Of a stretch of 36,723 nucleotides of DNA, positions 1-36,723 are shown in pieces. This stretch comes from a virus. The stretch spans positions 1 through 36,723 of the IMG/VR virus record IMGVR_UViG_3300035698_002753; one strand, written 5' to 3'. Positions within the stretch are counted from its first letter, which is position 1. Every line of letters begins with the position of its first letter. A model generated the notes under the pieces. The model did no database searches. It worked only from the letters and a program-made list of their open reading frames with translations, and was not told the DNA's origin. Both the position numbers and the translations under genes were made by a program.

Positions 1-279
1 CGCCAGAACCGCCACCATATCCTAGCTCAGAGCAGGATCCCCGACGGAGAAGACAAGGATGCAGACAACATAGTCATGCTAGACGCTGACTTCCATGCGA
101 TGTGGCACACTATGTTTTCCAACCTCACGGTTGAGGAAGTACACGACTTCATCGACCTCATCATGCAACCCGATCAACTGATCACAAGGAAGACCATGGA
201 GCGGTTGCGCAACTACCTGAAGGCAGGAGGACTGAATGACGAAACAGCGCAAAATTACTTGCGGTCAGTGCGGGCGTGA
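1..279 (+). CDS. HNH endonuclease-like protein, C-terminal fragment cut by the window edge
   Basis: The frame is open from the first base, so the N terminus lies outside the window; an ATG at 76 would lose the motif. The visible part has an HNH-type core: an Asn-Arg-His-His start, a Ser-Arg, then 'DADNIV', and later 'FHAMWHTMF', as in phage and bacterial HNH proteins of the 'HH..SRGG..NI..L...H..WH' kind. Residues after about 45 look helical. It overlaps the next gene by 44 nt. The next gene's SD site (AGGAGG) lies inside it. It is GC-richer than the later genes. The HNH assignment is from motif only. Joining the window's end to its start puts TGA immediately before this frame, so simple circularisation does not restore the gene. 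Confidence 0.6.
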   Translation, partial: RQNRHHILAQSRIPDGEDKDADNIVMLDADFHAMWHTMFSNLTVEEVHDFIDLIMQPDQLITRKTMERLRNYLKAGGLNDETAQNYLRSVRA

Positions 280-580
280 GGTTGATACCAAGCTCCCCTT
301 GCTGATTCTACAGGTCATCGAGTATCTCGGAAACGAGATTCCCATCAAGATTCTCATCACATGGCTCTCGAAGTGCCCGTACTGCACTGAGATGTACGAC
401 GATGAGGACTCACGATACTTCGAAGACACCGAGGAGCTCGGTGCACAAGACTACAACACCCTGGTAGCCAGTGGTGTCCCCGTGATGAAACAGGTCATCG
501 AACCCGAAGAGGACGAGGAGGAGGACGTAGAGCGTCCCTCAAAGATCGGCTTCTGCTCGGAAGAAACCGATGACCGTTAA
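236..580 (+). CDS. Small Zn-ribbon-like acidic protein
   Basis: A 114-residue protein starting at ATG 236, preceded by a textbook SD (AGGAGG, 4-5 nt spacing), which is rare in this genome. It has two CxxC pairs ('CGQC' near residue 9 and 'CPYC' near 47) separated by a hydrophobic stretch, which could form a zinc ribbon. The C-terminal third is very acidic, with a run of Glu and Asp. No family is recognised. It shares the GC-rich, SD-led character of the first gene, unlike the AT-rich gene that follows. A DNA- or protein-binding role is only a guess from the cysteine pattern. Confidence 0.6.
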   Translation: MTKQRKITCGQCGREVDTKLPLLILQVIEYLGNEIPIKILITWLSKCPYCTEMYDDEDSRYFEDTEELGAQDYNTLVASGVPVMKQVIEPEEDEEEDVERPSKIGFCSEETDDR

Positions 581-589
581 CCGTAAACT

Positions 590-610
590 GGGGGAGGACA
601 AAACTCCCCC
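590..610 (+). other. 7-bp GC-rich hairpin before the first cassette gene
   Basis: GGGGGAG and CTCCCCC pair perfectly around a 7-nt loop. No T run follows, so it is not a standard intrinsic terminator. Its 3' arm is the start of the repeated box that leads into the methyltransferase gene, and its 5' arm contains an SD-like GGGGGAGG. Confidence 0.5.
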
Positions 611-635
611 GACTAAATAATAATAGAATTGTATG
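606..635 (+). repeat. 5' cassette box, copy 1 (ends at the ATG)
   Basis: A 30-bp block beginning CCCCCGACTAAATAATAATA and ending exactly at the ATG of the methyltransferase gene. It is identical to 1137-1166, which ends at the ATG of the next gene. It holds a -10-like TAGAAT three bases before the start codon and no SD. It could be a mobile promoter/start module; no shared -35 lies upstream of the two copies. Confidence 0.85.
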
Positions 636-1100
636 GCAAAATCACAAGTACAATTTACGAAGGATAATGAATATTATACCCCTAAATCATTTGTTGATAT
701 GTTCGGTACATTTGATTATGACCCTGCAACTACACAAGAAAAGGCTGATGAGTTTGGGGTTGAAAGTTATGATACGATTGAGACCGATGGATTAGTACAA
801 GACTGGACACAATATAAACGAATTTGGATAAACCCTCCCTTCACAAGAAAACATGAGTTTATAAAGAAAGCGTGGGAGACATACCAAGTTGCTAAAAATG
901 AGATTTATATTTTATTTCCTATCGAATTTTTAACTACGTTACGTTTTCATGACTCAGTTAGCGGTGGAAAACTGTTTATTCCTAATGGTCGCATAAACTT
1001 TGAAAGTGGTCTTGGTAAAAAAGGAAAATCCCCAGCGTTCGGTAGTATAGTTATGAAGCTACAAGACGAATTTGAAGTAGAAATGATTAACATTAAATAA
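633..1100 (+). CDS. Phage DNA N-6-adenine methyltransferase (Dam family-like)
   Basis: A 155-residue protein resembling the short phage DNA N-6-adenine methyltransferases. It would transfer a methyl group from S-adenosylmethionine to adenine in DNA. Visible signs are an N-terminal 'YYTPKSFVDMFG' segment, 'FDYDPAT' near residues 27-33 (compare 'LDPAA' in the family) and the catalytic NPPF motif at 67-70. A further 'FPIEFLTT...FHDSV' block and the 'GRINFE' strand are also typical. The start is the ATG that ends the 5' box; no SD is present. The stop TAA is the first base triplet of the 3' box. Likely role: protecting phage DNA from restriction. The target sequence is unknown. Confidence 0.8.
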   Translation: MAKSQVQFTKDNEYYTPKSFVDMFGTFDYDPATTQEKADEFGVESYDTIETDGLVQDWTQYKRIWINPPFTRKHEFIKKAWETYQVAKNEIYILFPIEFLTTLRFHDSVSGGKLFIPNGRINFESGLGKKGKSPAFGSIVMKLQDEFEVEMINIK

Positions 1101-1131
1101 CCCCCCAAAGCGCATCAGTACGTTCCAACTG
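1098..1131 (+). repeat. 3' cassette box, copy 1 (begins at the stop codon)
   Basis: A 34-bp block starting with the TAA stop followed by CCCCCCAAAGCGCATCAGTA and ending CGTTCCAACTG. The same block follows the genes ending at 1613 and 1945. The inner part can fold as CAGT/ACTG around an 8-nt loop. No T tract is present. Confidence 0.85.
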
Positions 1132-1136
1132 AACGC

Positions 1137-1166
1137 CCCCCGACTAAATAATAATAGAATTGTATG
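1137..1166 (+). repeat. 5' cassette box, copy 2 (ends at the ATG)
   Basis: Identical over 30 bp to 606-635 and again ending exactly on the start codon, here of the 149-residue gene. Copy 2 follows a 3' box after only 5 nt, so boxes and genes alternate like cassettes. Confidence 0.85.
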
Positions 1167-1613
1167 AAGGATAAACACATAGAAGGCACTAAGCTGCAGA
1201 ACCATTTTAATTGGAGCTTAACTCATCCATACGGTGCAAACAAAATTTGGCGTACATTTAAGTGGGCTTGTCAGCGTTTCTGGCGAGGTTGGGATGACAC
1301 AATGCCCGACTGCTTTGAACCACAACTATATATATTAGTGCAAATTGCTTGTATAGAGGCGAGTAAGCATAAAATAGTGCTTGACTACATTGAAGAGAAA
1401 GGTGATAGCGAAACATCTAAAGAGCAAAAAGAGAACTTTGAAAAAGGAAGACGGTTGTTCCAGCGCGCTGATTGGGCGTACTGGAATAATAATGAAGCTC
1501 TAGAAATAGCAGATAGCATGGACGCAATGAAGGCATATCATAAAAAAGAAGCTATAAAAAAAGAAGCTATGGACTGGTTCATAAAAAACTATCAACTATT
1601 TGAATACTTCTAA
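1164..1613 (+). CDS. Hypothetical Trp-rich phage protein (second cassette)
   Basis: A 149-residue protein of unknown function. It has an aromatic N-terminal half ('NHFNWSLTHPYGANKIWRTFKWACQRF' region, with many Trp and Phe), a central 'DDTMPDCFEPQLYILVQIACIEASKH' helix, then charged helices. It is Lys/Glu-rich towards the C terminus. Signal peptide and membrane segments are not evident. The ATG is the end of the 5' box and the TAA is the start of the second 3' box, so only the coding sequence differs from the neighbouring cassette. No SD is present. It may be a moron-type accessory gene; this rests only on position. Confidence 0.6.
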   Translation: MKDKHIEGTKLQNHFNWSLTHPYGANKIWRTFKWACQRFWRGWDDTMPDCFEPQLYILVQIACIEASKHKIVLDYIEEKGDSETSKEQKENFEKGRRLFQRADWAYWNNNEALEIADSMDAMKAYHKKEAIKKEAMDWFIKNYQLFEYF

Positions 1614-1653
1614 CCCCCCAAAGCGCATCAGTACGTTCCAACTGGTGCCTTCC
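1611..1653 (+). repeat. 3' cassette box, copy 2 (43 bp)
   Basis: It begins with the TAA stop of the preceding gene and is identical over 43 bp to 1943-1985. The first 34 bp also match 1098-1131. Here the box can extend its stem: GCGC pairs with GTGC outside CAGT/ACTG, giving an 8-bp stem with a 2-nt bulge. It runs directly into a folded RNA region. Confidence 0.85.
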
Positions 1654-1732
1654 TGTGGAGAATCCGAGAAGGGCAAAGCCCTCTGCGTATCGTGCTATAG
1701 AACGAGTATGCATCTCGGCTCTCCTCAGGAGG
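1652..1732 (+). ncRNA. Structured leader RNA with partly buried SD
   Basis: It folds as a three-way junction by eye. The outer stem is CCTG/CAGG (1652-1655 with 1726-1729), GGAGA/TCTCC and CCGAG/CTCGG, 14 pairs with small internal loops. Inside are hairpin AGGGC-AAA-GCCCT (1670-1682) and a second arm TGCGTA-TCGT/ACGA-TATGCA (1684-1712, one bulge). The outer stem uses CAGG, which overlaps the SD AGGAGG at 1727-1732, so folding could limit ribosome access. No known riboswitch class is recognised. The stems are seen; the regulatory role is inferred. Confidence 0.6.
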
Positions 1733-1756
1733 TAATAAATCATAAGTAAATTAAGT

Positions 1757-1945
1757 ATGAGAAGCCCAGAAGAGAAGGAGGAAATAATTCAAAATCTCGA
1801 AGAAGATATAGGTATCGAAGAGATGCAATATCAAACTTGTTTGGAGCATCAAACAGATACCGCACAATTTATAGCTGGACAAGCGAAACATCGCAAGAAA
1901 ATTGATGCCATGATTGAAGAACTGAACGATTTGAAAACAAAATAA
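1757..1945 (+). CDS. Small charged helical protein (third cassette)
   Basis: A 62-residue, Glu/Lys-rich protein that is probably almost all alpha-helical, with a 'EEKEEIIQNLEEDI' start and 'HRKKIDAMIEELNDLK' end typical of short coiled coils. Function unknown. ATG 1757 lies 24 nt after a strong SD (1727-1732), too far for normal initiation. In-frame ATC 1739 and ATA 1742 sit at normal SD distance, so a longer product with a non-canonical start is possible. Its TAA is the first triplet of the third 3' box. The folded leader at 1652-1732 directly precedes it and may regulate it. Confidence 0.55.
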   Translation: MRSPEEKEEIIQNLEEDIGIEEMQYQTCLEHQTDTAQFIAGQAKHRKKIDAMIEELNDLKTK

Positions 1946-1985
1946 CCCCCCAAAGCGCATCAGTACGTTCCAACTGGTGCCTTCC
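1943..1985 (+). repeat. 3' cassette box, copy 3 (43 bp)
   Basis: Third copy, again starting with the TAA stop of the upstream gene and identical over 43 bp to 1611-1653. It is followed at once by the tRNA-like RNA, just as copy 2 is followed by a folded RNA. Confidence 0.85.
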
Positions 1986-1988
1986 AAT

Positions 1989-2073
1989 CTAATCTTGAGT
2001 AGCGGATACGGGCAGACCGCTTTTGTTCGATCAGGCAGAAGTAGCAGGTTCGACTCCTGCCTATCAAGATTAG
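1989..2073 (+). ncRNA. tRNA-like RNA (non-canonical)
   Basis: An 85-nt element closed by a perfect 10-bp stem (CTAATCTTGA with TCAAGATTAG). It has a D-arm-like hairpin (AGCGG, loop with GGG, CCGCT; 2001-2021) and a canonical T-arm: GCAGG, loop TTCGACT, CCTGC (2044-2060). A bulged G and a TAG/CTA extension join the acceptor-like stem. I find no good 5-bp anticodon stem or T33-plus-anticodon loop, and no CCA end. So it is not called a tRNA; it could be a decayed tRNA or a tRNA mimic. A strong SD (GGAGG, 2077-2081) follows immediately. Confidence 0.55.
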
Positions 2074-2086
2074 TTTGGAGGCAACA

Positions 2087-2209
2087 ATGTCAGCTTGGCT
2101 CGAAGCACATGAGTACGTTAGGTACTCCGCAATCGTTCTTTCCGTAATCACCATCTACTTCGTGTACCGTTACCAGAGTCCCTGGCGGACTCGCAACAGA
2201 GGAGTGTGA
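2087..2209 (+). CDS. Small single-pass membrane protein
   Basis: A 40-residue product beginning MSAWLEAHEYVRYSAIVLSV, with one hydrophobic segment (about residues 13-27) and a basic C-terminal tail ('WRTRNRGV'). The start is chosen from the SD GGAGG five bases before ATG. GC content and SD use match the first 580 bp rather than the AT-rich genes. It sits directly downstream of the tRNA-like RNA. Function unknown; size and topology would fit a small holin-like or superinfection-exclusion protein, but nothing specific shows that. Confidence 0.6.
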   Translation: MSAWLEAHEYVRYSAIVLSVITIYFVYRYQSPWRTRNRGV

Positions 2210-2225
2210 TTATATCTCGGCACTG

Positions 2226-2263
2226 GGAGCTGTCGTAAATGAGGTCCAACCCCTCTAAGCTCC
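2226..2263 (+). other. Nested hairpin with T-arm-like tip
   Basis: GGAGCT (2226-2231) pairs with AGCTCC (2258-2263), enclosing GAGG-TCCAACC-CCTC, a 4-bp hairpin with a 7-nt loop like a tRNA T-arm. TCTCCTAATTTT follows, so it might be a weak terminator for the 40-residue gene. It lies in the 80-bp gap before the next gene. Confidence 0.4.
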
Positions 2264-2289
2264 TCTCCTAATTTTGATAACAAGACAAT

Positions 2290-2514
2290 ATGAAAAAAGA
2301 AACAAAAATTAATATATTCATAGTCATCTTCATTATAATGATAACGGTGGCAGCCTCGCTAGGCGGATGGTTAATGATAAAAACTGAAGCTAAAAGCAAA
2401 GCAAACGCAGAGGAGCAGTGTCATGAGATGGTAGAGCTGATACAACCAGACTCATACATTGTCGATGGATTTGATTGTTTCATTTTTATCAACGGAGAGA
2501 TTACTGAGTTATAA
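2290..2514 (+). CDS. Small membrane-anchored protein
   Basis: A 74-residue protein with a short Lys-rich N terminus and a strong hydrophobic segment at about residues 9-30, then a soluble tail with two Cys (about 44 and 63). It could be a type II membrane protein or carry an uncleaved signal anchor. No SD is present; ATG follows an A-rich stretch. AT-rich like the main phage genes. No family recognised. It lies at the end of the left plus-strand block, facing the minus-strand lysis genes, so an accessory role in lysis or exclusion is possible but unproven. Confidence 0.6.
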   Translation: MKKETKINIFIVIFIIMITVAASLGGWLMIKTEAKSKANAEEQCHEMVELIQPDSYIVDGFDCFIFINGEITEL

Positions 2515-2606
2515 ACCCACTGCACCCTCTCATCGCAACATGTCTATTCGGAGGCTTTGCATTAGCATGGACTCTTCTAAAGTTCTACGAAGCAGTGTGG
2601 GGATAG
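2511..2606 (+). CDS. Possible 31-residue membrane peptide, non-canonical start
   Basis: An open frame overlapping the stop of the previous gene encodes a hydrophobic peptide reading I/M-N-P-L-H-P-L-I-A-T-C-L-F-G-G-F-A-L-A-W, then T-L-L-K-F-Y-E-A-V-W-G. This is a convincing single transmembrane segment with an amphipathic end. The first in-frame codon in a start-like place is ATA (2511), in 'GTTATAAAC'; a CTG at 2520 is another option. No ATG, GTG or TTG start fits. It may be a gene whose ATG mutated to ATA, or chance. Confidence 0.3.
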   Translation: MNPLHPLIATCLFGGFALAWTLLKFYEAVWG

Positions 2607-2662
2607 CGTTTTACGTGATGCCTAGTACCCTTGAAACGCTTAGAACGCAACACAGATCAAAC

Positions 2663-2684
2663 AAAAAAGCCCCGTTTAGGGGCT
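2663..2684 (-). terminator. Intrinsic terminator of the leftward block
   Basis: AGCCCC-GTTTA-GGGGCT forms a 6-bp GC-rich stem. On the minus strand it is followed by six U (A run 2663-2668 on plus). It lies just after the last minus-strand gene (stop at 2701). On the plus strand it is followed only by ATTTGC, so it acts mainly leftward. Confidence 0.85.
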
Positions 2685-2700
2685 ATTTGCTATCTCTTGT

Positions 2701-2898
2701 TTACTTGATGGCTTTTGTTGTATCCCATCGCAAAGCTAGGTTTACTAGCGCCATTGCAAGACCAACATACGCTACCTCTGTGTAATCTCCATCCATCATG
2801 AACTGTTGTACTAGACCTAGAACGGCAGCTAGAACAGCAAGTCCGTTAATCCACATTACTCGTGATTGCCACCATCTCTTTATTTGTGCTTTTGCCAT
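2701..2898 (-). CDS. Putative holin / small lysis membrane protein
   Basis: A 65-residue protein with a basic, Trp-rich N terminus ('KRWWQSRVMWIN'), two hydrophobic segments (about residues 16-30 and 43-57) and a short C-terminal tail. It resembles small phage membrane proteins whose pattern is 'SR..WIN..A...A.LG.......', often found beside endolysins. It is the last gene before the terminator and follows the C39-like peptidase gene. A holin would form the membrane lesion that releases the endolysin. Assignment comes from topology and neighbours. No SD; AT-rich spacer before ATG. Confidence 0.6.
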   Translation of the reverse strand: MAKAQIKRWWQSRVMWINGLAVLAAVLGLVQQFMMDGDYTEVAYVGLAMALVNLALRWDTTKAIK

Positions 2899-2914
2899 AT
2901 TATCTTTTTATGAT

Positions 2915-3583
2915 TTATTTTTTAACTTGTATCTTGTTTAAGTCTGCATTTGTTATTCCTTCTGCATGCTCCTTCATAAACTCGATTATATTATCAGGGT
3001 GCAAATACTCGCGCTGTCCATCTGGGTGAATAAACCATAGCTCTCCTCGGTTCTCTACCTGTAAGAAGTATGGATAGTCACGATTAGCACATTCTTTTGA
3101 GAAGGTTGCATCAATCTCGCTTGGCTTTTCTTTTATTGCCTTTGCCTCAAAATACGCTGCGCCTGTAATCTTCTTATAAGTTTTAAAACAGTTCTTCTTC
3201 TTTCCGTCCCAAGGGTCAATGATTGTATAGTCTTGACTAAATGTATTCTTTCTTACAGCCACTACCCAATGACAATGATCCACCTCAAGGATAACTGCCG
3301 TGTTGATTCCCTTTAGTGCTTTCTGAAGACCCATGTCGTTATGCCCATGCTCACGAAGAACAAACCTCATCTTATCCAGATTTAGGTGACTCCAAATAAT
3401 CAATCCGCTATCTGTATAATTGTGTACGTTATGGGCCATCTCCAAAGGGCTTTTATGGCACCCGAAGTAATCTGAGAGCATTGATATAGCTGTAGTGGTA
3501 CAACCGTATCTACCCACTGTAAGAGTAGAAGCTCCAAGTTTATCCTTAGACCATCGTGTATCTCGCTGTGATAAATGTTTCAT
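2915..3583 (-). CDS. C39-like cysteine peptidase, putative endolysin
   Basis: A 222-residue protein with a papain-like C39-family pattern at the N terminus: 'LSQRDTRWSKDKLG', then 'GRYGCTTTA' with the likely nucleophile Cys28, 'DHCHWVVAV' with the likely catalytic His105, and 'IIDPWDG' with Asp123. It would cleave a peptide bond, plausibly in peptidoglycan cross-links given its place between XhlA-like and holin-like genes. The C-terminal region (about 150-222) is unrecognised and may be a wall-binding part. No signal peptide is seen, so export would need a holin. It could instead be a non-lytic peptidase. Junction to the upstream gene is TAG-T-ATG. Confidence 0.7.
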   Translation of the reverse strand: MKHLSQRDTRWSKDKLGASTLTVGRYGCTTTAISMLSDYFGCHKSPLEMAHNVHNYTDSGLIIWSHLNLDKMRFVLREHGHNDMGLQKALKGINTAVILEVDHCHWVVAVRKNTFSQDYTIIDPWDGKKKNCFKTYKKITGAAYFEAKAIKEKPSEIDATFSKECANRDYPYFLQVENRGELWFIHPDGQREYLHPDNIIEFMKEHAEGITNADLNKIQVKK

Positions 3584-3584
3584 A

Positions 3585-3824
3585 CTAAAATATTTTATCT
3601 ATAATTTCTTTTAACATTAAGGGTATTCCTACTATAGCTAGACTGCCATAAACGTATACCTGCCATCTAAACTTGGTATTCTTAACGACCTGACCGTTTA
3701 ATTCCTTTAGATGAGTATTCACCAGTTTGTGATCTTTATCGTTTTCATTAAAGCGTAATTCGAGTACTTCTCGAATACCTTTTATCATAACTGCTAATTC
3801 TCCATTTGATGGCCCCTCCGACAT
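3585..3824 (-). CDS. XhlA-like holin-associated membrane protein
   Basis: A 79-residue protein using ATG at 3824; an in-frame TTG three codons upstream is less likely. The N-terminal two-thirds is an amphipathic helix ('ELAVMIKGIREVLELRFNEN...'), and residues about 56-76 form one transmembrane segment ('VYVYGSLAIVGIPLMLKEII'). This layout matches small phage proteins such as haemolysin XhlA, which sit beside holins and endolysins. It probably helps lysis at the inner membrane. Family assignment is by topology and position, not strict motif. Confidence 0.55.
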   Translation of the reverse strand: MSEGPSNGELAVMIKGIREVLELRFNENDKDHKLVNTHLKELNGQVVKNTKFRWQVYVYGSLAIVGIPLMLKEIIDKIF

Positions 3825-3826
3825 AC

Positions 3827-3856
3827 TTGACAAGTTAGTTGATTTATGTGTATTAT
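3827..3856 (+). promoter_or_regulatory. Plus-strand promoter inside the leftward block
   Basis: A consensus -35 TTGACA (3827-3832), an 18-bp spacer and TATTAT as -10 (3851-3856). Predicted transcription start is about 3863, immediately before ATG 3865. It lies in the only sizeable gap between tail and lysis genes and points against them. Confidence 0.5.
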
Positions 3857-3864
3857 TTAGTTAT

Positions 3865-3930
3865 ATGGCTTGGATACTCGTTATCGGCATCACAATTTAT
3901 TTAGTCTACAGTGGAAAGAATCTACTGTAA
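3865..3930 (+). CDS. Possible 21-residue membrane peptide, antisense to the tail-lysis junction
   Basis: The frame begins MAWILVIGITIYLVY and ends with a short basic tail, forming a single transmembrane helix. The start context (TTATATGGC) matches the usual start context of this phage, and a near-consensus promoter would begin transcription at or just before the ATG. Its last nine bases overlap the end of the minus-strand 574-residue gene. It resembles small hydrophobic toxins or holin modulators in size only. It is short enough to be chance. Confidence 0.4.
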   Translation: MAWILVIGITIYLVYSGKNLL

Positions 3931-5646
3931 TCTAGGAGCATTTTGTATTGCTCTTGTTACCCTGTTTGATTCAGTTGGCAATGTACCGAGGTCTTGTAAT
4001 CTTTGTGTTGCCTCTTGTTGCGTAAACTGACGGCTTGCGTCGTCACCTTGGCTTGCTAAAACTGGCCCCTGTCCCAATAACTTTGTTCCAGCTCTTTGCT
4101 CCATTAGATTAGCAAGGAATATTCTTGCCTCTTCTACTGTTTTTATGTGGCTAGGTAGTGATCCTGAATCCATCAGCTCACGAATAACCTTGGCGGATAT
4201 TCTTTCTACGCTTCCGAATCGTGATACCAAGCGTGTTAATATTTCACCACTTGCTAAAGCGCCAACTGGCCCCATCTTAATACCTGCTACTGTACCGATA
4301 AGTCTTGTTGCCCCACGTCCTAATCTTCCACCTTTCACTGCGTCACCTGATATTTTCTCTAAGAAATTACTAGCCATTATAGACTTCCGCATTTCCTTAT
4401 TAAGATTAGTAACGATGGGGTCTGCTACAACTTCTTCAATCCTATTCATTAATCCTCTACCGATAGCTTGTGCTGTTGGCTTTTTTTGTGGGGACAACAT
4501 CTCAAATCCTAACTTCCAATAGTTCCTTTTAATCTGGTTAGCTGTAGGAAGATCAATCAATGATCCACCTGCTCGTTGCATCTCAGCTTCTATAAAATCT
4601 TTAGCTACTTTTTGACGTTGCAGAACTGTTAGTGCGTCTATCGAAGTATCTTGTGCTATATCTCTGCTTACTGCATTTCCTATATCAACAAGATTGACCA
4701 ATTTAGAATCTTTCCAAGGTTTCAATATACTCTGTAATGAATCTTCCAATGTATCCATTACTTCTTTCTTAGAACTTTCTGCAATTTCTTTAGTCAAAAA
4801 CTTTGTACCAGCGTCATTTGTATTTAGTACAACACCGTTCTTCACAAGATACTCAGACAAATTCTCTCCTGTTTTTTGTTGAAAATCATCAATAAGCGTT
4901 ATCTGCTTTTTAGAGCCACCCAAGATGTTATCATAAACACTGGTTGCATTTCGTACCTGTTCTTCTATAGGTAATTTACTTGTACCAATACCAAACTTAG
5001 CCCCTGCCTCTTGCACTGCATCGCCTCCTGCTCTAACTAACGGCGCTGCCTTTTTAAATGCGTTCACTCCCAACCTTCCTGCCCCTGCTAGTCCTGCTCC
5101 TGTTACACCACCTATTGTTCCACCCACTAATCCCGATCCAATAACCGATCCTATTGTAGCGTCTTGATTTTGTAGTTCTGCTCCAACTCCAGCACCTGTT
5201 CCTGCTACTACACCACCTATACCTAATCCTTTAACTGCTTGCCCTAGGGTGGCTTTTCCAACTCCCTTTACTACATTAGCCCCAACACTTGCTGGCGCTG
5301 CATAACTTCCTATTTCGAGTCCTGTACCAACAATGTCGGCTATACCACGTCCTGTGGACAACATCTCGCCTGTGTCTTGGTTTACTCCGACTGGTCGTGC
5401 TGTACCCAATGGGCCAAAGCTACGTTCCTTTGTAGTAGCCTCACCGATCCTTTGCATCTCCTCTTGTGAGATACCACCTGGGAGTGACCCTAAAAGCGTA
5501 CCTGCCCCTTCGAGGGTATTGAGTGCTGATGCTGTTCCTTTTAAGAAAGGTTTGGCTAAGCTTTGCACGAAGCCACCTGACTTCTTAGTCTGGCCCTGCA
5601 GACCTCTCTGTTGTTCTTCTGGTGTTAAAATTGATTGTATTGCCAT
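3922..5646 (-). CDS. Gly/Ala-rich hydrophobic virion protein (putative ejection protein)
   Basis: A 574-residue protein. Residues about 25-200 are rich in Gly, Ala and Val, with repeated 'GxxxG'-like hydrophobic blocks ('GIGGVVAGTGAGVG', 'GLVGGTIGGVTGAGL') that could insert in membranes. The middle (about 220-430) is helical and charged; a second Gly-rich block follows near 440-470. No enzyme motif is recognised. Position, downstream of the M23-like protein and before lysis genes, fits internal or ejected virion proteins of short-tailed phages that help DNA cross the envelope. Function is inferred. Junction with the upstream gene is TAA-T-ATG. Confidence 0.5.
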   Translation of the reverse strand: MAIQSILTPEEQQRGLQGQTKKSGGFVQSLAKPFLKGTASALNTLEGAGTLLGSLPGGISQEEMQRIGEATTKERSFGPLGTARPVGVNQDTGEMLSTGRGIADIVGTGLEIGSYAAPASVGANVVKGVGKATLGQAVKGLGIGGVVAGTGAGVGAELQNQDATIGSVIGSGLVGGTIGGVTGAGLAGAGRLGVNAFKKAAPLVRAGGDAVQEAGAKFGIGTSKLPIEEQVRNATSVYDNILGGSKKQITLIDDFQQKTGENLSEYLVKNGVVLNTNDAGTKFLTKEIAESSKKEVMDTLEDSLQSILKPWKDSKLVNLVDIGNAVSRDIAQDTSIDALTVLQRQKVAKDFIEAEMQRAGGSLIDLPTANQIKRNYWKLGFEMLSPQKKPTAQAIGRGLMNRIEEVVADPIVTNLNKEMRKSIMASNFLEKISGDAVKGGRLGRGATRLIGTVAGIKMGPVGALASGEILTRLVSRFGSVERISAKVIRELMDSGSLPSHIKTVEEARIFLANLMEQRAGTKLLGQGPVLASQGDDASRQFTQQEATQRLQDLGTLPTESNRVTRAIQNAPRLQ

Positions 5647-5647
5647 A

Positions 5648-7717
5648 TTATGCTTTTAACATTTGTTCGATCTCTCGCGGTGTGTAGTATCCTCCACCTG
5701 CTTTAGTTATTGTTAAGTCTAGGTGTGATCCGTCGCCTCCTTTACCAGGGATTGTATTACCTGAGTTACCACCTAACGCAACGTTCTGACCAGCTTGTAC
5801 TGCGTCACCCACACTTACGTTTGATCCGCTTAAATGAGATAACCATATTATATCTCCATTAGGCGTTTGAATTTGTACCTGCCCACCAAAACCTCCGTTC
5901 TCGCCTACAAAGACTACTTTACCGTTTGCAGGGCTTGGTACTGGATCACCTATCTTTAGATCAATGTCCAATCCATGCTCCCATAGTGGGCTTCCGTATC
6001 CAGTTATTGTACCCAAGTCTAATACGCTTGAGCCGTTTTGTGACGTGCCCAGGTCTGAACTAAAACCTAACTCTTGGTTTATCCTAAGCCTAATATCTTC
6101 TATCGGCACACCCTGTGACGCAAGAGTTTCTGCGTCTGACATAAGTATGTTCACCTCATCAGGTGTTAGCAACTGCCCTGCTGATGTTTTTGTTTCTGAT
6201 AATGTTTCTCTTAATGCGTTACTATCAAACGATGTAGGTGTAGCGCCTGTTGCGCCGAATGTTCCTGATCCACCCGCACTCTCTAATGCTCTCTGAGCTA
6301 GAGTTTTAATAGTATTTAATTCTGTTATAAATGCTTCTTCGCTTATTTCAAACTTACCTGTTGCGATACCATTGTCATCATACTGAGTCCATGATCCGAT
6401 CTTTGACGCAGCATTTTGCAACATCACACGTTCCTGATCTGACAAAGCACCAAGTGTACCTCCGCGTTCTTTTAACGATACAAGAGTGTCGATTGTTTCC
6501 TTTGAGATAAGCTGATTGACTCCAGCAGCGAACTCTTGACGTGCGCCCTTATCTGCTGAAAAAGGAGTGAACCGTGATATTCCATAAGAACCAACTGATC
6601 CTGTCAGTCCATCACTTGCAATAAGATCGTCAATCAAAGAAATTTTATCTTGCAATGAAGCGATTGCTGTTGTGTCTACTTGACCACTCTCACCAAAGCC
6701 TGCAAGAGACTCCCAACTGTTAGTGGCTGCGTTCCATTGGTGATCTACTCCATTGATGTCCTGAATCGAAGGCGCTCCTGTAGTTGTTGGATCATCTGGT
6801 GCATAAGCTACTACATTACCTTGAGCATCGTATCTTGCTTGTCCTGGACTTAGAGTGAATCCATCTGCTGTCTCTGTAGGCGCGTCACGTAGCGTTGTAA
6901 CCTGCCCTGTGGTCGGATCGTACTGAACTAGTGCTCCATTTGATTCAAACGGTGTCAGCGCTGATTGCTGGTTTTGTAAGAATCCTAGCTGTGTAAGCGC
7001 TGCTTGCTGTTCTGCCTCTCTTTGTGCCTGAATGTTACCTAGCTCGCCAGTAAGCGTCTGTAGACGTAGGTTAGCTTGATCTGTGATCTGTCCCTGTCTA
7101 CCACGTACTAGATTTAGCTCACGTCCGCGTCCTTGGCCTTCCTCACCAGATATAGCCATATTCGCAGCACCTTTTAGTGCTGTAATCTCGCTTTGTATTC
7201 GTTGTTCATCTGCTGTCGGTGTAGTGCCTCCCGTTACCTGACTTTGCAGTGCAGCGATCTGAGCTTGCAATGCGCTTGTAGGTGAAGGAATGTTTTGCTG
7301 TGGTTGTGCTGGTGCTGGCGCTTGAACCTGTGGTGTAGGATCAGTAGATGCTTGTATATCACCACTGCCTAATCCAGACGGTGCTGGATCTGTTATGCCA
7401 CCGGAGATCGTGAAGTCCGTTGGTTTTTGTACTGTGCTTTGGACGGGCGCTGGTTTGTTTGGCGTTGATAGACCAGGTTGCAATGGCCCACCAGTATACT
7501 GCCGTACAGGTGTGGCTTGTGCGTTTTTATTTGAGCTAGTAGCTGGTATAGCTGAAGATGCCGCTACTTGTCCCTCAGATGGTGTCTTTGGTATCTGTGG
7601 GTAGTGTGCCTTGGTTTTAGCCTCACCAGCCGTTCGTTGTGTTTTAATGAAGTTTGTTAGTTGGCCAAAGCGTTCTTTTACTCTGCTACCAACAGCTTCT
7701 GAGAAGATATTAGCCAT
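5648..7717 (-). CDS. Large virion protein with degenerate M23-like domain
   Basis: A 689-residue protein. Residues about 50-160 are a Pro/Ala/Gln/Thr-rich linker; about 160-260 look like coiled coil; the middle is unrecognised. The last 125 residues resemble an M23 (LytM/lysostaphin) metallopeptidase domain: 'EHGLDIDLKIGDPVPSPANG', 'GGFGGQVQI', 'IWLSHLS', 'GDAVQAGQNVALGGNSG' and 'GSHLDLTI'. In the family the zinc is held by HxxxD and the second His of HxH. Here the positions read E-H-G-L-D and H-L-D, so two of three ligands are replaced. It may be inactive and only bind wall material. It is probably carried in the virion. Confidence 0.65.
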   Translation of the reverse strand: MANIFSEAVGSRVKERFGQLTNFIKTQRTAGEAKTKAHYPQIPKTPSEGQVAASSAIPATSSNKNAQATPVRQYTGGPLQPGLSTPNKPAPVQSTVQKPTDFTISGGITDPAPSGLGSGDIQASTDPTPQVQAPAPAQPQQNIPSPTSALQAQIAALQSQVTGGTTPTADEQRIQSEITALKGAANMAISGEEGQGRGRELNLVRGRQGQITDQANLRLQTLTGELGNIQAQREAEQQAALTQLGFLQNQQSALTPFESNGALVQYDPTTGQVTTLRDAPTETADGFTLSPGQARYDAQGNVVAYAPDDPTTTGAPSIQDINGVDHQWNAATNSWESLAGFGESGQVDTTAIASLQDKISLIDDLIASDGLTGSVGSYGISRFTPFSADKGARQEFAAGVNQLISKETIDTLVSLKERGGTLGALSDQERVMLQNAASKIGSWTQYDDNGIATGKFEISEEAFITELNTIKTLAQRALESAGGSGTFGATGATPTSFDSNALRETLSETKTSAGQLLTPDEVNILMSDAETLASQGVPIEDIRLRINQELGFSSDLGTSQNGSSVLDLGTITGYGSPLWEHGLDIDLKIGDPVPSPANGKVVFVGENGGFGGQVQIQTPNGDIIWLSHLSGSNVSVGDAVQAGQNVALGGNSGNTIPGKGGDGSHLDLTITKAGGGYYTPREIEQMLKA

Positions 7718-7718
7718 A

Positions 7719-8612
7719 TTATAGTGTTACGAAAATATTAGGGTTCTGTATTTGATAGTCGGTGTCAGTTCCTACTGATACGTTTGTTGTTTTCTTGCCT
7801 TGATCTGTTAATAGCTGTGCAAGCAATTCATCAAACTGCGCTTTGAATCTATCCGCTCTGTTTACTCCGTTATTTTGTAGGTTCCAGTATTTATATGATG
7901 GCTCAAGCACGATTAGCTCGTGGTAGTTCTCAGGCAGTATAGGAATCTGACCAATAGTATATGTTCCTGATCCCGCCGCGACTGTTGTACCTTGATATGC
8001 TCTGTCGAGTACTAATGTAGTGGTATTTGTCACGCTTGCAATCTTGTACCAATGCCCATCGCCTGCGTCTGGATCTATTTTAATGTATCGTCCTGCCATC
8101 GCTACAGTCCATGTTGTACCGTTTCCTACTACTCCAGTACCTCCGTTTGTCAGTGTAGTTATTGTACCAGTTGTGTAGTCTGCGATTTCTAAATCTACTA
8201 CACGTTTTTTATATTTGTAAGTAATGGTATTGCTAGCACTCGATGGTGTCGGATAGAACTCAATGGTGTCTTCCTGTATAAAGAAGAACTCAGGAATATC
8301 TGACGTAACCGATGTAGTACTATTTAACACGTCCCAAGCGTCACGTCCTACTATCTCTTGTGGTGTGTATCGCGTTGATGAAACCGTTACATAGACAGTG
8401 TTTAGTTTATCTATGTCATACGGTAGATCGTATGCCTGTTGGCTTGCGACTGTTGTATCAGTTGCAGAAGTCTCTAAAAACCACCAAGGTTTTGATCCTA
8501 GTATGCGCCTGTAAGTTAGATTCATTTGTCGATTCCCTTTGGTGATATGCGCTGTAGTATCTCTACTAGTGTTATCGCCATAAAGAGTACCTAATGCTGT
8601 GAAAGATAACAT
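7719..8612 (-). CDS. Head-tail adaptor / connector-like protein
   Basis: A 297-residue protein. The N-terminal part ('GDNTSRDTTAHITKGNRQMNLTYRRILGSKPWWFLETS') and the 'YDLPYDIDKLNTVYVTV' segment resemble adaptor or tail-tubular-A-like proteins that join portal to tail. A beta-rich Thr/Gly insert is at about 150-210, with 'GHWYKIASVTNTTTLVLDRAYQGT' as is often seen in such proteins. The C terminus is helical. It would sit below the portal ring. It is next to the large propeller-like tail protein, which fits a connector-nozzle pair. Assignment is from resemblance, not a diagnostic motif. Confidence 0.55.
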   Translation of the reverse strand: MLSFTALGTLYGDNTSRDTTAHITKGNRQMNLTYRRILGSKPWWFLETSATDTTVASQQAYDLPYDIDKLNTVYVTVSSTRYTPQEIVGRDAWDVLNSTTSVTSDIPEFFFIQEDTIEFYPTPSSASNTITYKYKKRVVDLEIADYTTGTITTLTNGGTGVVGNGTTWTVAMAGRYIKIDPDAGDGHWYKIASVTNTTTLVLDRAYQGTTVAAGSGTYTIGQIPILPENYHELIVLEPSYKYWNLQNNGVNRADRFKAQFDELLAQLLTDQGKKTTNVSVGTDTDYQIQNPNIFVTL

Positions 8613-8614
8613 AT

Positions 8615-10198
8615 TTATTCGTTTATGATTTCTATTGGTTCAAACTCAACTTCTACGCGTTTAACAATAGGTGCTTGTGTTGCTCCTGATCCAGCTTTCC
8701 ATTGCATAAACAGTCCAAGATTATAAAACTCCTGTGGATCGTCTCTAAAGTCTTTGGCTATTGTTGTTGCTGTTACTGTTCCAAGGTTTTCTATTACCTT
8801 TACCTGTTCTTGAGCTTGGGTAATAAGCTGTACATCAATGGTACGCCCTCCAGTTGCTGTATTGGCAAAAACTACCTTAGCTGATTTGATACGTCCCATC
8901 TGTCCATCTGGGAAGTTACCGTCTGCCATCACTGTAGACATTGTACAAGACTCATCGTAGTTACCTGATGTAAAGTACTTAATACGTCCACCCGCTAATG
9001 TTGATGGTGACATTAACCAGAAGTTAGTTGTTGGGTTCATTAACATGGCCGATACTGTGTTACTTGTAGATCCCTTGGCTAGTTTGTTTAGTACCTTATC
9101 CATGCCCTCAAATGGTGAACCATAACTGTATTGGATACCCTCAGAGTTCCACATAATCATATCACCGTTTACAACAACTCCACCCCGTTCTGGTACGTTG
9201 CTATCGAAAGTCTCGATTGTCTTAAACTTTGACCCATCAAAGAGTTGTAGTTTTGAGTTTCGGTTTCCACCGTTCTCTAGGTCGTTTGTACGTCCCTGTG
9301 TAAATACGCCTACTGTTCCTTGATATTCAAAAGCCTCGCCAACGTAGTTATCGTTAAGTTCTTGTACGCTTGTTGGGTCTAGGTCTAGATAGTTCCAAAA
9401 GAAAGCTACCACCTGCCCCTGATAATAACTGCTAGAGCCAGAAGCCTTATACGCAAATATGACAAGATAATCGGGATAACGTGCAAAAGATTTAACGACA
9501 TATCCTCGTGGCAATGTTAATACTTCTTCTGAAAATGTACCGTTAGCTCCTGTTCCACCATCGTATTCATGCACAAAGTTTCTATCTCCAACATATAAAA
9601 TATCATCTTTACCATTTATCATCGGATGCGGTACGTCTTTTCCTGCTGCGCCTGGAAGATCTCCACCACCTGCTGATACTGCTGTCATGAAGTCATCATC
9701 TGGTGCATTAGCAAAGTCATACATTCCAATATTCCAATCTGCGCTAGTATTGTATGAATAGAACAGCCGTGTAGCGTCTGTGCCGCCCACTGAGGCGTTG
9801 TAGACCACTATATCCTCCCCAACAGGGCTATTTGTACCTCCAGCGATCTGATAGGGCCATGTAGCGCCTGCGTCGGTTGCTTTTGTGACTATTGGTACTG
9901 CCGCAATCTCGAATCGCACCAGCTCGTCACCATTACCAACAGCATAGATTTTATCTCCATTTACTGCACCAGATTTAAGCTCGTTATCCAACTCAGCATA
10001 ATCTGCTGGATCTTGTGCGAGATAGCCAGGTGCTGCGTAACCAATCTTTCTATATGGGTTGAATCCTTTAGCACCAGCTAACTGGCTACCCAAAACAGCG
10101 CACACAGGGTTTAATCCGTCAGCGTATTGAGGGTGCAGACCACCTAGAAAGTCGTCTTTATCAAATACTATCTTTTTTCCACCTATAATACTTGGCAT
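8615..10198 (-). CDS. Putative tail nozzle / beta-propeller-like structural protein
   Basis: A 527-residue, mostly beta-strand protein with repeated short strands and turns ('DELVRFEIAAVPIV', 'DDILYVGDRNFVHEYDGGTG', 'NSKLQLFDGSKFKTIETF', 'GDMIMWNSEGIQYSYG') that look like propeller blades. No enzyme motif is seen. Its size, fold type and place beside the adaptor gene fit a tail-nozzle (tail-tubular-B-like) protein, so it would form the tube through which DNA leaves. This role is inferred from context. Confidence 0.45.
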   Translation of the reverse strand: MPSIIGGKKIVFDKDDFLGGLHPQYADGLNPVCAVLGSQLAGAKGFNPYRKIGYAAPGYLAQDPADYAELDNELKSGAVNGDKIYAVGNGDELVRFEIAAVPIVTKATDAGATWPYQIAGGTNSPVGEDIVVYNASVGGTDATRLFYSYNTSADWNIGMYDFANAPDDDFMTAVSAGGGDLPGAAGKDVPHPMINGKDDILYVGDRNFVHEYDGGTGANGTFSEEVLTLPRGYVVKSFARYPDYLVIFAYKASGSSSYYQGQVVAFFWNYLDLDPTSVQELNDNYVGEAFEYQGTVGVFTQGRTNDLENGGNRNSKLQLFDGSKFKTIETFDSNVPERGGVVVNGDMIMWNSEGIQYSYGSPFEGMDKVLNKLAKGSTSNTVSAMLMNPTTNFWLMSPSTLAGGRIKYFTSGNYDESCTMSTVMADGNFPDGQMGRIKSAKVVFANTATGGRTIDVQLITQAQEQVKVIENLGTVTATTIAKDFRDDPQEFYNLGLFMQWKAGSGATQAPIVKRVEVEFEPIEIINE

Positions 10199-10199
10199 A

Positions 10200-10628
10200 T
10201 TATCTATATTCTCCGTTTCCTAACGGTTTTAAGTAAATTGTTATGTTCATGTCTTGCAATGCTGTAAGCGTTCCGCTAACTACCAGTCCCAGTCTGTCAC
10301 CTTCCTTTAATTGTCTTGCTTTCGATATAACCAGATCACGACCGCTATACCGTACTGGTGTATCTGCCGTGCTCTTTAGATCAAATGCTGTTACTAGTAT
10401 GTCGTCACCTGCTCCTGTCGCTACACCACTTTTTAAACTCTCTATATTTAGTGTCACCGCGCCTCCATCTGATCCTGCTACAGCATGTGATTCGCTTACC
10501 CATGAAACCTCACAAGGAAAACGTGCAATAAACACCACACCGTAATTGGTAGCTGTCTGTGCAAGGACTCCAGTGATACTTACCGGTATATGGAATCCAT
10601 CTCGTTTTACTAGTGTTTGTTCTGGCAT
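10200..10628 (-). CDS. Small beta-rich virion protein
   Basis: A 142-residue protein with strand-rich sequence ('GVVFIARFPCEVSWVSESHAV', 'AVTLNIESLKSG', 'EGDRLGLVVSGTL', 'MNITIYLKPLG') resembling a jelly-roll or galectin-like sandwich. It is in the fibre region of the virion gene cluster. It may decorate the particle or bind a sugar; neither is shown by motif. Junctions on both sides are stop-T-ATG (TAA below, TAG above), so it is translated with its neighbours. Confidence 0.5.
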   Translation of the reverse strand: MPEQTLVKRDGFHIPVSITGVLAQTATNYGVVFIARFPCEVSWVSESHAVAGSDGGAVTLNIESLKSGVATGAGDDILVTAFDLKSTADTPVRYSGRDLVISKARQLKEGDRLGLVVSGTLTALQDMNITIYLKPLGNGEYR

Positions 10629-10629
10629 A

Positions 10630-11868
10630 CTATATTTCTTGCTCTAATACGAACCAACCAGCTTTCATAGTTGTATCGCTTGTTGTTCCTAGATTCCTTA
10701 CACCGTAAGCAACTGGTCTAACAGACGACGTTGTATCAGTATTATCAGGTATTCGTGTTGTATGTGTAGCTACTAAGGCACCATTTAGATAAAACTTTAC
10801 ATCTGTTCCTGCTGTATAAACAACATCAATGACTTTTCTTGCATTTATCGTTCCCCAATCTGCTGTTATATCGGTAGTCTCTGTAGTAGCTCCATCTTTT
10901 GATGCAGCAAATACCTTATCTGTTCCAACTGTAACTATCTGAATACCAGCGAATTGTGTAGCTGCCGAAGGATCAGAAGAGTCCGCAATCCCATAGATCA
11001 ATACCTGTGTACTAGTATTAAATCCATCTACATCTACCATCATTCTAACCTTCATGTCCTTAGCATATCCAGCGCTCAACATGTGGGCTGAGTTGGTTTG
11101 GTATCCAGCTACAAAAGCACGAGAACTCGCAGTACCACCAGTTGATAGAGCAATGCCAGAGGTATCTGTAATTTGCGCTACAGTACCAGTATTTGTTACG
11201 TTTATATCTAATTCATCTGCACGAAGCGTATCAGTAAATGTCATTACGCTTGTATCAAATAGTCCAGTACCGCCTCCTGCTAGATCAGCTATACTCTGAG
11301 CTGTAACTGTCTTTAAATTATCAGCGTCATCTGTATCTTGGATCAATACTTTATCATCTGTAGCTACCGTTGCAGCAGTTATTGTTGCTCCATTCAAAGA
11401 TGATTTAACATTAGCTTCATCTGTTACGTCCGCTAAAGCCTCAACTCCATCTAGTTTTGATCCGTCTGTTGATACGTCACGTCCATCTACTGTACCTACA
11501 TTGGTAACATTCTGTGCGTTAAAGTCTAATGCTGCGTTAGCTGTTTTCACTCCCTTAGCGCCATCGTCGCCTACTACGGGCATATTGGCTGTCAAAGCTG
11601 CGGCTGCTGTTACGTCACCTGCGCCTCCTGCTGCAAACTCTAATCCGTCAGCTGCGCCGTTTACGACAACTGTCTTTCCTGCTTCTCCTGTATACGCCGC
11701 GGGCGTATCGCTTAGTGATGTGAATGGTGATGTGATAACCGCAGCGACCTTTAGGCGCTTTGTTATTGCGTCTGCTTGGGCGTTTACTAACTCACCACTA
11801 CCATCATCTTTTTCAAGCAGTATGGTTTTGTGGCGGTTGCCATCTATTTTTGCTTTTTCTGTAGCCAT
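10630..11868 (-). CDS. Tail fibre-like protein with KIDGNR N-terminal domain
   Basis: A 412-residue protein in three parts. The N terminus ('KIDGNRHKTILLEKDDGS...') shares a motif with the protein at 15696-15971 and may be a particle-attachment domain. The middle (about 50-200) is typical phage fibre sequence with Asp/Asn/Thr repeats ('DGVEALADVTDEANVKSSLNG'). The C terminus (about 230-412) is strand-rich with 'VKFYLNGALVATHTTRIPDN', like concanavalin-type lectin sandwiches. It probably recognises a surface sugar on the host. Confidence 0.6.
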   Translation of the reverse strand: MATEKAKIDGNRHKTILLEKDDGSGELVNAQADAITKRLKVAAVITSPFTSLSDTPAAYTGEAGKTVVVNGAADGLEFAAGGAGDVTAAAALTANMPVVGDDGAKGVKTANAALDFNAQNVTNVGTVDGRDVSTDGSKLDGVEALADVTDEANVKSSLNGATITAATVATDDKVLIQDTDDADNLKTVTAQSIADLAGGGTGLFDTSVMTFTDTLRADELDINVTNTGTVAQITDTSGIALSTGGTASSRAFVAGYQTNSAHMLSAGYAKDMKVRMMVDVDGFNTSTQVLIYGIADSSDPSAATQFAGIQIVTVGTDKVFAASKDGATTETTDITADWGTINARKVIDVVYTAGTDVKFYLNGALVATHTTRIPDNTDTTSSVRPVAYGVRNLGTTSDTTMKAGWFVLEQEI

Positions 11869-11870
11869 AT

Positions 11871-12056
11871 TTATTTCTTAGGTTCTTCTGGTTCTGCTTC
11901 TTCCTCAACTGGAGCGTCAATCACTGTCGCGTAAGGTGCCATACCATCTTCCGTTACTCGTATTTTACCAACTATCATTGCACCTCCCTTTTTAAGAAGT
12001 GCGCTAATCTCATCTTGTAGGTCTTTTAACTCTTTTTCTCGTTTTGTCATTGCCAT
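11871..12056 (-). CDS. Small charged virion-cluster protein
   Basis: A 61-residue protein starting MAMTKREKELKDLQDEISAL. ATG 12056 is chosen because the usual start context precedes it and a longer version would run deep into the upstream gene. An N-terminal amphipathic helix is followed by a short strand region ('GAMIVGKIRVTEDGMAPYATVID') and an acidic, Glu/Pro-rich tail. No family recognised. It lies between small structural genes and the fibre gene, so a minor structural or assembly role is possible. Confidence 0.55.
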   Translation of the reverse strand: MAMTKREKELKDLQDEISALLKKGGAMIVGKIRVTEDGMAPYATVIDAPVEEEAEPEEPKK

Positions 12057-12061
12057 ATAAT

Positions 12062-12292
12062 TTATATTAGAATCCCATCGTTCTGGGCTTGAGTAGCGAT
12101 CTTTTGTGCCAATCCATCTAGTGTTGCATTGCCTGGTATGTTTGCATCGGTCATTCCGAGATCGGCGAACTCTGCCATGCAAATGTTATAAAGATCTGTG
12201 GGAGATGTGATTGGTGTAAAACCGGTAAGATCATAGTCTTCTGTACCGTATACACCGTTAACCCATTTCTTCTTTTGAATTTCATTTGCCAT
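12062..12292 (-). CDS. Small hypothetical virion-cluster protein
   Basis: A 76-residue protein. The N terminus is 'KKKWVNGVYGTEDYDLTGFTPI'; the second half is helical with 'DLYNICMAEFADLG' and 'NATLDGLAQKIATQAQNDG'. No family recognised. Translation is coupled to the upstream gene through TAA-T-ATG. It may pair with the next small protein (12294-12551), which has a similar helical second half. Confidence 0.55.
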   Translation of the reverse strand: MANEIQKKKWVNGVYGTEDYDLTGFTPITSPTDLYNICMAEFADLGMTDANIPGNATLDGLAQKIATQAQNDGILI

Positions 12293-12293
12293 A

Positions 12294-12551
12294 TTATTTA
12301 GCTATTTCCTCTTCAGCAACTAGATCTTCAGCTATTAGGTTTGCGCTGTTGAATGCCTCTGCCACAAGTGTCGCTACATCATCAAGTGTCGCATCAGGCA
12401 ACTCAAGCCGAGTGGCAACTGTTGCACGAACTGAATTGTAAACAGCTAGGTAATTTGTTAGCGGTTCTTCTGAGACAACCTCAGAAGTTTGAAGGATCGG
12501 TGCGCCCACCGCATCGGTGGTACTTTTTGTAATTGTATCTCCTATAGCCAT
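12294..12551 (-). CDS. Small hypothetical virion-cluster protein
   Basis: An 85-residue acidic protein. The C-terminal half is helical ('VYNSVRATVATRLELPDATLDDVATLVAEAFNSANL'). No enzyme motif or membrane segment is seen. It sits between the 702-residue fibre gene and another small gene in the tail-fibre cluster. A chaperone or connector role for the fibre is possible but not shown. An AT-rich spacer without SD precedes the ATG. Confidence 0.55.
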   Translation of the reverse strand: MAIGDTITKSTTDAVGAPILQTSEVVSEEPLTNYLAVYNSVRATVATRLELPDATLDDVATLVAEAFNSANLIAEDLVAEEEIAK

Positions 12552-12564
12552 ATATAAATGTAAA

Positions 12565-14673
12565 TTAATTAAGTGTTAATTGTTGAGTTCTAGTGGCCCA
12601 TACTTTCATTGTCATATCTTGAACAAGAGCTGGATTATTTGCATAGAAGATAGCCACCCATACACCGTCGGTTGTTCCGTCTAGCGATTTGGCTATTGCG
12701 CCTCTTCGAAGTCTCCAGTACTTATCAGCAATGGCTGTTTCACCGTCTGTTCCTACATTTAAACTCGCTATTCTTGCAATATCACATTTATCGCCAGTTA
12801 CTTCCAACGAATAAAGATAGGCATCAATCTCAGCATTCACAGAGGTTGTGAAGGCATTAATGTCAAATGTGGTCACTACAAGATTTGGGCTATCGTTAAA
12901 CTGTTCAAATGAAACGTGATAAACGTCAACATCTGTGAGAGTAAGATCAACTGTAGAGAGTGTCACCGTCCCAGTAAACCACTTAGATGAAATGTAAGCT
13001 CCTGTAAATGAATGGCGCGTATTACCGTTTCCGTCCGTATCTGATCCGTCAGTTGATAAAGCGTCTATAGTAATTGTATCTGTATCTCCCACAGTGATAA
13101 CCCCCGTATCTCTATCCACAGAATCTCCCGTAACTGTAATATCACCAGCTAAATCTGTGCCAGCATTTACTACAACCATGAGTTTTCCGGTCCCCTTTGT
13201 AACAACAATATCAGTCGGTACAGAGTCTAATGGTTGACCAGTAGCAAGAGATAGTATTCCACCATGAATATCACTTTCACTGCCTCTGGCTGGAGAGGCA
13301 TCATAAACTTCAAAACTAATAGTTTCTTCGACTGTCGCTTTTTTGAATGATAGGTTACCAGCCCCGTCTGTATTCAATAAATCATCTGCCGATCCGTCTG
13401 CGTCTGGTAATACCCATATCTGATTGGCAGTAAGCGCTGGGGCCTCAAATCCTACATAATTTGAGTTCCCAACATCCTTAAACCGTAATTCATTTCCATT
13501 CTTAATCGCTATATCTCCATTTACATCTAGTAGTACATCTGGCGAAGCCTCATTAAGTCCAATGAAATCTGTTGATCCTTCTACAAAAAGCTGATGTGTG
13601 TTGTTCAATGATTCGACTCTAAAGTTTCTGGCTATTCCTGTTTCGTTAAAGACAGCTTCTAAAACAGTGAACTTCGCCCATTCTGAACCGAATACCGTTC
13701 CGAACCCTGCCCAGTTGCCGCCTGCGTCGATGTTAAAGATTCTGTTGTATGACACTGATCGTGCACGAAGGTCTTTATCGCCATTCAATCTATTAAACTC
13801 TGTATAAGTAGAAGTGAAGCGTGCGCGAGTACCAGATCCAGCGCCACCAATATTTACCTGATTGTTTCCTGAATCTACAAAGAAATGGAACGCTACACCG
13901 TCACCCGATATACGAAAGTCTGCGTCTACTCGTGAGAAATTGAATACTGTATTACCTTCCGCTGTAATAGGCGCAGACGCATTAGCTGTTCTAAGTCCAA
14001 CATTTCCTAAACTGGTTCCTTTAAGGATTGTAAAAGAAGGATTAACACCATCACCTGCTCGGAAGTCTAAGCTGATAGGTGCATAGTCTAATGCTGCGTC
14101 TTGTTCTAGTGCAAAGAATAAACCAGTTCCACCAATGAATTTAACTCCATCCCAAGCGCCAGCTCGGAAACCTCCTACTGCGTGAAACTGTAGCGGTAGA
14201 GTCAGATTCTCTCCTGCTCGCATGAACTCAACCAACCCAGCTTTAGAGGGTGTATCCGACAAAGAACGCATGACAAATCCTGTGTCATTTCCATCTTGAC
14301 CGATTTCAATCATTACACGAGGATTTGATGTAAACGGACCACCACCAACTTGTTGGAATATGAATGTAGTTTCGTCTGTACCGAAACCAACAGAGTCATT
14401 GACGGCATCCATGAAGACTAAATTGTCATTCGCTGTTCCCTTGAACTGTAACGGAATAGCATCGTTAGCGTTATTAAAAACGAATCCTGATGAGTCCCAT
14501 CGAACTGGGTCTACACCGAGGCCTGACATGTTAAATCGAATGACACCATCATTCGTTGTACGGTTTACTTCTATTGTTGTTAGTCGATCTGGACTCTGAA
14601 GAATTTGCTCACTTATTGTGTCAAATGGTTTACTCGGATTGAGCGGATTGAATGTAATCGTTTTATTGGACAT
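12565..14673 (-). CDS. Large tail fibre / tailspike-like protein
   Basis: A 702-residue protein starting at ATG 14673 (MSNKTITFN); a TTG four codons upstream is rejected because ATG directly follows the upstream stop (TAA-G-ATG). Long beta-rich repeats run through it ('GVDPVRWDSSGFVFNNANDAIPLQFKG', 'NLVFMDAVNDSVGFG', 'NELRFKDVGNSNYVGFEAP', 'LLNTDGAGNLSF'), a style common in phage fibres that end in trimeric beta structures. No catalytic or chaperone motif is evident at the C terminus. It is probably a receptor-binding fibre. Confidence 0.6.
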   Translation of the reverse strand: MSNKTITFNPLNPSKPFDTISEQILQSPDRLTTIEVNRTTNDGVIRFNMSGLGVDPVRWDSSGFVFNNANDAIPLQFKGTANDNLVFMDAVNDSVGFGTDETTFIFQQVGGGPFTSNPRVMIEIGQDGNDTGFVMRSLSDTPSKAGLVEFMRAGENLTLPLQFHAVGGFRAGAWDGVKFIGGTGLFFALEQDAALDYAPISLDFRAGDGVNPSFTILKGTSLGNVGLRTANASAPITAEGNTVFNFSRVDADFRISGDGVAFHFFVDSGNNQVNIGGAGSGTRARFTSTYTEFNRLNGDKDLRARSVSYNRIFNIDAGGNWAGFGTVFGSEWAKFTVLEAVFNETGIARNFRVESLNNTHQLFVEGSTDFIGLNEASPDVLLDVNGDIAIKNGNELRFKDVGNSNYVGFEAPALTANQIWVLPDADGSADDLLNTDGAGNLSFKKATVEETISFEVYDASPARGSESDIHGGILSLATGQPLDSVPTDIVVTKGTGKLMVVVNAGTDLAGDITVTGDSVDRDTGVITVGDTDTITIDALSTDGSDTDGNGNTRHSFTGAYISSKWFTGTVTLSTVDLTLTDVDVYHVSFEQFNDSPNLVVTTFDINAFTTSVNAEIDAYLYSLEVTGDKCDIARIASLNVGTDGETAIADKYWRLRRGAIAKSLDGTTDGVWVAIFYANNPALVQDMTMKVWATRTQQLTLN

Positions 14674-14674
14674 C

Positions 14675-14908
14675 TTATGAGGCAACCACTGATGTTATTC
14701 TATTACTTGAATCGTAAGTCAATGTAAGCGTTGTTACTGTTACAGCACCAAGTTTATATATAGCTGTCTCAACCTCACCTTCACCATTTCCCGCTGCTAC
14801 ATAAGTAAGTTCAACTGTGTCGTAAGGCTCAGTAACAAAACCTGCTATCGCTCCTAAGAGTTCTTCTATCGTGGCGTTATCTCCTAAACCTGGACTGTAT
14901 GGACTCAT
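14675..14908 (-). CDS. Small virion-cluster protein
   Basis: A 77-residue protein with an N-terminal 'DNATIEELLGAIAGFV' helix and a strand-rich second half, 'TVELTYVAAGNGEGEVETAIYKLGAVTVTTLTLTYDSSNRITSV'. The C-terminal pattern is common in phage minor structural proteins. It overlaps the upstream coiled-coil gene by 4 nt (ATGA) and is followed by TAA-G-ATG of the fibre gene, so it is translationally coupled on both sides. Confidence 0.55.
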   Translation of the reverse strand: MSPYSPGLGDNATIEELLGAIAGFVTEPYDTVELTYVAAGNGEGEVETAIYKLGAVTVTTLTLTYDSSNRITSVVAS

Positions 14909-15387
14909 AGAATTGCGCTGAGTTCTTTAAGTTTCTTTGCTTTACTGTCTACGTCAGCTTCCTTTAGCTGTAGGTCGTCTTCACGTTTCTGTAGAAGGTC
15001 TGACCATTTATCTAATTCATCTTTTGATTTGGCTGAGAAAGCTATAAACTCTTTTCTATCATTATCAAATGCTTTCTTGTCTTCTTCGTATGTAGCTAGT
15101 AGTACGCTCATCTCTTTAATCTCTTCACGCTTTTTAGTTACATCATTTACTGCTTGAGTGACTGTTATTGCTAATTCTTCCTTTCGCGCTGTAAGTTCAG
15201 CGACCTCTTCCTCACCAGCTACTTTCGCTGCGTGGGTAGTAGCCACCTGCGTGTTCAAACCAGAAACAAGCCCCTTTAAGCGCTTTGCTTCTGCCTCTTG
15301 GACGCTAATATTATTACGAGTCTTCTCGATTATCTTTTTTAAGTTCTCAGGAATGTTTGGATTTTCTGATGGTATATTCACGGTCAT
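14905..15387 (-). CDS. Coiled-coil virion-cluster protein 1
   Basis: A 160-residue protein that is nearly all coiled coil after residue 15, with heptad-like Leu/Ile/Val and many Glu/Lys ('EEVAELTARKEELAITVTQAVNDVTKKREEIKEM'). No membrane segment or signal peptide. It may be a structural stalk or a fibre-assembly chaperone. A second long coiled-coil gene lies 600 bp upstream (15959-16684) with similar composition, so the two may have a shared origin or assemble together. Confidence 0.55.
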   Translation of the reverse strand: MTVNIPSENPNIPENLKKIIEKTRNNISVQEAEAKRLKGLVSGLNTQVATTHAAKVAGEEEVAELTARKEELAITVTQAVNDVTKKREEIKEMSVLLATYEEDKKAFDNDRKEFIAFSAKSKDELDKWSDLLQKREDDLQLKEADVDSKAKKLKELSAIL

Positions 15388-15388
15388 A

Positions 15389-15694
15389 TTATAGTTCTGT
15401 TACAACATACTTAGGTGCAGTTCCTGCTACTGTGATTACTCCAGAGTAAACTACTCCGTCTGTGTGTCCCCAGTCTGCACCGAGTCCATCGCTGTCGTCT
15501 GTACCTCCTTTAAGTATCTTATGAAAAACTGTTGTAGAAGCGTCAGCTCCTAAGAGTACAAATATTGGGTTTGTACCGACATTTTGGATTGACCATCTCC
15601 CTCGGTTTTCTGTTGCTGTAAGTGCTGTTGCACCTGTTAGTATCTCTGGTGTGTTTGCGACGTGTGTACGTGCAATTATTCCTCTTCCTGGCAT
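15389..15694 (-). CDS. Small beta-sandwich virion protein
   Basis: A 101-residue protein, mainly strands and turns ('GRWSIQNVGTNPIFVLLGADASTTVFHKILKGGT', 'VVYSGVITVAGTAPKYVVTEL'). The pattern is like small phage proteins that decorate capsid or tail and may bind other structural parts. No motif gives a specific role. It is translationally coupled to both neighbours (TAA-T-ATG). Confidence 0.55.
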   Translation of the reverse strand: MPGRGIIARTHVANTPEILTGATALTATENRGRWSIQNVGTNPIFVLLGADASTTVFHKILKGGTDDSDGLGADWGHTDGVVYSGVITVAGTAPKYVVTEL

Positions 15695-15695
15695 A

Positions 15696-15971
15696 TTAAG
15701 TGGTTATATCTATAAATAAGTAATCGTTTCTGTTATCAGCTATTAAAGGAGTTTCAACGTCGTTTGTTGCGTCTACTGCTGTTGATACATGCGTGCTATT
15801 ACCGTCAATCTGCTTGCCCGATAGTACGGGACTAGTAGTGGTAACAATCTGCGCAATCTCTATTAGTAATCGTCCAGTTGTAGAGTCAGCCTGTAAAGCC
15901 GTAGGCGTTTGGCTGGCATTGTCTGTTACGGCCATTGCCACGTAGCCTCTATTGCCGTCTATCTTGCCCAT
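15696..15971 (-). CDS. Double KIDGNR-repeat virion protein
   Basis: A 91-residue protein made of two related units. Unit 1: 'GKIDGNRGYVAMAV' to 'TPTALQADSTTGRLLIEI'. Unit 2: 'GKQIDGNSTHVSTAV' to 'ETPLIADNRNDYLFIDI'. The same motif opens the fibre at 10630-11868 ('AKIDGNRHKTILLE' to 'NAQADAITKRLKV'). It therefore looks like a particle-attachment fold that has been duplicated and reused. It overlaps the upstream coiled-coil gene by 13 nt. The role is inferred from sharing with the fibre. Confidence 0.55.
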   Translation of the reverse strand: MGKIDGNRGYVAMAVTDNASQTPTALQADSTTGRLLIEIAQIVTTTSPVLSGKQIDGNSTHVSTAVDATNDVETPLIADNRNDYLFIDITT

Positions 15972-16684
15972 AGGCCGTTTTGTTTAAGTTCTTTAATGAT
16001 AGCTTGCACTTTCGCTCTATCGCTGTTTAGAAGCTTGTTTTGCTTATCAATGCTTTCTTGTTTCTGATTTAGATTGATCTGCATTGCTTTCATTTTTGCT
16101 TTCTCTTTCGATGTAGCGACGTTTGTATTAGTGACATCATTTGAGAAGTCAGCTCTTGCCTCGTCTAGTTTAGCCTTTCGTTTCTTTCGTGCTTCGTCTA
16201 GGTCAGCTATTCTGTCTTCTTCTTTTATGATTTCGTTCTCTCGCTTCTCTAAAGCGATGATACTGTTACTGATGTCTCTGTGCTCTTTAGCTATCAAGGT
16301 AGCTTCCTTTACAAGTGAAGTATCCAATGTTTCAAGCCTTTCGCTTTGTAGATCATTGTCATGCTTTACTTTGTCTAGGTCTTGCCTTCTAATATTTAAT
16401 TCTTGTTCAAATTCCTTTAATGGCTCCAACGCCTCTCGCTTTTTTCTTTCTAGTATCTGGACCTCTTGATCCAGTTCTTTTATTTTCAGTGTGTAGTTTT
16501 GAGCAGACTTATTATATCTATCCGTTAAGTTGCTCTTCTTTTTATTGTAGGAGGCATCTAAGGTATTGATCTTCTTTGTACCGTTAATCAATGCCTCGCT
16601 TACTTTATTTGAAGCTACACGTAACTCCTCAGCACGCTCTTTCTTTCTTGTATCTATTTGTTTTCGTGTGAGCAGTCTTGTCAT
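15959..16684 (-). CDS. Long coiled-coil virion-cluster protein 2
   Basis: A 241-residue protein, predicted helical almost end to end with heptad-like hydrophobics and dense Lys/Glu/Arg/Asp ('LKIKELDQEVQILERKKREALEPLKEFEQEL'). There are no Cys, membrane segment or enzyme motif. It lies directly after the C2H2-like gene and before small structural genes. Too short for a tape measure of a long tail. It might be a stalk or scaffold-like assembly factor. Function unknown. Confidence 0.55.
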   Translation of the reverse strand: MTRLLTRKQIDTRKKERAEELRVASNKVSEALINGTKKINTLDASYNKKKSNLTDRYNKSAQNYTLKIKELDQEVQILERKKREALEPLKEFEQELNIRRQDLDKVKHDNDLQSERLETLDTSLVKEATLIAKEHRDISNSIIALEKRENEIIKEEDRIADLDEARKKRKAKLDEARADFSNDVTNTNVATSKEKAKMKAMQINLNQKQESIDKQNKLLNSDRAKVQAIIKELKQNGLWAR

Positions 16685-16685
16685 A

Positions 16686-17096
16686 CTATTTTAATCCTTC
16701 AAACTCTTCTTCTTTGTCTTCTGGTTTTTCTTCTTTCTTGTCTTCTTTATGAGATCGCATGTGCGCAGCAAGTCCTGCCTTTGATTTAGCTTCTTTGCCA
16801 CAAATCTCACAAACAAACTTTTCGTTGAGTAATGCTGTTTCTAGCTTTTCCTCTGACTCTGCCTCAATAACATCTTCAGCGATGATGATTTTACTAATCA
16901 TGGTAGAACGACTAGCATCATCAAATGGTAGCTCTGCTTTGTATAGCTCACGATCAATCATGTGCTTTGCCATTAGTAATGCGATAGGTTCTTGTAGGCG
17001 TGTGCTTTCTCCTGCTTTGAATGTCCAAGGATCACCATCGTAATTATGTGTAAAATCTTCGTCTGTAAAGTTGTTAAATAATACTGCTTTAGCCAT
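16686..17096 (-). CDS. C2H2 zinc-finger-containing virion-cluster protein
   Basis: A 136-residue protein. Residues 1-55 include 'DGDPWTFKAGESTRLQEPIALLMAKHMIDREL', a pattern common in small phage head-cluster proteins. Residues 94-116 form a textbook C2H2 finger: Cys96, Cys99, His112, His116 (C-x2-C-x12-H-x3-H) with 'FVCEICGKEAKSKAGLAAHMRSH'. The tail is Lys/Glu-rich. Such fingers can bind nucleic acid or protein. It lies just after the decoration protein gene, so it may be a capsid-associated protein. Its exact role is unknown. Confidence 0.65.
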   Translation of the reverse strand: MAKAVLFNNFTDEDFTHNYDGDPWTFKAGESTRLQEPIALLMAKHMIDRELYKAELPFDDASRSTMISKIIIAEDVIEAESEEKLETALLNEKFVCEICGKEAKSKAGLAAHMRSHKEDKKEEKPEDKEEEFEGLK

Positions 17097-17184
17097 ATAT
17101 GTGTTTTTAACTGTGGGTGAGTCAGTTGATTAGCACCCATGAAGGGGAGGGACAAATCGTCACCTCCCTTTCGCAAGTAATTAA
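17097..17184 (-). other. Intergenic spacer with two hairpins
   Basis: On the minus strand, GGGAGG pairs with CCTCCC around a short loop, followed by TGGGTG/CACCCA around a 14-nt loop. No U tract is present, so it may be a processing or stability element between capsid and tail genes rather than a terminator. No convincing ORF was found here. Confidence 0.35.
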
Positions 17185-17913
17185 CTAGTCGATCATTAGT
17201 GATACGAGTCGGTACTCTGTATCTACTCCTGCCTGTTTAGCTACTCCAATTTGTACTTCTCCTGCTGCGTTGACAGCTTCTACCGCTCCGCCTGTTGTAG
17301 AACCAGTTGTAATAGCTGCACCTACTGCGATTGTAGCGTCAGCTAGTGCTGAGCAATCTCCTCCAGTTTGTGCCCAGAAGTAGTAGTCAGCAGTTACCGC
17401 TACATTAGCGATTCCTACTGGCATATCTCCTTGGTCTGCTGCTGAAATAACTACTGCATCGTATGAGTTCTTCTGCAAAGAAACTTGTGATGATGTAGTT
17501 AGCGCAACCTGTACTCCTTCTTCATCTAATAGTGAAACTACTAGAGTTGCTGCTGAATCTGCTGCTGGATGTGAAGCTACTCGGTATGTAATACCTTCTC
17601 CTGCTTCATCATTAACGGTCATGCTACCACCAGTGTAGTAGTTAGCTGTTACTGCAGTTGCTCCAAGAGTTACTGTAACTTCTGTTGCTCCTACTGCTGC
17701 CGCTGCTGCCACTGTTACGTTTTCGTGGTTAGCAACGATTGTTGCAGCTACTGCTAGCTTTCCTGCCAATAGAGCAGTTCCACCAGCTTTTGCGTAACGG
17801 TACTTTTTACCGTCATCTGTCTGTGCCAACTGACCTAGTTCCAACTCTCGTGTTGATGAGATGTCATATACGTCGCTGGGTAAGATCTGAATTGGCGTTC
17901 CTAATTGTGCCAT
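17185..17913 (-). CDS. Putative capsid decoration protein (DUF2190-like N terminus)
   Basis: A 242-residue protein rich in Ala, Val and Thr. The N-terminal part ('GTPIQILPSDVYDISSTRELELGQLAQTDDGKKYRYAKAGGTAL') looks like the DUF2190-type proteins that cover phage capsids. Later residues are small beta strands, including 'YYFWAQTGGDC'. It lies directly downstream of the fibre-repeat and capsid genes, as decoration genes usually do. It would add stability on the outside of the head. Assignment is by pattern and position. Confidence 0.55.
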   Translation of the reverse strand: MAQLGTPIQILPSDVYDISSTRELELGQLAQTDDGKKYRYAKAGGTALLAGKLAVAATIVANHENVTVAAAAAVGATEVTVTLGATAVTANYYTGGSMTVNDEAGEGITYRVASHPAADSAATLVVSLLDEEGVQVALTTSSQVSLQKNSYDAVVISAADQGDMPVGIANVAVTADYYFWAQTGGDCSALADATIAVGAAITTGSTTGGAVEAVNAAGEVQIGVAKQAGVDTEYRLVSLMID

Positions 17914-17933
17914 ATCTTATTTATTTATTTGAA

Positions 17934-18605
17934 TTAGTTAGTTGCTTGATCGAAGAATAAAGTAACTGTAAGTTCACCAGCGTTCACTGACGTAAAGTCA
18001 GCTGCTGATGTAACTGTAAGAGTTACTGTTACTGCTGCCACATCAAACGGAGTTCCTGATACTGCACCAGCGTCGATAGCAACCGCTGTTGTAAATATAT
18101 CCGGTGTTCCAGTATTGTAACGATCTACTGTTGATCCATCACCGATTGTGATAACCGCTGATGTATCTCCAGTGAACCCTGTTACACCATTTATCAATGC
18201 ACGGGTCACAACTACTCCTGCTGGAAGTGTTATCCCAAGATCGAATGTTCCGACTGTTGATCCGCCATCTGTGAATTGGTCGTAAGTAACTGTCTCCTGT
18301 ACTGAAGATATCTTTGGAAGAGAGATCTTTGAGTCTGTGACTGCGTTATTCTTAATCTTTGAAGTATCAATTGCTTGGTCTTTAATCTTTGCAGTCTCTA
18401 CTACGTTGCTTGCCAACTTTGCTGCTGTGTCGATTGCGCCATCTGCTACCTTATCGTTTGTAACAGCATCATCGTTGATCTTTGCAGTAGTAACAGCGTC
18501 ATCTGCAATGTCATCTGTATCGACAGCATCATCGAAGTTTATCTCTGCGTCTACCTCAGCTCCGTACTTTTGAGCTGGACAGTAGTCTGAAGTTTTTAAT
18601 GCCAT
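17934..18605 (-). CDS. Head-fibre-like protein with short tandem repeats
   Basis: A 223-residue protein. Residues about 24-95 are tandem 10-11-residue repeats of the type 'DDAVTTAKI / DDAVTNDKV / DQAIDTSKI / NNAVTDSKI', like phage fibre stalks or triple beta-helices. The rest is a beta-sandwich-like domain ('GTFDLGITLPAGVVVTRALINGVTGF', 'VTVTLTVTSAADF', 'GELTVTLFFDQ'). Lying between capsid and decoration genes, it may be a head fibre or a decoration protein. The role is inferred. Confidence 0.55.
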   Translation of the reverse strand: MALKTSDYCPAQKYGAEVDAEINFDDAVDTDDIADDAVTTAKINDDAVTNDKVADGAIDTAAKLASNVVETAKIKDQAIDTSKIKNNAVTDSKISLPKISSVQETVTYDQFTDGGSTVGTFDLGITLPAGVVVTRALINGVTGFTGDTSAVITIGDGSTVDRYNTGTPDIFTTAVAIDAGAVSGTPFDVAAVTVTLTVTSAADFTSVNAGELTVTLFFDQATN

Positions 18606-18638
18606 AATCTTTGTTTTTATTGTGAATTAGATTTATGA

Positions 18639-19652
18639 CTAAACTCCTGCAATATCAGTAATCTTAGAATGTCGCTTTGGATTATCTGTTACCAAGTTAC
18701 CTCCAAGGTATGTGTGACTAATGATTGCTGCAGCGTTAGAAGGTTGAATCCAACCGCTCCATGAGAATCCTAGTCCCTTAGCTCCCTTATAGTCGTTACC
18801 ATCAATCATTGACGGTGCGTACTGGATAGCTTCTGTCATCTTAACCTTGTTTGAAACCCACATTAGGTTGTCTTCGTTAAGGAAGAACATAACTCCTGAT
18901 GTTGCTTTCTCATCTGCTAGTACAGGAATTCCTGCATAGTCTAGTCCAACGAATCCAGTACCACCCTTTAGTCCTTTAGCCATCGATATATTCTTCATGA
19001 TTCGCTCTTGTGGCTGTAGCAACTGTTCGTAGTATCCGAAAGTTGTTTCGTCACAAACGATCAATGAAGGTCGTTGTGATCCTGATGCTGCTGCGTTCAA
19101 ACTTGTTCGCATTGTGTCTAGTCCAAGTGTTGCGCTAGATGTAACTGTTGAATTAAGTGTTGTGTAAGTAGCTCGTGCTAGTCCACCAATAGTTGCTGCG
19201 GTTGTACCGTCATCAACGATTGCTGCTAGTCCCAAGAAATCCTTACCACCGTTTCCTGTTCCGTCACTGTAGAAAAGATCTCCTACTGCGTCAGCCATGT
19301 CTTGTGCATCTGATGCCAAAGTAAGTGCTATCAAGTTCATAACTCCCTTCTCTGTTGCGTTCACTGAAATCTCAGTTAGTGGCAATACTGAAGTTTGTCG
19401 GTAATACTTTGGATCATAAGTCAACTTAACTCTGTTGTCTGTTGCTGTTGTTGCAAATGTTTCCATTCCGTCAAATGAACCACCGTTAGTGTTCTTTGAA
19501 ACTTTGATAGGGAATTCCATCCGCTTTCCGTTCCATACGCTTGGCTTTGCAAGCATACGAGTTGCCAATACGTTACTACCTAAAACTGTGTCAGCCACCT
19601 TTGGCATTAGTTTTGCTTGTGTAGTCGTATTGATACGATTTCCAAAACTCAT
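18639..19652 (-). CDS. Major capsid protein (HK97-like fold)
   Basis: A 337-residue protein of the right size and position (after the scaffold-like gene, before decoration genes) for a major capsid protein. Typical features are an N-terminal helix ('KLMPKVADTVLGSNVLATRMLAKPSVWNGKRMEFPIKVSKNTN'), 'YYRQTSVLPLTEISVNATEKGVMNLIALTLASDAQDMADAVGDLFYSDGTG' (spine helix region) and 'RPSLIVCDETTFGYYEQLLQPQERI', the P-domain segment common in this class. The C-terminal part is strand-rich. It forms the icosahedral head. No N-terminal cleavage site is obvious. Confidence 0.8.
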   Translation of the reverse strand: MSFGNRINTTTQAKLMPKVADTVLGSNVLATRMLAKPSVWNGKRMEFPIKVSKNTNGGSFDGMETFATTATDNRVKLTYDPKYYRQTSVLPLTEISVNATEKGVMNLIALTLASDAQDMADAVGDLFYSDGTGNGGKDFLGLAAIVDDGTTAATIGGLARATYTTLNSTVTSSATLGLDTMRTSLNAAASGSQRPSLIVCDETTFGYYEQLLQPQERIMKNISMAKGLKGGTGFVGLDYAGIPVLADEKATSGVMFFLNEDNLMWVSNKVKMTEAIQYAPSMIDGNDYKGAKGLGFSWSGWIQPSNAAAIISHTYLGGNLVTDNPKRHSKITDIAGV

Positions 19653-19668
19653 ATTTATCTATTTATAC

Positions 19669-20517
19669 CTATATCAGATCAGTCATTCTTGAGTTACGCA
19701 GGTTTTGGGAAGTGGTGACTTCTTCATCGGCACTGGTTGAACTGTCTGAGTTCATCATTTCAGCTACCTTTTTCTTTCTTGTAGTCGTCTCCTTCTTAGA
19801 GCCTTTTGCTCTATCCCACATGTAAAATGCTTTCTCTATATCAATCACGCCATTAGCGTCTGTAGGCTGTTCCTTGATAGCGAACTTCACTACATTATTG
19901 ATGTCAGAATCAGATAGGCCGAAAGCGCCTTTTACTCGGATCTTTTCTTCCTCGTAATAATCGTCAATTTCTTTTTGTCTATCTTCAACTGCTTTATCCT
20001 CAGCTTCACGGTCAGCGATGATCTCTTGTTTCAATTCATCTTTCAATGAAGTTTTAAGAGTCGTTACTCGTTCTGCTTCTTGCTCGTTGAAAGCGTCCCA
20101 TGTTTCCTGATCGTACCCCAAGTTTTTTGCATACTCTGGTACAGGTTGTGATTTAGCTTCAACGGTCGGCTTATCGCTAGCTAACTGCTGTTCGAGTTCC
20201 TCGATTCGTCTATCCTTGTCTTTCGACTCTTTGTAGACTTTCTTAAATCGGGGGTTCTCATGTAGAGGAGGTAACTTGATCTTAGGTTCTTTTGCATCGG
20301 TGTCTGGCTCATCTGACTCTGCGTCATCTGAGTCCTCTGACTTCTCGCCGTCCGAAGCTGGCGTTTCTTCCTCTGTCTTATCGTCTGACTCCTTTGAGTC
20401 ATCTTTTGAATCTTCTTCTGAATTTTCGGTTTCTGCCTCCAATTCGTCCTCTCCTAGATTAGCGAATATATCATCACTATCTGAGGGCAAGTCTTTTAGA
20501 AAATCATCATCTAACAT
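19669..20517 (-). CDS. Putative capsid scaffolding protein
   Basis: A 282-residue, very acidic protein. The first 80 residues are dominated by Asp, Glu and Ser, then come 'ENPRFKKVYKESKDKDRRIEELEQQL' and coiled-coil helices, ending in a basic tail. This acidic-plus-helical layout directly before the major capsid gene is typical of phage scaffolding proteins. It would guide capsid assembly and then leave the head. No protease motif is seen, so a separate protease may not be used. Assignment is by composition and position. Confidence 0.65.
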   Translation of the reverse strand: MLDDDFLKDLPSDSDDIFANLGEDELEAETENSEEDSKDDSKESDDKTEEETPASDGEKSEDSDDAESDEPDTDAKEPKIKLPPLHENPRFKKVYKESKDKDRRIEELEQQLASDKPTVEAKSQPVPEYAKNLGYDQETWDAFNEQEAERVTTLKTSLKDELKQEIIADREAEDKAVEDRQKEIDDYYEEEKIRVKGAFGLSDSDINNVVKFAIKEQPTDANGVIDIEKAFYMWDRAKGSKKETTTRKKKVAEMMNSDSSTSADEEVTTSQNLRNSRMTDLI

Positions 20518-20587
20518 ACTGCAAAGTTTTGTTAATGGGTCTTAGAACCCAATGTATTAGCATGGTTTTAAAGACCAAGAACTTAGC

Positions 20588-22366
20588 TTATAACGCTGGT
20601 ACTCCAGGTGTCTGAGGTACTGGCGGTAAAGATTGTTGCTGAGGCGGTGGTTGTATTCCACCTGGGACTGTTGGAAGGCCGAGTTCTGCTGCGCCTGCTA
20701 CTGGCTCTTGTCCCTCCGGTACTGGTTGTGCTGGTGCTCCAAATAGTGAGCCTGGGTCTGACTGCCATTCAAATAGACGCTTTGCCATTGCCTCTGGGTC
20801 TGGGAAGTCTAACTTTGAATAGAAGGTAATAGGATCAATCGCTCCTGCGCTCCATAGATCCATCGCTTCATTACGTTGTGTAAGCGTATCCTTTGGAAGC
20901 ATTGAACCTTCTTTAACACTGATGAGAAGTTTTCTGTTTAGATCGTCCTTCTGCAATGTAAAGTATTCCTCTGTCTTCTCTGCTCCTATAACTGACGCTG
21001 TGTGCTCCTCATCGTAATAGACATACATCATCTGTACTGACCAGTTGAATAGGTAATCAACCATCTGCTCAATGTAATCTGCAACCAATGCGATACGGTC
21101 AACGTCCTGTCCTTTGATCTCAATCTTTCCACGCACTGTCTTCTCTTCCATTGTTCCTTGTGCTGATGATCCACGGATACCAAAGATGTTTCTAATCTCA
21201 TCACGCACATCGAGCAAGTTGTTGTAAACCTGTGTTGGCAGTGGTGTTCCTGAGTCCTTTGCGTATGATCCTGGGATCTCTCCTGGCACCAATAGGTTTC
21301 CACCTTTACGCAATGTGTTGGCTGCCTTTTGTGCCTCTGCGTCTGTGAAAGCGTTACCACTTAGAATGTAACCAGCGTTCAAGCTGTCAGTGTTCTTATC
21401 TATCTGCTCCATTCGTTTATTAACGATGTTCTGCAATGGGATAGATTGTTCAATAAGTGACGTTTCGTCGTGCGGCTGCTTTCCTGTTGAGAATACTGAT
21501 AGGAAGGTAAACGGCATCTGCGGAACTCTAAAGTGGTTCTTACCAATGTTCTCTACCTCTACTGCGTCACCATACTCATCTGTCTCTTCTGTGGTGTTGT
21601 CGTAGTTCCAATGAGGGTTACGCACCTTTGCTAGTACCTCATCGAGTAGCGTCCAGAACACATATTCGTCAGTCCACCATTCGATATACTGAATCTTGGT
21701 TCCTTTCTTGTTCTTTGATTGTTCAAGTATCAATGTCTTCTTCTTAGGGAAACGTCGTAGCATCGTCTTTGCTGTATCAGTACGCAACTGACCAATGTAC
21801 TTACCTCTGTATCTTCCTTTAACGATCTTAGACATCGGATCAAGGATCAGCTTAGATGGTCGTACCACCTCATAACTAATCTCGTCCTCTATATAGTCCC
21901 AACCGATCTTAATCACACCAATGTAATACAAAGCCCAATGCCTTACAGCATCTTTGATTCTGAGCTTTAACGCTCGCTCATCTGTGATTGTGATTAGTTG
22001 TGCCTCTACTGACTTAGAAAGCTCTCTACCCTCGTCTGAGTTGTCTGAGCGCACTGTAGGCTCAGGGTTCTGTCTTGTAGCGATTGGTAGGAACGTCTCC
22101 AATGATTCAAAGATAATATTGTCCTGATTCTGACCATTCATTCCAAGCCAATATCTATTAGCCTCTTTCTGCTTAGGCTTGATCTTGCCCTCGTAAGCAT
22201 CATAATCGCTCTCCCACTGTTGCTTTAGCTTGGTTAACTCCTTATCGGTTATCTTTAGCGTCAACTCATCTTCAAATTCAGAAACAACACCCTCCTCATT
22301 ATAAGTGGTGCTTTCCTCTACTTTGTTAGTATCGCTGTTAAGTCCTAATTTGTCCCAAATACCCAT
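20588..22366 (-). CDS. Portal protein
   Basis: A 592-residue protein of the size and layout of large portals. It shows 'KQKEANRYWLGMNGQNQDNIIFESLETFLPIATRQNPEPTVR' near the N terminus, the 'HWALYYIGVIKIGWDYIEDEISYEVVRPSKLILDP' central block, 'PQMPFTFLSVFSTGKQPHDETSLIEQSIPLQNIVNKRMEQI' and a Pro/Gln-rich C terminus. The portal forms the dodecameric ring through which the terminase pumps DNA. It stands between terminase and scaffold genes. Its ATG lies only a few bases after a terminator U run, so it depends on the promoter and leader at 22369-22460. Confidence 0.85.
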   Translation of the reverse strand: MGIWDKLGLNSDTNKVEESTTYNEEGVVSEFEDELTLKITDKELTKLKQQWESDYDAYEGKIKPKQKEANRYWLGMNGQNQDNIIFESLETFLPIATRQNPEPTVRSDNSDEGRELSKSVEAQLITITDERALKLRIKDAVRHWALYYIGVIKIGWDYIEDEISYEVVRPSKLILDPMSKIVKGRYRGKYIGQLRTDTAKTMLRRFPKKKTLILEQSKNKKGTKIQYIEWWTDEYVFWTLLDEVLAKVRNPHWNYDNTTEETDEYGDAVEVENIGKNHFRVPQMPFTFLSVFSTGKQPHDETSLIEQSIPLQNIVNKRMEQIDKNTDSLNAGYILSGNAFTDAEAQKAANTLRKGGNLLVPGEIPGSYAKDSGTPLPTQVYNNLLDVRDEIRNIFGIRGSSAQGTMEEKTVRGKIEIKGQDVDRIALVADYIEQMVDYLFNWSVQMMYVYYDEEHTASVIGAEKTEEYFTLQKDDLNRKLLISVKEGSMLPKDTLTQRNEAMDLWSAGAIDPITFYSKLDFPDPEAMAKRLFEWQSDPGSLFGAPAQPVPEGQEPVAGAAELGLPTVPGGIQPPPQQQSLPPVPQTPGVPAL

Positions 22367-22368
22367 AT

Positions 22369-22395
22369 AAAAAAAACTAGTCGTTAATGACTAGT
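22369..22395 (-). terminator. Intrinsic terminator / attenuator directly before portal
   Basis: On the minus strand, ACTAGTC pairs with GACTAGT (7 perfect bp, 6-nt loop) and is followed by eight U. The U run ends two bases before the portal ATG. A promoter lies upstream (22431-22460), so this terminator is inside the leader of portal. Upstream AGTCC can pair with GGACT, which overlaps the first arm, giving a possible anti-terminator. Hence an attenuator is likely rather than a simple end. Confidence 0.7.
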
Positions 22396-22430
22396 CCGCC
22401 TTGGTTTTGGTTAGGACTGCTTATGAATCA

Positions 22431-22460
22431 ATAATAGCACAAAGCACACATCCTGTACAA
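22431..22460 (-). promoter_or_regulatory. Likely late promoter for portal and structural genes
   Basis: Minus strand: TTGTAC (-35), 18-bp spacer, and TATTAT (-10) with an extended TGC immediately before it. Predicted start is about 22424, giving a leader of near 57 nt that holds the terminator hairpin. It lies in the 117-bp gap after the 66-residue gene, one of the longest gaps in the structural block. Confidence 0.55.
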
Positions 22461-22483
22461 ACGCAAACGAAAGTTATACACAG

Positions 22484-22684
22484 TTAGTCAGCCTTTATCC
22501 ATCTTTCTAGCTGTACGCCCTTGAAATTACCATTGCCATCGAAGTGCATAATAACCTTGCCTCCCTTGGTTGCCATCAGACCTTTATCCACCAACATACC
22601 AAACACATCATAATGCTCTAAGAACTGCTGATACTTCTCAGCGTCCTCTGGTGTCAAATAAATAGGCGTATCAAAGTCTGACAT
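22484..22684 (-). CDS. Small hypothetical protein between terminase and portal
   Basis: A 66-residue protein beginning MSDFDTPIYLTPEDAEKYQQ. ATG 22684 overlaps the TerL stop by one base (TAATG), so it is translationally coupled to it. The 'GKVIMHFDGNGNFKGVQLERW' end is strand-like; the middle is helical. No motif or family is recognised. Position suggests a packaging or head-assembly accessory role. Confidence 0.55.
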   Translation of the reverse strand: MSDFDTPIYLTPEDAEKYQQFLEHYDVFGMLVDKGLMATKGGKVIMHFDGNGNFKGVQLERWIKAD

Positions 22685-25128
22685 TAAAAATCCCAATCAT
22701 ATGTTTCACCTGGAATTAGTTGAGCTGTACCCTCAAGACTAATCTCTGGTGCTTTAGTTATACCTTTATGTTCTTGTGCTACAACGAACTTTGCTTGACC
22801 ACGACCAAAGCGATCCATACCGATGCGCCATAGGACTGAGCTATGACAATTCGCAACCAAAACTCCACTAGCAAAATACTCGTGTTGATCTTTTATGGTT
22901 AGATTGTATACATCTTCATTTCTTGTTCTTCGCTCTATGCCAACGACCATTACACAAACGGGAACAGTATTTACCGCCGTTTGTACTGCGTGTATAAGCC
23001 TTAATACCACACTGAATACAGCTAAACTCTTTAGGCTCAGATAAAACAATACTATTGAAAGCATGTTCTGAGTGCCACTTCTTGCCTTTGGCTGTTTTTC
23101 TCCACTCGTGCGATAGCTCACGAATCTCATGAAGATGTTTAAGATTATGCTCTCTGTATTCGCTGTTAGCCCAGTTTTCTTTTGCATGTTTAGACATGTG
23201 CTTTCCTCTTTGTTCACACGCAAGATTAGTGATCTCATTATTGAGAGGATCGCCGTCTTTATGGTGGATAACAAAACCTTTAGGAATCTCCCCATTATGG
23301 AATTTCCAAATCTCTTGATGAAGTCTCCCCATGCCTCTTTTACGGCATGCACCGTCTGGTACATAGTAGACCTGCTCTGATCTTGTTTTTGCTTTAGGGT
23401 ATCGTCTAAACTTAACTCCGTTGAAAGTAATTGTTTCTGTATTTGACATGAGTACATTGTATCACCTGACACGATAGCGTTAAGGGTGATCCATTTACCA
23501 TTTGTGAATACTTTATGATCTGGTGTACCTGTCAAAACTCTACCGTTAGATAGATAACAACTAATAACTTCTGCATCTTCTTTAACTAGCCATGAACGCT
23601 CAACTGGCTTATAACCAGCTCGTGTCAAAACTTCTTCGCCTACTTCAATGTTCTTAATCTTCTTGTTACCATTTCTTGTTAATACTTTTGTATCTTCAAC
23701 GAAACACCAATGATCGTTACCATTGCTACTTTCCCATGTAAATATTGGTGAACCAATCGAATCAACATCAGTTAATCTATAGAGTGTGTCCCAATGTGAA
23801 TAGAACTTTTCCCAATCTCCCTCGTTACCTTCAAGCGGTATCAGTCCCTCTGTGAACTCATCAATTACCAACTGGATCATGCGGTTACGATCACTGAGAA
23901 CATTTCCGCTCTCCTTATCCTTACCCCAACGTATCAACTGCATTGTCTTCCTATCTCTTGCGTAATGATTCAAGAACACTCTGCCCTTAAACTCCTCACG
24001 TAACTTACGTGGACCAGTGATGTCTGGCATTGCGTCAACGATAAGAATTGATTTGTGAAAGCGTTTAAGCAATCGTCTGATGTCCTCCCACTCCTCAGTC
24101 ACTCCGTAATAGAATATGCCCTCATCGTTACCAATCGTGTAATGCTTCTTGATCCCACTATCGCAACCAATAATGACATGCTCTTGTCCGTTTACCTCTT
24201 GCGTACAATTATTATAAATCATCTCAGGCGTTACCTTGTTACCTGATCCAACATACGGCAGACCAAGAACGAAGTTATAGAAATATTCCTCAGAGTTATT
24301 CTCATAAGCATGGATAATATCTTTCGCTGACTTCCACTTCACCATCAACTGTGAGATGTGATAACCGCTATACTCACGATCTTTAAACCGTGCCACCCAT
24401 CGTCCTACTCGTCGATCCTCATTGCTCAACTCAGCCTTACAATATCTACACTGGAACACCTGACGCTCCATGCACACATTGCCCTCTGAATTCTTAGCCC
24501 ATTTAAGATATTGTTCTTTCTTACATTCCGGACAAGTGATAAACCATTCCTTCTGATCGGATCGTTTCCAATATTTGCTCACGCCGTTACCTTCCACACT
24601 CGGGTTAGAAAAGAACCACTCCCAAGCATATTCAGAATGATCTAAACGTGATTTATACATCTCAATAATCCTCTGCGTGCAACGATCAACCTCATCGTGA
24701 ATATTCAAATCAGACGTAACAGAAATAGCCTGTTGCTCTGTCGTTGTTCCACGATAGTAGATCATGTTGTTACCTACCTGCTTCTGCTCAATACTGTTCT
24801 TATCTTCCATCCAATCGTTCATCACAGGATTGTGGACAATCATTCGATTGATCTTACCACCAACCAATACCTTGATATCAACACTAGATGGCATGGTATA
24901 GATCGCATCCAATCCAAACACCTTAACCGCATACATGCTCTTGAGCGCCGCGGCTAACGTACCACCAACCTGCGCAGCCTTTAACCAAACCTGCTTAGGT
25001 GACCAATCAGCCAAAATATCATACAGGAACATGTGGTTCCGTATGTCGTAAGGCTTTCCACTCTCGGTCTTCAACTCATTTTCAAGTATCCAAGCATGGA
25101 TAGATATGTCACTAAGTTTCTTAGTCAT
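22684..25128 (-). CDS. Terminase large subunit (gpA-like) interrupted by an intein
   Basis: An 814-residue precursor. The N-terminal ATPase part has a lambda gpA-style Walker A, 'LKAAQVGGTLAAALK' (residues 49-63; Lys upstream, no Lys in the usual place), Walker B 'IHDEVD' (143-148) and a CxxC...CxxC zinc motif (199-230). Predicted nuclease Asp residues are D323 ('GCDSG'), D365 ('IVDAMPD') and D472 ('NDHW'). Residues 475-760 are an intein, after which 54 C-terminal residues (Cys761 onward, 'CHSSVLWRIG') complete the enzyme. After splicing the enzyme would be about 528 residues. It cuts and packages DNA through the portal. The stop overlaps the next gene's ATG. Confidence 0.85.
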   Translation of the reverse strand: MTKKLSDISIHAWILENELKTESGKPYDIRNHMFLYDILADWSPKQVWLKAAQVGGTLAAALKSMYAVKVFGLDAIYTMPSSVDIKVLVGGKINRMIVHNPVMNDWMEDKNSIEQKQVGNNMIYYRGTTTEQQAISVTSDLNIHDEVDRCTQRIIEMYKSRLDHSEYAWEWFFSNPSVEGNGVSKYWKRSDQKEWFITCPECKKEQYLKWAKNSEGNVCMERQVFQCRYCKAELSNEDRRVGRWVARFKDREYSGYHISQLMVKWKSAKDIIHAYENNSEEYFYNFVLGLPYVGSGNKVTPEMIYNNCTQEVNGQEHVIIGCDSGIKKHYTIGNDEGIFYYGVTEEWEDIRRLLKRFHKSILIVDAMPDITGPRKLREEFKGRVFLNHYARDRKTMQLIRWGKDKESGNVLSDRNRMIQLVIDEFTEGLIPLEGNEGDWEKFYSHWDTLYRLTDVDSIGSPIFTWESSNGNDHWCFVEDTKVLTRNGNKKIKNIEVGEEVLTRAGYKPVERSWLVKEDAEVISCYLSNGRVLTGTPDHKVFTNGKWITLNAIVSGDTMYSCQIQKQLLSTELSLDDTLKQKQDQSRSTMYQTVHAVKEAWGDFIKRFGNSIMGRFLKVLLSTIKTAILSIMRSLILRVNKEESTCLNMQKKTGLTANTESIILNIFMRFVSYRTSGEKQPKARSGTQNMLSIVLFYLSLKSLAVFSVVLRLIHAVQTAVNTVPVCVMVVGIERRTRNEDVYNLTIKDQHEYFASGVLVANCHSSVLWRIGMDRFGRGQAKFVVAQEHKGITKAPEISLEGTAQLIPGETYDWDF
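22849..23706 (-). mobile_element. Intein in TerL, with nested out-of-frame HNH gene
   Basis: Intein residues 475-760 of the precursor (286 residues). The N-terminal Hint part starts at Cys475 ('CFVEDTKVLTRNG'), with 'VGEEVLTRAG' and 'GTPDHKVFTNGKWI' (block B, TPDHK). The C-terminal part is 'DVYNLTIKDQHEYFASGVLVAN' (blocks F and G) ending in Asn760, followed by Cys761. All residues for standard splicing are visible. The middle of the frame (about 175 residues) matches nothing and is simply the alternate-frame reading of the HNH gene, kept free of stops. Confidence 0.85.
22916..23449 (-). CDS. HNH homing endonuclease nested inside the intein, different frame
   Basis: A 177-residue HNH protein. 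It has an N-terminal 'GVKFRRYPKA' part, then 'GRLHQEIWKFHNGEIPKGFVIHHKDGDPLNNEITNLACEQRGKH' (about 41-84), the HNH_3-type core with HHxD (62-65) and NN (70-71), and a C-terminal zinc ribbon ('CIQCG...YCSRLC'). It lies wholly within the TerL/intein frame but in another frame, from ATG 23449 to TGA at 22918. Its last codons overlap intein strand residues just before block F. No SD is clear. It would make a double-strand cut that moves the intein into intein-free TerL genes. Confidence 0.8.
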   Translation of the reverse strand: MSNTETITFNGVKFRRYPKAKTRSEQVYYVPDGACRKRGMGRLHQEIWKFHNGEIPKGFVIHHKDGDPLNNEITNLACEQRGKHMSKHAKENWANSEYREHNLKHLHEIRELSHEWRKTAKGKKWHSEHAFNSIVLSEPKEFSCIQCGIKAYTRSTNGGKYCSRLCNGRWHRAKNKK

Positions 25129-25297
25129 CGGTTTTTAATCTTTCTTTTAAATTAGCAACCTTCTCTTTACTTGTACCCAATCGTTCCAGTATGCAGAAAT
25201 AACAAAACTTCTTGTCACCACACTTAGAGATCATCTGCTCACGATCTTTCAGCAAATCACCTTGTGCTAAATCTTCATCACATCCATCGCACCTCAT
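25121..25297 (-). CDS. Small zinc-ribbon protein between TerS and TerL
   Basis: A 58-residue protein with CxxC at residues 3-6 ('MRCDGCDEDL') and a second cluster 'KCGDKKFCYFC', so four to five Cys fit a zinc ribbon; the tail is a basic helix. It overlaps TerS by ATGA at its start and TerL at its end (stop inside the first codons), so all three are tightly coupled. It may help packaging, for example in DNA or terminase contacts; no motif proves it. Confidence 0.65.
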   Translation of the reverse strand: MRCDGCDEDLAQGDLLKDREQMISKCGDKKFCYFCILERLGTSKEKVANLKERLKTDD

Positions 25298-25731
25298 AAC
25301 TCTGGTTTTAAATATTCGTTCTTTAGCTTATCTTCAAACTCCTCACGTAATTTATTTGCGTCAACATTTACGTTGACATTTAAATTCCTATTATCGACAC
25401 GTTCTGTTGCGCCACCACTCAACAACTGATGTCGTCTTGAACTCACCTCAGTCACTTTAGCCAACTCACCTAATCCACCTTTACCCGCCTCAATCTTAGC
25501 TATTATCTTATCCTGTCCTTTATCAACAATCTTCAAATCCTTGTCTATTATTCGCTGAATTGTTTCTTCACGGCCGAAATCCCCGAATTGTCGTTTCTTA
25601 ATATCATGTACTGTAGATTTAGCAACTCCGCTAACCTCAGCCACTTCTGACTCACTTCTAGTAGGATCTTCTGTAAACAAACGAACAACATCCGCTTCCT
25701 TCTCAGCCTGCGTTAGTTGTCCTCTCGCCAT
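25294..25731 (-). CDS. Putative terminase small subunit
   Basis: A 145-residue protein with an N-terminal helix-turn-helix: 'EVAEVSGVAKSTVHDIKKRQFG' (about 29-50). The middle is helical ('GREETIQRIIDKDLKIVDKGQDKIIAKIE') and the end is charged. Size, HTH and place directly before TerL are typical of small terminases that bind the pac or cos site. It is first in a coupled TerS-zinc ribbon-TerL set. It could be an unrelated regulator, but position strongly favours TerS. Confidence 0.7.
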   Translation of the reverse strand: MARGQLTQAEKEADVVRLFTEDPTRSESEVAEVSGVAKSTVHDIKKRQFGDFGREETIQRIIDKDLKIVDKGQDKIIAKIEAGKGGLGELAKVTEVSSRRHQLLSGGATERVDNRNLNVNVNVDANKLREEFEDKLKNEYLKPEL

Positions 25732-25757
25732 ATTATTTTATTAAAATCTTATTAAAC

Positions 25758-25928
25758 CTATAAAAAAACAATCTCATTATCCTTATCATCATCATGCAAT
25801 AACTCACGATATGCCTTATCCTGCTCTTCTGTCATCAATATCTCATTGTCTCCTGTAGTAAAAGATACAAGCTCCTTCAACCTAATCAACGTAATGTTCT
25901 CAACTGGCTCGTCAGTAATATCAAACAT
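25758..25928 (-). CDS. Small acidic hypothetical protein
   Basis: A 56-residue protein beginning MFDITDEPVENITLIRLKEL, highly acidic towards the C terminus ('LLHDDDKDNEIVFL'). ATG follows the stop of the previous gene after a single T. No motif recognised. It lies just upstream of TerS. Acidic small proteins can mimic DNA, but there is no direct sign of that here. Confidence 0.6.
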   Translation of the reverse strand: MFDITDEPVENITLIRLKELVSFTTGDNEILMTEEQDKAYRELLHDDDKDNEIVFL

Positions 25929-25929
25929 A

Positions 25930-26172
25930 TTATGTAATTTCCCATTTATTATCTCTCCAATACTTATTCACGGTATCCTTAATCTTCAACTCGTAGGGCT
26001 TGAACACACCAACAAACGTACTCATGCCACTATCCTCAACAATCCAGCGTTTCTCTTTAGCCTCATCAAAATCCTTAATGCCACTCTTAGTATAGTAAAT
26101 AGCCCGCTCATCATCCATAACAACAGCTTGATAAGCAAACCTACCATCAACCACACTAGTAATTACAAACAT
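25930..26172 (-). CDS. Hypothetical protein
   Basis: An 80-residue protein with strand-rich N terminus ('MFVITSVVDGRFAYQAVVMDDERAIYYTKSG') and a basic, Trp-containing end ('VNKYWRDNKWEIT'). No family recognised. The stop is TAA, followed by T and the next ATG. It lies between the zinc-ribbon protein and the acidic protein in the early-to-late transition. Confidence 0.55.
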   Translation of the reverse strand: MFVITSVVDGRFAYQAVVMDDERAIYYTKSGIKDFDEAKEKRWIVEDSGMSTFVGVFKPYELKIKDTVNKYWRDNKWEIT

Positions 26173-26174
26173 AT

Positions 26175-26606
26175 CTATTTATTATCAAAATTAGTTCGTT
26201 GCATTTCTTCCTTCTCTCGTTCCTCACGCAAATTATCATCACCATAAACTCCCCTAAACCTAGGATCATCTCGCTGCAATAGCTCCTTCCAGTATCGTCT
26301 ACGATCGGTCCTTAACCTTTTACTCTGTACAAAATACGGATCACCGTCCTTATCAGTAATGCGCCGTATAAGCTCCTTACCACATTTACACTTAGCGCTA
26401 TAAAACCAACGTCCGCCCTTATAACTCGTATATCCTTTATTGCCAATCAACTTAAAGTCCTCATCACAACTCCTACAATAAAAGTCCACCCACTTCCTCC
26501 AAGCCAATCCTTCAATCTCAGTCTTAATCCTCAACTCCTCAGCAGTCAACTTCCTCTCATCCTTTATCCTCTTAAACTCATCCTCAAATGTATTCTCAAA
26601 GCTCAT
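26175..26606 (-). CDS. Zn-binding hypothetical protein
   Basis: A 143-residue protein starting MSFENTFEDEF; a TTG three codons upstream is less likely. A basic helical N terminus is followed by 'FYCRSCDEDFKLIG...WFYSAKCKCGKELIRRI', i.e. CxxC plus CxCG, a zinc ribbon. The C terminus is Arg-rich ('SKRLRTDRRRYWKELLQRDDPRFRG'), which could bind nucleic acid. It overlaps groES by 11 nt in another frame. Function unknown. Confidence 0.6.
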   Translation of the reverse strand: MSFENTFEDEFKRIKDERKLTAEELRIKTEIEGLAWRKWVDFYCRSCDEDFKLIGNKGYTSYKGGRWFYSAKCKCGKELIRRITDKDGDPYFVQSKRLRTDRRRYWKELLQRDDPRFRGVYGDDNLREEREKEEMQRTNFDNK

Positions 26607-26874
26607 AAGTAGCAATTATATCTTCTTCTTTGATAGATAAATATTTTTCATCGTCTATTTCAAACTCTTGTACTGCCCACTTTTTAAATATAATTTTATC
26701 ACCAACTGATACCTCGGTTACTTTCTCACCAGTTGATACTACCGTAGCAGTTTCTGATTTCTCGTGTAAATCTAATCCTGACATCTCATCAACCAAAACA
26801 AACCCGTATTCTGTTGTTTTCTCTTTTTTTCCAGTATTTATTATAATACCATCAGACAGTGGTCTTAATTTCAT
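26596..26874 (-). CDS. groES: GroES-like co-chaperonin
   Basis: A 92-residue protein of GroES length and pattern: 'KLRPLSDGIIINTGKK' (compare 'NIRPLHDRVIVKR'), mobile loop 'TTEYGFVLVDEMSG' whose FVL (25-27) matches the IVL tripeptide that binds GroEL, 'ATVVSTGEK', 'VSVGDKIIFKKW', and 'EIDDEKYLSIKEEDIIATYE' (compare 'ESDILAIVE'). It would cap host GroEL and help fold phage proteins, as T4 Gp31 does for its capsid. No groEL is present in this window. It sits in the stretch between early and packaging genes. Confidence 0.85.
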   Translation of the reverse strand: MKLRPLSDGIIINTGKKEKTTEYGFVLVDEMSGLDLHEKSETATVVSTGEKVTEVSVGDKIIFKKWAVQEFEIDDEKYLSIKEEDIIATYEL

Positions 26875-26883
26875 ATTGTATAT

Positions 26884-27141
26884 TTATAAAGTAAACTCAT
26901 CAAATCCACGCTCACCAATATCACCATCGTCCTTAACCTTTTCAACCCACTCCTCTATGCTCTCACCCTCTGCAGTAGGATTATCAATGATTACTCCAGC
27001 ACGCTTGCCCTCCACACGTCCTCTAAGCGCTTCTAACGGTGTCTTATGCTTATTCTTGATAAAGAGTACCTCCATCACCAATAAAGCCACACACAGCGCA
27101 ATACCAGCTATAACTCCAATAGAGAAAATAATAACATTCAT
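26884..27141 (-). CDS. Small membrane protein
   Basis: An 85-residue protein with a strong N-terminal transmembrane segment (about residues 3-28, 'IIFSIGVIAGIALCVALLVMEVLFI'), then a basic loop ('KNKHKTPLEALRGRVEGKR') and an acidic C terminus ('EEWVEKVKDDGDIGERG'). The domain after the membrane segment would be cytoplasmic if the N terminus is outside. No family recognised. It lies directly upstream of groES. Confidence 0.6.
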   Translation of the reverse strand: MNVIIFSIGVIAGIALCVALLVMEVLFIKNKHKTPLEALRGRVEGKRAGVIIDNPTAEGESIEEWVEKVKDDGDIGERGFDEFTL

Positions 27142-27142
27142 A

Positions 27143-27295
27143 CTAATTATTTATCCCACTCGTCCAAGGTCGATAACTTTTATCAACATAGCCATCACCT
27201 GCTTTCTTAAAACATTCCTGACCACAAACAAACTTACCGTACCCACGGCCAATCTCACTCTTCTTCATAACCCTCTTACAAATGTCGCACTTCAT
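27143..27295 (-). CDS. Small zinc-finger protein
   Basis: A 50-residue protein with CDIC at residues 3-6 and CGQEC at 24-28, the pattern of a short zinc ribbon. The end is 'YRPWTSGINN'. Its stop lies just before the membrane protein start. It follows a 350-bp noncoding stretch, so it may be first in a sub-operon. Function unknown. Confidence 0.6.
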   Translation of the reverse strand: MKCDICKRVMKKSEIGRGYGKFVCGQECFKKAGDGYVDKSYRPWTSGINN

Positions 27296-27645
27296 ATCAA
27301 AATATTTAATTCCCTAGGTCACTCCGTTCCCCACCAGCCAGAGCAGGGCTAGATGAGTATCGACTACAGAGCCTACCTCCCAATAGCTTATCTGCTCCGT
27401 TTGGCTAATCTTCTGTAGCATGGGGTGTTATTACCAGAGGACGAGAAAGACTGTGGAGTCTCGCTCTGAAATAGAAAGGACGTGCAACAGATAAAATATC
27501 CTCTGGTAACAACATTCTATACCACGAGCAGGGAAGACTAAGATCCTCCTTCCTTCCATGGCGTGATGTATAAAGTATTTCGTATCGCCCTGCGACAATA
27601 CAGGCAACCCCCTAAACCTATGTATATATCATCGAACGTAAGCCA
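27296..27645 (-). other. 350-bp noncoding region with long hairpins
   Basis: No convincing coding frame was found. The main feature is a near-perfect 16-bp inverted repeat (27426-27441 with 27499-27514, one mismatch) around a 57-nt loop that itself contains an AGACT-GTGG-AGTCT hairpin. A second perfect 6-bp pair, GCAGGG/CCCTGC, joins 27528-27533 to 27598-27603. On the minus strand there are several other short complementary pieces and a weak promoter-like TTGTCG...TTTATA. It may be a structured RNA, an origin or a packaging site. The role is unknown. Confidence 0.55.
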
Positions 27646-27801
27646 CTAATTGTCAATGGAAGCTGAGGATAATTTATCAATAGCTTTTGCTAATAGGATG
27701 ATGGTTCTTGCTAGTTTGGACTCGTTCTCTTCACGAAAGCACTCTACAGACGCAAAACAGTTATCGTGCATTATCTCCTTCACTTGTTGTTCTAAACTCA
27801 T
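27646..27801 (-). CDS. Small hypothetical helical protein
   Basis: A 51-residue protein starting MSLEQQVKEIMHDNCFASVE with an all-helical pattern ('SKLARTIILLAKAIDKLSSAS'). It overlaps the upstream gene by ATGA, so it is translationally coupled. No motif recognised. Its stop is next to the long noncoding region. Confidence 0.55.
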   Translation of the reverse strand: MSLEQQVKEIMHDNCFASVECFREENESKLARTIILLAKAIDKLSSASIDN

Positions 27802-28073
27802 ATCCCAGCGTTAGTTTTAATTTCTTCTAAACAATTATTCCAAACATTGTGTTGCAACTGCAATTCTACATCATCTACATCAGGTAACTCATCAGGGAGA
27901 CAGGCTAATAGGTATTGGTTGAATGACCTAGAAATAACATCCATAACCATATCCCTTACTTGAAATATTCTAGCCTCCTCCTCTTTTGTGTGTGCGGTAA
28001 GACCTCCTTTAATTGCTCCTAGCCCATATAACAGGTCTTTCTCAAACGATGCTAGTATCTCTTTCTTTTTCAT
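27798..28073 (-). CDS. Hypothetical helical protein
   Basis: A 91-residue protein, mostly helical ('LASFEKDLLYGLGAIKGGLTAHTKEEEARIFQVRDMVMDVISRSFNQYLLA') with an acidic middle ('PDELPDVDDVELQLQHN'). No family or catalytic motif is recognised. It overlaps the downstream gene by four bases (ATGA). It lies in the run of small early genes. Confidence 0.55.
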   Translation of the reverse strand: MKKKEILASFEKDLLYGLGAIKGGLTAHTKEEEARIFQVRDMVMDVISRSFNQYLLACLPDELPDVDDVELQLQHNVWNNCLEEIKTNAGI

Positions 28074-28091
28074 ATCTATTTCTTATTAAGG

Positions 28092-28343
28092 TTAGGGACA
28101 ATTAGAGCATTTGAGCTGTGGGTCATTCTTACAATTAGCACACTGTTTAGACTTCTTTCCCGCTATCTCATTAGATATCCTGTCTAATCTCTTTTTAGTT
28201 TCTTCGTGCCATACTAAAGCTGTCTTGGGCCAGTGCCATTCTAGTACATCGTAAATAGTCCCCCAATCATCTGGGTTTATCTTGCATACGTGCATGAACT
28301 CTAGAACTTTCATCTCTTGTTCTGTTAAATCTTTTCTTTTCAT
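28092..28343 (-). CDS. Hypothetical protein with C-terminal CxxC pair
   Basis: An 83-residue protein with a helical, Trp-containing N-terminal part ('DDWGTIYDVLEWHWPKTALVWHEETKKRLDRI') and a short Cys-rich end, 'CANCKNDPQLKCSNCP', giving two CxxC pairs that could bind zinc. It may be an RNA polymerase or DNA-binding small protein; this is a guess from the pattern. AT-rich spacer and no SD before ATG. Confidence 0.55.
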   Translation of the reverse strand: MKRKDLTEQEMKVLEFMHVCKINPDDWGTIYDVLEWHWPKTALVWHEETKKRLDRISNEIAGKKSKQCANCKNDPQLKCSNCP

Positions 28344-28353
28344 ATAATTGTGG

Positions 28354-28512
28354 TTATTTTAATAATTTAGCGGTGTATCGCTTTGAATAGTTCTTGTGTT
28401 CCCTTTTAAGGGATTTGGCTTGTTGTCTGAACCAGTCGGCCATTCTCTTTACCTCGGCCTTACTTAGTTCGCTTGCATCGTTGATGACAAGTCTTGCGTG
28501 GTAGTTTTTCAT
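28354..28512 (-). CDS. Small basic hypothetical protein
   Basis: A 52-residue basic protein starting MKNYHARLVINDASELSKAE and ending with many Lys/Arg ('SLKREHKNYSKRYTAKLLK'). It looks helical and might bind nucleic acid. No family recognised. It follows the methyltransferase stop by two bases (28513-28514), so it is in the same transcription unit. Confidence 0.6.
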   Translation of the reverse strand: MKNYHARLVINDASELSKAEVKRMADWFRQQAKSLKREHKNYSKRYTAKLLK

Positions 28513-28514
28513 AT

Positions 28515-29024
28515 TTATAATTTAGTTTCTACGGTTATTATTGTATCGTTTTTACTACCACCATGAGGAACTAATAGCACCCGTGTCATTTCAAAGCCTC
28601 TGCCTTTACCAAGCCCCATTGAGTTCCAGCCAAAACATATTACTTTACCGCCCTGTTTTAATATTCTTGAGGCCTCATCTTTAATTGTTTTAGACCAGCC
28701 TGATGAGGTATGCCAACCAGTCACCTTCCTACCGACAGCTTTATAGTGTTCTGATACTTGCCTATTAGAATATGGGGGATCTAATAAGACAACATCATAT
28801 TTATTACTTGGCTGTTCTTTTAAGAACTCTAGTGCGTCCTGATGAAACTGTGCTTCTTTAATTTCAGGATTGATATCGTTCTTAACAGTAGCCATACTAT
28901 TTTCACCACAGAAGGGATCAACTGAAAGACTAGTTAAATCTACCTCCTCTTGCAGAAGCTCTCTTATTGGCTTAATTGTAAACGTCCACTTATTGGGCAT
29001 TGCCCATATTCTATTCATTTGCAT
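28515..29024 (-). CDS. DNA methyltransferase, adenine-type (DPPY)
   Basis: A 169-residue protein using ATG 29024 (MQMNRIWAM); longer forms would use weaker starts inside the upstream gene. It shows an SAM-binding motif I 'SVDPFCGENS' (34-43), then 'INPEIKEAQFHQDALEFLKE', catalytic motif IV 'LLDPPYSN' (80-87) and 'ILKQGGKVICFGWNSMG' as the later strand. This is a class I methyltransferase, probably modifying adenine or cytosine exocyclic nitrogen in DNA. It differs from the Dam-like enzyme at the left end. It overlaps the upstream gene by 14 nt. Confidence 0.75.
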   Translation of the reverse strand: MQMNRIWAMPNKWTFTIKPIRELLQEEVDLTSLSVDPFCGENSMATVKNDINPEIKEAQFHQDALEFLKEQPSNKYDVVLLDPPYSNRQVSEHYKAVGRKVTGWHTSSGWSKTIKDEASRILKQGGKVICFGWNSMGLGKGRGFEMTRVLLVPHGGSKNDTIITVETKL

Positions 29025-29211
29025 AGTTTTTTTTCTTGTTTTGTATTTCAATTACATCAACTGGTTGCAAAAAAGCATATTCAGGCGCATTCATTTCCGC
29101 TTGATCTAACGACATATATAGGTTCTTATCATTGTTAATACAGCCATTAATCCCATGTACTTTCCACATAAGCCTACCCTTGTAAGTATGTCTTTGCTTT
29201 ATTTTCTTCAT
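29011..29211 (-). CDS. Small basic hypothetical protein
   Basis: A 66-residue protein beginning MKKIKQRHTYKGRLMWKVHG, with 'MNAPEYAFLQPVDVIEIQ' near the C terminus and a Lys/Asn-rich end. No motif recognised. Its last codons overlap the start of the methyltransferase. Being between a nuclease and a methyltransferase gene, it may act with one of them, but nothing in the sequence shows this. Confidence 0.55.
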   Translation of the reverse strand: MKKIKQRHTYKGRLMWKVHGINGCINNDKNLYMSLDQAEMNAPEYAFLQPVDVIEIQNKKKNYANE

Positions 29212-29216
29212 ATATC

Positions 29217-29669
29217 TTAGTTATTGGGTGGGTTATCTATTTGTAATGTTTCTAATATCTCTTTCAATTCCCAATAGCGCTTCTGATAGTCAATCACCAC
29301 CGTACCACGTTCGTTCTCTTCAAGCTCTCTTCTCAATTCTTCTACTCTCTCATACCACTCTGGATATTCTTCTTTAAACCATCCGCTTTCTAGTGGCGAT
29401 GAATGCCAGTATCTATGATGAAAACTACATAAATTTTTAATATTTAATGGATATGTAGCCATCTTAGGATGCGAACCAATTCCATAGATGTGTGATCCAT
29501 GTATCTGCTTATTACCACCAATAGACCTATCCTCAACCCCACACCGCAAACACTTGTAGCCACCAGTTGCTTTCGCGATCTTCTTAGCCAATTCAACACA
29601 CTTAGAATACGGTTTCTTGATCTTAGCTATCGCTTTCTTCTTAACTTTTATCTTCTTCTCCTTTTTCAT
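29217..29669 (-). CDS. NinG-like HNH nuclease (recombination)
   Basis: A 150-residue protein with a Lys-rich N terminus and then a NinG/Rap-like zinc and HNH pattern: 'CVELAKKIAKATGGYKCLRCG' (Cys24, Cys40, Cys43), 'QIHGSHIYGIGSHPKMATYPLNIKNLCSFHHRYWHSSP' (His57, His60, Cys81, His84-85, His89). Lambda NinG helps process recombination intermediates. The ERF and SSB-like genes on the other strand support a lambda-like recombination set. The C-terminal third is helical. It could also be a free-standing HNH endonuclease. Confidence 0.65.
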   Translation of the reverse strand: MKKEKKIKVKKKAIAKIKKPYSKCVELAKKIAKATGGYKCLRCGVEDRSIGGNKQIHGSHIYGIGSHPKMATYPLNIKNLCSFHHRYWHSSPLESGWFKEEYPEWYERVEELRRELEENERGTVVIDYQKRYWELKEILETLQIDNPPNN

Positions 29670-29672
29670 ATT

Positions 29673-29717
29673 CTATTCAACAATCTTAATGTCGCGTCCG
29701 AGTTCTTTGAAATTCAT
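29673..29717 (-). CDS. Possible 14-residue leader peptide
   Basis: A tiny frame, MNFKELGRDIKIVE, just upstream of the NinG-like gene (3-nt spacing from stop to its ATG). The ATG context is like other starts in this phage. It could be a leader peptide for coupled translation, or chance. No other coding sequence was found in this 137-bp gap. Confidence 0.25.
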   Translation of the reverse strand: MNFKELGRDIKIVE

Positions 29718-29765
29718 ATGTTGTTTATATTATTAGTTATCTAGTTTATACACCCACTCTGTCGG

Positions 29766-29796
29766 GGGGGAGCGCCCGCCAGGGCGATACACCCCC
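29766..29796 (-). other. GC-rich two-part hairpin
   Basis: GGGGG/CCCCC (outer) and CGCCC/GGGCG (inner, 4-nt loop) form a strong stem just downstream of the gene ending at 29807. It has no U tract. It is much more GC-rich than its surroundings. Likely a transcript-stability, pausing or processing element. Confidence 0.5.
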
Positions 29797-29806
29797 TGTT
29801 ACTCCC

Positions 29807-30211
29807 CTATCTTTTACTTAAAAATTCCTCCCTTACTTTATTCAGTGCTTCGCTATTACGTCTTTGCTGTTCCTCTGATACAGGACCACGATTCTCATTT
29901 ATAGCGTCACAATATTGTAAAACCACAACGCCCCTATGTGGTGCTTCGTATATCTCGCCCTTCTTTCCACCCTGCTGATCTGCAATGTCTTTATCGTTTG
30001 GACGGATATATTCTTCTAATAAGACAGTATCTTTGTTTAAGAAAACTAATTGCTTTAATTCATCGTCTGACATTTTTAATAATTTCTCGTTAGTCATTTT
30101 ACCGTTTACATGGTCTACCGCTATATTAGTCCAGTAACATTCCTTCTTACCGTATTTTATCGTGAATCCTATATCGAATCTATTAAATGTTTGGTTTGGA
30201 TTAAACGCCAT
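29807..30211 (-). CDS. Hypothetical protein
   Basis: A 134-residue protein with an N-terminal strand-rich part ('FNRFDIGFTIKYGKKECYWTNIAVDHVNGKMTNEKLLKMSDDELKQLVFL') and a charged C terminus. No motif or family is recognised. The junction to the replication-initiator gene is TAA-T-ATG, so the two are translated together; this suggests but does not prove a role in replication. Confidence 0.55.
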   Translation of the reverse strand: MAFNPNQTFNRFDIGFTIKYGKKECYWTNIAVDHVNGKMTNEKLLKMSDDELKQLVFLNKDTVLLEEYIRPNDKDIADQQGGKKGEIYEAPHRGVVVLQYCDAINENRGPVSEEQQRRNSEALNKVREEFLSKR

Positions 30212-30212
30212 A

Positions 30213-30968
30213 TTATTTAGTTAAGTATTTAATTATAGTTTCTAGGCTTGGTTTAAATTTTTTTCCATTATCAGAATCTTTCATAATGTCTCGATACGCC
30301 TTTTCCATTTGATCTTGTGAGAAAGACTCAAGCGATGTCGCGGCCCGTAGACTTCTTTTTATAAATACCTGCCACTGCCCGTATGTTGTAAATCCTGGAC
30401 TTACTGTCTCGGCCCACTCGGCAATTATGTGAAGTGCCTTGCGTTTGCTCTTTCGCATCGACTTACAAAATTCCTCTAAATCTACAGGGTCGTTATTATC
30501 TCTTTTAACCTTCCCTTCCGCGACGCTAGTCGCAATAGAGTTCTTATTCTTTTCATTCTTTAATTCTTTACATTCTTGATTAGTCCTCATCTGTTCCTCA
30601 TCTGTTCCTCGTCTGTTCCTCACTCGTTCCTCACTATCAATATCTACACCTTGATATTTTCGCCAACCCAAGATACTTATTAACGAACATTTGTTCCCCG
30701 CTTTCACATCAATCTGACCCTCGGCCGAAAACTTTTTCAAAACTCTTTCAACCGTTCCTCGTGGGACACCAGTGGCCTCGGATAATTGATAGGCACCTGC
30801 TGTAAATTGACCTTGTTTTAGCTTAATTACTTTACCCTTAAAATCTACGCTTCGCTCCTCATTATGAGATGCCCGTAAAAGTATCTCTATCCAAAGAGAA
30901 CGATATGCCGGTTTTTTCATCAGCGGGTTATCTAGTAATTGTCTGTGTAGTTTGATCCAACCTTTCAT
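30213..30968 (-). CDS. Putative replication initiator (DnaD/O-like, HTH N terminus)
   Basis: A 251-residue protein, ATG 30968. The N terminus 'MKGWIKLHRQLLDNPLMKKPAYRSLWIEILLRASH' and 'FTAGAYQLSEATGVPRGTVERVLKKFSAEGQIDVK' (winged HTH, about 55-90) are typical of phage replication proteins of the DnaD/lambda O kind. A linker follows, then a C-terminal helical domain ('LEEFCKSMRKSKRKALHIIAEWAET...YGQWQVFIKRSLRAATSL...KFKPSLETIIKYL'). It would bind the phage origin and recruit the host helicase. No DNA polymerase gene is seen, so host replication machinery is probably used. Confidence 0.65.
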   Translation of the reverse strand: MKGWIKLHRQLLDNPLMKKPAYRSLWIEILLRASHNEERSVDFKGKVIKLKQGQFTAGAYQLSEATGVPRGTVERVLKKFSAEGQIDVKAGNKCSLISILGWRKYQGVDIDSEERVRNRRGTDEEQMRTNQECKELKNEKNKNSIATSVAEGKVKRDNNDPVDLEEFCKSMRKSKRKALHIIAEWAETVSPGFTTYGQWQVFIKRSLRAATSLESFSQDQMEKAYRDIMKDSDNGKKFKPSLETIIKYLTK

Positions 30969-31004
30969 AATAAAAATCACTTTAATCCCCACCCGTGGCT
31001 TCCC

Positions 31005-31069
31005 CCGTAGGCAAGCTACGGACACGGATAGGAGTTAAAGCGATCTTATCGTTGTAGAAAGCATACAAC
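31005..31069 (-). other. Leader with two perfect hairpins before the replication gene
   Basis: CCGTAG/CTACGG (5-nt loop, 31005-31021) and GTTGTA/TACAAC (7-nt loop, 31051-31069) are both perfect 6-bp stems in the 113-bp gap between the HNH gene and the replication gene. No U tract. They may control expression or RNA processing. Confidence 0.4.
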
Positions 31070-31081
31070 GTAACTATCATA

Positions 31082-31504
31082 TCATATTCCATAATGGCCT
31101 GTTGATAACTTCTTGATCTTTTCTTTACTAGGAATCTTCGCTGTATTACTTATGTGCCATTCAGAATGATGTGATTGACATAACCAACGAACATTCCCCC
31201 AGTGGGATTTATAATATGAATCGTGGTGGGCCTGTGAATTTTTGTCATTGCAGACCTCACAAGACATACGTTTAATCTTTCCTATAGAAACCCTATAAGT
31301 AACGAAACGATTTGCCTTTTCTTTCCACCTAGTTAATGGGTTATTATTATAGTCGTCCATTCTCCATTTGCGCTTATATTCATTCCACTTGTCTTTATTT
31401 TTCTGTCTCCACGTTCGCATGTATTTAGTATTACACTCGCGACATATCGACTTACTATTGTAGCTGGGAACCTTTTTGCACTTAGAGCATATTCTATTCT
31501 TCAT
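31082..31504 (-). CDS. HNH endonuclease with N-terminal zinc ribbon
   Basis: A 140-residue protein. N-terminal zinc ribbon with Cys6, Cys9, Cys21, Cys24 ('CSKCKKVPSYNSKSICREC'), a basic linker, then the HNH core 'SCEVCNDKNSQAHHDSYYKSHWGNVRWLCQSHHSEWH'. It probably cuts DNA as a free-standing endonuclease. It is the first gene of the leftward block, directly after the promoter; the predicted transcription start (about 31506) is right before the ATG. It may be a selfish homing element or assist recombination. Confidence 0.75.
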   Translation of the reverse strand: MKNRICSKCKKVPSYNSKSICRECNTKYMRTWRQKNKDKWNEYKRKWRMDDYNNNPLTRWKEKANRFVTYRVSIGKIKRMSCEVCNDKNSQAHHDSYYKSHWGNVRWLCQSHHSEWHISNTAKIPSKEKIKKLSTGHYGI

Positions 31505-31512
31505 ATATTTTA

Positions 31513-31541
31513 ACTATACACTACTTGACAAAATATCACAA
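31513..31541 (-). promoter_or_regulatory. Leftward early promoter
   Basis: Minus strand: TTGTGA (-35, 31536-31541), 17-bp spacer and TATAGT (-10, 31513-31518). Predicted start about 31506, two bases before ATG 31504, so the first mRNA may be nearly leaderless. It overlaps the rightward TTGACA at 31525, so the two arms may compete. Confidence 0.65.
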
Positions 31542-31552
31542 TTTGCTACCCT
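31525..31552 (+). promoter_or_regulatory. Possible rightward promoter for the HTH gene
   Basis: TTGACA (31525-31530), 16-bp spacer and TACCCT with an extended TGC (31547-31552). The -10 is weak. It would start transcription near 31559, immediately before ATG 31561. It overlaps the leftward promoter. Confidence 0.35.
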
Positions 31553-31560
31553 GCGGATAT

Positions 31561-31764
31561 ATGCCAAAACTAACACCATATCAACGTCAAATCGTTGAAA
31601 GAAAGAAAGATACTGTAATAGAATTATATAAACAGGGTATTCCATATAGAGAAATAGGCCAAAGGGTAGGGAGATCGCATGGCTGGGTAATGAACGTAGT
31701 AAAAGAAAAAACTGTAGCGATAATGCCTGAAAACATTGAGGATTCAGAGTTATCAACAGAATAG
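31561..31764 (+). CDS. Small HTH protein, possible control-region regulator
   Basis: A 67-residue protein (ATG 31561). It has one helix-turn-helix: 'RKKDTVIELYKQGIPYREIGQRVGRSHGWVMNVVKE' (about 14-49), in the style of resolvase or sigma-4 type HTHs. The C terminus is acidic. It lies between divergent promoters, where phages often keep their repressor or activator. A stronger promoter follows it at 31765. Function as a regulator is inferred. Confidence 0.55.
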   Translation: MPKLTPYQRQIVERKKDTVIELYKQGIPYREIGQRVGRSHGWVMNVVKEKTVAIMPENIEDSELSTE

Positions 31765-31793
31765 TTGACAAAGGCATACAAAAATAAGATAAT
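31765..31793 (+). promoter_or_regulatory. Strong rightward promoter
   Basis: TTGACA (31765-31770), exactly 17 bp, and GATAAT (31788-31793). It follows the HTH gene's stop directly and precedes the rightward run of genes starting at 31822. Predicted start is about 31800, which leaves a short 5' leader. Confidence 0.7.
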
Positions 31794-31821
31794 AAAGATA
31801 TCAAAAAGCTAACCCCAGTTT

Positions 31822-31971
31822 ATGTGCCAAGTACAACGAAGCGATCACTATCGCAACAAACAAGCCACAGCCCTACAAGAACAGAATGAGATTCAGTACA
31901 ACGCTCTCTACCTGTTCTCAGTAGTCACCTCAGTCCTAGTTATCACCTTCTACGCCATAACCTGTCAGTAA
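31822..31971 (+). CDS. Small single-pass membrane protein
   Basis: A 49-residue protein: a charged, Gln-rich N-terminal half ('MCQVQRSDHYRNKQATALQEQ') followed by one transmembrane segment ('YLFSVVTSVLVITFYAIT', about 30-47). No family recognised. First gene after the strong promoter. The next gene begins after TAA-T-ATG. Its topology would fit an exclusion or lysis-control protein, but this is not shown. Confidence 0.6.
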   Translation: MCQVQRSDHYRNKQATALQEQNEIQYNALYLFSVVTSVLVITFYAITCQ

Positions 31972-31972
31972 T

Positions 31973-32146
31973 ATGTATAACTTCAACGACAAGGAAACTA
32001 AGAGTGCGTGGGATGTGGAGTGCGAAGCACGGGGATTGAATAGTGATCTTACTGAGAAAGAAAAAACCTATCCAGACGATGACTACCCATTAGGATGGTG
32101 TATAGAACCTTACGAGATAGAATTAGAAAAACAACTAACCATGTAA
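31973..32146 (+). CDS. Small acidic hypothetical protein
   Basis: A 57-residue acidic protein beginning MYNFNDKETKSAWDVECEA and containing 'TYPDDDYPLGWCIEPYEIELEKQL'. No motif recognised. Translation is coupled to both neighbours by TAA-T-ATG. It might interact with the following coiled-coil protein; no sequence evidence. Confidence 0.6.
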   Translation: MYNFNDKETKSAWDVECEARGLNSDLTEKEKTYPDDDYPLGWCIEPYEIELEKQLTM

Positions 32147-32147
32147 T

Positions 32148-32633
32148 ATGAATATAGAAAACGAGAACGAACAACTAGAAAGTGACGGAGCTATGGCAGA
32201 AGCCGAAATAGAGAATCAGGAATTGATGGACAGCCAAGAATTACTAGACTTTCAAAAAGGTCTCATCGAGATAAACAAAAGAATTGCAGAACTCACTAAA
32301 CTGAAAAAGGAAAAGAGCGCAGAGATACTAGAGTATTTAAAGGGTGAAAGTAAAGACCGAATCAAATCTACTCTAGGTACAAGTTATATCTTGCGTCGTA
32401 AGAGCTATAAGTATTCATCAGAGATTGAGGCGATGAGTGAAGAAATGAAACTTGCCAAGAAGGAAGAAGAAGAAAAAGCACTTACTCCAGTAGAGATGGA
32501 AACATTGCTAGAACAATACAAGCAAGACCCTAAAGGAACTAATACAGATGTGCCATTCTATAAAGAAAGTGAGACTCTAGCATTTCGTGAGACTAAAACA
32601 AAAGAACTTAAAGACGAGATAACCATCAAGTAG
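32148..32633 (+). CDS. Coiled-coil protein next to the ERF gene
   Basis: A 161-residue acidic protein. The helical N-terminal half 'LLDFQKGLIEINKRIAELTKLKKEKSAEILEYL' is coiled coil; 'GTSYILRRKSYKYSSEIEAMSEEMKLAKKEEEE' follows. This layout is common in phage proteins found next to recombinases and may be a recombination accessory. No exact family is named. It is followed by TAG-T-ATG. Confidence 0.55.
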   Translation: MNIENENEQLESDGAMAEAEIENQELMDSQELLDFQKGLIEINKRIAELTKLKKEKSAEILEYLKGESKDRIKSTLGTSYILRRKSYKYSSEIEAMSEEMKLAKKEEEEKALTPVEMETLLEQYKQDPKGTNTDVPFYKESETLAFRETKTKELKDEITIK

Positions 32634-32634
32634 T

Positions 32635-32802
32635 ATGGTAGATATAAATGACAATGTAGTTATCTTAGAAGGAAAGTATGAAGGTAAAACTGGTACAGTC
32701 ATAGATATACGAGAAACAATGGGTGGTAAAGATAATCTAGTAGTAGTTAAAATGTTGGGAAGCATGTACTCTTTCATGGAAAAAAATCTAAAAACTATAT
32801 GA
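32635..32802 (+). CDS. Small KOW-like protein
   Basis: A 55-residue protein with 'NDNVVILEGKYEGKTGTVIDIRET' and 'NLVVVKMLGSMYSFMEKNLK', which looks like a KOW motif (NusG C terminus or ribosomal L24 type; 'G.YKG..G.V..I'). KOW domains bind RNA or RNA polymerase-associated factors. It overlaps the ERF gene by ATGA. A role as a small transcription or RNA-binding factor is a guess. Confidence 0.55.
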   Translation: MVDINDNVVILEGKYEGKTGTVIDIRETMGGKDNLVVVKMLGSMYSFMEKNLKTI

Positions 32803-33242
32803 GTGAAACAAAAAGTGCTACAAAAAAACTAACTCTATGGCAGAAAATAATGGCTGTCCAGCTAGGACTAAAGCCAATGACAAAAAATAAGCCTGGGTTC
32901 AACTATAAGTATTTCGACGTCAATCAACAACTGGAACAGCTTAAACTTCTATTAAAAGAATATGGCTTGATCGTTATACAACCATTATCCAATATAGAAG
33001 GTAAGCCAGCATTGAAGTTGATTGTAATATCAGGTGATGAAAAGTATGAAGATATAATGCCATTGCCGGTGAACTCTACTAAATCAAGAAAACTGGATAA
33101 GAATGGTCAACCAACAGATACAATAGAAGAAGACCCTCAGAAGATGGGAAGCTCTATAACTTATTTCAGACGCTATCAATTACAATCATTCTTCTTAATG
33201 GAGAGTGAAGATGATGACGCTAAATCAGCAGTAAACAGATAA
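32799..33242 (+). CDS. ERF-family single-strand annealing protein
   Basis: A 147-residue ERF-like protein. Typical marks are 'LTLWQKIMAVQLGLKPMTKNK' and 'NYKYFDVNQQLEQLKLLLKEYGLIVIQPL' early, then 'LKLIVISGDEKYEDIMPLPV' and the conserved end 'SSITYFRRYQLQSFFLMESEDDDAK' (compare 'YARRYAL...EDDDA'). ERF anneals complementary single strands for phage recombination. The SSB-like gene follows at once, and NinG-like HNH lies on the other arm. Confidence 0.8.
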   Translation: MSETKSATKKLTLWQKIMAVQLGLKPMTKNKPGFNYKYFDVNQQLEQLKLLLKEYGLIVIQPLSNIEGKPALKLIVISGDEKYEDIMPLPVNSTKSRKLDKNGQPTDTIEEDPQKMGSSITYFRRYQLQSFFLMESEDDDAKSAVNR

Positions 33243-33246
33243 TAAT

Positions 33247-33603
33247 ATGAGCGATAAAATATTCGCAGAGGGATTCTTCACAGAGCACAAAACTATGAAT
33301 GGCCGCAATGGAGAGTTCCAAATAACAAAAGTAAGCGTGAAGGTAGAAGAGGCAATAGCATTTCTACAAAAACACAAGAATGAAAAAGGATATGTTAATT
33401 TTGATCTAAAGACAGCCCAGAGCGGAAAGGCTTATATGGAGCTAAATCAATGGAAGCCTAGCAATGACCAGAATACGCCACAAAGCGCACCACAGGGCAA
33501 CCTAGCGCCAACAGGAGGTACTGTAAAGCCAGAACCACATACGATTGCAGGTCAACCGATTGATACTGGAGACTCAATATCGCTCGACCAAATCCCCTTT
33601 TAA
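33247..33603 (+). CDS. SSB-like protein with DQIPF tail
   Basis: A 118-residue protein: an N-terminal strand-rich domain of about 70 residues ('FAEGFFTEHKTMNGRNGEFQITKVSVKVEEAIAFLQKH...GYVNFDLKTAQSGKAYMELNQWKP') consistent with an OB fold, a Pro/Gly/Gln-rich linker and a C-terminal 'SLDQIPF' that matches the SSB tip (DDIPF), which recruits other replication proteins. It would bind single-stranded DNA beside ERF. The N-terminal fold is not certain. Confidence 0.65.
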   Translation: MSDKIFAEGFFTEHKTMNGRNGEFQITKVSVKVEEAIAFLQKHKNEKGYVNFDLKTAQSGKAYMELNQWKPSNDQNTPQSAPQGNLAPTGGTVKPEPHTIAGQPIDTGDSISLDQIPF

Positions 33604-33604
33604 T

Positions 33605-33967
33605 ATGAGCAACTTATTTCAAATACCATGAACGGTTAGTAAGATCACATCAAAAGCTAATAGGGGATTGAGAATCCAGTTTGATACACAGGAAAATCTA
33701 ACAGATGAACAATTAGCTACATCAATGTCGCTTGTTGACAAGTATGTGTGGGGCTGTTTCATGCCAGATACTAAAATAGATGTCACGAATGTTATAAATC
33801 TTCCAGACTTACCAGCTAGAGAGGACGGACAGAAAAGTCCATCTCAACGTCAACGGGCCACACTGTTCGTATTCTGGAAACAGAACGGGGCTAAAGGAGA
33901 CTTTGAAATATTTTACAACAAGAATATTAACGAATATATCGACAAGGTGAAGGAACAACTAACTTAG
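33605..33967 (+). pseudogene. Hypothetical protein with in-frame TGA at codon 9 (broken or recoded)
   Basis: ATG 33605 has the usual TAA-T-ATG context, and reads MSNLFQIP, then TGA (33629-33631), then in the same frame 'TVSKITSKANRGLRIQFDTQENLTDEQLATSMSL' to 'NEYIDKVKEQLT'. The two parts look like one protein of about 120 residues. A shorter 99-residue protein could begin at TTG 33668. Function unknown. Reading may depend on TGA suppression, or the gene is recently inactivated, or this is a sequencing error. Confidence 0.5.
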
Positions 33968-33968
33968 T

Positions 33969-34250
33969 ATGGCCGATCTAAAGGTATGGCACAAGGAAGT
34001 CCTTGAGCGTGATAATTACACCTGCCGAATTTGCTATAAGGATTTCAGCTATAGTTCATACTTCAACGATAAAGGAATAAATCAATTTGTATGCGGTCAT
34101 CACATGAAGTCGCAGGGTGCTCATATAGATCAGAGAGATAACCCAGATGTAGGAATCTGCGTTGATCTTGAGTGCCATAATAAAATTCATTCAGGATTGA
34201 TTGAAATAAACTTTGATGACATGTATGAAGAAAGCCTGAAAATAAAATAA
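33969..34250 (+). CDS. Small HNH endonuclease-like protein
   Basis: A 93-residue protein of the HNH class: 'VLERDNYTCRICYKDFS' (Cys19, Cys22), 'CGHHMKSQGAH' (His44-His45) and 'CVDLECHNKIHSG' (Cys64, Cys69, His70, His74). Such proteins often act on DNA in recombination or as free-standing endonucleases. Coupled to the gene before it by TAG-T-ATG. It directly precedes a structured noncoding stretch. Confidence 0.65.
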   Translation: MADLKVWHKEVLERDNYTCRICYKDFSYSSYFNDKGINQFVCGHHMKSQGAHIDQRDNPDVGICVDLECHNKIHSGLIEINFDDMYEESLKIK

Positions 34251-34257
34251 CATTGGT

Positions 34258-34320
34258 GGCAAGATGGCTTGCCCCCAGGCGAGGAAACTCGCCCCCTTGG
34301 ACATGCTCACTCGACAAGAG
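34258..34320 (+). ncRNA. Structured noncoding RNA, two perfect hairpins
   Basis: Two neighbouring 6-bp hairpins: GGCAAG-ATGG-CTTGCC (34258-34273) and GGCGAG-GAAA-CTCGCC (34278-34293), the latter with a GNRA-type tetraloop. The 150-bp gap 34251-34403 has no convincing gene. It may be a small phage RNA or a leader for the gene at 34404. No known family recognised; the stems are visible, the role is not. Confidence 0.5.
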
Positions 34321-34403
34321 GGAATATGGATGACTGTTGACCTGGATTCGTCTGGCTCAATCGGTAGTAAATAAACCTAGTGAGTATCTCTAAGAGGATA
34401 TGT

Positions 34404-34709
34404 ATGAAGACTAAGAACAAACAATGGACACAAAAAGAAATCGCTTTTGTTAGGAAGAACTATCCTAATATTGGAGCGCAGAAATGTGTTAATGAATTAA
34501 AGAATGTAAGTTGCAAACAAGTGCAGTACCTAGTTCAGAAACTTGGCATAAAGAAATCTAAAGCAAATTTCATAGAGCGCAGAGCAGACCTAGCGAAACA
34601 AGAACTGCTACCACAGGGTGAACCACGGCGACGGTTGCAATTTCTTAGAAACGCAGGTATGGATCACGATGACGCAATGGCCACAGTTAAGTTACAATTT
34701 AACATTTGA
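34404..34709 (+). CDS. SANT/HTH-like hypothetical protein
   Basis: A 101-residue protein at ATG 34404 with a weak upstream AGGAT; GTG 34380 would add eight residues. Residues about 5-55 ('KQWTQKEIAFVRKNYPNIGAQKCVNELKNVSCKQVQYLVQKLGIKK') resemble a small SANT/Myb-type DNA-binding domain. The rest is charged. Probably a DNA-binding phage protein. The structured stretch before it may control it. Confidence 0.5.
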   Translation: MKTKNKQWTQKEIAFVRKNYPNIGAQKCVNELKNVSCKQVQYLVQKLGIKKSKANFIERRADLAKQELLPQGEPRRRLQFLRNAGMDHDDAMATVKLQFNI

Positions 34710-34710
34710 T

Positions 34711-34857
34711 ATGTATGATAAGGAGGGGAGAATTGAAACCAACGCAGACAAGGCTAAAAAAGAGTTCGCTGAGTTAATAAAAGAAGGATTTGAGCCACAA
34801 GAAGCCGTGGATCAAATCATAGAAAAATACAGAATACTATTAAACAAACCTTTATGA
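34711..34857 (+). CDS. Small hypothetical protein
   Basis: A 48-residue protein, ATG 34711, directly after the previous TGA plus T. It begins MYDKEGRIETNADKAKKEF and is a helical, charged sequence ('AELIKEGFEPQEAVDQIIEKYRILL'). A longer frame upstream is rejected because it would run through the SANT-like gene. No motif recognised. Confidence 0.55.
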   Translation: MYDKEGRIETNADKAKKEFAELIKEGFEPQEAVDQIIEKYRILLNKPL

Positions 34858-35240
34858 AATACATTTTAAAAAAAGACCTACCATGGGCGAAGAAGGGGAC
34901 GGAATGGGAGCTAGATTATAAGATAGATGGAGACTTTTATATCATGTTAGAAGTTACAGAAACCACTACTAGACATTCCCATGAGTGGGCATACTCATGG
35001 GAAGATACTTCCGACTGGTTCGCTCCCATCGACACACGTTGGGAGCCTGGGTATGAAATGCACTACTTTTTCTTGACCTCTAATTTTAAGATCATGGGAG
35101 ATACTTGGGATGGAACTGCTGGCGATAAGTGGTTATATGAATCAGGCAACTGTTTCAAATCAAGAGCCGACGCAGAAACAGCCCGCACCGCCATCAAGTC
35201 CACATTAGCTAAGTTAAGAGATGATAAAGAGATAGAGTGA
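34854..35240 (+). CDS. Hypothetical phage protein
   Basis: A 128-residue protein with a Trp-rich N-terminal part ('LPWAKKGTEWELDYKIDGDFYIMLEVTETTTRHSHEWAYSWED') and a C terminus, 'HYFFLTSNFKIMGDTWDGTAGDKWLYESGNCFKSRADAETARTAIKSTL', of a kind widespread in phages where the second half is a small domain of unknown role. It overlaps the previous gene by ATGA. No enzyme motif is seen. Confidence 0.55.
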   Translation: MKYILKKDLPWAKKGTEWELDYKIDGDFYIMLEVTETTTRHSHEWAYSWEDTSDWFAPIDTRWEPGYEMHYFFLTSNFKIMGDTWDGTAGDKWLYESGNCFKSRADAETARTAIKSTLAKLRDDKEIE

Positions 35241-35241
35241 T

Positions 35242-35715
35242 ATGAAAGTAAGAATATCCGATAAAGGAAACTTCGCTGGCGCATTGCATGGTTTGATCTA
35301 TAAATATTCAAACACTACAATAACATTGGCTATAGCCAGTGAGACTAGAAAGTTCATCAAATCCTTAGAAAAGCTAGAGATTAGTGAAGACTTACAGTCT
35401 TACGAAGGACTCAAAACAGACCAACACCCACATATGAAATCACTTGAAGAGATACTATTTGAAATAGAAGACTATATTGGCGGTAATGTAGAAGGGATAG
35501 AGGATGTAGATCGCATGTCCCTCACCAGTTTCTTACGCAATCAGTTGAAAGACTACGCCCATTACATCGTGGCACAGAAGATGGAGGATAAGTCGGATGC
35601 TTATAGGTCAGATTGGCAAGGCGTTGTGAATGAGATTATGCAGGTAAGATCACAAGGCTACAACGCCTGCATCAAAGATTCTCAGGCACATTACAATAAC
35701 ATTATAGGGATATGA
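35242..35715 (+). CDS. Hypothetical helical protein
   Basis: A 157-residue protein, mostly helical ('LEEILFEIEDYIGGNVEGIEDVDRMSLTSFLRNQLKDYAHYIVAQKME'), with no recognised motif. The junction before it is TGA-T-ATG. Its TGA stop overlaps the ATG of the next, frameshifted gene. Reading through TGA would add 63 more residues in the same frame, making a fusion to the next segment. Confidence 0.55.
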   Translation: MKVRISDKGNFAGALHGLIYKYSNTTITLAIASETRKFIKSLEKLEISEDLQSYEGLKTDQHPHMKSLEEILFEIEDYIGGNVEGIEDVDRMSLTSFLRNQLKDYAHYIVAQKMEDKSDAYRSDWQGVVNEIMQVRSQGYNACIKDSQAHYNNIIGI

Positions 35716-35907
35716 AGAAGGAAGAAGGAAGAAGGGAGAGATAGAATACCGTATGAAGAATGGTCTAACAATCAGCTATCTATTGCTAAGCATTACGGTG
35801 GCTGTAAAATAAATGGTGACGCTTACGAACTTGATTACGATAATTGTCGTACCACAGGAGAGGGGAAGGATAAAAAGTACTTCCCTGATTTAGTTAAAGT
35901 AAAATAA
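35712..35907 (+). pseudogene. Hypothetical gene with apparent frameshift in a purine-rich run
   Basis: ATG 35712 reads MKKEEGRRER and stops at TAG 35742. The well-formed coding sequence lies one frame on: 'IPYEEWSNNQLSIAKHYGGCKINGDAYELDYDNCRTTGEGKDKKYFPDLVKVK', ending TAA 35905-35907. A single-base indel in the AAG/GAA run (about 35718-35740) would join them. The later frame is also in frame with the gene ending at 35715, so TGA readthrough is an alternative. Confidence 0.45.
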
Positions 35908-35910
35908 CCT

Positions 35911-36133
35911 ATGCTCCCACTCACTAACGGACATTTAGACGTAAAAGATTTATGAGCAGCTACGTAAAGAAAACAAAACACCAGTTACAGGAGAGTTTGA
36001 AATGGCGCAGTGGTGCGATGATTATTTTGGCAACCATCGGTATGGAGTTATATTCAAAGACGGCCATATAGCAGACCCTGCCAAAGTAAAACTCGAAACT
36101 AAGGACGAGTATGACGATCCTAAATCAATTTAA
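35911..36133 (+). pseudogene. Hypothetical gene with apparent frameshift
   Basis: ATG 35911 reads MLPLTNGHLDVKDL and stops at TGA 35953. The later frame continues 'YEQLRKENKTPVTGEFEMAQWCDDYFGNHRYGVIFKDGHIADPAKVKLETKDEYDDPKSI' to TAA 36131. The two frames join well (...VKDL-YEQL...) if two bases are restored near 35950. Alternatively, a shorter 43-residue protein begins at ATG 36002 with an upstream AGGAG. Unknown function. Confidence 0.45.
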
Positions 36134-36140
36134 TAACCCT

Positions 36141-36371
36141 ATGCCAATAGATAAATTAGGAGAACTTTATAAAGGTGAGTTCAATAACCAATGTGTAGAT
36201 CATCTGCGTCAATGGCTCAATGAACGCCCCGAAGGCATGGTGACAACAAAAGAACTAGAACATTGGTTAAGACCCTTACTAGAAGCCCTACAAAAAGCAC
36301 AAGCTCCAGCAAACATTAATCTAACAGACGTTGCACGAAGAGAACTATTAAAGAAGATTAGCAATAAGTAA
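36141..36371 (+). CDS. Hypothetical helical protein
   Basis: A 76-residue protein at ATG 36141; an in-frame ATG 36111 lies inside the preceding gene and would add ten residues. Sequence: 'KLGELYKGEFNNQCVDHLRQWLNERPEGMVTTKELEHWLRPLLEALQKAQ', helical and mildly basic. No motif recognised. Ends with TAA-T-ATG before the next gene. Confidence 0.55.
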   Translation: MPIDKLGELYKGEFNNQCVDHLRQWLNERPEGMVTTKELEHWLRPLLEALQKAQAPANINLTDVARRELLKKISNK

Positions 36372-36372
36372 T

Positions 36373-36633
36373 ATGACACCAAACATAGACAACCCAGATC
36401 GGTTATTGATTAAGTGTGATTGTGGCGGAGATCATTTTGTAGAGTTAGGAACTTGGTATGATGAGCCTCCAGCTATCCTAACCTTCACAGATGAGCCATC
36501 ATCACTCTGGCACTACATCAAAGCCTACTGGACACGTAAGAGAATCTATCACCATGAGATAGTCCTATCCGATTCTGATGTAAAGAGACTAAGAGATCAA
36601 TGTAATAAAATGTTAAAAAATCTTAAGAAATAA
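36373..36633 (+). CDS. Hypothetical protein with a small Cys motif
   Basis: An 86-residue protein. It has 'KCDCGGDHFVELGTWYDEPPAILTFTDEPSSLWHYIKAYWTRKRIYHHEIVLSDSDVKRLRD', a pattern common in phage proteins of unknown role. The Cys pair may bind a metal. Coupled to neighbours by TAA-T-ATG on both sides. Confidence 0.55.
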   Translation: MTPNIDNPDRLLIKCDCGGDHFVELGTWYDEPPAILTFTDEPSSLWHYIKAYWTRKRIYHHEIVLSDSDVKRLRDQCNKMLKNLKK

Positions 36634-36634
36634 T

Positions 36635-36723
36635 ATGCAAATTGAGCTATCAGAAGAGACCTACAACAAAGTAAAAGATCAGATATTAGCAGAAGAAGCT
36701 AAGTTAAAAGAAAAGAAGATTGA
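36635..36723 (+). CDS. Small hypothetical protein, cut by the right edge
   Basis: ATG 36635 begins MQIELSEETYNKVKDQILAE and continues with charged, helical sequence to the last base of the window, with no stop. Twenty-nine codons are visible. The C terminus lies outside. If the ends are joined, the frame continues only 8 codons to TAG. Confidence 0.6.
   Translation, partial: MQIELSEETYNKVKDQILAEEAKLKEKKI

Follow-up and report, generated by a model that had tools for sequence, protein, structure and literature searches.

The window analyzed here, a 36,723-nucleotide stretch of viral DNA (IMG/VR record IMGVR_UViG_3300035698_002753), contains a gene for the large terminase subunit (TerL) that is interrupted by an intein, and this intein in turn contains a complete HNH endonuclease gene in another reading frame. 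We interpret the arrangement as a mobile, self-splicing TerL intein that overlaps the gene for its own homing endonuclease, with translation of the latter initiated separately, and put the probability of this reading, with its predicted splicing, initiation, cutting, and homing, at roughly 0.8. The ribosome would make a single long TerL-intein precursor, in which the intein-frame translation of the HNH region would form an unstructured loop at the usual position of endonuclease insertion, and the two Hint halves would assemble into one fold that splices the terminase. A separate initiation within the message would produce the 177-amino acid HNH endonuclease, which would cut TerL alleles that lack the intein, at the conserved site in the nuclease motif. 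After the cut, the intein and its nested gene would be copied into the empty allele.

The TerL Gene of the Window Carries the Blocks of a Class 1 Intein

The TerL precursor (Table 1) has every intein motif that an initial, sequence-only reading of this DNA had named: Cys475 at the start of block A (CFVEDTKVLT), TPDHK in block B, block F (VYNLTIKDQHEYFASGVLVAN), and Asn760 followed by Cys761. Pfam places GpA_ATPase at residues 47–241, Intein_splicing at 493–760, above the cut-off, and PT-HINT at 482–569. It gives no match in the central part of the intein, where the same reading had seen no resemblance to any domain between blocks B and F. In the AlphaFold model of the intein, the Hint halves form a confident two-part domain with pLDDT values of ∼90, and the insert between them lies mostly at 35–53. 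A Foldseek search with the Hint model gives 35 matches at E ≤ 0.001; the best is gp41-1 (6qaz, probability 1.00), and Mtu RecA and other inteins are also matched. The block A cysteine, a TxxH block B, the terminal asparagine followed by cysteine, and the Hint fold are all present, and on these blocks and the predicted fold the element is probably a class 1 intein that would be expected to splice.

Table 1. Features of the TerL locus in the window
Feature	Position	Strand	Remarks
TerL precursor ORF	22684–25128	−	814 aa; GpA-type large terminase subunit with intein; open end to end
N-extein of TerL, residues 1–474	23707–25128	−	C terminus ...GNDHW; Pfam GpA_ATPase 47–241
Intein, Cys475–Asn760	22849–23706	−	286 aa; Pfam Intein_splicing and Hint-fold model
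N-terminal Hint half (blocks A–B), intein residues 1–90	23437–23706	−	pLDDT 87–94 to residue 80, 77 after
Intein-frame filler over HNH gene, intein residues 91–246	22969–23436	−	No domain; pLDDT mostly 35–53
C-terminal Hint half (blocks F–G), intein residues 247–286	22849–22968	−	pLDDT 84–92; first strand overlaps HNH 3′ end
C-extein, CHSSVLWRIG	22684–22848	−	Begins with Cys761 (+1 nucleophile)
Nested gene, predicted HNH homing endonuclease	22916–23449	−	177 aa, ATG to TGA; Pfam HNH_3 1.3e-14; PHROG HNH 2.3e-17
Shine-Dalgarno-like AGGTGA	23462–23467	−	12 nt before HNH ATG

A penultimate histidine is customary in class 1 inteins, not defining. Among relatives of the window intein, this residue is His in 56, Ser in 23–25, Lys in 3, Ala in 1, and Gly in 1. 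The window intein has Ala before its terminal Asn, a residue found there in 1 of 86 members of the family, which leaves the efficiency of its splicing in doubt.

Group I introns are frequent carriers of HNH genes, and the region might be removed by a self-splicing RNA intron rather than by an intein. The complete intein blocks and the Hint fold argue against this, and Rfam models of group I and II introns give no match within positions 20000–26500, a relaxed threshold included. We find an RNA intron barely credible as the explanation.

The insertion site is uninterrupted in an intein-free relative (L094), which reads GNDHW/VHASVYWR, against GNDHW/intein/CHSSVLWR in the window. This allele is only ∼50% identical to the window TerL, so recent homing cannot be claimed. 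Identical DNA (100% over 2.6 kb) is found in IMGVR_UViG_3300005918_000272, from a second metagenome, and the layout of the window is therefore no assembly error. An in-frame HNH domain displaced by an indel in the window contig was considered and rejected, given this identical copy and the out-of-frame position of the HNH in all nested relatives.

The Nested Gene Encodes a Predicted HNH Homing Endonuclease

As the sequence-only reading had described, the second frame holds a full 177-residue HNH gene with its own ATG and TGA, no stop codon interrupts the TerL frame across it, and its end overlaps the residues just before block F. The overlap extends over the first predicted β strand of the C-terminal Hint half (intein residues 247–259). 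HNH codon position 1 coincides with TerL codon position 3. The TGA within AGGTGA closes the HNH frame upstream of the gene, and the same bases lie in the codons of an intein Gly-Asp pair. In a canonical large intein the endonuclease is in frame, whereas here it is out of frame, as it is in each of the 72 nested loci in the block F/G sample described below. Nor are the intein halves on separate ORFs, as in a split intein: the window intein is one continuous ORF.

The HNH protein combines an HNH core with a C-terminal Cys4 zinc motif (C144, C147, C162, and C166), and the catalytic and Cys columns are invariant across 16 aligned homologs (HH-D..NN..NL and a later His). AlphaFold models the protein with a pLDDT of 93.3, and I-HmuI (1u3e) is the top fold match in both searches, at a moderate level (E 0.05; Z 6.5 over 114 residues). 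The conserved core points to a homing endonuclease, for which site-specific cutting and homing are the predicted activities.

Elsewhere in the window, a second HNH endonuclease-like gene (phrog_5956, 2.8e-05) is located at 29217–29669 on the minus strand, near a DNA methyltransferase gene at 28515–29051. A 689-amino acid protein encoded at 5648–7717, also on the minus strand, has a metallo-endopeptidase-like C-terminal domain (phrog_7767) and is possibly a tail lysin.

The HNH Frame Is under Selection and the Intein Frame Is a Stop-free Spacer

The sequence-only reading had both frames being kept open. Both are indeed stop-free, but they are not equally coding. In 12 independent close pairs, 85, 67, and 243 substitutions fall at HNH codon positions 1, 2, and 3, respectively. 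HNH position 3, which holds most of the substitutions, corresponds to the second codon position in the intein frame. Selection thus protects the HNH protein; the HNH frame is under purifying selection. Among close relatives, HNH protein identity is higher than intein-frame identity, and the latter equals the identity of the third, non-coding frame. The intein frame over the HNH gene is thus a spacer, constrained just to remain stop-free and in phase. The AlphaFold model, with a low-confidence insert between confidently predicted Hint halves, agrees with the spacer reading.

Across the HNH gene, the intein frame has zero stop codons. When HNH synonymous codons were resampled from the window phage's own usage in 20,000 trials, the TerL frame acquired a mean of 5.8 stops and had none in 0.045% of trials; in a second model, which shuffled the HNH gene's own codons only, zero stops arose in 3%. 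The alternate-frame open run at the HNH gene spans 181 codons, against 110 for the longest comparable run in 15 other window genes. For 85 distinct nested loci, chosen for zero stops (the independent count comes from the sample drawn by block F/G, below), the intein frame has 0 stops against 4.8 expected from base composition, and the other alternative frame of the same loci has 18.5 against 17.9 expected. The 14 HNH homologs without an open host frame have 5.6 stops, with 6.2 expected, and free-standing HNH homologs in other phages have 2 to 12 in the corresponding frame.

A dead HNH remnant with an accidentally open intein frame, or the reverse, would also leave two overlapping ORFs, and a few relatives do have shortened HNH remnants (L144 and L170). 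However, the HNH ORF is at least 140 amino acids long in 70 of the 72 nested loci of the block F/G sample, the 85/67/243 position bias and the invariant catalytic and zinc residues are those of a maintained protein, and both frames are open in 72 of 80 loci (the best 80 of 455) drawn regardless of HNH. Chance or decay is therefore very improbable.

For these HNH proteins, ∼5 stops are expected in the phase used and ∼18 in the other alternative phase, so that one alternative frame is far easier to hold open. The HNH gene keeps its own stop codon, and in-frame placement would consequently truncate the terminase. Ease of avoiding stops would explain the choice of phase.

The Nested Layout Recurs in Many Phage Terminases

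A viral scan with the HNH alignment, and hence HNH-seeded, yielded 80 loci, nearly all nested. A second scan of viral contigs used as its query not the HNH but the last 35 intein residues around block F/G, and the best 80 of 455 were taken. Among these 80, 72 carry an HNH gene inside the intein, all with the host frame at HNH+1, and none has an in-frame HNH; the rest comprise 5 without HNH (some with inteins of 120–124 amino acids) and 3 that are partial or split. Because nested loci supplied this query, and the sample is limited to the best 80 of 455, these frequencies hold for this TerL intein family and not for all inteins. The sequence-only reading had proposed HNH invasion of a mini-intein with both frames kept open. 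The out-of-frame nesting with both frames open is confirmed, but it is no one-off invasion, the layout being shared in the same phase by the 72 of these best 80 of 455. In-frame HNH homologs, which that reading had regarded as the contrary case, were searched for among TerL relatives, and none was seen.

Over all fetched loci, duplicates included, 164 have one ORF that spans both intein halves, with the host frame at HNH+1 at both ends, and an in-frame HNH intein occurs once. This case, L140:2401–3687, lies in an RtcB-like gene of a bacterial (Tissierella) MAG and has a distant HNH in frame. The nested layout is found in the same phase in a 43% identical relative (L005), Acinetobacter phage Highwayman (L006), Rhodobacteraceae phage LS06-2018-MD07 (L007), Tetrasphaera phage TJE1 (L008), and a gut phage (L010). 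In the deposited genomes of Highwayman, LS06-2018-MD07, and TJE1, the place where the intein and nested HNH gene sit is annotated just as “terminase large subunit.”

Among 55 N-exteins, the majority have matches to terminase families: Terminase_6N (26), Terminase_3 (22), GpA (5), and TerL_ATPase (3), in counts that may overlap. Of 87 loci, 86 have N^C or N^S at the C-terminal end of the intein. The usual insertion site is beside the terminase nuclease motif, between H/D-D and C-D-A-x-R-Y, with a minority at other conserved terminase sites. Five nested-HNH inteins (L200, L211, L167, L194, and L219) have long C-exteins and apparently lie outside the usual nuclease-motif site.

Two loci (L016 and L024) were rejected as nested cases and are free-standing, with host-frame stops and no intein halves around the HNH. 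Another, in a Methanimicrococcus MAG (L108:1464–3742; JAITUZ010000029.1), is a nested TerL intein with TAG codons at 3481 and 3488, one per overlapping frame, and at 2363, in upstream TerL. It may not be a broken case: these TAGs are its sole stops, and both frames become open once TAG is taken to encode an amino acid. This suggests a recoded virus or a pyrrolysine host, and with that candidate genetic code the locus may support rather than break the nested pattern.

The segment might also not splice at all, staying as a loop in TerL with the intein blocks as relics, as has been proposed for the ShiLan domain discussed below. Such a non-splicing insertion has a precedent in an out-of-frame HNH without a splicing domain (PMC11855218), and it would fit the Ala that the window has where His is usual. 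Yet the splicing blocks are kept at both ends over 72–86 divergent loci, the phase is held at both ends, and the Hint fold is predicted with high confidence. Moreover, the site falls within the active-site motif of the terminase nuclease, where a retained 286-amino acid segment should be lethal. We regard a non-splicing insertion as improbable and favor a self-splicing intein.

Predicted Expression of the HNH Gene

In the self-splicing intein that we favor, internal initiation is the best reading of how the HNH protein would be made, judging from start codons and upstream signals. The HNH start codon is ATG in 134 of 144 loci, and upstream of the start the HNH frame meets a stop at a median distance of 12 nt. 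A Shine-Dalgarno match of 5 nt or longer precedes 35% of HNH starts, compared with 10–11% in two controls. About half of the nested family has no clear Shine-Dalgarno sequence, and the 12 nt spacing of the window AGGTGA to the HNH ATG is long; translational coupling or reinitiation is possible.

With −1 ribosomal frameshifting, by contrast, the HNH would be fused to the N-extein and N-intein, and no internal initiation would be needed. The HNH does lie in the −1 frame of TerL, and a slippery heptamer (XXXAAAN/XXXTTTN) is present in a narrow interval in 27 of the 144 loci, but most of these loci, including the window, have none. The upstream stop leaves almost no room for a shift, and the ATG starts and Shine-Dalgarno enrichment likewise argue for initiation. 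Frameshifting is thus unlikely.

HNH Loss, Split Inteins, and Free-standing Relatives

Parts of the HNH are deleted with the intein frame intact in L144, where a 118-amino acid remnant lacks the catalytic core, and in L170, where ∼47 codons are left. Three loci (L191, L201, and L203) have inteins of 120–124 amino acids without HNH. Five others (L111, L113, L114, L115, and L155) have a split intein, with an N half that ends near the HNH start and a C half that begins inside the HNH gene; in L111, L114, and L115 the shared phase is lost in the N half. These five, and L116, which is cut at the contig end, are putative natural split inteins with the HNH between terminase halves. One split-terminase case is from Staphylococcus borealis, and split forms are found in some bacterial-genome relatives.

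Free-standing HNH relatives adjoin terminase genes in unrelated phages (L222, L223, L226, L221, L009, and L012). These forms are compatible with a series in which a free-standing gene became nested and the intein later split. In the HNH tree, solo and split forms fall among nested ones, but, with long branches and no support for 58 of the 112 inner ones, the tree does not reveal the order or the dates of the steps.

A broader proposal, which we advance tentatively and at somewhat less than even odds, is that phage terminase inteins make up an extensive class of mobile elements that use two frames, with an endonuclease gene that is fully overlapped, separately initiated, and held in one fixed phase. 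The phase would be fixed by stop avoidance in the sole alternative frame that is readily stop-free, and relief of the overlap would be a route from continuous inteins to natural split inteins with the endonuclease between the halves.

Significance

In the textbook picture, an intein is a splicing domain that carries its endonuclease in frame. Overlapping genes would uncouple the dose of endonuclease from that of the host protein while tying two proteins to the same DNA. Terminase annotation appears to overlook many homing endonucleases, the three deposited phage genomes above being examples. Loci that differ just in their nested, split, or HNH-free state offer a direct test of the order of intein evolution and of split-intein origin, and a natural intein able to accommodate a long loop of arbitrary sequence could serve as a tool.

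Comparison with Known Systems

Intein endonuclease domains occupy one conserved insertion position (PMC6801210). Large inteins with an in-frame endonuclease, of the PI-SceI type and including the RtcB intein of L140, resemble the window intein in that Hint is split at this usual position and the intein itself is inserted at a conserved active site. In PI-SceI-type inteins, however, the endonuclease is a domain of the intein, whereas in the window it is encoded by a second gene that overlaps the intein in another frame and has start and stop codons of its own.

In fractured genes with split inteins, an endonuclease gene lies between the halves (Dassa et al., 2009, 10.1093/nar/gkp095, as cited in PMC10448857). 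The split loci L111, L113, L114, L115, and L155 share this arrangement, with an HNH of the window's family, but the window intein is one continuous ORF and its HNH gene is fully overlapped. Free-standing HNH genes beside the terminase, as in phages PAE1, CL2, BP10, and EauM-23, also belong to the HNH family of the window; unlike the nested gene, they are not overlapped and, where tested, have a normal number of alternate-frame stops. I-HmuI, the best though moderate fold match of the window HNH, is intron encoded and has a different C-terminal part.

The sequence-only reading knew of no described case, and our literature search likewise found no description of a complete intein that contains its endonuclease in a different frame; a phage methylase with an out-of-frame HNH has, however, been published (PMC11855218). 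A passage of that paper calls overlapping frames frequent, citing Gosselin et al. (2025, 10.1101/2025.01.02.630785) and Gorbalenya (1998, 10.1093/nar/26.7.1741). Both lay outside the reach of our search, and there is a real chance that part of the intein cases is already in them. A hidden HNH in phage genes is thus a published idea, and its location inside a complete intein is apparently new.

The published element, the ShiLan domain, is an insertion in a phage methylase that carries an out-of-frame HNH without a splicing domain (PMC11855218). As in the window, the HNH is complete, with its own start and stop, and lies in another frame over a stop-free host frame. The phase is also the same, with the start at base 18 of the insertion and HNH position 1 at host position 3, and the patchy spread of the element is shared with the window family. 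We considered whether the window intein is a ShiLan-type element and rejected this assignment, since it has a complete Hint domain and ShiLan has no self-splicing domain. The ShiLan element, in which no Hint fold was found, resides in a non-essential methylase. In contrast, the intein around the window HNH has the full set of splicing blocks, interrupts an essential terminase, and belongs to a family that spans many phage lineages.
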